37,666 nucleotides of DNA from a virus. The stretch spans positions 1 through 37,666 of IMG/VR virus record IMGVR_UViG_3300027749_003950. One strand, 5' to 3'. Positions 1 to 37,666 of this stretch are shown here, piece after piece; position 1 is the first letter of the stretch; each line of letters starts with the position of its first letter. Below the pieces are notes generated by a model that was given only the letters and a program-made list of their open reading frames with translations, searched no databases and had not been told where the DNA came from. Position numbers and translations under genes: made by a program.

Positions 1-1956
1 CTGGCTGTGCTGCTGGGCGACGAGCGTGTGCTGGAAAATTTTGGTCGTGCAGGCAATACCTATGCCAAGAGTGCTTTGAAGATTGTCAAGGACAACATAA
101 GATCAAACCCCGGCCCAGCGGCTGCATTGCTGACCAAAATGAAAACCAATATGGATAGTCTTGCTACCAAGGCCATTCACTCGGGCACCACTGCCAAATA
201 CACCAGTATCAATACCAAGAATGGCTATGTGGAATTCCGTAGTCCCGGTGGCGACTGGCTGGATGCCAACTTCAGTTTGATTGAACCCACACTGCTGAGA
301 TTTGTTGTGGCCCTGGATGCTGCAATTGATCCTGAAAAGTATCGTCAAGAATATCAAAAGAAATTATACAAGTTGCTGACCGCTGACAACAAAGACGACA
401 GCACCATCCGTTACTTTGTGGACTATGTGGCTGGCAAAATACCCAAGGCTGCGTTGCGCAGTTTTGTGAAGCAGGCACAACTGGAACGCGGATTGAAAAA
501 GAATCCTGTTCAGGAGCCAGCTCCGAGCCTGGCTCGGGACCCGAGCATTGGTCCAAGACAACGCTATGTGGTCAAAAATGCAGCAGGCTCTCCTGTGACC
601 ACAGTAGCAGCGTCAGATGCCGACTCAGCACGGATCCTGGCCAATCGTTGGTTGCGACAACAAAATCCTGGAATCAATACTAATGAGTTCAGCGTTGAGC
701 CAGAAACTGCTGAGAATCAGATACAAAACTATCATATCAGCGACACACAAGGTGGTGTGGTTCGCATGGCGTTCCGTGCTGGCAGTGATGAGGAAGCCCT
801 GGATCGATGGGAAATATACAATTACAGTCACCCAAGCCAGGGCGGCACCCGCCTGTCACGCGAGGATGGAACAACAGTAACAGAGCCCGGTGCACCAGCA
901 GTAGGCAGCACCACGGATCTACAACAGCAACGCCAAGCAGCCGCAGCACCCACTCCAGTGCCTGGAGTGCAAGACATTGACATAGATATCCCCATAGCAC
1001 AACCCAGAGGCTTCTGGAACGGCCAATGGAAAATTGTAGACGGCAACACTGGAGAAGAATTGTATAGATTTGGCGGCATAGGCAACAGTCAAGCAGATGC
1101 CAACAGAATTGCAGGTCAATGGGTTAGAACCAACAGCATCAGTGTGCCAACCGAAGTGTATCCGGTTCTGAGCGATGGCTCAGAACTGAGCGAAAGCCGC
1201 ACACAAGAAGACTATGATCCGTCAAATCCTCCGGGACCCGAATCGCCGCCCCAAATGCCAGCAGGAACAATCAAGGTAGATGTCAGTGACATGTACGACT
1301 GGTACAAACTGGGACAACACATTAGCAATCTCAAGGGCATTGACAAGTCAACCCTGGGCAAAGGACCACCCAGCACAGTAATGGCGTTTGGATCTGAAGA
1401 ATTGGAAAACATGTACAGTCATGCACTCACACGCCTGGGATTGAAAACACATGATCTCGATGAACCCGGCGAAGAAGACGTTGACGAACAGGTTATAAAT
1501 GAACTAAAAATCAACAATGTCTCGGGCATTGGGGCAGTGCCCAACAATCAACAAATTGGATATCAAGGTCTGCAAGTGGTCATGCGTCCCAGTATGTTTT
1601 TGGAACTGGCATCGCCTCTAGACGCTAAATCTGCAGACGAGCGTGAGACCATTGAATACATCAAAAAGAACCTGGACGAAAAAGGCGTTGGTGCACCTTG
1701 GCTCACAGTGGTGATTCCCGAAGCCTGGGAATCAGAAGATTTTAGCCAGATGGCACATGTGAGTAATCATGACGGTCGCCACAGAATGCACAGTATTCTA
1801 GAGCAAGAAGGCAATGATCCTGTGGAAGTACACATCATTGTGCCACACATGCGTCGCAGACACATCACTGATGCCATGGTTGATCACTTGAGATCTGGCG
1901 TGCTGAATCAACAGGGGCAGTATGTGAGCGGTCCTGTATTTGGAGCAGCCAAATGA
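1..1956 (+). CDS. Amidoligase-type multidomain phage protein, 5' end cut by window
   Basis: The reading frame is open at the left edge, so the true start lies upstream. The first ~165 residues resemble the C-terminal half of the amidoligase family (COOH-NH2 ligase fold) of T4-like aquatic phages: a GNTYAKSAL segment, then Y-V-E-F-R-S-P-G-G-D (about nt 226-255), the Glu/Arg strand typical of this fold. Three loosely related ~50-residue modules follow (near nt 560-700, 725-850 and 1010-1160), each with a Tyr/Trp-rich beta start and a D-A-x3-A-x-x-W-like helix, joined by Pro/Ala/Gln linkers. The last ~140 residues contain N-H-D-G-R-H-R-M (about nt 1767-1790), as in ParB/sulfiredoxin-like folds. 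The protein sits in the late virion block. A role in linking peptides or modifying cell wall is inferred; no substrate can be named. The stop overlaps the next ATG. Confidence 0.6.
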   Translation: MAVLLGDERVLENFGRAGNTYAKSALKIVKDNIRSNPGPAAALLTKMKTNMDSLATKAIHSGTTAKYTSINTKNGYVEFRSPGGDWLDANFSLIEPTLLRFVVALDAAIDPEKYRQEYQKKLYKLLTADNKDDSTIRYFVDYVAGKIPKAALRSFVKQAQLERGLKKNPVQEPAPSLARDPSIGPRQRYVVKNAAGSPVTTVAASDADSARILANRWLRQQNPGINTNEFSVEPETAENQIQNYHISDTQGGVVRMAFRAGSDEEALDRWEIYNYSHPSQGGTRLSREDGTTVTEPGAPAVGSTTDLQQQRQAAAAPTPVPGVQDIDIDIPIAQPRGFWNGQWKIVDGNTGEELYRFGGIGNSQADANRIAGQWVRTNSISVPTEVYPVLSDGSELSESRTQEDYDPSNPPGPESPPQMPAGTIKVDVSDMYDWYKLGQHISNLKGIDKSTLGKGPPSTVMAFGSEELENMYSHALTRLGLKTHDLDEPGEEDVDEQVINELKINNVSGIGAVPNNQQIGYQGLQVVMRPSMFLELASPLDAKSADERETIEYIKKNLDEKGVGAPWLTVVIPEAWESEDFSQMAHVSNHDGRHRMHSILEQEGNDPVEVHIIVPHMRRRHITDAMVDHLRSGVLNQQGQYVSGPVFGAAK

Positions 1957-2153
1957 GAGCCAGTGAATTTGTCCGCAAGAAAAAGCCGCAACAGGAACTG
2001 GATGAGCTGAGCTTTCTGGGCTCACCTTGTACCAAGGATTGTTCGGGTCACAGAGCCGGTTATGCCTGGTCCAAAGCCCGCGGTAACCGTAGTGCCCTGA
2101 GCCACAGCAACAGTTTCAACAATGGTGCAAGATTGGCAGCACAGGGCAAATAG
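1953..2153 (+). CDS. Small basic phage protein with head-targeting-like leader
   Basis: A 66-residue protein that starts inside the stop of the amidoligase-type gene (ATGA overlap). It begins M-R-A-S-E-F-V, the leader motif shared by several neighbours, followed by Q-E-L-D-E-L-S, which fits the L/I-x-E cleavage consensus of T4-type prohead proteases. The rest carries C-T-K-D-C-S-G-H-R-A-G-Y and a Lys/Arg/Asn-rich tail. I recall this Cys/His pattern as a recurrent small protein of T4-like aquatic phages, but no function is known to me. Two Cys and one His could bind metal, though that is speculative. The basic tail would suit a DNA-associated internal head protein. Confidence 0.7.
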   Translation: MRASEFVRKKKPQQELDELSFLGSPCTKDCSGHRAGYAWSKARGNRSALSHSNSFNNGARLAAQGK

Positions 2154-2161
2154 AATAAATA
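2154..2161 (+). promoter_or_regulatory. Candidate T4-type late promoter (AATAAATA)
   Basis: AATAAATA lies in the short gap before the peptidoglycan-binding protein gene at 2199, about 38 bases ahead of its ATG. T4-like phages read late genes from a TATAAATA-type box with the gp55 sigma factor. Agreement is 7 of 8 bases and the downstream gene is of late type. No -35 element is visible, as expected for late promoters. AT-rich octamers also occur by chance. Confidence 0.35.
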
Positions 2162-2198
2162 AACAACAAATCGGACTATCCGAAAAAAGGAAAAAACC

Positions 2199-3377
2199 AT
2201 GAGATCAAGTGAATTTTTAAACGAAGCCGGACGTGATGGCATACCAATGACAGATGCTGAATTTGCAGCGCAACAAGCACAAGGTGCAAAAAATCTGGAT
2301 TCTATCAAGGGCTTTGGTAGAAAAATTGCCGGCGCACTCGGCGGCGGAGCTCAGGCAGCAACACCATATCCTGATGCTGCCACAGCAAGAGCCAGTCTTA
2401 CCCCAAGCCAACTAAAGTGGTTGGGTGGTGCAGATCCCATGGACAAATATGTCATGGCAAGAATGCCAGCAGCGTTACCTGGTGAAACTGTTGCGGCAGC
2501 ACCAGTGAATGTTGTAAACAGGAATGATGGCAACCCACCACCGTTGCAACCTGGTACAGGATATGGCGATGACGACACTTCTGTATTTGCACCAACTCCT
2601 GTAGCAACGGCAGCGACTCCAGCAACAAATCCTGTGGCCAATGCAGTAGCAGCCAGTGGCCAACCCGACGACGTAACCGGTGTGGATGCAGCCGTGGCAG
2701 CAAATGCTGCAAATACTGCAAATACTGTGCAAACCACTACTCCTCCTGCTAAGAAACTAGCACCAGTTGATCCTGGCACTAAAGAATTACAAACATGGTT
2801 AAAAAATAAAGGATATAACATAGGTAAATTTGGTGCCGACGGCCGATTTGGACCTGATACTGCAAAAGCAATTGCTGCGTGGAAGGCCAAAGGTCTTAAA
2901 CCAGGTAATCCAGAATTTGAAGAGTATGCTGCATTACTTACCAAGTCGCATGGCATGGATTACCGCGAAAAGACAACTGCTCCAGCGGGCGGCGGTCGAG
3001 GCGGGCAAGGTGGACCAACTGCAAGTGAATTGGCGGGTGTTGCTCAAGGTGGACGTGGCGGCCAAGGCGGACCAACTGCAAGTGAATTAGCAGCAATTCC
3101 GTCTTCGCAATCTGCAACCCCAATCCCGACGACGCCGCCTCCTAAACCGGTGATAGGTCAACCCATGGCAAATGGTAAAAGAGCAAGTCAATCAGATGTG
3201 ATGAGCTGGGATAATCAATACGGTCCTGCCGGAGCAGAAAGAGCAGCATCAGCGGCATCCGCAGCCAAAGCAAAACAACAATACAATCCTTATGCTCAAA
3301 ACAAAGTTTCTGAAACAACAGCTTTTGAAGAAAGTGTAAATCGCATGCGTCGCTTGAGCACCTTGCTCAAAGGATAA
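2199..3377 (+). CDS. Peptidoglycan-binding domain protein with head-targeting-like leader
   Basis: A 392-residue protein preceded by a purine-rich ribosome site (AAAAAAGG). It begins M-R-S-S-E-F-L-N-E-A, closely like the T4 internal-protein leader M-K-T-Y-Q-E-F-I-A-E-A, with a predicted L-N-E cut after residue 9. Residues ~190-235 form a PG_binding_1-type domain (E-L-Q-T-W-L-K-N-K-G-Y, then G-R-F-G-P-D-T-A-K-A-I). The flanks are Ala/Pro/Thr/Gln-rich linkers. A Gly-rich piece, G-G-R-G-G-Q-G-G-P-T-A-S-E-L-A, is repeated twice (about nt 2992-3092). The C-terminus (E-E-S-V-N-R-M-R-R-L) resembles that of the 965-residue protein. It probably binds cell-wall peptidoglycan as a virion component. Packaging in the head is inferred from the leader only. 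Confidence 0.75.
   Translation: MRSSEFLNEAGRDGIPMTDAEFAAQQAQGAKNLDSIKGFGRKIAGALGGGAQAATPYPDAATARASLTPSQLKWLGGADPMDKYVMARMPAALPGETVAAAPVNVVNRNDGNPPPLQPGTGYGDDDTSVFAPTPVATAATPATNPVANAVAASGQPDDVTGVDAAVAANAANTANTVQTTTPPAKKLAPVDPGTKELQTWLKNKGYNIGKFGADGRFGPDTAKAIAAWKAKGLKPGNPEFEEYAALLTKSHGMDYREKTTAPAGGGRGGQGGPTASELAGVAQGGRGGQGGPTASELAAIPSSQSATPIPTTPPPKPVIGQPMANGKRASQSDVMSWDNQYGPAGAERAASAASAAKAKQQYNPYAQNKVSETTAFEESVNRMRRLSTLLKG
2992..3092 (+). repeat. Tandem Gly-rich repeat inside the peptidoglycan-binding protein
   Basis: Two copies of a ~54-base unit encode Gly-Gly-Arg-Gly-Gly-Gln-Gly-Gly-Pro-Thr-Ala-Ser-Glu-Leu-Ala. The second half, coding GGPTASELA, is almost identical between copies. It lies in a flexible linker after the peptidoglycan-binding domain and probably varies in copy number between relatives. 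Confidence 0.7.
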
Positions 3378-3378
3378 C

Positions 3379-4038
3379 ATGAGATCTTGTGATTTTTTGC
3401 CTCGTAGCAGTAGAGTTCTAGCCGAGGCTGTGGATCCTAGTGTGCCGGGCAAAATGTATTCTGTACAAGCAGGAGACACCTTGGAAGAATTGGCTCAGGC
3501 CGCTGATACCACTGTGTCTGGTTTACTTTATATGAATCCGGACATTCCTGCCACTGGACAAATAACTTCAGGCAGCAAAATAAAATTACCCAACCTGGGC
3601 GAATTTGCTCAGGGACCTGCTGTAGGTCCGTCCACCAAGATAAAGAATCCAGTCAATCCCAATGAAATCAAATCATACCTGAGCAGCAAAGGACTAGACG
3701 CCAATCAAGTTGCAGGTATCATGGCCAACATCAAGGCCGAATCCAGTTTTGACAGTGGAGCTCTGGGCGACAACGGAACCAGTGGCGGCCTAGTACAACA
3801 TCACGGTCCGCGATTTAGTGGCATGGTTCAGGCCGCCGGTGGCCAAGACTCTTGGCAAAAGAACTGGAAGGCACAACTGGACTATGCACTAAGCGAGCCA
3901 GCAGGTGCTCGTTACAAGAACATGACTTTCCCCACGCCACAAGCTGCCACCACGTGGTGGACCATAAACTTTGAGATTCCTGCCAACAAAGAACAGCAGG
4001 CAGCAATCAGAAGTCAGAGTGCAAGTCAATTTGCCTGA
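3379..4038 (+). CDS. LysM plus phage tail lysozyme-like protein
   Basis: A 219-residue cell-wall protein starting one base after the previous stop. It opens M-R-S-C-D-F-L, the shared leader, with V-L-A-E-A at ~residue 17 as a likely prohead-protease site. Residues ~26-72 are a LysM domain (Y-S-V-Q-A-G-D-T-L-E-E-L, N-P-D-I, then G-S-K-I-K-L-P). Residues ~90-219 match the phage tail lysozyme family (PF18013-like): I-M-A-N-I-K-A-E-S-S-F-D-S-G, G-T-S-G-G-L-V-Q-H-H and the late W-W-T-I-N-F-E segment; the Glu in K-A-E-S is the likely catalytic acid. It would bind and cut peptidoglycan during entry. Having both a head leader and a muralytic domain suggests a packaged or entry-associated enzyme. Confidence 0.8.
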   Translation: MRSCDFLPRSSRVLAEAVDPSVPGKMYSVQAGDTLEELAQAADTTVSGLLYMNPDIPATGQITSGSKIKLPNLGEFAQGPAVGPSTKIKNPVNPNEIKSYLSSKGLDANQVAGIMANIKAESSFDSGALGDNGTSGGLVQHHGPRFSGMVQAAGGQDSWQKNWKAQLDYALSEPAGARYKNMTFPTPQAATTWWTINFEIPANKEQQAAIRSQSASQFA

Positions 4039-4046
4039 GAGTTCTA

Positions 4047-4349
4047 ATGACTCGGCAGTTTGTGATAGTCAAAGCAGACGTGAGTGTGGACTGGACTGGA
4101 GCTGATCCCAACTACAGAGTGTATGTGAACAATGAACTGTTTGCAGAACGAACCTGGGTCTGGAGAGAACAGTATCTGGAAGAATTTCTGCAGATCTGGG
4201 CTGGCCCCGGCAAGTACGAACTACGTTGGGAACTGGTTCCGCCAGCATGTGGCACAATTGAAGTAAAAAATGTGAGAATTGCAGAAGGTTCGTTAAACTC
4301 GCGCATAGTAAAAAATTCACTGTTAAGGATTGAAAATGAGAGCATATGA
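4047..4349 (+). CDS. Conserved phage protein, function unknown
   Basis: A 100-residue protein without Cys clusters or membrane segments. It looks all-beta: alternating strands such as Y-R-V-Y-V-N-N-E-L-F-A-E-R-T-W-V-W and P-G-K-Y-E-L-R-W-E-L-V. I recall similar short proteins in the structural region of T4-like aquatic phages and know of no assigned function. Unlike its neighbours it lacks the M-R-x-x-E-F leader, so if the leader marks packaged proteins this one is probably not packaged, or is an outer virion part. Its 3' end overlaps the start of the next gene. Confidence 0.65.
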   Translation: MTRQFVIVKADVSVDWTGADPNYRVYVNNELFAERTWVWREQYLEEFLQIWAGPGKYELRWELVPPACGTIEVKNVRIAEGSLNSRIVKNSLLRIENESI

Positions 4350-4548
4350 AATAATGGAAGACATCTCTGCGGGTACCAGTGGGTCGGGCAGCATGGCCAC
4401 TATCAGCCAGCCCATGAGCATGGTCTCAAGATCAGGCGGTTCCTTGCTCACAGGTAAATACTCTACAGATCCTACGCCTAACACGCCCAAGGAATACAAA
4501 AGGAACAAAAATGCTCGTGGACAGTTTAAAAACTCTATTAGGAACTGA
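4336..4548 (+). CDS. Small phage protein with head-targeting-like leader
   Basis: A 70-residue protein. I chose the ATG at 4336 rather than the in-frame TTG two codons upstream, because it gives M-R-A-Y-E-I-M-E-D-I, matching the neighbours' leader with an I-M-E cleavage-like site. The body is Ser/Gly/Met-rich, then T-P-N-T-P-K-E-Y-K-R-N-K-N-A-R and F-K-N-S, a C-terminal motif I recall from many small proteins of T4-like aquatic phages. No enzyme domain is visible. The gene overlaps both neighbours, in different frames: 14 bases with the gene at 4047 and 38 with the Dps-like gene. Confidence 0.65.
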   Translation: MRAYEIMEDISAGTSGSGSMATISQPMSMVSRSGGSLLTGKYSTDPTPNTPKEYKRNKNARGQFKNSIRN

Positions 4549-4951
4549 ATTTGCCTATTATGTCAAAGTACATGGCTTTCACTGGAATGTTGAAAGTCCG
4601 GACTTTTATCAATATCACAAATTTCTCCAAAAGATCTACGAAGATGCCTACAGCGCAATAGATCCCACAGCTGAATACATACGAAGTCTTGGAGAATATG
4701 CACCGGGCAGTCTAGAACGTTTTCTAGAACTCAGTGTAATTTCTGCACAAACCAAAATCCCTCGTGCCAGACTCATGCTTGAAGAACTGCTGGCCAACAG
4801 TGGGCAAATGGTAGAACTACTTGATCAATGCTTTGCTGAAGCCACACAAGAAAACAAACAAGATGTGGCCAATTTTATTGCTGAACGACTGAGTCAGACC
4901 AACAAGTTTGCCTGGCAACTGCGCAGCAGTCTGAAAGAAAATAGAGCATGA
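4511..4951 (+). CDS. Dps/ferritin-like protein
   Basis: A 146-residue four-helix protein of the Dps/ferritin-like family, whose members bind DNA and/or oxidise and store iron. Family marks are V-K-V-H-G-F-H-W-N-V near residue 20, then F-Y-Q-Y-H-K-F-L, I-Y-E-D-A-Y and A-I-D-P-T-A-E-Y-I-R-S-L-G; these His, Asp and Glu positions match the inter-subunit ferroxidase site. Length is normal. It lacks the Lys-rich N-terminal tail that E. coli Dps uses to bind DNA, and also lacks the leader of its neighbours. Lying in the late block suggests a virion-associated or late protective role (inference), for example shielding packaged DNA from oxidation. Its stop overlaps the next ATG. Confidence 0.8.
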   Translation: MLVDSLKTLLGTEFAYYVKVHGFHWNVESPDFYQYHKFLQKIYEDAYSAIDPTAEYIRSLGEYAPGSLERFLELSVISAQTKIPRARLMLEELLANSGQMVELLDQCFAEATQENKQDVANFIAERLSQTNKFAWQLRSSLKENRA

Positions 4952-5622
4952 GCAACAGCATCGCCAACATACTAAAACGTCTGGCTGTGATAGAGGCCGA
5001 CACCAGTCCTGTCAAAACAAAGACAGGGCTCACGGCACAACAAAAATCAGTGCCGCAATTGCCGGCCTTGTTCAAGCCCGAAACTGTGTCTCCGGTACTG
5101 GGCAGCAACAAGCAGTCCAAGCCCTTTGGCCGGTACATGGTAGGCGATGATGTGGAACCCACTCAGACTGCACTAGCAGAGCGTATGGCCGAAATCGACG
5201 AAGACATGCTCAGCAAAGTCAAAAAAGATCTCACACAGTATCTAGACAAGTTGGAAAAACAAAATCACTTGGACAGTCACTTGGTCAGCAAGGCCAAACG
5301 AGATCTTGAAATTGGTGACGATGAAGAAGTAGACGAAGATCCCACAGAAACCGAAACTGGCGGCGAAGATTATGTTCCGCCGCCCACAATCAATCCTGTG
5401 GTGGCCGAAGCTGGCCCTGTAAAAACTATCACTCTTGAAGATGGCACCTGTTTAGAATGCTGGGGCGATCAAAGCCGCGGCTTTGAAATCCGTCACCAGG
5501 GTCGTGTGTTGCCCAGTCGATTCAGTAGTCTGGATGAAGCAGACATGGCTGTGAGAATGTTTCAGGCACATAGAAAAAATGCTGCCAGAAATTCCTCAGC
5601 AGATTACATAGAAGAAGCATGA
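4948..5622 (+). CDS. Putative internal/core-type head protein with cleavage-like sites
   Basis: A 224-residue, mostly acidic protein of unknown function. Residues ~75-125 are a charged, probably coiled-coil helical stretch (A-E-I-D-E-D-M-L-S-K-V-K-K-D-L) that I recall from T4-like aquatic phages. Two near-matching sites frame the middle: R-L-A-V-I-E-A-D at residue 16 and N-P-V-V-A-E-A-G at residue 154, each followed by P-V-K-T. They look like prohead-protease cuts after Glu. Release at E154 would free a ~70-residue C-terminal domain (T-L-E-D-G-T-C-L-E-C-W-G ... F-S-S-L-D-E-A-D-M-A). No catalytic motif is visible. Scaffold or internal-protein identity is inferred from location and sites. Confidence 0.55.
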   Translation: MSNSIANILKRLAVIEADTSPVKTKTGLTAQQKSVPQLPALFKPETVSPVLGSNKQSKPFGRYMVGDDVEPTQTALAERMAEIDEDMLSKVKKDLTQYLDKLEKQNHLDSHLVSKAKRDLEIGDDEEVDEDPTETETGGEDYVPPPTINPVVAEAGPVKTITLEDGTCLECWGDQSRGFEIRHQGRVLPSRFSSLDEADMAVRMFQAHRKNAARNSSADYIEEA

Positions 5623-5623
5623 C

Positions 5624-8521
5624 ATGATACTTGACGAATTTTTCAAACCCAAATCCACTGCTGTTCTGGCAGAAGATCATGGCCCAAAAGATGCACTTGC
5701 TAAACTAGCCAATGGTCAACGAGTAACAGCTGGTGATATAGTGTACAAATCAGACACTCACCATGTGCTGGACATTGAGGGTGCAGCAAAACTAAATGCA
5801 AGATACGCTCAACAATTGCCTATCAACATCACACAAGCTGAATGGGACGACGCGGTCAAATACGGCGGTTTAGATAGCGCACAAGTGTTGGATCGTCAGA
5901 AAGGCGAGCTAGATCAGGGTCGCGACTACAACATACAGCGGGACAAAGATGAACGTGCCAAGAAATCTGGAGATTATTCCCAACAGGATATTGGTGCCAG
6001 CAAAGTAGATCGATTTGGAAGATCACGACCAACACCAATGGCATTTAGCAACCTTGGTCGTCCCATGGATCAAGATAATCCGGCACAAGCACAGAAAGCA
6101 TATGCACCACAAGATCGTCCGGCACAGCCACAATCTGCGTCTAATACATCAGCCCGTAATGGTTGGAAACAGGAGACAGGTGATGAAGTGAAATTTTTCA
6201 TTGACTCTGAACCTGCTTATTATGCTGTGATGGATCGCTTTGGTGACCACATTGAATTTCGCGGTGATGACCTGGTTGCTCCACAGCGACTATGGTCGGC
6301 CATACAACAAACAGCCGGAGATGCAGGCGGTGCAGCAGACATAGCAGGACTTGAAGATGACCGCATGGGGACAGATAATGAGTTGGATGAGCAAGGTGTG
6401 GCGGAAGGCCCTCAAGAAGATGCTAAGTTCACTCCTCGACTACAAATCAGAAGTCAAATAGAAACTGCGTTAGACCAATATTTAGACCCTGAAAAAGTAG
6501 CAGGTGCTTATACGGATATTCAATACTACAAGCACGACGGCAAAGTTTATGTTGAAGTATTATTCAACTATACAGATGGACAAAAGATTGGTCCCAAACA
6601 AAGAAAGCAATTTTTAGTCAACAAAGATTTTACACTGACTCCTATCAAGAAGCAAGGTGTGGCGGAAGGCAGGGAACAAGATTATTTGTCTCAGGTACCC
6701 AATTTGACTTGGAAACCAGTAAGCCGTAGTGTATGGAATACCATACAAGACGAAGGGCTTGATGAAGAACAAGATGCACCCAAGCATACTGATTGGATAA
6801 TGGCTTCTTTGACAATCAGTCCTGAAGATTCACAGGCATTACAAGCATTTGATAGTGATGCTATTGAAGATTTCAACAGATTTGACATACATCTAAAATC
6901 TCGCCATCCCGGACTCACTGACTTAATTGATTATGATAACGGTACTGTAACCATTGTAAAGCCAAGTCAGATGCAAGGTGTGGCGGAAGGCTCAAGAACT
7001 CCACAAGATTGGGAAGTAAAAAGTGCAGTGTGGCGCCAAGATAAACAAGGTGTCTATCTAGAACCACAAGATGTAAAATCACATTTTGTTCGCGCCGACC
7101 GTAGTAGTCGCGCCGAAGAGAAAGCAAAGAGAGAATATGAACCAGGTCGTGGTACTTGGGAAATTCATCCTCGTGGTAATAAACAGCAAGATGTGGCGGA
7201 AGGCGCTCCAGAACTATTGAAGAAAGAAATGCCAACACATCGTCATGCTGAAAAATTATTAGCACAAAATGGTGTTAGTAAAGACGATCCAGATTATCAC
7301 CATCATCTTAGTAACACAATAAAACATCTTCGTCAGTTTGGTAACATTGATTTGATTAACAAGAGTGACGAGCAAGGCATGGCGGAAGGCTCAGCCGCAG
7401 ATGGATCTGTCAACTACACCCTGGGACACACTCCTGATGCAGAGTATGTGTATAGCATTTATAGAGATGGCCAAAAAGAAGGAACATACCACAGTGTTGA
7501 CCAAGCCCGAGAGATCATGGGTAATATGAAGTTGACTAGTCCCAACCGTGAATACAAAATCAAGCGTGGCGCAAGAAACAAAATGGCAGGCCCTGCGAGT
7601 CAACTGCCCGAACAAGACATGGCGGAAGGCCACGGTAACTATGCAGGTGATCGACCAGTTAATCTTGGTGGTGTGTCCATGAAAAAGATACAGATAGGTG
7701 ACACAGTACGGTACATTGACCAAAAAGCACAAGTGGTTGACATGAGCCGAGACCGAGAGCATGCTCGTATCACAATTCCGTCCAGTGCTACTACAAAAAC
7801 AGTATTGACATCTGATCTAAGACAACTGGGGCGAGGCGTTTCGGAAGGCTCTGACAGAATTGCTGCCAACAAACAAGACAGAGTAGAAGCATTGGAAAAT
7901 AAACTAAAAGCCAAGGGCTATGCTAGAACCAAAGACTCTGATGGCGGTGAATATCAATACCGCTGGACTAGAGACGGTGCTCCCACTTATGTGGTAAATT
8001 ATCGATCGGGTGCCAACGGATATGCAGAATTCTGGAAAGAGCAAGACATGGCTGAAGCAGGTTACGATTCCGGCGACTACTCCAACGATAGACAAAGTGA
8101 TGACTACGGTAGAGATTTGGTGCCCACAGGTTCAGGTGGTTCACGTTTTGTAAATCACGGAGCTCACGATCATACTCGTGGCCGCCCTGCAAAAACTCAT
8201 GGATTTAGTAAAAATTTACCTGCGGATCCATTTGGTCGCACAGCCGGAAAGATCCCACACAGTGCCAGACCAAAACAAGAACTTGATCCGTTTAGAGAAC
8301 TAGACGAACTCAGCCCTGCTACTCTTGCCAGATACAAAACCAAAGCTGGTGCTGCTGCCACTGCTGCTGATTCCGCAGGTGATCGCAAGACTGGTGATCG
8401 TCGCTTCAGTGGAATTGTCAAGGCCACAAAGAAACAGTTTGATCAGGATGCCAAACAGTCAGCCCAAGCAGTTCATGAAAGTAGACTCAGACTCATGGCC
8501 AGCATTATCAAGACACAGTGA
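5624..8521 (+). CDS. 965-residue cassette polyprotein with eight V/M-A-E-G cleavage-like sites
   Basis: The protein begins M-I-L-D-E-F-F, then A-V-L-A-E-D at residue ~20, the leader and cut pattern of its neighbours. Residues ~160-245 hold a small alpha/beta domain (K-F-F-I-D-S-E-P-A-Y). From residue 257 on, the hexapeptide Q-G/D-V/M-A-E-G recurs with Glu at 261, 348, 455, 526, 588 and 668, then R-G-V-S-E-G at 741 and Q-D-M-A-E-A at 811. The segments between are 62-107 residues and unlike each other; one (668-741) resembles an SH3/KOW-like barrel, another (526-588) is His-rich and helical. The C-terminal part has R-E-L-D-E-L-S-P-A-T-L-A-R-Y, a motif common in phage proteins. I infer that the head-maturation protease cuts after each Glu and releases packaged mini-proteins. 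No enzyme motif is visible in any module. Confidence 0.7.
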   Translation: MILDEFFKPKSTAVLAEDHGPKDALAKLANGQRVTAGDIVYKSDTHHVLDIEGAAKLNARYAQQLPINITQAEWDDAVKYGGLDSAQVLDRQKGELDQGRDYNIQRDKDERAKKSGDYSQQDIGASKVDRFGRSRPTPMAFSNLGRPMDQDNPAQAQKAYAPQDRPAQPQSASNTSARNGWKQETGDEVKFFIDSEPAYYAVMDRFGDHIEFRGDDLVAPQRLWSAIQQTAGDAGGAADIAGLEDDRMGTDNELDEQGVAEGPQEDAKFTPRLQIRSQIETALDQYLDPEKVAGAYTDIQYYKHDGKVYVEVLFNYTDGQKIGPKQRKQFLVNKDFTLTPIKKQGVAEGREQDYLSQVPNLTWKPVSRSVWNTIQDEGLDEEQDAPKHTDWIMASLTISPEDSQALQAFDSDAIEDFNRFDIHLKSRHPGLTDLIDYDNGTVTIVKPSQMQGVAEGSRTPQDWEVKSAVWRQDKQGVYLEPQDVKSHFVRADRSSRAEEKAKREYEPGRGTWEIHPRGNKQQDVAEGAPELLKKEMPTHRHAEKLLAQNGVSKDDPDYHHHLSNTIKHLRQFGNIDLINKSDEQGMAEGSAADGSVNYTLGHTPDAEYVYSIYRDGQKEGTYHSVDQAREIMGNMKLTSPNREYKIKRGARNKMAGPASQLPEQDMAEGHGNYAGDRPVNLGGVSMKKIQIGDTVRYIDQKAQVVDMSRDREHARITIPSSATTKTVLTSDLRQLGRGVSEGSDRIAANKQDRVEALENKLKAKGYARTKDSDGGEYQYRWTRDGAPTYVVNYRSGANGYAEFWKEQDMAEAGYDSGDYSNDRQSDDYGRDLVPTGSGGSRFVNHGAHDHTRGRPAKTHGFSKNLPADPFGRTAGKIPHSARPKQELDPFRELDELSPATLARYKTKAGAAATAADSAGDRKTGDRRFSGIVKATKKQFDQDAKQSAQAVHESRLRLMASIIKTQ
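6392..8059 (+). repeat. Eight dispersed 18-base direct repeats encoding Q-G-V-A-E-G
   Basis: Copies start at 6392, 6653, 6974, 7187, 7373, 7613, 7832 and 8042. The first three are identical over 18 bases (CAAGGTGTGGCGGAAGGC). The fourth to sixth differ by 1-3 bases in the first half, and the last two are diverged. TGGCGGAAGGC is invariant in the first six, including a GCG alanine codon. Spacings are 261, 321, 213, 186, 240, 219 and 210 bases, all multiples of three, so the frame is kept. Sequences between copies are unrelated. Confidence 0.9.
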
Positions 8522-8536
8522 TTTTACCAAACATCC

Positions 8537-8609
8537 TTAGGACCGCACTAGTTGCGTGATGTAGGCGGCTTCTGCCTTGGACGGCCCAATTCGCTACTGG
8601 GAATCCTAA
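8537..8609 (+). other. Structured intergenic element between late block and dsbA promoter
   Basis: TTAGGA (8537-8542) can pair with TCCTAA (8604-8609). Between them lie three small hairpins: CGCA/TGCG (8544-8556), AGGC/GCCT with a 7-base loop (8563-8577) and CCCA/TGGG (8585-8601). The ~73-base cloverleaf-like layout recalls a tRNA. However, the D-loop is too small, the base before the candidate anticodon is not T, and the T-loop lacks the normal A. No T-run follows, so it is not a standard terminator. Function unknown. Confidence 0.35.
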
Positions 8610-8624
8610 AAGAGCAACAACACC

Positions 8625-8653
8625 TTGACATCTCCTACTGTATCAGTTATACT
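8625..8653 (+). promoter_or_regulatory. Sigma-70 promoter for the dsbA-like gene
   Basis: A perfect -35 TTGACA (8625-8630), a 17-base spacer and a -10 TATACT (8648-8653) lie just upstream of a strong AGGAG ribosome site and the ATG at 8678. The near-consensus strength suggests host RNA polymerase uses it early in infection. Confidence 0.85.
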
Positions 8654-8677
8654 AGCTGACTACTTTAGGAGATTCTC

Positions 8678-8938
8678 ATGGAAAACAAAACATTCAACGG
8701 CGACCAAAAAATCAAACTCACCCAGATCATCAATGAAGGCATGCAGGTCATGCACGAGATTGATACCTTGCAGGGTGGACTCACTGACACTGTGAAAGCC
8801 ATTGCAGAGGAACTGGAAATCAAACCGGCTGTGTTGAAGAAGGCAATCCGCATGGCACACAAGGCCAGCTTTGGACAAGAACAACAGGATCACGAACTGC
8901 TGGAAACAATTCTCACCACAGTGGGCAAGACTTTATAA
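8678..8938 (+). CDS. dsbA: DsbA-like double-stranded DNA-binding protein
   Basis: An 86-residue, mostly helical protein with N-E-G-M-Q-V-M-H-E-I-D, L-T-D-T-V-K-A-I-A-E-E-L-E-I-K-P and V-L-K-K-A-I-R-M-A-H-K-A. The size and the helix with E-L-x-I-K-P-x-V-L-x-K-A-I fit the T4 DsbA family, 89 residues in T4, which binds double-stranded DNA and influences late transcription. It has its own consensus promoter and a good ribosome site (TTTAGGAG). It stands directly before the DNA polymerase gene, separated by a ~70-base leader. Assignment rests on motif memory and size. Confidence 0.65.
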   Translation: MENKTFNGDQKIKLTQIINEGMQVMHEIDTLQGGLTDTVKAIAEELEIKPAVLKKAIRMAHKASFGQEQQDHELLETILTTVGKTL

Positions 8939-8941
8939 ATA
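8934..8941 (+). promoter_or_regulatory. TATAAATA box, possible late promoter
   Basis: An exact match to the T4 late-promoter octamer TATAAATA overlaps the stop codon of the dsbA-like gene, about 68 bases before the polymerase ATG. One such match could arise by chance in a window this size, and the downstream gene is not of late type. Confidence 0.25.
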
Positions 8942-8958
8942 TTACGTTACAACGAATC

Positions 8959-8973
8959 GCCCACGCTACGGGC
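8959..8973 (+). promoter_or_regulatory. Hairpin in the DNA polymerase mRNA leader
   Basis: GCCC (8959-8962) and GGGC (8970-8973) form a GC-only stem with a 7-base loop. A weaker CCG/CGG pairing lies closer to the GGAG ribosome site at 9001. In T4 and RB69 the gp43 polymerase represses its own translation by binding a leader hairpin. The position here is comparable, but the loop is not the T4 sequence and the hairpin ends ~28 bases before the ribosome site, so this is only a candidate operator. Confidence 0.3.
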
Positions 8974-9008
8974 AAGCAACAAGGCTTACCGGCCATAAAC
9001 GGAGATAC

Positions 9009-11672
9009 ATGAGTTATATTGACAGTCTTTTTGATCGAGAGCACGATCGCATTCACGTGGTAGAACGCCGCAACGGCACTCGAGTCTACAGAGAATATCC
9101 AGCAAACTTTGTGTTCTACTACGATGACCCTAGGGGCAAATATCGCAGCATCTATGACACGCCTGTGTCAAGATTCAGCACAAGAAACAACAAAGAGTTT
9201 CGCAAAGAAGTCAGCATGCATTCCAGCAAGCAGTTGTACGAAAGCGATATCAATCCAATCTTTCGTTGCTTAGAGGACAACTACAAGGGGCAGGATGCTC
9301 CGGACCTGCACACAGCATTTTTTGACATTGAAGTAGACTTCAACAAGGATCGCGGATTCTCACCTGTGGATGATCCGTTCAATCCCATCACTGCCATATC
9401 AGTGTATCTAAACTGGCTGGATCAAATGGTCACCATGGCTGTGCCGCCCAAGCACATGAGCATGGCAACAGCACAAGAACTGGTGGCTGACTTTGAAAAC
9501 ACATTCTTGTTTGAAGACGAGCGTGACATGATCAAGATGTTTCTGGACTTGATTGACGATGCAGACGTGCTAAGTGGCTGGAACTCAGAGGGCTATGATA
9601 TTCCCTACACCATCAACCGAACCATTAGAATTCTCAGCAAGGATGACACTCGCAAGTTCTGTCTCTGGGGCCAACATCCCAAGAAGCGCATGTTTGAACG
9701 CTTTGGTGCTGAACAAGAAACCTACGACCTGGTGGGACGAGTACACATGGACTATATGCAATTGTATCGCAAGTACACCTATGAAGAACGGCACAGCTAC
9801 AGTCTGGATGCCATTGCTGAATACGAACTGGGCGAACACAAGACACAGTTTGAAGGCACCCTGGATCAGCTGTACAATCAACACTTCAAGAAGTTTATTG
9901 AATACAATCGTCAGGATACTGCACTCTTGGACAAACTGGACAAAAAACTGCGCTTCCTGGAACTGGCTAGTGAACTGGCACATGCCAATACTGTGTTGTT
10001 GCAGACCACAATGGGTGCTGTGGCAGTAACCGAACAGGCGATCATTGTGGAAGCACATGAACGTGGATTTGTCGTGCCCAATCGCAAACAACGCAACGAC
10101 ACGGAAGACAATCAAGCAGCCGGCGCCTATGTTGCGTATCCCAAAAAAGGTCTGCATGAATGGGTAGGATCAGTTGACATTAACAGTTTGTACCCCAGTG
10201 CCATTAGAGCACAGAACATGGGTCCAGAAACCATTGTGGGACAGTTGCGCCAGACCATGACTGACCATTACATTAAAGAAAAGATGGCTGCCAACGGAGG
10301 CAAGTTTGCAGATGCCTGGGAGAACTTGTTTGGCAGTCTTGAATACACCGCTGTGATGAACACTGAGGTTGGTACTGAGATCACCATTGACTGGCAAGAC
10401 GGATCAGAAAGCTCTCACTCAGCAGCAGAGATCTGGAAGCTGATCTTTGACAGCAACCAGCCCTGGATCTTGACCGCTAATGGTACTATTCTCACCTATG
10501 AGAAAAAAGGTATCATTCCGGGCTTGCTGGAACGCTGGTATTCAGAACGCAAGGACATGCAGGCCAAGAAAAAAGCAGCAACAGATCCCAAGGACATTGC
10601 GTTCTGGGACAAGCGACAACTGGTCAAGAAGATTAACCTGAACAGCTTGTACGGTGCTATTTTGAATCCTGGCTGCAGATTCTTTGACAAACGCATAGGA
10701 CAGAGCACCACACTCACAGGTCGTGCAATTGCTAGACACATGGATGCGTACATCAATGAATGTATCACAGGCAAATACGATCACGTGGGTGCAGCAGTTA
10801 TCTATGGTGACACAGACTCATGTTATTTCAGTGCCTGGTCTGTGTTGAAAAAAGAAGTTGCAGAAGGTCGCATGGACTGGAGCAAGGAAACTTGTATTCA
10901 ACTGTATGACTCAATTGCTGATCAAGTGAACGATTCGTTTCCAGGCTTTATGGAACAGGCATTCCATTGTCCAAGAAGCATGGGCGAACTGATCAAGTGT
11001 GGTCGTGAGATGGTGGCAGACCGCAGCCTGTTTATTACCAAGAAACGCTATGCTGTGAACATCATTGATCTTGAAGGCAATCGACTGGATGTGAACGGCA
11101 AGATTGGCAAGACCAAGGCCACCGGCCTGGATCTAAAACGTAGTGACACACCCAAGGTTATTCAGGAGTTCTTGTTGGAAATTCTAAACAAGATCCTGAG
11201 TGGTACACAACGTGACGACGTGATTGAACATATTCGCAAGTTCAAGTATGAATTCCGGGAACGGCCGGGCTGGGAGAAAGGCTCACCCAAGCGTGTGAAC
11301 AACTTGACCAAGTATGGTGCTGCGGAAGCGGCACAAGGTCGAGCCAACATGCCCGGACATGTGAGAGCAGCCTTGAACTGGAACAACATGCGAAGAATGA
11401 ACAGCGACAACTACAGCATGCAGATTGTGGACGGCATGAAGACCATTGTGTGCAAGCTCAAGTCAAATGCTCTGGGTTGGACATCAATTGGATATCCCAC
11501 AGATGAACAACGCTTGCCTGCCTGGTTTACAGAACTGCCGTTTGATGATGGACTGATGGAAGCCACGGTTGTGGATCAAAAGATTGACAACCTGCTGGGA
11601 GTACTGGAATGGGATCTTGCATCTGCAACCAATACTGAAAATACATTTACAAGTTTGTTTTCGTTCGAATGA
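9009..11672 (+). CDS. 43: Family-B DNA polymerase with 3'-5' exonuclease (gp43-like)
   Basis: This is the replicative DNA polymerase. I chose the ATG at 9009, which follows a GGAG site; the longer open frame runs back into the dsbA-like gene. The resulting 887 residues match T4 gp43 (898). Proofreading motifs are F-F-D-I-E-V-D (~104-110), G-W-N-S-E-G-Y-D (~190) and Y-N-R-Q-D-T (~298). Polymerase motifs are A, V-D-I-N-S-L-Y-P-S (~388); B, K-K-I-N-L-N-S-L-Y-G-A (~540); and C, Y-G-D-T-D-S (~599). All catalytic Asp residues are present, so both activities should be intact. No intein or homing insertion interrupts it. The next gene starts inside its stop (ATGA). Confidence 0.97.
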   Translation: MSYIDSLFDREHDRIHVVERRNGTRVYREYPANFVFYYDDPRGKYRSIYDTPVSRFSTRNNKEFRKEVSMHSSKQLYESDINPIFRCLEDNYKGQDAPDLHTAFFDIEVDFNKDRGFSPVDDPFNPITAISVYLNWLDQMVTMAVPPKHMSMATAQELVADFENTFLFEDERDMIKMFLDLIDDADVLSGWNSEGYDIPYTINRTIRILSKDDTRKFCLWGQHPKKRMFERFGAEQETYDLVGRVHMDYMQLYRKYTYEERHSYSLDAIAEYELGEHKTQFEGTLDQLYNQHFKKFIEYNRQDTALLDKLDKKLRFLELASELAHANTVLLQTTMGAVAVTEQAIIVEAHERGFVVPNRKQRNDTEDNQAAGAYVAYPKKGLHEWVGSVDINSLYPSAIRAQNMGPETIVGQLRQTMTDHYIKEKMAANGGKFADAWENLFGSLEYTAVMNTEVGTEITIDWQDGSESSHSAAEIWKLIFDSNQPWILTANGTILTYEKKGIIPGLLERWYSERKDMQAKKKAATDPKDIAFWDKRQLVKKINLNSLYGAILNPGCRFFDKRIGQSTTLTGRAIARHMDAYINECITGKYDHVGAAVIYGDTDSCYFSAWSVLKKEVAEGRMDWSKETCIQLYDSIADQVNDSFPGFMEQAFHCPRSMGELIKCGREMVADRSLFITKKRYAVNIIDLEGNRLDVNGKIGKTKATGLDLKRSDTPKVIQEFLLEILNKILSGTQRDDVIEHIRKFKYEFRERPGWEKGSPKRVNNLTKYGAAEAAQGRANMPGHVRAALNWNNMRRMNSDNYSMQIVDGMKTIVCKLKSNALGWTSIGYPTDEQRLPAWFTELPFDDGLMEATVVDQKIDNLLGVLEWDLASATNTENTFTSLFSFE

Positions 11673-12880
11673 AACTAAGTGACCTTGTGGGATATCTAAA
11701 TATTCTAGACACCCTAGGTGTTCAGGATGCTGCAATTGAAACTCTTGGAGAGCTGAAAAAGATTGTGCAGATTGTTGAAGACAGTGAGACACAGATACCT
11801 GATGCCCTGGCTAGTCTAGTTGAATCAAAGAGTCGTGCTGAGAGATATCTCAAACAGTTTGATCAAAATCTACAGCAACTTAGAGACAGTGTACAGGACT
11901 TGATTGTGCAACAAGAGACAGTGTACCTGGCCGACAGCACAGATCTATACCAAACCGGTCTAAAAAACGACACGCCCGATCATATCCTGTCAAGACGACT
12001 GTCCATAGAAACACTAACCAAATTGTTTTTGCAAAGTCGATTGCAACTATATGCCGACTGGCACTATCCGGGCATGGTGATTAGACCAGCACACAGTCCT
12101 GGTGTAGAGGATCTGGTTGCACTGGACCCCTTGTACTTTGTGGACACCAACACAGAACTGCTGGAGCCCATGCGATCACAGTTTACTGATGAGTATCAGA
12201 GGCGCCTGCGTTATTATGTGGTCAAGGAATACACTCATGATCCAATATTTTGGAATCTACCCAAGCAACAATTTGGATTTGTGTACTCATTTCATTACTT
12301 CAACTTCAAACCCTTGGAAATAGTCAAACAATACATGACCGAAGTGTTTGGACTATTGAGGCCGGGTGGAAGTTTTGTATTCAGCTACAACAACTGCGAT
12401 CAACAAGGTGCAGTAAGTCTTGTGGAACATCACTTTTGTAGCTACACTCCTGGTAGACTGGTGCGTGAGCATGCACTGATACTTGGTTACGAAATCACCT
12501 ACGAGCACAACAACAACGGCAGCACCAGTTGGATAGAACTAAAAAAACCGGGTGTGCTGGAAAGTATCAGGGGCGGGCAAGCCCTGGCAGGTATTTTTAG
12601 AAAAGAAGATATTGATGCTGTGCCACAGACAATAATTGATGCCACACCACCAGAATCAGTTGACAGATCAACAAAAGATATCTATAATGAACTAGAGCTA
12701 ATAGCACTGGTTGAGATGGCAGCAATGTTGCCAGTAGACCTCAAGGATGCTACCACAAAGGGGCAACTCAACATTAAAAAAGTTCGCAGAGCAATATCTA
12801 CCCAGATAGAAGCAATGGGATTGTCGGATGAAAAACTCCGAAGATTGATTATACGTTTTAACAAAAGGACCGAAACATGA
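11669..12880 (+). CDS. SAM-methyltransferase-like phage protein with N-terminal coiled coil
   Basis: A 403-residue protein of unknown role. Residues ~10-90 are helical and heptad-like (coiled coil). Residues ~145-285 resemble a Rossmann methyltransferase: D-L-V-A-L-D-P-L-Y-F-V-D-T-N at the usual motif I/II region and Y-S-F-H-Y-F-N-F-K, then L-L-R-P-G-G-S-F-V-F-S-Y-N-N in the motif IV-V region. A glycine-rich G-x-G-x-G loop is absent, so SAM binding may be degenerate or lost. The rest is helical and charged. It lies between polymerase and clamp genes with 4-base overlaps at both ends, suggesting co-translation with replication proteins. No replication role is known to me. Confidence 0.5.
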   Translation: MKLSDLVGYLNILDTLGVQDAAIETLGELKKIVQIVEDSETQIPDALASLVESKSRAERYLKQFDQNLQQLRDSVQDLIVQQETVYLADSTDLYQTGLKNDTPDHILSRRLSIETLTKLFLQSRLQLYADWHYPGMVIRPAHSPGVEDLVALDPLYFVDTNTELLEPMRSQFTDEYQRRLRYYVVKEYTHDPIFWNLPKQQFGFVYSFHYFNFKPLEIVKQYMTEVFGLLRPGGSFVFSYNNCDQQGAVSLVEHHFCSYTPGRLVREHALILGYEITYEHNNNGSTSWIELKKPGVLESIRGGQALAGIFRKEDIDAVPQTIIDATPPESVDRSTKDIYNELELIALVEMAAMLPVDLKDATTKGQLNIKKVRRAISTQIEAMGLSDEKLRRLIIRFNKRTET

Positions 12881-13599
12881 AAGACTATTTACTAGATATT
12901 GTACAACACACATATGACCTGGGCTGCATTGATCTGATCAAGGTTACTGGCACCGATTCTGCCACCACTGTTGGTGGATTAGCCGAAGACAAATCAGTTA
13001 TCATTGACGCACAGTTTGCCAGTCCAATGGCTGATTTCATTGGAACTTTTGGCATGCCCAATCTTGGCAAACTCAAGACATTGTTGAACTTGCAAGAATA
13101 CAGAGAAGATGCCAAACTGGCAGTCACACGCAAGACCAATGGTGAACTGGATGGTATCACTTTTGAAAACAAGATAGGCGACTTTAAAAACAATTATCGG
13201 TTCATGGCCAGTGATATTGTGAATGACAAACTCAAGACACTGAAATTCAAAGGTGTAAACTGGCATGTTACTTTTGAACCCACTGTGGCTGCTATCCAAC
13301 GCTTGCGAATGCAAGCGCAGGCCAATTCTGAAGAACCCAACTTTCAAGTCAAAACTGATGGCAATGATCTCAAGTTCTTCTTTGGTGATCATTCCACACA
13401 CAGTGGTAACTTTGTGTTCCAGCACAACATTACTGGCACACTGAAGCATGCCTGGTTGTGGCCAGTTAGTCAGGTCATGAGCATTCTGAGCTTGACTGGA
13501 GACAAAACCATGCAGATATCTGATGATGGATGCATGCAAATCACAGTGAATTCTGGTCTTGCAGTATACAACTACATTTTGCCTGCACAGACCAAATGA
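12877..13599 (+). CDS. 45: Sliding clamp (gp45-like)
   Basis: A 240-residue protein, close to T4 gp45 (228). It matches the T4-like clamp family in overall pattern: two repeated alpha/beta halves, D-S-A-T-T-V-G-G-L-A-E-D near residue 28, the central F-E-N-K-I-G-D-F-K-N-N-Y-R-F-M-A-S-D, and a C-terminal G-L-A-V-Y-N-Y-I-L-P. Such trimers encircle DNA and tether the polymerase; in T4, gp45 also activates late transcription with gp33 and gp55. Its position four genes after the dsbA promoter and within the polymerase operon supports the call. The start overlaps the previous stop by ATGA. Confidence 0.88.
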   Translation: MKDYLLDIVQHTYDLGCIDLIKVTGTDSATTVGGLAEDKSVIIDAQFASPMADFIGTFGMPNLGKLKTLLNLQEYREDAKLAVTRKTNGELDGITFENKIGDFKNNYRFMASDIVNDKLKTLKFKGVNWHVTFEPTVAAIQRLRMQAQANSEEPNFQVKTDGNDLKFFFGDHSTHSGNFVFQHNITGTLKHAWLWPVSQVMSILSLTGDKTMQISDDGCMQITVNSGLAVYNYILPAQTK

Positions 13600-14267
13600 T
13601 ACCACAACTGGTTGATCGCGGGTTTGGTTACGGTTCCGGGACATTGAGTCCGGAACTGTCACAATTTATTGTAAACATTCCCAAGAACGCCAGTAGTTAT
13701 ATGTTGGACTGGGCAAGACGCCATCAGTGGATGACCACAGTGGCAGACGATCACAGCGACACCATAACAGAAATGATTGTGATCTTGCGAGATCCACTGG
13801 ATCGTTGGATAAGTGGAATAGTGCAATATCTAAACACCTATATACTTTCAGTACAAGGTCCCAATGGTCCTGTGTTTCCTGACGAACCATATTCGCTGTA
13901 CAACTGGCCCATGGATGCAGTGCAATGGATAGACGCATACAATCAGACCACCGAGCGTTTGATATTTGATGTTGTCAATAGATTTGATGATCATGTGTGG
14001 CCACAGCATGAGTTTGTTGAGAACCTGTTGCCCGCTGTCAAGAGAAAATACTTCTTGTTGGATCACAATTTTGATGCAGCAATTGCAGACTATCTTGGAT
14101 TTGCTCCCTATTCAGATCTAGACTCAAACTCAGCTGGCAACAATGCCAACATGCGACTGTTGCAAAAGTTCTTTGTTGATCGACTACAGCAACGTCCTGA
14201 TCTTGCGCAGCGGGTGATCGAGGCGTATGCAAAAGATTATGAATTAATAGCCAGAACAAAACAATGA
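13596..14267 (+). CDS. Sulfotransferase-like protein
   Basis: A 223-residue protein starting at the ATG that overlaps the clamp stop; the longer open frame is discarded. It carries the two PAPS-binding signatures of the sulfotransferase fold: I-P-K-N-A-S-S at 28-34 (5'-phosphosulfate loop) and I-L-R-D-P-L-D-R-W at 63-71 (3'-phosphate loop), followed by I-S-G-I-V-Q-Y. It would transfer sulfate from PAPS to an unknown acceptor. Related proteins occur in other aquatic T4-like phages. The cluster of glycosyltransferases downstream suggests a sugar acceptor (inference). It ends with an ATGA overlap into the DpdA-like gene. Confidence 0.75.
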   Translation: MIPQLVDRGFGYGSGTLSPELSQFIVNIPKNASSYMLDWARRHQWMTTVADDHSDTITEMIVILRDPLDRWISGIVQYLNTYILSVQGPNGPVFPDEPYSLYNWPMDAVQWIDAYNQTTERLIFDVVNRFDDHVWPQHEFVENLLPAVKRKYFLLDHNFDAAIADYLGFAPYSDLDSNSAGNNANMRLLQKFFVDRLQQRPDLAQRVIEAYAKDYELIARTKQ

Positions 14268-15919
14268 CTCAAGATAATTTTACTGAAAAACAACTGGGTC
14301 CTGATGGACTAAGTCAATATGCTGTGTTCCTTCCGGCTATCTCTGGATTCTATGCAACATACATAGGCAAACAACGTGATCCGGTAAACGGTCCTTATGT
14401 TGCTCCGGGTCGTATGCCCAGTGGTATACCAGACATGGAACAAATGAACTGGCTCAACAGTAGCAAAGCCCTGTTTCCCTACAAGTGGAGCCTGTATTCC
14501 GGTGGGCATGCCAATCTAGATCTCAACAAACAGGACTGGTCCGAGGACATGGTTCGTAGTCGCGAGCCTGGCACGTTCATGCTGGGTGACTCAGGTGGGT
14601 TCCAGATTGCCAAGGGCCTGTGGGAAGGCGACTGGAAGGCCAACTCAGGCTGTGCCAAAGCACAAAAGAAGCGTGATGCTATTCTCAAATGGCTGGATGG
14701 TATCAGTGACTATGCAATGACCCTGGATATTCCTACCTGGGTTATCCATGACAAGAAAGCCAGTGACGCATGTGGCATCAAGACCTTGCCCGAAGCTGTG
14801 GCAGCAACCAAGTACAACAACGAGTACTTTATGAAAAATCGTCGGGGAAAACACAACGGCGGAACAAAAATCCTAAACGTGTTGCAGGGCGACAATCACA
14901 CCAGTGCAGAATCTTGGTATCAAGAGATGAAGGACTATTGTGACCCTGTGAAATACCCAGACACACACTTTGATGGCTGGGCCATGGGCGGACAAAACAT
15001 GTGCGACGTACACCTGATACTTCGCAGACTGGTGGCACTACGGCATGACAATCTGCTGCAATCAGGCACTCACGATTGGATGCACTTTCTGGGCACAAGC
15101 AAACTGGAGTGGGCAGTGTTGCTCACTGTGATTCAACGGGCCATAAGGAAGTATGTGAATCCAACCTTTACCATCAGCTTTGATTGTGCCAGTCCGTTCC
15201 TGGCCACTGCAAACGGTCAGGTGTATCACGAAATTGATCTAACACACAATGAAAAATGGAGTTATCGAATGAGCCCCATTGTGGATGACAAAAAATATTC
15301 CACAGACACACGCCCATATGGTCCAGCTGTGGTTGCAGAAAAATTTGTGGACCACTTTGATGAAAGCCCAATCAGTAGTCAGTTGCAACTGAAGGATATC
15401 TGTGTTTACAAACCGGGTGTTCGTAAAACAGATGCAGAATTGAATGGTGAAATATTTGATCCCAACAACATGACTCACTTTCATGTGCTGCCTGACCTAA
15501 ACAAAATTGGTAAGAATGGCAAGACCAGTTGGGATAGTTTCTCATATGCCTTGCTCATGGGTCATAATGTTTGGACACATTTGGAATCAGTACAACGAGC
15601 CAATCAGACATTTGACGCAGGTGCTGAGTGGCCATACATGATGTGGAATGAAAGTGGCGACCATGCACGATTTGCGGACATTGTGGATGCAATTTTTGCT
15701 ACCACTGATCGAGACGAGTCAGAAGCCATAATCGAACACTATTCCAAATACTGGATGGATATCATTGGCACACGTGGCTTCAAAGGCAAAAAGACCGTGA
15801 ATGCCAACACAAAGTTTAATGCTCTTTTTGAAGTGGAAGAGGTTGACTTGACCACAGATGATGCAGTACAATTAAGTACAGCAGCACTAGATCAACTTGA
15901 AAACGAGCAGACAAAATGA
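14264..15919 (+). CDS. dpdA: DpdA-like 7-deazaguanine DNA transglycosylase
   Basis: A 551-residue member of the TGT/DpdA family, which swaps guanine for a 7-deazaguanine. TGT-type active-site residues are recognisable in order: G-D-S-G-G-F-Q at 108-114, M-T-L-D-I-P at 152-157, V-L-Q-G-D at 206-210, W-A-M-G-G-Q at 239-244, H-F-L-G-T near 274, and S-F-D-C-A-S-P at 305-311 with D307 as predicted nucleophile. The Cys3-His zinc site of tRNA-acting TGT is not evident, and the ~200-residue C-terminal extension is phage-like. GTP cyclohydrolase I, QueD and QueE in the same window support action on phage DNA rather than tRNA (inference). In known phages this modification blocks restriction enzymes. 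Confidence 0.82.
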   Translation: MTQDNFTEKQLGPDGLSQYAVFLPAISGFYATYIGKQRDPVNGPYVAPGRMPSGIPDMEQMNWLNSSKALFPYKWSLYSGGHANLDLNKQDWSEDMVRSREPGTFMLGDSGGFQIAKGLWEGDWKANSGCAKAQKKRDAILKWLDGISDYAMTLDIPTWVIHDKKASDACGIKTLPEAVAATKYNNEYFMKNRRGKHNGGTKILNVLQGDNHTSAESWYQEMKDYCDPVKYPDTHFDGWAMGGQNMCDVHLILRRLVALRHDNLLQSGTHDWMHFLGTSKLEWAVLLTVIQRAIRKYVNPTFTISFDCASPFLATANGQVYHEIDLTHNEKWSYRMSPIVDDKKYSTDTRPYGPAVVAEKFVDHFDESPISSQLQLKDICVYKPGVRKTDAELNGEIFDPNNMTHFHVLPDLNKIGKNGKTSWDSFSYALLMGHNVWTHLESVQRANQTFDAGAEWPYMMWNESGDHARFADIVDAIFATTDRDESEAIIEHYSKYWMDIIGTRGFKGKKTVNANTKFNALFEVEEVDLTTDDAVQLSTAALDQLENEQTK

Positions 15920-16425
15920 TTAGACAAGGTCACGACGAATCAGTAAAGTTTTTTACAGGCACAGAAGTAGAACATACTCCTGCATTTGGAATGCCCACAT
16001 TGTTTGTGGTTGGTATTCAAGAGGCGGAATGGATTGCTTATCGCTTGAATGGACGGCGTCATATCTATTTTGGTGCTAATCAGAGTTTCCCCAATCCAGA
16101 TGTGAATGATGCTGCTGCGTGGAAACCTTGGGAAGACATGATCCAAGGTTTTCTTGATCGCGACTATCTATGCACCCTGGACATAGATGTTCGCTGCGTG
16201 GAAGGCCTGCTAGAATCAGGATTGTGTGATTATCGCAACTTCATTCCCATGATCTCGGTCAAGATGCCTTACATACGGCAACTGGGCTACAATGCCACAC
16301 TCAAACTAGACGACCGAGACTTTGACGCAACCAATCCCGGAGTATGGTGTCATAGTGTTCATGAATTACAAAATCGAGATCACTTCACTGACTGGTCTAA
16401 ATATACCAAGGACAAAACATTATGA
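15916..16425 (+). CDS. Conserved phage protein linked to the DpdA-like gene
   Basis: A 169-residue protein that overlaps the DpdA-like gene by 4 bases and the T-fold-like gene by 4 bases. It has H-T-P-A-F-G-M-P-T-L-F-V-V-G-I near the start, a central acidic C-T-L-D-I-D-V-R-C, then I-S-V-K-M-P-Y and L-K-L-D-D-R-D-F-D. I recall homologues in T4-like aquatic phages, next to similar genes. No catalytic motif can be named. Sandwiched between two probable deazapurine genes, it may be a partner in base modification, but that is inference from context alone. Confidence 0.6.
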   Translation: MIRQGHDESVKFFTGTEVEHTPAFGMPTLFVVGIQEAEWIAYRLNGRRHIYFGANQSFPNPDVNDAAAWKPWEDMIQGFLDRDYLCTLDIDVRCVEGLLESGLCDYRNFIPMISVKMPYIRQLGYNATLKLDDRDFDATNPGVWCHSVHELQNRDHFTDWSKYTKDKTL

Positions 16426-16874
16426 ATCAACGAGAACAATCACTAGCAGAGACTCGCGGCAGAATCATGCAGCATGCCCGGCGACAAATTTGGGTCACAT
16501 TCCAGAAAGAAGGAATCCATAAATATCCAGCTGCTGCCACAGATCCTGCCTTGGCCACTGGAGATGAATATGATGTATCGTTTCTTGCTAGTCCTCACCG
16601 CCACATCTTTCATTTCAGGGTGTGGGTCGATGTGTTCCATAATGACCGGGACATTGAGTTCATCCAGTTCAAACGGTGGCTCGAGAATCTGTATCGTGAT
16701 GCCACTCTTAAGCTAGATTACAAAAGTTGCGAAATGATGGCAGATGATCTTTATGATCAGATTGCTACCCGATATCCAGATCGTTCAGTCTGGATTGATG
16801 TATCCGAGGATGGTGAGAACGGTGCATCAATACAGTACAATCTCACCCAACCCGTTCAATCACTTAAACTCTAA
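16422..16874 (+). CDS. Possible T-fold (QueD-like) protein
   Basis: A 150-residue protein whose middle aligns by eye with QueD/6-pyruvoyl-tetrahydropterin synthase: S-P-H-R-H-I-F-H-F-R-V-W in place of L-H-G-H-x-F, I-E-F-I-Q-F-K-R-W-L for the D-F-x-x-L-K helix, L-K-L-D-Y-K-S for L-D-H-x-x-L, S-C-E-M-M-A-D-D-L-Y for P-T-x-E-x-L-A, and I-D-V-S-E-D for V-x-V-x-E-T. The metal-binding His pattern is only partly kept. It would be a second tunnelling-fold protein beside the clear QueD at 23081. Function could be deazapurine chemistry or a non-catalytic subunit. It lies directly downstream of the DpdA-like pair. Confidence 0.5.
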   Translation: MNQREQSLAETRGRIMQHARRQIWVTFQKEGIHKYPAAATDPALATGDEYDVSFLASPHRHIFHFRVWVDVFHNDRDIEFIQFKRWLENLYRDATLKLDYKSCEMMADDLYDQIATRYPDRSVWIDVSEDGENGASIQYNLTQPVQSLKL

Positions 16875-16886
16875 AAAGGAGCCATC

Positions 16887-17114
16887 ATGGCCAAATTGTC
16901 TTTTAAACCCAATCCCCGTGTGACTGAGATCTTTGAAGATCTCGAAGCGTATCAGGAATTTTGTCAGGAATACGGATATCGCTACAACGAAAGCGATCTC
17001 TACAACTTCAAGAGCTATGCATGGCAACAGTTCAACAAGTGGCATCAAGGCAAGAATGCCAAGAACATGTGGTGGGAAGATGCTCGTAGACTGGCTGGAT
17101 ATCGTCCTGCATGA
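16887..17114 (+). CDS. Small conserved phage protein, function unknown
   Basis: A 75-residue protein behind a strong AAAAAGGAG ribosome site, with K-L-S-F-K-P-N-P-R-V near the start and an aromatic helical body (Y-Q-E-F-C-Q-E-Y-G-Y-R-Y-N-E-S-D-L-Y). It resembles a recurrent small protein of T4-like aquatic phages that I know only as hypothetical. No metal-binding or catalytic motif. The stop overlaps the next ATG. Confidence 0.65.
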   Translation: MAKLSFKPNPRVTEIFEDLEAYQEFCQEYGYRYNESDLYNFKSYAWQQFNKWHQGKNAKNMWWEDARRLAGYRPA

Positions 17115-17506
17115 GTGCCTCGAGAGAAAAGGATTCTGCAGACTTTGATCTAGATCGCTTTATCCGCATGTTTGATGAAGCACTGACCAGTGAGGATCCG
17201 CGAGTGATTGATGCCTTGCGGGGCCTGCTGATGATTGTTGCACTAACAAGATCTGAATCCAAGCCCTCTATTGAGCGTGGTCCGTTGAGAAGATTGGTGA
17301 ATGATGTTACCAATCTAAATAGAAGACTAGGCGCTGTTGAAAATCGTGTGTTGGCAGAAAGTTCCCAGGGTATCTCAGCAGACAAGTATCGTGACGGCCC
17401 AAAAACATTTGGACAAGTGGAAAGTAGACTTTATCCCAATGAGGTCTGGTTACAAGATCAGCAGGTACAGAAATTGAATCATATTAAAGGACTGGCAATC
17501 AAATGA
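17111..17506 (+). CDS. Conserved phage protein, function unknown
   Basis: A 131-residue, mainly helical protein: acidic N-terminal half (D-F-D-L-D-R-F-I-R-M-F-D-E-A-L), then a hydrophobic helix (A-L-R-G-L-L-M-I-V-A-L-T-R) that is amphipathic rather than a clear membrane segment, then a coiled-coil-like V-T-N-L-N-R-R-L-G-A-V-E-N-R. I recall similar proteins in T4-like aquatic phages without a function. It overlaps both neighbours by 4 bases. Confidence 0.6.
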   Translation: MSASREKDSADFDLDRFIRMFDEALTSEDPRVIDALRGLLMIVALTRSESKPSIERGPLRRLVNDVTNLNRRLGAVENRVLAESSQGISADKYRDGPKTFGQVESRLYPNEVWLQDQQVQKLNHIKGLAIK

Positions 17507-18087
17507 CCAAATGGCCGCTGGTCAGTATTTCCAATGATAATATCAGTTGGGTTGCTTTGGAAAATATTTTTACTGATCAGGAACTGGATGAAATTGTCAT
17601 TCAAGGAAATAGAGTAAAAAAAACATCCGGTACTGTAGGTGGCTCAATTTTAGACTATCGTGTTTGTGATATTGCGTGGTTAAAGTCCAACGAGGTAGAA
17701 TCAGATTTTGACTGGATATATGCCACTTTAACCGATGCTATTAAAAAAGTTAATAACGAGTATTTTCAATTTGACTTAACCCACCTAACTGCGTTACAAT
17801 TCACAGTGTACGATGGAAAAAATAACAGCAATTATCAAAAACACATGGATCTTGGGAGATCGTTTCCTAATAGAAAGTTGAGTTTTAGTATTCAATTATC
17901 AGACGACAACGAGTACACTGGCGGAGATTTAAGATTTCACTACATCAAAACTCAGCCAGAGATTGCACCAAGAACTAGAGGAAAAATAATTTTCTTTCCA
18001 ACCTGGACAGTTCACGATGTTACTACGGTGACCCAAGGCATACGATACAGTTTGGTGGGTTGGGTAAACGGTCCAAATTTTAAATAA
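17503..18087 (+). CDS. 2-oxoglutarate/Fe(II)-dependent oxygenase
   Basis: A 194-residue oxygenase of the prolyl-4-hydroxylase-like superfamily. The iron triad is visible as H114-x-D116 (K-H-M-D-L) and H171 (T-V-H-D-V), with R181 (I-R-Y-S-L-V-G-W) as the 2-oxoglutarate anchor, and the typical Y-T-G-G-D-L-R-F strand before the second His. It would hydroxylate a protein, sugar or small molecule; the substrate is unknown. Such enzymes are frequent in T4-like aquatic phages. Codon use is visibly more AT-rich than in its neighbours (many TTA, ATT and AAA codons), suggesting later acquisition. It overlaps the previous gene by 4 bases. Confidence 0.85.
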   Translation: MTKWPLVSISNDNISWVALENIFTDQELDEIVIQGNRVKKTSGTVGGSILDYRVCDIAWLKSNEVESDFDWIYATLTDAIKKVNNEYFQFDLTHLTALQFTVYDGKNNSNYQKHMDLGRSFPNRKLSFSIQLSDDNEYTGGDLRFHYIKTQPEIAPRTRGKIIFFPTWTVHDVTTVTQGIRYSLVGWVNGPNFK

Positions 18088-18102
18088 ACAGAGGCATATT
18101 TT

Positions 18103-19308
18103 ATGAGAAAACTATACTACATGGGACTTGAAAGTTACAAAGCCCGTTACACTCTACAACTAACAGAATGGAATAGACGTGTGTTTGATCGTCGAGGACT
18201 GGATGTTGTGTATGTGCCAGGCATAACTATAGATAACACACAAGCCATCAGTGTCGGCCAAGTTCTGGACGCACATGGGCGCAGTTACTTTGGTATGAGC
18301 CAGATGATGAACTTGGTGCAACTCATGAAGAATGGTGAGGTCACACATGAAGACGTTATCTATTTTGAAGACATGTTTCAGCCAGGTATTGAATCACTTC
18401 CGTACATACTGGACCAGGTACCTGCTGAACTGCGGCCTCGCATTTATGTTCGTTGTCTCGCTCAGTCTATCGACCCTGATGATTTTGTTCACGTGTGGGG
18501 TATGGCTAAATGGATGGGACTTTATGAGCAAATGGTTAATGAGTTTGTAACTGGAGTACTTGCCACCAACGAGGAGATGGTCGCTCACATGCGTATTGCA
18601 GGGTGGCGTGCTCCTATCTACAACATCTCAGGACTAGCATTTGGCAAAGAAGAAGTGCAAGAACGTATAGGTGGTCCAGCAGGTATTCAGCCATTTGGTT
18701 CTCGACGCCATCGTGTGGTGTTTTCTGCAAGATGGGATCAGGAGAAGCAGCCGGATTTCTACATGGATTTAATTGAAGCGTACCATCGCCGTCATCCCTT
18801 GACTGCTGTGGAGTTTTGCATTTGCTCGGGCGGTGTGCTAAAGTCCAACAATGACTCCTACATGGCCAGAACCCATGAACTAGAATCTGCAGGCAAACTA
18901 ACTATTCACCAGGACCTAGGCAAGAATGAATACTACAACATTGTCAATGACAGCCGTGTGGTGTTCAACTGTGCGCTACAAGACTGGGTATCAAACACAG
19001 TAAGCGAAGCAGACGCACTAGGATGCAATGTGTTGTATCCTGCTTATAGAAGTTTTCCTGAAACGTTTTCTAACGACCACGAAAGACTGTATGTGCCTTG
19101 GTCCATAGAAGATGCCTTGAACAAACTAGAAAAGTTGTTGTTAAAGCCACATGAAAACATGGGTCGGATCAGCGACTGGAACAACGGCACCGTTGATCGT
19201 GTGATTGACATTATCAACGGCACAGGAGAGCAATGGAATCGTGCAGGTAATAGATATCGGGATCATGCTGCCACAGCCAAGTATCACATAGCAAAGATTA
19301 AAGAATAA
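18103..19308 (+). CDS. GT-B glycosyltransferase-like protein
   Basis: A 401-residue protein with a two-domain GT-B layout. The C-terminal half shows the group 1 pattern: V-V-F-S-A-R-W-D-Q-E-K-Q-P-D near residue 206 (start of the nucleotide-sugar domain), then N-D-S-R-V-V-F-N-C-A-L-Q-D-W-V-S-N-T-V-S-E-A-D-A-L-G-C-N-V-style segments near 285-315, where the family has the E-x7-E nucleotide-sugar motif. The likely role is sugar transfer, acceptor unknown. It follows the oxygenase after a 15-base gap containing AAATAAAC and a GAGG site, and is directly followed by a radical SAM gene. Confidence 0.7.
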   Translation: MRKLYYMGLESYKARYTLQLTEWNRRVFDRRGLDVVYVPGITIDNTQAISVGQVLDAHGRSYFGMSQMMNLVQLMKNGEVTHEDVIYFEDMFQPGIESLPYILDQVPAELRPRIYVRCLAQSIDPDDFVHVWGMAKWMGLYEQMVNEFVTGVLATNEEMVAHMRIAGWRAPIYNISGLAFGKEEVQERIGGPAGIQPFGSRRHRVVFSARWDQEKQPDFYMDLIEAYHRRHPLTAVEFCICSGGVLKSNNDSYMARTHELESAGKLTIHQDLGKNEYYNIVNDSRVVFNCALQDWVSNTVSEADALGCNVLYPAYRSFPETFSNDHERLYVPWSIEDALNKLEKLLLKPHENMGRISDWNNGTVDRVIDIINGTGEQWNRAGNRYRDHAATAKYHIAKIKE

Positions 19309-19309
19309 C

Positions 19310-20155
19310 ATGCAGATGGATTCCGTGAAATGGGTTCATGTCGAGGCTAGTTCAAGATGCAATGCATGGTGTCCAGCTTGCCCAAGAAACAATTACGGAT
19401 TTGGTCTTGCGTCTGGACTGATTGAACAAGATCTAGAGCCAGGTATTTTTGAAAATATTGTTTCTCAGTTGCCAAATTTACATGGCGTACAATTGTGTGG
19501 AAATTTTGGTGACCCAATTGCATCTAGGTACCTTAATGAAATTATAGATATTTCAAAAAAATATGCTAAAAAAATACAGATCCACACCAATGGCGGATTA
19601 AGAAGCATCAGTTGGTGGAAAAAATTAGCTGCCAGACTAGAAAATGTCGAGCATGATGTTTGGTTTGGTATTGATGGATTAGCTGGTGTTCATGAGATAT
19701 ATCGGCAAGGAACAGATTTTAACAAAGTAATCAAGAACGCACAGTCGTTTATTGGCAACGGAGGATATGCAACTTGGCAATTTATTCCATACCTGCACAA
19801 CGAGCATCAACTGATGGAATGTATGAAACTGAGCCAAACATTGAATTTTAAAAAATTTAAATTGGCAAAACTTTATCGAACTCAAACCACAGCAAAACAT
19901 TACAAAACTGGAGAAGAGTTTGATCTATTGCCTACCATCAAATTTAGTTCAGTGATCAACATCGACTCAATTAAAAAAACAGTCAAGTCTGAAAATTGCA
20001 TGCACTTGTCAATGCCAAGCATATATATTTCAGCCAATGGTATGTTAAGCAGATGCTGTTATTTTTCTGGCATTGATCAATATCAAACCCTAGACAAATT
20101 GTCAAACATATCTTTCAATTTAAGTGATAAAAAATGTATAAAGGCGTGTGGATAA
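19310..20155 (+). CDS. Radical SAM protein, SPASM-like C-terminus
   Basis: A 281-residue radical SAM enzyme. C17-N-A-W-C21-P-A-C24 is the CX3CX2C [4Fe-4S] motif that splits S-adenosylmethionine. G-N-F-G-D-P (about 64-69) matches the G-G-E-P-like SAM-contact region, and I-H-T-N-G-G follows. The C-terminus has further cysteines (E-N-C-M-H, R-C-C-Y-F, K-K-C-I-K-A-C-G), consistent with a SPASM/twitch auxiliary cluster, so peptide or sugar modification is possible. The substrate is unknown. The gene is AT-rich compared with both neighbours and starts two bases after the glycosyltransferase stop. Confidence 0.82.
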   Translation: MQMDSVKWVHVEASSRCNAWCPACPRNNYGFGLASGLIEQDLEPGIFENIVSQLPNLHGVQLCGNFGDPIASRYLNEIIDISKKYAKKIQIHTNGGLRSISWWKKLAARLENVEHDVWFGIDGLAGVHEIYRQGTDFNKVIKNAQSFIGNGGYATWQFIPYLHNEHQLMECMKLSQTLNFKKFKLAKLYRTQTTAKHYKTGEEFDLLPTIKFSSVINIDSIKKTVKSENCMHLSMPSIYISANGMLSRCCYFSGIDQYQTLDKLSNISFNLSDKKCIKACG

Positions 20156-20156
20156 T

Positions 20157-21110
20157 ATGAAACAAACAATTGTAGTTACTGGTGCCGCAGGCTACATCGG
20201 CGGTGAAATTGCTCTGCTGTTGAAAGATGCAGGACACACTGTGGTTGGCATTGATCGCAGACCCTTGCCATCACATCTTCGAGACGTCATGGACTTTGTG
20301 CAGGCAGACTTTGACAGCGACGAATCATATCGTAAGTTGATAGCCGTGCGGCCCACGGCCGTCATACACTGTGCAGGCACCAGCTTGGTTGGTCCTAGTG
20401 TTTTACACCCGTCTGAATACTACCACAACAACGTGACCAAGACTCTTAATCTGCTGAACATTGTTATGGCTGCAATCCCGCAAGCCAGATTCATCTTTAG
20501 TTCAAGTGCCGCGGTGTATGGTGATCCTGTGATAAATCCGTGTCACGAAGTTGACCCCAAAGAACCCATCAGTCCCTACGGTGAAAGCAAACTGATGGTG
20601 GAACAGATCCTGGCAAGTTATCATCGTGCATACGGCCTGGATTATGTGGCATTTCGATATTTCAATGCCTGTGGTGCAGACAGTCAAGGCCGCCACGGAC
20701 AGGAGCCTGGCGCAACACACATCATTGCTCGAGTACTAGAAAGCATAGCTGATGGTAAAGAGTTCACACTCAATGGCATTAACTATGCCACGCCGGATGG
20801 CACTTGCGTTCGAGATTATGTGCATGTGGAAGACATTGCACGGGCACACAGACTGGCTCTGGACCCTCAAGTTTCTTCGGGTGTGTATAATCTAGGCACC
20901 AGCACCGGAATTAGCAATCAAGAAATTATCACACAAGCACAAGAAATCACTGGGCATGCTGTGGTCATGACCATTGGTGCAGCTAGACCAGGTGATCCAC
21001 CTGTGCTGACTGCTAGTGCAGCCAAGATTGATGAGATTTCAGGTGGTGCATGGCGCAGGCATAATCTACATGACATGATATCGCATGCATGGGCATGGTA
21101 TAATCGATAA
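20157..21110 (+). CDS. galE: NAD-dependent epimerase (GalE-like)
   Basis: An extended short-chain dehydrogenase of ~317 residues. I prefer the ATG at 20157, since it puts T-G-A-A-G-Y-I-G, the NAD-binding loop, near residue 8; an in-frame GTG sits at 20148. S-S-S-A-A-V-Y-G and Y141-G-E-S-K145 supply the catalytic Ser/Tyr/Lys. F-R-Y-F-N-A-C-G, then D-G-T-C-V-R-D-Y-V-H-V-E-D are typical of UDP-glucose/galactose 4-epimerase. It would supply a nucleotide sugar for the nearby glycosyltransferases (inference). Exact sugar specificity cannot be read. Confidence 0.85.
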   Translation: MKQTIVVTGAAGYIGGEIALLLKDAGHTVVGIDRRPLPSHLRDVMDFVQADFDSDESYRKLIAVRPTAVIHCAGTSLVGPSVLHPSEYYHNNVTKTLNLLNIVMAAIPQARFIFSSSAAVYGDPVINPCHEVDPKEPISPYGESKLMVEQILASYHRAYGLDYVAFRYFNACGADSQGRHGQEPGATHIIARVLESIADGKEFTLNGINYATPDGTCVRDYVHVEDIARAHRLALDPQVSSGVYNLGTSTGISNQEIITQAQEITGHAVVMTIGAARPGDPPVLTASAAKIDEISGGAWRRHNLHDMISHAWAWYNR

Positions 21111-21119
21111 ATCGATAGC

Positions 21120-21716
21120 ATGTTCAACAAGATACTTGAGTTTGAAACTGCACTGGCCGAATATACTGGTGCACCTTATGCAATCATGACTGATTGCTGT
21201 ACCCATGCTATTGAACTGTGCTTGAGACATGATCAGCCACCATCAGTCACGTTCACACCCTACACCTATCTAAGTATTCCCATGCTGATGCACAAGCTGG
21301 GCATTGAATACACTTATCTAGATCATGCATGGCAACGTTGGACCACTGAGTATCAGTTTCACAACACCAGGATCTGGGATAGTGCTAGACACATGGAACG
21401 CAACATGTATCGTCCAGGACAGATGCAGTGTGTGAGTTTTGGTCACGGCAAACCCCTAAGCGTGGGTCGTGGTGGTGCTATCCTGTTGGATGACCCAGCA
21501 GCATACGAGATCATGATTCAGCAACGCTATGACGGTCGTGATCTTGCCATTGTACCTTGGCCTGCGCAACGAACATTTCGAGTCGGTTACCACTATAAAC
21601 CCACCATAGAAGAAGCTGTGCAGGCTTTGACTGTGTTGCAAGGGTTTGAGCAAACACCACCCAACATGCCTCTGGTAGTTTATCCTGATTGCAGAGAAAT
21701 TTCTATTACATCTTGA
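21120..21716 (+). CDS. Mini DegT/DnrJ-type aminotransferase
   Basis: A 198-residue protein that keeps the core of the DegT/DnrJ/EryC1 sugar aminotransferase family: G-A-P-Y-A-I-M-T-D-C-C-T-H-A-I-E-L near the start, T-P-Y-T-Y-L-S-I-P-M, an acidic D-S-A-R-H-M, and F-G-H-G-K-P-L-S-V-G-R-G-G-A-I, where the Lys would bind pyridoxal phosphate. Family members are usually ~370-400 residues, so the C-terminal small domain is missing. The gene ends cleanly ahead of a strong promoter, so it is either a compact phage version or a truncated relic. It may act in amino-sugar synthesis with the epimerase upstream (inference). Confidence 0.7.
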   Translation: MFNKILEFETALAEYTGAPYAIMTDCCTHAIELCLRHDQPPSVTFTPYTYLSIPMLMHKLGIEYTYLDHAWQRWTTEYQFHNTRIWDSARHMERNMYRPGQMQCVSFGHGKPLSVGRGGAILLDDPAAYEIMIQQRYDGRDLAIVPWPAQRTFRVGYHYKPTIEEAVQALTVLQGFEQTPPNMPLVVYPDCREISITS

Positions 21717-21741
21717 CACTACGACCTAAATAGTGTATACT
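21713..21741 (+). promoter_or_regulatory. Sigma-70 promoter for the GTP cyclohydrolase gene
   Basis: TTGACA (21713-21718), a 17-base spacer and TATACT (21736-21741). It is followed ~40 bases later by a GGAG ribosome site and the ATG at 21782. The hexamers are identical to those of the dsbA promoter. Confidence 0.85.
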
Positions 21742-21781
21742 TAACAAACGCAATCCACTACGCTATCATCGGAGAATAAAA

Positions 21782-22480
21782 ATGGACACAAGTAAAAATT
21801 TATCGCAAGTGATTCGCGATCGAATGAATGGAGACGGCAAAAGATTCTGGGCCGGAGATAACATTAGTGATTATCTTGAAGAAGACGACAAAGAAATCTT
21901 GATTCGAGAAGCCACAGTGGCATTTGAACAAGTGTTAGACACATTGTTGATTGATCGCAAAAACGATCCCAACAGCCAAGGCACAGCCCGACGCTTGGCC
22001 AAGATGTACTACAACGAAATAATGGCAGGAAGATATGAACCAGCACCAGACGCAACAGCATTTCCAAATGATTCGCAAGACCGTTACGAAGGTATGTTGG
22101 TGGTACGTAGTGAGTTGCGTTCTATGTGCAGTCATCATCATCAGCCCGTTAGTGGTGTCGCTTACATTGGCATCATCGCCGCACAAAAACTTATTGGTCT
22201 TAGCAAGTATACTCGTATTGCTCAGTGGTGTGCTCGTCGCGGGACTCTCCAGGAAGAACTTTGCAACGACATTGCCAGAGAAATAATGAAGGCCACCGAC
22301 GCAGAAGATGTGGCAGTGTACATACAGGCTATTCATGGCTGCTGTGAAAATCGCGGCATCATGGCACACTCTAGTCTCACACAGACCACAGTATTAAAAG
22401 GTGCATTTAACACTGATCAAAGCACCAAGAAAGAGTTCTTTGACAACATCAAACTGCAACAGGAGTTTGCACCGCGATGA
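21782..22480 (+). CDS. folE: GTP cyclohydrolase I
   Basis: A 232-residue FolE, normal length for the family. It converts GTP to dihydroneopterin triphosphate, the first step of both folate and 7-deazaguanine synthesis. Family marks are G-T-A-R-R-L-A-K-M-Y near residue 60, S-M-C-S-H-H-H-Q-P (zinc Cys and His ~115-119), I-G-L-S-K-Y-T-R-I and H-G-C-C-E-N-R-G-I (second zinc Cys ~188). Its own consensus promoter, with QueD and QueE nearby, points to deazaguanine supply for DNA modification. The stop overlaps the ATG of a 39-residue ORF. Confidence 0.95.
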   Translation: MDTSKNLSQVIRDRMNGDGKRFWAGDNISDYLEEDDKEILIREATVAFEQVLDTLLIDRKNDPNSQGTARRLAKMYYNEIMAGRYEPAPDATAFPNDSQDRYEGMLVVRSELRSMCSHHHQPVSGVAYIGIIAAQKLIGLSKYTRIAQWCARRGTLQEELCNDIAREIMKATDAEDVAVYIQAIHGCCENRGIMAHSSLTQTTVLKGAFNTDQSTKKEFFDNIKLQQEFAPR

Positions 22481-22596
22481 AACAGTACATTTCCAACCAG
22501 GCCCGCACTGTGTTTTTGCCCTGGGAACCGGGCATGATTGAATGGTTGCAGGCCAACTATCCCTACAGTAGATATCATGTGGTGGAGGTTGCATGA
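22477..22596 (+). CDS. 39-residue coupled small ORF
   Basis: A 39-residue ORF from an ATG overlapping the folE stop (ATGA) to a TGA that overlaps the ATG of the HIT gene in the same way. The product has an aromatic core (F-L-P-W-E-P-G-M-I-E-W-L and Y-P-Y-S-R-Y). No known domain. The double 4-base overlap, the usual gene joint in this genome, is the main argument that it is translated. Confidence 0.6.
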   Translation: MKQYISNQARTVFLPWEPGMIEWLQANYPYSRYHVVEVA

Positions 22597-22997
22597 CACA
22601 GTATGACACACTGGAGCATGCTGCCCGCATGGGTTCTGCACCCTGGACACAAACGGTTCCAGACCTGAGCGACTTTCACGTGGCAGTGTTTCGTGATCTG
22701 TTTCCAGTCACTCACGGTCACTTGTTGTTTGTGCCCAGATTCAATACCGTGGCAGTGATTCGAGACTGTTTTGAAGCTGCTATATTTGAAGGTAATCGAA
22801 TGTTCAGAGCCGGTGAATGTGATGCATTCAACATAGGCATGAACTCGGGTACTGCTGCCGGACAAACAGTAATGTATCCACATGTGCATTTGATTCCAAG
22901 GCGAACTGGTGACTGTGCTGATCCTGTGGGTGGTGTACGGGCAGTAGTACATGGTCAAGCCAACTATCATTCTGGTGGTTATCAATTGCCGTCATAA
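22593..22997 (+). CDS. HIT-family nucleotide hydrolase-like protein
   Basis: A 134-residue histidine-triad protein. Y-P-H-V-H-L-I-P near residue 91-98 fits the H-phi-H-phi motif, and G-H-L-L-F-V-P is the usual first strand. The third His of the classical triad is replaced in this stretch (H-V-H-L-I-P-R-R), so catalysis may be altered. G-M-N-S-G-T-A-A-G-Q-T and H-V-H correspond to the nucleotide-binding loop and active site. HIT enzymes act on nucleoside phosphoramidates or dinucleotides. Substrate here is unknown; position between folE and queD suggests a link to nucleotide metabolism. Confidence 0.75.
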   Translation: MTQYDTLEHAARMGSAPWTQTVPDLSDFHVAVFRDLFPVTHGHLLFVPRFNTVAVIRDCFEAAIFEGNRMFRAGECDAFNIGMNSGTAAGQTVMYPHVHLIPRRTGDCADPVGGVRAVVHGQANYHSGGYQLPS

Positions 22998-23054
22998 GTA
23001 CTGATCTAACAGCGGTCTTTGAGCATCATCCCGCTATACAAACTCTGCTGCCTA

Positions 23055-23063
23055 TGCTATAAT
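23055..23063 (+). promoter_or_regulatory. Extended -10 promoter for the queD gene
   Basis: TGCTATAAT (23055-23063) is a perfect extended -10 element. No convincing -35 lies 17 bases upstream. The bases after it (ACACATAGG) resemble those after the promoter copies at 33.0-34.7 kb. AGGAG and the ATG at 23081 follow, leaving a leader of only ~11 bases. Confidence 0.65.
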
Positions 23064-23080
23064 ACACATAGGAGAAAATC

Positions 23081-23563
23081 ATGGCAAAGAAATATTTTTC
23101 AACAAAAACATACAAGCAAATTGGACCTGTTGCTTATCGTCAGTGGCGTGCCCAAAGCCACTGCAATCTAATTCATGGTTATGCCATGAGCTTTCACTTT
23201 GAATTTGAAGCAGACACCCTGGATGCTAGAAACTGGGTTACAGACTTCGGCGGACTAAAGCCACTCAAGGCCAGTCTTGAAGAATGGTTTGACCACACCT
23301 TGCTGGTAGCACAGGATGATCCCATGCGTGAACACCTGCTGGAACTGGGCCGACTCAAATTGGCCAAGATCACAGAAGTTGAAAAAACCGGATGCGAAGG
23401 CATTGCTGACTTCCTGTACGAGTATGTGAACACAATCTTCTTGCCCAACTGCGGTAGCGAAGAAGCGGCTCGTGTCTGGTGCTGCAAGGTAGAAGTTCGC
23501 GAAACAGACTCTAACATGGCTGGTCGACAAGGACATCGTGAGGACAATGAGTTCCAGGACTGA
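23081..23563 (+). CDS. queD: QueD-like 6-carboxytetrahydropterin synthase
   Basis: A 160-residue T-fold enzyme that would turn the FolE product into 6-carboxytetrahydropterin. A-Q-S-H-C-N-L-I-H-G-Y-A-M-S-F-H-F contains the catalytic Cys (C28) and zinc-type His (H32, H39); the usual HGH is HGY here. T-D-F-G-G-L-K (54-60) is the classic D-F-x-x-L-K, F-D-H-T-L-L follows, and V-E-V-R-E-T near the end supplies the substrate-binding Glu. An extra R-L-K-L-A-K-I-T-E-V segment makes it longer than E. coli QueD (121). It has its own promoter and lies between folE and queE. Confidence 0.9.
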   Translation: MAKKYFSTKTYKQIGPVAYRQWRAQSHCNLIHGYAMSFHFEFEADTLDARNWVTDFGGLKPLKASLEEWFDHTLLVAQDDPMREHLLELGRLKLAKITEVEKTGCEGIADFLYEYVNTIFLPNCGSEEAARVWCCKVEVRETDSNMAGRQGHREDNEFQD

Positions 23564-24378
23564 TGGATATCAGTGTATTATTGCCCACTAGAGGGCGGTC
23601 GGATGCTCTCATGAGCAGCATCGAAAGTCTACGCAGTCTTGCGGAAGATTTTGACACCATTGAAATCCTGTTTGGTATTGACAATGATGATGTTGTGGGC
23701 ATGGAGAACATGCTGCACAACGTACTTCCCTGGATCGAGACTCACAAAATCAATCACAGGATAGTTGTGTTTGAACCATATGGTTATAATAATTTACATC
23801 GATATGTGAATGGCCTGGCCGAGAACAGCAAAGGCGCCTGGTTGTTTTTCTGGAACGACGATGCAGTAATGACCACTACAGGATGGGACGCACGTATACG
23901 TGAGCGAATTGGCGAGTTTAAACTGCTGAGTGTACACACGCACAATGAACACCCTTACAGCATTTTTCCTATCCTACCAAGAACCTGGTTTGAAATTCTA
24001 GGACACATTAGTCAACACAGCAGCAATGATGCGTATGTGAGCCAGATTGCTTATTATCTAGACATATTTGAACGCATTGAAGTGTATTGTGATCACAATC
24101 GTTACGATATAACTGGTATCAACAATGACGCAACCTATCAACAACGCCGTGTAATGGAAGGTGATCCTGGTCAACCCGGAGATCTAAATCATCCCGACAT
24201 GATAAAATTACGTGGACATGATACTGCTACCCTGGCTACCTGGATGCAAGACCACGGCCATGACCTGACATTTTTTGTTGACGCCTGGGAGGGCAGGCAG
24301 GATCCCTGGGTCAAAATGCGAGCCAACGACATCAACAATCAAGTTGATGCCACAGCACGAAGAGTAAATACCACATGA
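23563..24378 (+). CDS. GT-A family 2 glycosyltransferase-like protein (copy 1)
   Basis: A 271-residue protein opening with D-I-S-V-L-L-P-T-R-G-R, the family 2 nucleotide-sugar strand, then L-F-G-I-D-N-D-D and F-F-W-N-D-D-A-V-M, a DxD-like metal site. It closely resembles the protein at 26297: same length class, shared G-A-W-x-F-F-W-N-D-D-A-V-M-T-T and H-P-Y-x-I-F-P-I-L-P-R segments. The two copies flank the cobalamin radical SAM gene. It would transfer a sugar to an unknown acceptor. The start overlaps the queD stop (TGATG). Confidence 0.75.
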   Translation: MDISVLLPTRGRSDALMSSIESLRSLAEDFDTIEILFGIDNDDVVGMENMLHNVLPWIETHKINHRIVVFEPYGYNNLHRYVNGLAENSKGAWLFFWNDDAVMTTTGWDARIRERIGEFKLLSVHTHNEHPYSIFPILPRTWFEILGHISQHSSNDAYVSQIAYYLDIFERIEVYCDHNRYDITGINNDATYQQRRVMEGDPGQPGDLNHPDMIKLRGHDTATLATWMQDHGHDLTFFVDAWEGRQDPWVKMRANDINNQVDATARRVNTT

Positions 24379-26300
24379 CAAAAAAGAAAATCAGCTTCGT
24401 TCAACCCAATTTTCAGCAAGGTCCCAAAGAGTTCAATGCCTACTATTTGCCTTATTCAGCCGGTGTAATCTTGAGTTATGCCCTGGCCAGCAAAAAAGTC
24501 AGTGCAGCATGGGAATTGGATCACTTGGTCTGGCGTAGAGAGCCAATTGAGGCCCTGGCCGCAAAACTCAGCACCAGTGATGTAGTGGCATTCTCAACTT
24601 ATGTGTGGAATCACCGATACAACTACAGATTGGCACAAAGAGTCAAGGCCCTTAACCCCATGTGTTTGATTGTGTTTGGCGGTCCTGAGCCTGCTATCGA
24701 ACATCCTGACTTGTTTGAAAAAGAGCCTTTCATGGATCTTGTGATCAAGATGGAAGGCGAAATGACTTTCCGACACATCCTAGAAGACCACGGATCTGAT
24801 TACACACATATTCCTGGGCTCTTGATCAATTCTCCCACTGGCCTGATCAACACTGGAGATCCAAAACGTATCAATGATCTAGATGAGGTTCCTAGTCCAT
24901 ATCTAACAGGCATATTTGATCGCATGATGGCTGACAATCCTGATGTTATCTGGAATGCCACACTGGAAACGAACCGCGGCTGTCCATATCAATGCACATT
25001 CTGCGACTGGGGCAGTCTTACCTACAACAAGGTCAAGAAGTTTGAACTTGAACGTGTGTATGACGAACTGGACTGGATTGGCGAACACTGTGGATTTGTC
25101 ACAATCACTGATGCCAACTTTGGTATGTTTGTAGAACGTGACAACATGATCGTGGACAAACTGATTGAAGTTCAAAAGCGTTGGGGCAAACTGGAAAGTT
25201 TCTCCATGACCTGGGCCAAGAATCAAAAGAACGAAGTAGTAGATATTGTGAAGAAACTGATCAACGAGAGTCCCAACTTTGGACAAGGTCTCACTGTCAG
25301 TGTACAGAGCATGGACAATGACGTGCTGGAAAATATCAAACGTAGAAATCTTGATCAGCACAAGATTGATGAGATCTTTGCGTTATGTGACAAAAACAAT
25401 ATTCCTGTGTACACAGAACTGATTCTGGGCCTGCCTGGCGAAACAGTGGAGTCCTGGAAAGAAGCATTCTGGAAGATCTTCCGAGCAGGCAATCACGGTG
25501 GTATCAACATCCTACAATGTCAGCTGTTGGAAAATGCAGAGATGAACCTGTTGCAGAAAAAACTCTACAAGCTGGAATCAGTGCCGGTGTATGACTACAT
25601 GAGTGGCAGCTATGGTGATGTTGATCTTAATGAAAGCATTGACGTGGTGGTAAGCACCAAGACCATACCACGAGAAACCATGTTGGATACTCTGGTGTGG
25701 TCAAGTTTTATCCAGACCTTTCACATCAACGGACTGTCAACCTACATTGCCAGATATCTGGCCAAGCATCAAGATATTGATTACTCCGAGTTCTACGAAG
25801 ACCTGTATGCATGGGTACAAAAAGATCTTTGGTTTCAGTTGCAATTTATTGAGACACGCAGTTATTTTGAAAACTGGATGACCAAGGGTCGTATTGATCA
25901 TCCTAGAATTGGCAACATTGAAGTGTTTGGCTGGAACCTCATGCACCGAACCACCTTGTACATGGTCAAAGACAAAATGATCAACTATGTGTTTGAATCA
26001 CTTGACAAATTCCTGAGTAACCACTATAATATAGATTCACAAGTGAAACGCCAATTGTTGCAGTTTCAAAGGAACTATGTGATTGACTATAGAGATTTGA
26101 AATCTCTACCAATTACACAGGAATTTGATTATGACTTCTTGGGATATATCTTGGACAATACTGAATTGGAAAATAGCACTGTTTATCAATTTGCTACCAC
26201 AGAATCACCAAGCATGAGCGAAGATCGATTTTTAGAGAACATGTACTTTGGGCGAAAACGCAATTTTGGAAAAACCACTATCACATACGCAACAACATGA
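24375..26300 (+). CDS. B12-binding radical SAM protein
   Basis: A 641-residue protein of the cobalamin-dependent radical SAM class. Residues ~1-130 form a B12-binding-like Rossmann domain (V-A-F-S-T-Y-V-W-N, then I-V-F-G-G-P-E-P). C202-P-Y-Q-C206-T-F-C209-D-W is the CX3CX2C cluster, followed by T-D-A-N-F-G-M, S-V-Q-S-M-D-N-D-V and E-L-I-L-G-L-P-G-E-T, all typical of this class. The ~200-residue C-terminus is helical. Such enzymes do methylations or ring rearrangements; substrate unknown. Four-base overlaps with both twin glycosyltransferase genes suggest one translation unit and one product (inference). Confidence 0.88.
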   Translation: MTKKKISFVQPNFQQGPKEFNAYYLPYSAGVILSYALASKKVSAAWELDHLVWRREPIEALAAKLSTSDVVAFSTYVWNHRYNYRLAQRVKALNPMCLIVFGGPEPAIEHPDLFEKEPFMDLVIKMEGEMTFRHILEDHGSDYTHIPGLLINSPTGLINTGDPKRINDLDEVPSPYLTGIFDRMMADNPDVIWNATLETNRGCPYQCTFCDWGSLTYNKVKKFELERVYDELDWIGEHCGFVTITDANFGMFVERDNMIVDKLIEVQKRWGKLESFSMTWAKNQKNEVVDIVKKLINESPNFGQGLTVSVQSMDNDVLENIKRRNLDQHKIDEIFALCDKNNIPVYTELILGLPGETVESWKEAFWKIFRAGNHGGINILQCQLLENAEMNLLQKKLYKLESVPVYDYMSGSYGDVDLNESIDVVVSTKTIPRETMLDTLVWSSFIQTFHINGLSTYIARYLAKHQDIDYSEFYEDLYAWVQKDLWFQLQFIETRSYFENWMTKGRIDHPRIGNIEVFGWNLMHRTTLYMVKDKMINYVFESLDKFLSNHYNIDSQVKRQLLQFQRNYVIDYRDLKSLPITQEFDYDFLGYILDNTELENSTVYQFATTESPSMSEDRFLENMYFGRKRNFGKTTITYATT

Positions 26301-27139
26301 GTTTACTTGAACAAAATCCCAACATAGATATCAGTGTACTGTTACCAGTTCGCGAACGGCCGGGTCCCATGGAAGATTGTCTGCGCACACTAATCGACAA
26401 CGCATCAGCACCAGAACGAATTGAAGTGCTGATTGCGTTTGACGATGATGACACAGATACCATTGAGTATTTTGTTGATGTGGTTGCTCCGTATTTGGAC
26501 AGCAAAAAAGTCACATATACTGCCATGCAATTCAAACGGCTGGGCTACATCAGACTCAATGAATATCTCAACAAGCTGGCTGAAAATAGTCAAGGCGCAT
26601 GGATGTTCTTCTGGAATGACGATGCAGTAATGACCACTGCCGGTTGGGATGACGTCATACGCTCTCACAATGATCAGTTTGCCTTGCTCAGAGCTGAGAC
26701 CAATCATGAACATCCATATGCTATATTTCCCATCCTGCCACGCAAGTGGGTAGAAATTACAGGACACCTGTCTCCTCATCAAATCAATGATGCATGGACT
26801 AGCCAGATTGGATGGATGTTGGATATTGTGGTCACTATACCTGTGATGATCGAACATCAACGCTATGACCTAACTGGTATGAATGGCGATGACGTTTTCA
26901 AGAATCGTCCTATGCTGGAAGGTAATCCCAACAACCCCAGAGACTTCAATCATGTTACATGGCGTAAACGTCGCATGCAAGAAGCCATGATGATTGGCAA
27001 CTATCTAGCACCACTTGGCTACGATCTAACCCACTTCAGACTGGGCCTAGATAACAAAATAGATATATGGGAAAAGATGGCAGCCCTGGACAAAAAAGGC
27101 CTGATGAAACAATGGAAGATACACGAACTTGACCACTGA
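26297..27139 (+). CDS. GT-A family 2 glycosyltransferase-like protein (copy 2)
   Basis: A 280-residue paralogue of the gene at 23563. It has D-I-S-V-L-L-P-V-R-E-R, A-F-D-D-D-D-T-D and F-F-W-N-D-D-A-V-M-T-T-A-G-W-D, then H-P-Y-A-I-F-P-I-L-P-R. The copies are diverged but clearly related along their length, so the duplication is old or came by separate transfer. It may glycosylate the same acceptor at another site or with another sugar (inference). Its start overlaps the radical SAM stop, and its end overlaps the methyltransferase start. Confidence 0.75.
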   Translation: MSLLEQNPNIDISVLLPVRERPGPMEDCLRTLIDNASAPERIEVLIAFDDDDTDTIEYFVDVVAPYLDSKKVTYTAMQFKRLGYIRLNEYLNKLAENSQGAWMFFWNDDAVMTTAGWDDVIRSHNDQFALLRAETNHEHPYAIFPILPRKWVEITGHLSPHQINDAWTSQIGWMLDIVVTIPVMIEHQRYDLTGMNGDDVFKNRPMLEGNPNNPRDFNHVTWRKRRMQEAMMIGNYLAPLGYDLTHFRLGLDNKIDIWEKMAALDKKGLMKQWKIHELDH

Positions 27140-27908
27140 ACTAATAGACAAAATCAAGCAGTACTGGAATGCACAGCCCTGCAACATCAAGCACAGTTTG
27201 AGTGTGCCTGGTACAGAACAGTACTGGAATGAAGTTACTGAACGTAGATTTTTTGTAGAGCCGCATCTGCGTGACTTTGCTGGTTTTCACTTGTGGCGTG
27301 GCAAACGTGTGCTGGAAATAGGATCCGGTATTGGATCTGATGCTGTGGAATTTGCACGCCATGGTGCTGACTACGTGGGCATTGATCTTTCTGCAGAATC
27401 TGTGGCCATGAGTCGTCAACGATTTGACCTGTTTGATCTAGCTGGAGAGTTCCATGTGATGGATGCTGCTGATAGTGCAGCCGTGGCCAGTCTGGGACAG
27501 TTTGATCTGGTGTACTCATGTGGTGTATTGCATCACTATCCTGATATGACTGCATGCTTGGACAATATTCATAATGCATTGAAGCCCAATGGTGAATTCC
27601 GTATGCTGGTGTATGCAAAAAATTCCTGGAAGTATGCCATGATCCAAAAGGGTCTGGACCAATTTGAAGCACAATCCGATTGCCCATATGCCAAAGCCTA
27701 CAGCCGAGAAGAAATTTACGATCTACTACAAGGACAATTTGAGGTCCTAAGGATTAGACAAGATCATAATTTCATGTATAATGTACCCAAGTACCGTCAA
27801 GGCGAGTACGAACTAGAACCTTGGTTTGCTGCCATGCCCGAAGACATGCGAGCAGCAGTCAAAGAATATCTAGGATGGCATTTGTTGATTAAAGCACGGA
27901 AAATATGA
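27129..27908 (+). CDS. SAM-dependent methyltransferase
   Basis: A class I methyltransferase of ~259 residues. V-L-E-I-G-S-G-I-G-S-D-A is motif I, G-I-D-L-S is motif II, and F-D-L-V-Y-S-C-G-V-L-H-H-Y-P plus L-K-P-N-G-E-F are motifs IV-V. The N-terminus, I-K-Q-Y-W-N-A-Q-P-C-N-I-K-H-S, is a signature I recall from phage and bacterial sugar- or small-molecule methyltransferases. The only early in-frame start is the TTG at 27129, inside the end of the previous gene, so the start is uncertain by a few codons. It ends overlapping queE. Confidence 0.82.
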   Translation: MTTELIDKIKQYWNAQPCNIKHSLSVPGTEQYWNEVTERRFFVEPHLRDFAGFHLWRGKRVLEIGSGIGSDAVEFARHGADYVGIDLSAESVAMSRQRFDLFDLAGEFHVMDAADSAAVASLGQFDLVYSCGVLHHYPDMTACLDNIHNALKPNGEFRMLVYAKNSWKYAMIQKGLDQFEAQSDCPYAKAYSREEIYDLLQGQFEVLRIRQDHNFMYNVPKYRQGEYELEPWFAAMPEDMRAAVKEYLGWHLLIKARKI

Positions 27909-28753
27909 GCAAACTAAAAATAGCAGAGCTGTTTTACAGCATACAAGGTGAAGGACGTTACATGGGGGTGCCCAGTGTGTTCTTGAGAACATTTGGATGC
28001 AACTTTAAATGTGCGGGCTTTGGAATGCCGCAGGGCAAATCCAGCCAAGAGGTTGAAGCAATTGCCGCACGTATCACAGAATTCAAAGATTACACTGAGC
28101 TTCCACTTGTCAGCACAGGCTGTGACAGCTACGCCAGCTGGGATCCGCGATTTAAAGATCTAAGTCCAATGCTTGAAAGCAATGCTATTGTAAATCGCAT
28201 TATGGAAATACTTCCGCAAAAGCGTTGGGAAGATGAGCATCTGGTTATCACAGGTGGTGAGCCCTTGCTGGGATGGCAACGTGCTTATCCAGACCTGCTG
28301 TCACATGCTAGTATGAATAGACTCAAAGAGATCACATTCGAGACAAACGGTACTCAAAAACTTGATTCCAAATTTAAAGAATATTTGACAGACTGGACCC
28401 TAGGTAGCGACGAAAGAGAAATTACATTCAGTGTCAGTGCCAAACTCAGCTGCTCTGGTGAATCAAGACATGAAGCTATTCAGCCAGAGATTGTGTGCGA
28501 GTACCAAGACTTTGGCAACACATATCTCAAACTGGTAATTGCCACAGAGCAAGATGCCGAAGAAGCATTGGAAACAGTCGACATCTATCGTGCAGCCGGA
28601 TTTACAGGACATGTTTATCTAATGCCAGTAGGTGGTGTGGAAAGTGTGTATGCTTTGAACAACCGTGCTGTGGCAAACTTTGCCATGAAGAACGGATTGC
28701 GTTATAGTGATCGGCTGCAGGTGCCCTTGTTCAAGAACGAATGGGGCACTTGA
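27905..28753 (+). CDS. queE: QueE-like 7-carboxy-7-deazaguanine synthase with split cluster motif
   Basis: A 282-residue radical SAM enzyme that would make 7-carboxy-7-deazaguanine. F-Y-S-I-Q-G-E-G-R near residue 10, F-L-R-T-F-G-C-N-F-K-C at 26-36 and I-T-G-G-E-P-L-L near 115 are QueE hallmarks; E-T-N-G-T follows. The iron-sulfur cysteines are C32 and C36, but position 39 is Phe. The third Cys appears to be C73 in T-G-C-D-S-Y-A-S-W, which corresponds to the usual C-D-T-x-Y-x-W, so ~34 residues are inserted inside the CX3CX2C motif. I recall the same form in related phages. It overlaps the methyltransferase gene by 4 bases. Confidence 0.88.
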   Translation: MSKLKIAELFYSIQGEGRYMGVPSVFLRTFGCNFKCAGFGMPQGKSSQEVEAIAARITEFKDYTELPLVSTGCDSYASWDPRFKDLSPMLESNAIVNRIMEILPQKRWEDEHLVITGGEPLLGWQRAYPDLLSHASMNRLKEITFETNGTQKLDSKFKEYLTDWTLGSDEREITFSVSAKLSCSGESRHEAIQPEIVCEYQDFGNTYLKLVIATEQDAEEALETVDIYRAAGFTGHVYLMPVGGVESVYALNNRAVANFAMKNGLRYSDRLQVPLFKNEWGT

Positions 28754-29007
28754 TGCCAGAGGCAAGTGTGACACAGAAATCTCGATCTCAAGATTGGGGA
28801 CTTGGTCGAATCAGAAACTGGAAACTAGTTCTGTGCATTTTACCTAAAATTTGTTTCTTGACTGGTCGTCGACTCTGGGGCAAGCGGTGTTACAAGGGCA
28901 CCCGAATGATCACAGGACCTGGCGAGCCTGTTATTGAAAATTACTACATAGACAAGTTTGAATTCTTGATCTGGCAACTAAAAGGAAATCGTTATGGGAC
29001 TGTTTGA
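28753..29007 (+). CDS. Small conserved phage protein, function unknown
   Basis: An 84-residue protein from the ATG that overlaps the queE stop (TGATG); an in-frame ATG four codons upstream is less likely. It is basic and aromatic, with W-K-L-V-L-C-I-L-P-K-I-C-F-L-T-G-R-R (possibly a short membrane-associated segment), then I-T-G-P-G-E-P-V-I-E-N and F-L-I-W-Q-L-K-G-N. I recall similar hypothetical proteins in related phages. No function assigned. It overlaps the next gene by 14 bases. Confidence 0.6.
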   Translation: MPEASVTQKSRSQDWGLGRIRNWKLVLCILPKICFLTGRRLWGKRCYKGTRMITGPGEPVIENYYIDKFEFLIWQLKGNRYGTV

Positions 29008-29392
29008 TAAATTTTTCAAGCCAAAAAAGGCAGCTGAGGCACCGGTGGCACCCGCTCCGCCCAAACCCAAGGCACCGGTCAAGAGTGCTAAACAACTGGC
29101 AACCGAAAGCAATGAGCCATATGTGAACATCTTGAGCCTGGACGTGGATCTTGACAATCTGCATCAGGGTGCGTTTGAACTGGACTGGAACGAAATCTTT
29201 GTGGCACGACTGGTCAAAGCCGGCTACATGATCAAGAAGGACGACACCGACGCTGAGATTGTGGATCGTTGGTTCCAGAATGTGTGCCGACATGTTGTGA
29301 TGGAAACCTGGGAACAGGAAGAAGCCATAAACAAATCAGGTGTGTGGGTACGCAGTACCAGTATTGGTGACGGTCGTTCTGAAGTATCGTGA
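28994..29392 (+). CDS. Conserved phage protein, function unknown
   Basis: A 132-residue protein with an AAAGGA ribosome site. It starts M-G-L-F-D-K-F-F-K-P-K-K, then a Pro/Ala/Lys linker (~15-35), then a conserved acidic domain with V-N-I-L-S-L-D-V-D, G-A-F-E-L-D-W-N and I-V-D-R-W-F-Q-N-V-C-R. I recognise the domain as recurrent in T4-like aquatic phages but know no function. The GTGA joint couples it to the following gene. Confidence 0.65.
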   Translation: MGLFDKFFKPKKAAEAPVAPAPPKPKAPVKSAKQLATESNEPYVNILSLDVDLDNLHQGAFELDWNEIFVARLVKAGYMIKKDDTDAEIVDRWFQNVCRHVVMETWEQEEAINKSGVWVRSTSIGDGRSEVS

Positions 29393-30117
29393 TTCTCTAC
29401 GTCAACGGTGACAGTCATGCTGCTGCCGCTGAAGCAGCAGTCCCACATGCCTGGGCACAGGATGACAGCATGTACTGGGGTCTAGGACAGCAGCCGCACC
29501 CTGACAACGAACGTGCGAGCTTTGGCTGCGAATTGGCCAACTGGCTACGAGCAATACTGTATCTTGATGCACAAGCAGGTGGATCCAACTCACGCATCAT
29601 GCGAACCACCCGAGACTGGATCAAACAAAACAAACAAGACGTATCAGACCTGTTTGTGCTGATTCAATGGAGCACATGGGAACGGCAAGAATGGTGGCAT
29701 GATAATACCTGGTGGCAGGTCAACGCCAGCGGCACGGATCAAGTGCCTGCGGAATTACAAGATCGATATCGGCAGTTTGTGACTGCGATAGACTGGACCA
29801 AGTGCAGTGAACAAGCACACGAAGACATTTGGCAATTTCATTGTGAACTTGAACAGCAGGGTGTGCGGCACTTGATGTTCAACGGTAACAGTCATTTTGG
29901 CAGTATCACACAGCAGCAGGACTGGAAAGCCACTTACATGAGCCCATACAGTGCTGATCAAACCTATGACTCGGTGCTCCGCCGTCGAGGATTTTGCACA
30001 GTAAATGCAGATAGTTGGCATTTTGGACAAGATGCCCATTGCTTTTGGGCGGAACATGTGTTACAATACATCAAAGATAACCAACTACTGGGCCCTGATG
30101 AAATACCTTCTTATTGA
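29389..30117 (+). CDS. DUF6071-like protein with SGNH-hydrolase features
   Basis: A 242-residue protein from a GTG start overlapping the previous stop. Y-V-N-G-D-S-H-A near residue 3-10 is SGNH block I (Ser nucleophile), G-G-S-N-S-R-I-M-R-T-T near 64-74 resembles the Gly/Asn blocks, and F-G-Q-D-A-H near the end carries the D-x-x-H pair. I believe it matches the phage family called DUF6071. It may be an esterase or deacetylase acting on surface sugars, or a relic fold. The exonuclease gene begins within its last 20 bases. Confidence 0.72.
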   Translation: MILYVNGDSHAAAAEAAVPHAWAQDDSMYWGLGQQPHPDNERASFGCELANWLRAILYLDAQAGGSNSRIMRTTRDWIKQNKQDVSDLFVLIQWSTWERQEWWHDNTWWQVNASGTDQVPAELQDRYRQFVTAIDWTKCSEQAHEDIWQFHCELEQQGVRHLMFNGNSHFGSITQQQDWKATYMSPYSADQTYDSVLRRRGFCTVNADSWHFGQDAHCFWAEHVLQYIKDNQLLGPDEIPSY

Positions 30118-31108
30118 CACAAGCAACATGTTCTTTCGAGCACGGCATCAGGCACACCGTGCTGCGGACTCCTGGACCAAACTGGGCTTTGCACTATACT
30201 TGACCTTGATGAGTGCCAACAAGGTTGTGCGGCGGTTCCAAGCAGACCATGTGATCTTCTGTTTAGAAGGGCGCAGCTGGCGTAAAGATCACTACAAGCC
30301 CTACAAGGCCAATCGTGCTGTGGCTCGTGCTGCCATGAATGATGAACAGGCCGAAGAAGACAAACTGTTCTGGGAAACCTATGATGAGCTGACCAAATAT
30401 CTCAGCAACCGGACCAATTGCAGTGTGATACGTGAGCCCCAGGCCGAAGCGGATGACATCATTGCACGATGGATTGCCCTACACCCCCAAGACGAACACA
30501 TAGTGGTCAGTTCAGACACAGATTTTGTGCAGCTGATTGCACCCAATGTCAAACAGTACAATGGTATCACTGATGAGCTGATTACCTTGGATGGCATCTT
30601 TGATGTCAAGGGTCAACTGATCAAGGACAAAAAGACCAAGTTGCCCAAGACTGTGCCTGATCCTGCTTGGTTGTTGTTTGAAAAATGCATGCGTGGCGAT
30701 ACCAGTGACAATGTGTTCTCAGCGTATCCTGGTGTGCGAACCAAGGGCACCAAGAACAAGGTTGGACTAGAAGAAGCATTTGGCGACATGGGCAAGAAAG
30801 GCTATGCCTGGAACAATCTCATGTTGCAGCGTTGGACAGACCACAATGGTGAGGAACATCGTGTGCTGGATGATTACGAACGCAACCGCGCCTTGATTGA
30901 CCTCACCGCACAGCCACAAGAGATCAAGGACCTGGTAGATGCTGCCATACGTGCTCAAGTGAGTCACAAGGACGTGGGTCAAGTGGGCAGTCACTTTTTG
31001 AGATTCTGTGGCAAGTATGAATTGGTCAAATGCAGCGACTCAGCAGACAGCTTTGGACGCTGGTTGAATGAAACCTATAAAGGAGTATTGAATGAACATA
31101 GTAGCTAA
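30098..31108 (+). CDS. rnh: FEN/RNase H-like 5'-3' exonuclease
   Basis: The ATG at 30098 gives 336 residues (T4 RNase H has 305); the longer open frame lies inside the previous gene and is discarded. L-L-I-D-T-S-N-M-F-F-R-A-R, V-I-F-C-L-E-G, R-K-D-H-Y-K-P-Y-K-A-N-R, A-E-A-D-D-I-I-A, V-S-S-D-T-D-F and R-G-D-T-S-D-N-V are the ordered metal-site motifs of the FEN/T4 RNase H family. It removes RNA primers and 5' flaps on the lagging strand, completing the polymerase and clamp set. Confidence 0.9.
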   Translation: MKYLLIDTSNMFFRARHQAHRAADSWTKLGFALYLTLMSANKVVRRFQADHVIFCLEGRSWRKDHYKPYKANRAVARAAMNDEQAEEDKLFWETYDELTKYLSNRTNCSVIREPQAEADDIIARWIALHPQDEHIVVSSDTDFVQLIAPNVKQYNGITDELITLDGIFDVKGQLIKDKKTKLPKTVPDPAWLLFEKCMRGDTSDNVFSAYPGVRTKGTKNKVGLEEAFGDMGKKGYAWNNLMLQRWTDHNGEEHRVLDDYERNRALIDLTAQPQEIKDLVDAAIRAQVSHKDVGQVGSHFLRFCGKYELVKCSDSADSFGRWLNETYKGVLNEHSS

Positions 31109-31550
31109 ACCCATAGTCAAAGATCAGTTTTGGATTTTGAAACAGGACGATCGCAAGGTCGGCAACATTGAAGCCACTGATGATGGCTTTGCAGTCAAAA
31201 TCAACAACAAGATTACGCCATTCAAGACCATGGCCATGATCCGTAAACAAGGCGATATCGAATTTGCTGCGGTAGGCAATCGACCGTCAAAGGAGCCTGC
31301 CAGTTATCAGGTGCAGGGTTATCCATCTGGTTCACGAGTGTACAACCCTATCTGGGATGTGCAACACAAGTTGCCCCTGTACACCAAGAATAAAAAATCC
31401 AGATCCTGGTATGCTGCTGGCTGGTATCAGGTCAAACAACGCAGAACATGGACTATTGAGCAGAGTCCCAAACTTATTACCTTGCAGCGTTATCAATATC
31501 AAGGTCCATTTTACACCAAAGAAGAAGCCAATGTCAAACCTCTTCCGTGA
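31092..31550 (+). CDS. Conserved phage protein, function unknown
   Basis: A 152-residue protein behind an AAAGGAG site inside the end of the exonuclease gene. It starts M-N-I-V-A-K-P-I-V-K-D-Q-F-W-I and has G-N-I-E-A-T-D-D-G-F-A-V-K-I-N, then a basic, aromatic stretch (W-Y-A-A-G-W-Y-Q-V-K) ending in a beta-rich segment. I recall homologues beside the RNase H gene in T4-like aquatic phages, so it may be functionally linked to it. No catalytic motif. The MazG-like gene begins 20 bases before its stop. Confidence 0.62.
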   Translation: MNIVAKPIVKDQFWILKQDDRKVGNIEATDDGFAVKINNKITPFKTMAMIRKQGDIEFAAVGNRPSKEPASYQVQGYPSGSRVYNPIWDVQHKLPLYTKNKKSRSWYAAGWYQVKQRRTWTIEQSPKLITLQRYQYQGPFYTKEEANVKPLP

Positions 31551-31920
31551 TCAGGAAAAATTCATGCGGGCCTGCGACCAAACGGTTGCACAACACAACA
31601 TGGCACAGTTCATGTTGTATAGAAATCTGATTGAGGAAGAATGCAAAGAACTGGCGCAGGCATGCGAAACAGATGATGCAGTAGAAACACTAGATGCCCT
31701 GATTGATATCTTGGTTGTGACCATTGGTGCTATTCACTCTATGGGTGCTGACGGTGAAGGTGCCTGGAAAGAGGTCATGGCCACAAACTTTGCCAAGATT
31801 GGTGAAGATGGCAAGGTGCGCAAGCGTGAAGATGGCAAGGTGCTCAAACCACAAGGCTGGGTCGCACCTGACCTCAAACCGTTCCTAGAGCGAAAAGGCG
31901 CATTCAACAAGTTCTCCTGA
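31531..31920 (+). CDS. MazG/HisE-like nucleotide pyrophosphohydrolase
   Basis: A 129-residue protein from the ATG at 31531. I-E-E-E-C-K-E-L at ~34-41 and D-A-L-I-D-I-L-V-V at ~55-63 form the E-E-x-x-E ... E/D-x-x-D metal site of the all-alpha NTP pyrophosphatase superfamily. It would hydrolyse nucleoside triphosphates (dCTP, dUTP or altered nucleotides) or lower ppGpp, as suggested for phage MazG. With a deazaguanine pathway present, clearing unwanted nucleotides is a plausible role (inference). Confidence 0.75.
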   Translation: MSNLFRDQEKFMRACDQTVAQHNMAQFMLYRNLIEEECKELAQACETDDAVETLDALIDILVVTIGAIHSMGADGEGAWKEVMATNFAKIGEDGKVRKREDGKVLKPQGWVAPDLKPFLERKGAFNKFS

Positions 31921-32129
31921 TGAGCATACATATAAATCGATTTGTTGATTCAGTCAAAGCACACGAGTCTCGCGGGCAAAAGGACTTTGTCATGAGCCTG
32001 CGAGATGCCAAAGACCTGCACAGTGACATAACCAAAATGCTACTGGCAGTCACTGAACTGCAACGCCGACTGCTGGACACAAACAATTCACAGATCGTCA
32101 ACGTGGAACTCTCGGGCAAAGACTTTTAA
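31920..32129 (+). CDS. Small conserved helical phage protein
   Basis: A 69-residue, probably coiled-coil protein: I-H-I-N-R-F-V-D-S-V-K, D-F-V-M-S-L-R-D-A-K-D-L-H-S-D-I-T-K and L-L-A-V-T-E-L-Q-R-R-L. Recurrent in T4-like aquatic phages as I recall; function unknown. It starts at the final base of the MazG-like stop (TGATG). Confidence 0.65.
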   Translation: MSIHINRFVDSVKAHESRGQKDFVMSLRDAKDLHSDITKMLLAVTELQRRLLDTNNSQIVNVELSGKDF

Positions 32130-32144
32130 ACTACATACATTTCT

Positions 32145-32152
32145 GATAAATA
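32145..32152 (+). promoter_or_regulatory. Candidate late promoter (GATAAATA)
   Basis: GATAAATA matches 7 of 8 bases of the T4 late box, 20 bases before the ATG at 32172 and just upstream of an AGGAG ribosome site. It lies inside an imperfect CTACAT/ATGTAG inverted repeat (32131-32158). Confidence 0.4.
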
Positions 32153-32171
32153 AATGTAGGAGTATTACTGC

Positions 32172-32459
32172 ATGAGTCGCCCAAAGCCAAAGGTGTTGAT
32201 AGAAAACACCAACAAACAAACTTACAAATCTGAGCAAGTGTTGGCCAGCGAAGGTATCTGGGCAGTATTTTTTGACAACCTACCCATCAACCTAAAGACT
32301 TCTAATCTGCTGACTCAGTATCCCGGACCCAAGTACAAAAAGGTTTCGTTTTCGAACAGAGGACATGCAATTAATCTTGCACGAAAATTGAATGTTCAAT
32401 TTCGAACTACAAAGTTTACGGTTATTCTGTTGTCTGGCGGAACCCAGGTATATCCTTAA
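32172..32459 (+). CDS. Conserved phage protein, function unknown
   Basis: A 95-residue basic alpha/beta protein with an AGGAG ribosome site. It has K-V-L-I-E-N-T, G-I-W-A-V-F-F-D-N-L-P-I-N-L-K and Y-P-G-P-K-Y-K-K-V-S-F-S-N-R-G-H-A. I recall this pattern from T4-like aquatic phages. No known function. Its last 38 bases are overlapped by the antisense endonuclease remnant. Confidence 0.68.
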   Translation: MSRPKPKVLIENTNKQTYKSEQVLASEGIWAVFFDNLPINLKTSNLLTQYPGPKYKKVSFSNRGHAINLARKLNVQFRTTKFTVILLSGGTQVYP

Positions 32460-32697
32460 CCCTACAATTTTCACCGTGCCACCTGGCAAACATAGCAACC
32501 GTAACATTCTTGCCGCAGTATTGACAAGTTTTTCTAGGATGCTGTATACCCGTCTTAGCCAGGCTCATTTTTTCTTTGGTTTCTGCTGAACGTGTTAAAT
32601 GTAAAGATAACATTGTTGCAGAAGTTTTTTCTTTTGTAACTTGACTAGGTTGCCGCAATTTATACAGATGCTCGATAAATCCCAACTCACCCAACAA
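32422..32697 (-). pseudogene. Remnant of a homing endonuclease (NUMOD3 and Cys/His tail only)
   Basis: The only credible minus-strand coding signal in the window. The 91-residue frame holds NUMOD3-like text (S-A-E-T-K-E-K-M-S-L-A-K-T-G) and a C-terminal C-Q-Y-C-G-K-N-V ... R-W-H-G-E-N-C-R zinc-finger-like motif, both typical of the DNA-binding tail of phage GIY-YIG and HNH homing endonucleases. The catalytic N-terminal domain is missing. The frame overlaps real + strand genes at both ends, and its only upstream start is TTG. I read it as the decayed 3' part of a homing endonuclease gene filling the gap at 32460-32667. Confidence 0.65.
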
Positions 32698-33033
32698 ATC
32701 TTACAAGGCTTGCCGCCAGACGATTGTCCTGCGTTTGACGAAGCATTTGCCGCCTGGTGGATGGATTCTCGCGACAGGGGCGGCATGCGACTGACCACAG
32801 CAGGTTATCAGGCCATGGCCACAATTGATATTGCGGCGTATGTGTTTGATATTCCACCAAGTATGCCTATGCTGCCCAGACATCTGCTGCTGATGGATCG
32901 AAAGCTAGATTGCCCTTATTATCTCAAGACAGGAAAGAAACCGCAGATCACCTTGTTTGGCAGCGAGCAGGCCTTGATGCTGACCATGTACGGGGATTTG
33001 AACAGATTCATGCGGTATCTGGAACGCACCTAG
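32668..33033 (+). CDS. Conserved phage protein, function unknown
   Basis: A 121-residue protein from the ATG at 32668; an in-frame TTG at 32641 lacks a clear ribosome site. It has A-W-W-M-D-S-R-D-R-G-G-M-R-L-T-T-A-G-Y, L-D-C-P-Y-Y-L-K-T and L-T-M-Y-G-D-L-N-R-F, a pattern I recognise from many T4-like aquatic phages. No function known. It is followed within 3 bases by the first of the four repeated promoters. Confidence 0.68.
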   Translation: MLDKSQLTQQILQGLPPDDCPAFDEAFAAWWMDSRDRGGMRLTTAGYQAMATIDIAAYVFDIPPSMPMLPRHLLLMDRKLDCPYYLKTGKKPQITLFGSEQALMLTMYGDLNRFMRYLERT

Positions 33034-33036
33034 CGG

Positions 33037-33065
33037 TTGACCTTTATTGCCCAAAATGCTATAAT
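33037..33065 (+). promoter_or_regulatory. Repeated promoter, copy 1
   Basis: TTGACC (33037-33042), a 17-base spacer ending in an extended TGC, and TATAAT (33060-33065). The ATG at 33072 begins 7 bases after the -10, at the expected transcription start, and no ribosome site can fit. It is a near-copy of the promoters at 33330, 33706 and 34724. Confidence 0.85.
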
Positions 33066-33071
33066 ACGAGC

Positions 33072-33320
33072 ATGAACACAAAAACACAGCACAGTGTGAA
33101 GGCAAAAATTCATGTTACTTGGCAGGACAATCACAAGTATTTTCATGGAAAGTTACCCACAAGGCGTTGGGGATTTTGTGAAATTGCAAGGACTGTGATC
33201 ATTGAGCCTGATCCGCATGACGTTTATGACAGCGGAAATTACGGCCATATCCTGGTTGGGGGCAAAAAAGTTTGTGTTGTCAACGGCTGCGGAAGTGAAA
33301 TTTTGTTCGAAATCCGTTGA
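33072..33320 (+). CDS. Small protein, probably from a leaderless mRNA
   Basis: An 82-residue protein of unknown function. The frame is open further upstream, but the promoter at 33037-33065 lies inside that extension, so the ATG at 33072 is the logical start and would be at or within two bases of the mRNA 5' end. It has [27 protein letters not shown] and a Gly/Asn-rich C-terminal [12 protein letters not shown]; probably a small beta protein. No recognised domain. Confidence 0.6.
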
Positions 33321-33329
33321 ATAATTCGG

Positions 33330-33358
33330 TTGACCATTATTCGCCGAAATGCTATAAT
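33330..33358 (+). promoter_or_regulatory. Repeated promoter, copy 2
   Basis: TTGACC (33330-33335), a 17-base spacer and an extended -10 TGCTATAAT ending at 33358. The ATG of the GIY-YIG gene at 33365 again begins 7 bases after the -10. Confidence 0.85.
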
Positions 33359-33364
33359 ACACGT

Positions 33365-33700
33365 ATGGAAGCAAAAAACACACCCCGTAAAAAGCGAACA
33401 GATCGTACACATGCAATCTACATGCTGCAATCTGGTGCTGATTTCTACATTGGCGTCACTGCCAAGACTGCCGGCACAGTGAACCGAAGTGTGCAGACTC
33501 GTTTCAACAAGCACGTTTATCGCAGCAGAACTGAAGACAAGAGCTGGGCACTGTATGAGTGCATGCGTGAGCGCGGTGCAGACAGTTTCACAGTGGTGAT
33601 CGTGGACGTGGTGCGCGGCAAGAGTGCTGCGCATACACTAGAGCGTGAGCTCATACGTGAGCACAAACCCAACTTGAACAGCGATGTTCGTGGGTGCTGA
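33365..33700 (+). CDS. GIY-YIG nuclease-like protein
   Basis: A 111-residue single-domain GIY-YIG protein. [17 protein letters not shown] at 16-32 gives the GIY...YIG strands (here Y-M-L and Y-I-G), R46 in the S-V-Q-T-R-F region fits the catalytic Arg, and L-E-R-E-L-I-R-E-H at 92-100 holds the metal-binding Glu, with N-L-N-S after it. No NUMOD or zinc-finger DNA-binding tail, so a free-standing nuclease or a reduced homing enzyme. Start chosen at the ATG just after the -10, implying leaderless translation. Confidence 0.8.
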
Positions 33701-33705
33701 TCGGG

Positions 33706-33734
33706 TTGACCCTTATTCACCCTAATGTTATAAT
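33706..33734 (+). promoter_or_regulatory. Repeated promoter, copy 3
   Basis: TTGACC (33706-33711), a 17-base spacer and TATAAT (33729-33734). Unlike copies 1 and 2, a ~24-base leader with AAGGAG precedes the ATG at 33765. Confidence 0.85.
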
Positions 33735-33764
33735 ACACACATACACAGCAACAAGGAGCCCAAA

Positions 33765-34007
33765 ATGATCAAACAATTTGTCCAAGTTAGTGCCCACAAA
33801 GACAGCAATAATTTTGCACATTGTAGCAATCTGAGTCTGATGGCTGATCGCGATATGAGTGCCACACAGGCCCTGCATTACTTGCAGGACATGGCAGATC
33901 AGTATGCGCTGAATGGATATGCTATTGAATGGATCCGTGAGGACTGGGATGCGGCCTACGAAGAAATGTACGGCGAACTGTTTGAGTCCTGTGTTGCACT
34001 AAACTAA
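33765..34007 (+). CDS. Small acidic phage protein, function unknown
   Basis: An 80-residue acidic protein with promoter copy 3 and a strong AAGGAG site. Features are K-Q-F-V-Q-V-S-A-H-K, a helix A-T-Q-A-L-H-Y-L-Q-D-M-A-D-Q-Y and E-W-I-R-E-D-W-D-A-A-Y-E-E-M-Y-G. The high acidity and own promoter would suit an early host-takeover protein, but nothing proves that. Confidence 0.55.
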   Translation: MIKQFVQVSAHKDSNNFAHCSNLSLMADRDMSATQALHYLQDMADQYALNGYAIEWIREDWDAAYEEMYGELFESCVALN

Positions 34008-34022
34008 AACAGGAGAATTGAA

Positions 34023-34217
34023 ATGAACGAACAATTTATGAAACTATTGGACCAGGCTCGTGAATTGGCCAATGAAGTGTTTGATTATGACGGCTCAGAT
34101 TACGCTGAGATTGTTCAAGAAAAATTTGCCGAACTGATTGTGCAGAAATGTGCAGTACAATGCAATCACAATGATGACATGGATCGTATTCTAGAACATT
34201 TCGGAGTTGAACAATGA
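34023..34217 (+). CDS. Small phage protein of the M-N-E-x-F/I ... E-H-F-G-V family (copy 1)
   Basis: A 64-residue helical protein with an AGGAG site: M-N-E-Q-F-M-K-L-L-D-Q-A, E-K-F-A-E-L-I-V-Q-K-C-A and I-L-E-H-F-G-V-E. The same skeleton appears in the partial gene at 37491, so the two are paralogues. Common in T4-like aquatic phages as I recall; no known function. The next ATG overlaps its stop. Confidence 0.65.
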   Translation: MNEQFMKLLDQARELANEVFDYDGSDYAEIVQEKFAELIVQKCAVQCNHNDDMDRILEHFGVEQ

Positions 34218-34549
34218 AAAAAGCTGTTGCGTTATTGATGTGTGGTTTGCTGTGTGTGGGTGCACCGGCCCAGACCTGGGATTTTAACAATTCTGGCAGC
34301 AGAATATTTGACATGAGCAAGAACCAAACAGAAAAGACCGTTGTGACTGTGCGATACGTTCCTGCAGCCAAACTACTGGAGGCATGCAATGCACAAAGTC
34401 GTGAGTTTGGATACAACGGTTTTCCGGGCGGTGCCCTGGCCTGCTCCTGGAACTGGCCTGATCGCTGCTACATAATCCTGCCGGAAAAGGTAGACATGCG
34501 AACAGTGGGTCATGAGTTCTTGCATTGCCTACAAGGCCAGTGGCATTGA
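34214..34549 (+). CDS. Secreted HExxH (zincin-like) small protein
   Basis: A 111-residue protein with a clear N-terminal signal peptide (M-K-K-A-V-A-L-L-M-C-G-L-L-C-V-G, likely cut after A-P-A). It ends V-G-H-E-F-L-H-C-L-Q-G-Q-W-H: H100-E101-x-x-H104 is the zinc-protease HExxH motif, with H111 or the Glu as possible third ligand. Four Cys in the mature part suggest periplasmic disulfides. It could process an envelope protein or aid lysis; both are inference. Coupled by ATGA to the gene upstream. Confidence 0.6.
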   Translation: MKKAVALLMCGLLCVGAPAQTWDFNNSGSRIFDMSKNQTEKTVVTVRYVPAAKLLEACNAQSREFGYNGFPGGALACSWNWPDRCYIILPEKVDMRTVGHEFLHCLQGQWH

Positions 34550-34554
34550 TAATC

Positions 34555-34722
34555 ATGTGGGTGCTGTTGGTCATAACCATCATGGCAGGAGGGGAACAGC
34601 CTGCCAGATTTGACAGTGCCATTTACGCTGGTCAGGCCGCTTGTGAACGGGCCAAAATCCAGGCCGAGCGCAGACCCGCTACTGTGGGCTATTGTTCATT
34701 CCAAGCCAACAGAAAATCCTAG
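34555..34722 (+). CDS. Small membrane or exported protein
   Basis: A 55-residue ORF from the ATG at 34555; an in-frame TTG at 34525 lies inside the previous gene. M-W-V-L-L-V-I-T-I-M-A-G-G is a membrane or signal segment, followed by a short region with A-A-C-E-R-A-K and V-G-Y-C-S-F, whose two Cys may pair. It follows the HExxH protein and may share its envelope location. No known family. Confidence 0.5.
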   Translation: MWVLLVITIMAGGEQPARFDSAIYAGQAACERAKIQAERRPATVGYCSFQANRKS

Positions 34723-34723
34723 G

Positions 34724-34752
34724 TTGACCTTTATTGCCCGAAATGCTATAAT
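34724..34752 (+). promoter_or_regulatory. Repeated promoter, copy 4
   Basis: TTGACC (34724-34729), a 17-base spacer and an extended TGCTATAAT ending at 34752. Spacer nearly identical to copy 1. An AGCAAGGAG leader precedes the ATG at 34779. Confidence 0.85.
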
Positions 34753-34778
34753 ACATACATAGCAGCAAGGAGCGACAC

Positions 34779-34985
34779 ATGATGGTTATGGTAGCAAAAA
34801 CAACAGACGGACGATTTGTAGAAGTCGTGCGGGTTGCTGAAACTGTGGCCTTCAGTACCGAGCCTGGCTGGGTGATGATATGCATGGACTGGCAACAATC
34901 TGAACGCAGAAAGAGCCAGTTCAGATGGGTACCTGCCAGCACCAGATTTGAATGGGTACGGGAATTTGTAGGAGTTGAAGAATGA
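34779..34985 (+). CDS. Small phage protein, function unknown
   Basis: A 68-residue protein with promoter copy 4 and an AAGGAG site; the second ATG three bases on is an alternative start. It is beta-rich and aromatic (G-R-F-V-E-V-V-R-V-A, W-V-M-I-C-M-D-W-Q, F-R-W-V-P-A). No recognised domain. It overlaps the next gene by 4 bases. Confidence 0.55.
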   Translation: MMVMVAKTTDGRFVEVVRVAETVAFSTEPGWVMICMDWQQSERRKSQFRWVPASTRFEWVREFVGVEE

Positions 34986-35293
34986 TGAAAGATTTTATGT
35001 ATGAACAACAACGGGAATCTATTACCGAAGAATGGGGTGATGAGATATCGCAGCCTCTACTTTCGGAAAAACTAAATGTGCCCCGAGTGAGTTACAGGAT
35101 CTATTACTCTAAAGACAATCTAACCCGTAGAATTTTTATCTTCCGTGGCAACTGCACACCAGCAGAGACTGAAACGATGCTAGGGCTAGGATTTACTTTT
35201 GCTAGTGACGGCGATACAGGAAACATTCCCGACCAACCAGTAGAGGTTTGCGGACCGAAAGTTGACAAAAAAATGAAAAAGCTGCTACAATAG
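34982..35293 (+). CDS. Small phage protein, possibly frameshifted at an A7 run
   Basis: A 103-residue protein of unknown function with R-V-S-Y-R-I-Y-Y-S-K, I-F-I-F-R-G-N-C-T-P and M-L-G-L-G-F-T-F. It ends K-K-M-K-K-L-L-Q at 35293, after a run of seven A (35267-35273). A -1 shift at that run would continue for 35 more codons to 35379, where the frame ends exactly in an ATGA joint with the metallophosphoesterase gene. Every other closely packed gene here ends that way, so the annotated stop may not be the true end. Confidence 0.55.
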   Translation: MMKDFMYEQQRESITEEWGDEISQPLLSEKLNVPRVSYRIYYSKDNLTRRIFIFRGNCTPAETETMLGLGFTFASDGDTGNIPDQPVEVCGPKVDKKMKKLLQ

Positions 35294-35379
35294 AGCAATT
35301 AAAGAAAAGAATTTTAGAACACACATCTGGATGGAAAGAACATGAATGGTGTGTGGAATACATAAGGAATACAAAATGA
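35272..35379 (+). other. Hidden -1 frame extension, coding-like, no start codon
   Basis: A 35-codon open stretch without ATG, GTG or TTG at its head. It reads like real protein (I-E-Q-L-K-K-R-I-L-E-H, then S-G-W-K-E-H-E-W-C-V-E-Y) and ends in a TGA overlapping the ATG of the next gene. It could be reached by a -1 frameshift from the preceding gene, be a relic, or reflect a homopolymer sequencing error. Confidence 0.5.
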
Positions 35380-35924
35380 CAACATGGATAACCTCGGACA
35401 CACATTGGGGACACAAAAATATCATGAAATTTTGCCCTGAGTCACGGGCACGGTTTCGTGACGATGTGGCCTACATGAACGAGGCCATGATTCGAGAATG
35501 GAACGACCTGATTGGCACAGATGACACTGTGTACATTCTGGGCGACGTGGCATTCTTGCCTGCGGAAAAAGCCGTGGCAACTGTGCGTCGACTGAATGGA
35601 GTCAAGATTCTAGTGGAAGGCAACCACGACCGCAAGTTGTTGCAAGATCAGGATTTCCGTGACTGCTTTGCACAGATACACAAGTACCTGGATGCACAGT
35701 TCAACGAAACCAAAGTGGTGATGTTTCACTATCCCATAGCAGAGTGGGACCAGATGCATCGCGGTGCTGTTCACTTTCATGGACACTTGCACGGCAGCAC
35801 CAGCAGCCTGGAAAATTATCGTGCGCTGGATGTGGGCATGGATGCCACTGGCGCAATTGCTATCACCATGGAACGTGCTATTGCACAAGCCTTAAAGGGC
35901 AAGATCAAGGGTCATCATGTTTAG
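35376..35924 (+). CDS. Calcineurin-type metallophosphoesterase
   Basis: A 182-residue protein from the ATG at 35376. All metal-site motifs are present in order: D8-T-H10-W-G-H, L-G-D57-V, G-N83-H84-D, H118 in V-M-F-H-Y-P, and H-F-H-G-H-L-H at 133-139. It would be a phosphatase or 2',3'-cyclic phosphodiesterase. It lies directly before RNA ligase and polynucleotide kinase genes with overlapping ends. In bacterial Pnkp the RNA 3'-end healing domain is of this same fold, so RNA end repair is the likely role (inference). Confidence 0.88.
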   Translation: MTTWITSDTHWGHKNIMKFCPESRARFRDDVAYMNEAMIREWNDLIGTDDTVYILGDVAFLPAEKAVATVRRLNGVKILVEGNHDRKLLQDQDFRDCFAQIHKYLDAQFNETKVVMFHYPIAEWDQMHRGAVHFHGHLHGSTSSLENYRALDVGMDATGAIAITMERAIAQALKGKIKGHHV

Positions 35925-36825
35925 AGAAAAACTAAAACAGTATGTGGAATCATCCAATCTGGTGAACCGCCGAGAATGTGGCGATGGTATCTACGTACTC
36001 AAGTACAAGAAGAAGGTGTTCTACGACAACCTCTGGGACGAGTACATTGCCGAATGTCGCGGAAGTATTGTGGATCGTGATTTCAACTTGGTTGCTTATC
36101 CCTTCACCAAGATCTACAACTACGGCATCGAAAAGTCTGCACCTGTGCTGGCCAACGATGTTCATGTGACTGCTTATCGCAAGGTCAATGGTTTCATGGT
36201 GGCTTGCACATGGTATCGGGACGATGTGTTGATCAGCACAACTGGCAGCACCGACAGCCCTTATGTTGTGATGGCACGTGAAATGATTGGCAACAACATG
36301 GATCGTTATCGTGCCACTTGCAAGCAGTATGAAGGTCACACATTTATGTTTGAGTGTGTTCATGCAAGTGATCCACACATTGTTCCTGAGCAGCCAGGCA
36401 TGTACTTGCTAGGCATGCGCAAGAACGAATGGTGCAGTCCAATTGAGGCTGATGTTGAACTCATGATGCTGTTGCAAAATGCGTTTCGCACTCGCGTTGT
36501 GCAGTCGTTTTATACTTCAATGGGTCAACTATTACAAGAAGTCAAGACTGTCAAGCACGAAGGTTTTGTGTTCTACACTGATGAGGGTAATGTGAGTTCC
36601 AAGTTGAAGTCACCCTATTACCTGACTGCCAAGTGGGTGGCACGTAACCCAAGAACTGACAAGTTGTTGACCAAAGAATTTCGGGAACAGATTGACGAGG
36701 AATACTACCCGCTGTTGGATCACATACGCAACAACATCGACACTTATACTGTGATGGATGAACAGGCTCGACTGGCCTGGGTTAGAAACTATCTGGAGGC
36801 TGAATGCCAAAATGTTATCAAATGA
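35917..36825 (+). CDS. rnlA: RNA ligase, Rnl1-like
   Basis: A 302-residue nucleotidyltransferase. K89-V-N-G92 is ligase motif I (the AMP-accepting Lys; K-x-D-G in most, Asn here as some ligases allow). A-E-C-R-G-S-I-V-D at 45-53 matches the E-C-R-G region of T4 Rnl1. F-M-F-E-C-V (motif III/IIIa), E-G-F-V-F-Y (motif IV) and K-L-K ... Y-L-T-A-K-W (motif V) follow. Shorter than T4 Rnl1 (374), so the C-terminal tRNA-specificity domain is reduced. It would seal broken tRNA. It overlaps the phosphoesterase by 8 bases and the kinase by 22. Confidence 0.87.
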   Translation: MFREKLKQYVESSNLVNRRECGDGIYVLKYKKKVFYDNLWDEYIAECRGSIVDRDFNLVAYPFTKIYNYGIEKSAPVLANDVHVTAYRKVNGFMVACTWYRDDVLISTTGSTDSPYVVMAREMIGNNMDRYRATCKQYEGHTFMFECVHASDPHIVPEQPGMYLLGMRKNEWCSPIEADVELMMLLQNAFRTRVVQSFYTSMGQLLQEVKTVKHEGFVFYTDEGNVSSKLKSPYYLTAKWVARNPRTDKLLTKEFREQIDEEYYPLLDHIRNNIDTYTVMDEQARLAWVRNYLEAECQNVIK

Positions 36826-37265
36826 TTGGAGTGCCAGGATCAGGTAAAAGCACCTGGATCCGGAACCAGATATGGGCCCTGGGCTTGACCATTGTTAGTA
36901 CCGATGCGTTTGTGGAAGCCTATGCTGATCAACAAGGCCAAACCTACAACGAAGTGTTTAGAGACTACATGCCTCGGGCTGTGGATCTAATGGCTCAACA
37001 GGTGGTGTTTGCACGGGAACATGGGCACTCAATAATCTGGGATCAAACCTCAACCACTGTGGCCAGCCGTCGAAAGAAGTTTCACATGCTGCCGGACTAT
37101 GAGCATGTTGCTGTGGTGTTTGGCACACCTGAACCTGCGGAACTTGCTCGTAGACTGGCCAGCCGTCCCGGTAAAAGCATTCCAGATCATGTGATGCTAA
37201 GTATGTTACAAAATTTGAAAGAACCCACACTGGAAGAAGGGTTCCAGGAGATATGGCATGTATAA
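36804..37265 (+). CDS. Polynucleotide kinase-like P-loop protein
   Basis: A 153-residue P-loop kinase: G-V-P-G-S-G-K-S-T-W at 9-18, then V-S-T-D-A-F-V-E (catalytic Asp), I-I-W-D-Q-T, and a lid with R-R-L-A-S-R-P-G-K. This is the 5'-kinase domain of T4 Pnkp, but the C-terminal HAD phosphatase domain of T4 Pnkp (301 residues) is absent; the adjacent metallophosphoesterase could replace it. It would phosphorylate 5'-OH RNA ends before ligation. It overlaps the ligase gene by 22 bases and the next gene by 8. Confidence 0.83.
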   Translation: MPKCYQMIGVPGSGKSTWIRNQIWALGLTIVSTDAFVEAYADQQGQTYNEVFRDYMPRAVDLMAQQVVFAREHGHSIIWDQTSTTVASRRKKFHMLPDYEHVAVVFGTPEPAELARRLASRPGKSIPDHVMLSMLQNLKEPTLEEGFQEIWHV

Positions 37266-37494
37266 AAATGTAGTAGATCACATAAAAAATCACAAAGAAA
37301 TAATTGATGTGCTAAACGCCGTCAGTTCATGCGGACAGTACAAAAATGCAGATGAGATTGCATATCAGCTGGGCCTGTTGAGTGCCTGGATTGTGAGACT
37401 GAGTCGAGAACACTGGGATGTGGAACTTGAACTCAACCAACGCCTGGCCACATTCCAGGAGAAAACGCTATTACGGACTCTGGAGAAACAATGA
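37258..37494 (+). CDS. Small helical phage protein, function unknown
   Basis: A 78-residue helical protein: V-V-D-H-I-K-N-H-K-E-I-I-D-V-L-N-A, E-I-A-Y-Q-L-G-L-L-S-A-W-I-V-R-L-S. No recognised domain. It follows the kinase gene with an 8-base overlap and ends in an ATGA joint, so it is probably co-translated with the RNA-repair genes. Confidence 0.6.
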   Translation: MYKNVVDHIKNHKEIIDVLNAVSSCGQYKNADEIAYQLGLLSAWIVRLSREHWDVELELNQRLATFQEKTLLRTLEKQ

Positions 37495-37666
37495 ACGAAC
37501 GAATTAAACAACTTGCTCTGGCAGCTGGCGGTAGCCACTATCCCGATGTGGGCGGTCGAACACTAGAAAAGTTTGCTGAACTACTAATTCGGGAATGTGC
37601 CCAACTTGCCGAAGATATAGACGGTCATCCACGGGCAAGAAAAATTGTGTTGGAACATTTTGGAGT
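37491..37666 (+). CDS. Small phage protein of the M-N-E-x-I ... E-H-F-G-V family (copy 2), cut by window
   Basis: An ATG overlapping the previous stop opens a frame that runs off the right edge (58 codons visible). It reads M-N-E-R-I-K-Q-L-A, E-K-F-A-E-L-L-I-R-E-C-A and I-V-L-E-H-F-G, the same skeleton as the gene at 34023, so the two are paralogues. Function unknown. Confidence 0.7.
   Translation, partial: MNERIKQLALAAGGSHYPDVGGRTLEKFAELLIRECAQLAEDIDGHPRARKIVLEHFG

Follow-up and report, generated by a model that had tools for sequence, protein, structure and literature searches.

An open reading frame of 965 codons in a stretch of viral DNA (IMG/VR record IMGVR_UViG_3300027749_003950, positions 1 to 37,666; this whole stretch of 37,666 nucleotides is referred to as the window) probably encodes a cassette polyprotein of a T4-type jumbo phage that is cut by the prohead protease into packaged mini-proteins, a reading to which we assign a probability of roughly 0.7 on the basis of sequence comparison. 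The polyprotein would be translated as a single chain whose capsid-targeting leader takes it into the prohead core, where a gp21-type prohead protease would cut after the Glu of each Q-G-V-A-E↓G site (h-x-E↓; h, hydrophobic; the arrow marks the candidate cut). The head would then contain, alongside the DNA, some eight small independent proteins, and these mini-proteins would probably be injected, so that the protein is probably a swappable kit of small proteins packed in the head in one piece. The DNA of the site, about 20 bp long, would also provide shared homology for in-frame cassette swaps, each restoring a cut site. We infer the cleavage itself, the packaging of the window protein and its injection, the evidence that suggests cleavage being comparative.

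As the earlier note on this DNA had observed, eight sites divide the 965-residue protein into unrelated modules. They are of the form Q/R-G/D-V/M-A/S-E-G/A, a single site (RGVSEG) having R in the first position where the other seven have Q. The sites, assigned by motif (QGVAEG three times and QDVAEG, QGMAEG, QDMAEG, RGVSEG and QDMAEA once each), surround seven dissimilar modules, which lie between an N-terminal part of 261 aa and a C-terminal part of 154 aa. The parts of the polyprotein are as follows (handles of the type G006 and L130 are ours; G006 is a 262-kb relative).

5624..8521, + strand: cassette polyprotein ORF, 965 aa and stop (ORF call and translation)
5624..5674, + strand: leader MILDEFFKPKSTAVLAE↓, 17 aa, candidate targeting peptide or propeptide ending L-A-E (from the sequence; L-T-E in G006)
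5675..6406, + strand: N-terminal region from the leader to the first site; last part 96% identical in G006 DNA, the identity ending at the site
6392..6409, + strand: site 1, QGVAE↓G (CAAGGTGTGGCGGAAGGC)
6407..6667, + strand: module 1, 87 aa; 91% identical and whole elsewhere in G006 (L128/L129)
6653..6670, + strand: site 2, QGVAE↓G
6668..6988, + strand: module 2, 107 aa; 86% identical from boundary to boundary in L336/L337, a free 104-aa gene in L338-L341
6974..6991, + strand: site 3, QGVAE↓G
6989..7201, + strand: module 3, 71 aa; a pattern search gave no relatives
7187..7204, + strand: site 4, QDVAE↓G
7202..7387, + strand: module 4, 62 aa; 95-97% identical and whole in L130, L131/L043 and L132, 87% in L133/L134, 45% in L024/L090
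7373..7390, + strand: site 5, QGMAE↓G
7388..7627, + strand: module 5, 80 aa; 92% identical in L127, also in G006 beside other neighbours
7613..7630, + strand: site 6, QDMAE↓G
7628..7846, + strand: module 6, 73 aa, predicted to be a small barrel of SH3/Tudor/KOW-like type; 99% identical in L127, 57% in L046, 44% in L064
7832..7849, + strand: site 7, RGVSE↓G
7847..8056, + strand: module 7, 70 aa; G006 has a different cassette here and G034 lacks the module; a pattern search gave no relatives
8042..8059, + strand: site 8, QDMAE↓A
8057..8518, + strand: C-terminal module of 154 aa, containing ELSPATLARYKTKAG, a widely shared segment; phrog_26930 (unknown function)

When the protein was shuffled 20,000 times, the mean number of sites was 0.0024 and the maximum one, versus eight in the real protein, and the motif was absent from all six frames of the window outside this ORF. 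No similarity between modules was detected within the ORF at E<=1e-3. The 965-aa protein (P0001) gave no Pfam domain of any kind, hence no embedded peptidase, and its PHROGs match was confined to the C-terminal stretch. The leader, whose own L-A-E had been pointed out before, has the form of a T4-type targeting peptide (about 10-19 residues ending h-x-E); its counterpart at the same place in G006, MILDEFFKPNSTDNLTE, retains L-x-E among altered surrounding residues. The previous label of "late protein" gained no support from the promoter search, no T4-type late promoter (TATAAATA) being found upstream of the ORF.

The pattern of substitution at the sites points to a peptide signal. Among single-residue variants of QGVAEG, the Glu was altered 3 times versus 11-58 times at the other positions, and the nonsynonymous/synonymous ratio was 0.019 at Glu versus 0.11-0.32 at positions 2-4 and 6, making Glu the most constrained of the six positions. 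Position 3 was exchanged almost solely for M, I or L, and P3 was V, M, I or L in nearly all of 393 sites (A once). This double constraint, on Glu and on a hydrophobic position 3, is the pattern that would be expected of an h-x-E↓ signal.

Many modules also exist as free genes, whose products begin with a short N-terminal peptide, such as MRATEFITE, MKLSEIIIE, MRADEIINE or MRINELFE. Among 42 distinct free N-termini whose alignment with an internal module began at residue 1 or 2 of that module, h-x-E stood directly before the aligned module start in 23, 20 of which were not QGVAE-like themselves, as in the free versus fused pairs MRATEFITE↓DWNK and QGVAE↓DWQK, MKLSEIIIE↓GWSE and QGVAE↓GWSQ, and MRINELFE↓NFADG and QGMAE↓NFADG. 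The N-terminus of T4 IPIII/IPII reads MKTYQEFIAE↓A, the 10 residues before the arrow being the capsid-targeting sequence cut off by gp21 (PMC9026906). Since the final Glu of the free peptide aligns with the Glu of QGVAE, the internal site occupies the place of a targeting/cleavage peptide, and, as judged from these alignments, QGVAE↓ is equivalent to the N-terminal targeting or cut peptide of the free homologues. The Glu constraint and the targeting peptides of the free copies together give good comparative support to the earlier view that the sites are of the gp21-like h-x-E type. The reading of the product as a polyprotein is likewise well supported by comparison. With the first Met of each frame taken as the candidate N-terminus, an N-terminal h-x-E with Glu at residue 7-11 was present in 55 of 117 site-bearing ORFs (47%) versus 130 of 705 other ORFs of the same loci (18%). 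A C-terminal "RLAGL" motif in common with the scaffold was too weak a feature to be retained (6/141 vs 4/687).

Distant homologues of modules were found in cyanophage S-SCSM1, the virion of which has been analysed by mass spectrometry (PMC9602691): QFG06350.1, which has 69 aa and is annotated as belonging to the virion, matches part of the L047 polyprotein at 73% identity, and the virion NMN adenylyltransferase, which starts MKSFLQFLKE↓A, is weakly similar to other polyproteins.

These comparisons bear on the possibility that the protein is packaged uncut, as a multi-domain "polyvalent" protein that acts as one chain after injection and in which QGVAEG is a flexible linker and recombination joint. 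Injected proteins of 2-15 domains are indeed known (Iyer et al. 2017, PMC5512222), the linker is predicted to be disordered, and the DNA-level conservation described below fits a joint. However, a mere linker needs no near-unchangeable Glu with a hydrophobic P3, nor should it align residue by residue with the targeting/cut peptide of free homologues, and the modules match complete free proteins, for which reasons we regard an uncut chain as unlikely.

The sites are conserved at the DNA level beyond any effect of codon usage. In 151 sites, excluding those used to find the ORFs, the Ala codon was GCG in 89% versus 7% in the rest of the same ORFs, the Val codon GTG in 86% versus 23%, and the Gly codon GGT in 89% versus 44%. 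Nucleotide conservation spans two bases before the Gln codon through the Gly codon and is about zero outside, the coding DNA of the site thus forming a near-invariant block of about 20 bp with random flanks. In all carriers the first base of the first codon is free (CAA, AAA, GAA) and the next two are fixed, giving AAGGTGTGGCGGAAGG as the conserved DNA core. A synonymous spelling of the site had 62 matches in the whole collection; a GC-rich synonymous spelling had many matches, but only 3 of 104 were in multi-site ORFs, indicating that they are mostly chance. Because the near-invariant 20 bp or so are set between random flanks, we read them as short homology used in recombination, and the site block looks like a recombination joint as well as a peptide signal.

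In IMG/VR the exact site DNA pattern CAAGGYGTGGCGGAAGG gave at least 120 matches, and more than 100 contigs carry such polyproteins. Among the matches listed, 158 of 161 were in frame in long ORFs, and 113 of these 158 were in ORFs with at least two sites, up to eight. A motif acting purely in DNA recombination, or carried as a mobile-element passenger in a non-virion protein, with no role as a peptide, would account for codons that are near-invariant over about 20 bp between random flanks and for the far rarer synonymous spelling. Such an origin seems very improbable, given the in-frame position of nearly all listed matches, the stronger protein-level constraint on Glu than on its neighbours, and the fact that the equivalent free N-termini have h-x-E in common while lacking the other residues of the motif. 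A search of 257 Gb of bacterial and archaeal genomes gave 26 scattered matches to the site DNA, none of them with a module array.

Whole cassettes are exchanged between relatives, with joints at the sites. Module 4 recurs from residue 1 to 62 in three other loci (L130, L131 and L132), each time beside different modules, and the 86% identical relative of module 2 is on a 335-kb contig. In segments with 85-100% identity shared among 210 site-bearing ORFs, 36% of the ends fell at a site versus 8% at random, and 4 sites lay inside the segments versus 25 expected. The clearest example is G006, which has 98% identity to the window in the DNA polymerase. At the same locus it has a like leader and the same C-terminus, with modules 1-4 replaced by three other cassettes, an extra cassette between modules 5 and 6, and module 7 swapped; blocks of DNA identity between the two end at sites, and module 1 is found in G006 in a second polyprotein elsewhere in the contig. 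Many shared segments end where there is no QGVAE site, and cassette borders and cut sites therefore do not always coincide. The exchange presumably takes place by homologous recombination.

The modules, which recur intact in other polyproteins and also stand alone as genes, behave as the independent units that the earlier note had taken them for. An AlphaFold model of module 2 alone, from a six-row alignment, had pLDDT 83.5 and pTM 0.71 with disorder confined to its QGVAE tail, suggesting that the module folds on its own; it had no significant match in the PDB and one borderline match in BFVD, a free 121-aa myovirus protein. The small barrel predicted for module 6 weakly resembles Tudor and KOW domains. 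The modules of other carriers include NT5C, GNAT, SutA RNA-polymerase-binding (SutA-RBD) and DUF6321 domains.

No head genes, including gp21 and gp23, were found in the 37.7-kb window. For the prohead protease gene, which the earlier note wanted sought in the rest of the genome, the evidence comes from relatives: an S77 (gp21-type) protease was present in 10 of the 10 carrier contigs (119-374 kb) that have a T4-type gp23. The window polymerase, which groups the window with the other carriers, has a homologue in 15 of 16 tested carriers, at about 52-98% identity, and G001, whose polymerase is 88% identical, has both gp23 and S77. In G012 (L054) the homologous polymerase is split into separate pieces at 65.1-69.6 kb, possibly by an intron or inserted gene. 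In several large carrier contigs, including G006, the closest to the window, neither gp23 nor S77 was seen, and a gp23 model had no match in 13 carriers without a Pfam match, indicating that these contigs are fragmentary or encode a different capsid protein. The capsid proteins of relatives have, as read from their sequences, a candidate L-x-E↓[NS] site immediately N-terminal to the conserved core (HLAE↓N, NLLE↓N, MLAE↓N, YLKE↓N, HLAE↓S, LLAE↓S and YLAE↓S). Hence the candidate capsid consensus of relatives is not clearly different from that of the polyprotein, a difference that the earlier note had regarded as decisive against its proposal; P3 is Leu in the capsid candidates versus mostly Val, or Met, at the polyprotein sites.

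Cutting at the sites by some other protease, of the host or acting after injection, would agree with the position of the protease gene outside the window fragment and with the several large carrier contigs without an S77 match. Against it, h-x-E↓ is the class of gp21, every carrier that has a T4-type capsid protein also has S77, and the capsid candidates have L-x-E↓ sites of their own; we therefore consider another protease improbable and retain the prohead protease as the putative enzyme.

Three genes upstream of the polyprotein deserve mention.

2199..3377, + strand: gene for a protein with N-terminus MRSSEFLNE↓A and a peptidoglycan-binding domain (from N-terminus and domain)
3379..4038, + strand: gene for a protein with N-terminus MRSCDFLPRSSRVLAE↓A (LAE↓A), LysM and phage tail lysozyme (from N-terminus and domains)
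4948..5622, + strand: conserved gene directly upstream of the polyprotein; homologues in relatives directly precede their own, different polyproteins in several loci

The products of the first two might be packaged together with the polyprotein and serve to open the cell wall. Window positions 1-1956 encode a mosaic protein, open at its 5' end and without QGVAE sites, segments of which match different proteins in relatives, two of these starting MRAKEFITE and MRASEFLSE. At 4511-4951 there is a conserved 146-aa gene, near the polyprotein in many carriers, that PHROGs lists as DNA binding protein and whose product appears Dps/ferritin-like by eye. The genes for GTP cyclohydrolase, QueD-like, QueE-like, radical SAM and glycosyltransferase proteins at 21782-28753 likely serve 7-deazaguanine DNA modification. 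The earlier note had noticed neither the joint in the DNA, nor the exchange of cassettes, nor the targeting-type N-termini of the neighbouring genes.

Among cultured phages no full relative of the polyprotein was found: the 965-aa ORF had no tblastn match in 50,697 phage records, and Sinorhizobium phage Phosso and Agrobacterium phage Atu_ph07, whose polymerases are the nearest among isolates, have no polyprotein next to that gene. Several of the same modules occur in T4-like cyanophages (S-SM1, S-E7, P-SSM2), in the protein family T4-GC119, members of which are annotated "structural protein" in S-E7 and S-P4. The S-E7 member (L151, 4726-6315) has EGMSE↓G between modules; unlike the QGVAE polyproteins, with which it has several modules in common, the family has few or no QGVAE sites and no DNA joint of about 20 bp. 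The cyanophage GC119 proteins perhaps represent an earlier version of the same arrangement.

We judge the polyprotein to be a variant of the T4 internal-protein/prohead-protease system. It resembles IPI-IPIII and Alt in the short N-terminal peptide ending h-x-E↓, in the T4-type head genes of its relatives and in consisting of small, non-conserved proteins that vary between phages; but in T4 each internal protein has its own gene and one terminal cut (Alt two), whereas the present chain joins at least seven mini-proteins and repeats the cut signal internally. Several h-x-E cuts in one protein are also found in the T4 core proteins gp22 and gp67, which are degraded by gp21, but their products are scaffold remnants and not dissimilar, foldable, exchangeable proteins. 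Ejection proteins of phiKZ and SPN3US (e.g. gp53/gp54) are cut after Glu by a gp21 homologue (PMC10052503, PMC5694885), and some of these head proteins have several cut sites in the propeptide. In SPN3US, however, the motif is A-x-E, a propeptide is removed and no cassette polyprotein has been described; with V/M/I/L at P3, the present sites follow neither this motif nor the S/A/G-x-E of phiKZ. With polyvalent proteins the polyprotein has in common the many disparate domains, here seven dissimilar internal modules, as well as mosaic evolution and proposed injection; yet many polyvalent proteins are released by embedded peptidase domains, none of which was found here, and the window protein has uniform sites with a conserved DNA joint instead.

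The literature search returned no report of the QGVAEG motif and no paper joining prohead protease, internal proteins and polyprotein, the paper on polyvalent proteins (PMC5512222) being the only relevant one. T4 internal proteins with gp21 and polyvalent proteins are known parts, whose combination was in no paper found.

We know of no other phage system that makes many packaged proteins as one cassette polyprotein cut in the head, and this, if true, would be the first. The chances seem evenly balanced that the system works at the protein level like a gene cassette array, in which a joint of about 20 bp serves both as in-frame recombination homology and as capsid-protease cut site, so that packaging, release and delivery would follow automatically for each mini-protein swapped across a jumbo-phage lineage. 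A cut site that is defined and repeated could also help to load several proteins into a T4-like head. With the signature QGVAE↓G/AAGGTGTGGCGGAAGG, probable head-delivered proteins would be readable from metagenomes by the hundred, and, since most modules have no known function, it would give a testable list of candidates for the proteins that jumbo phages inject first.
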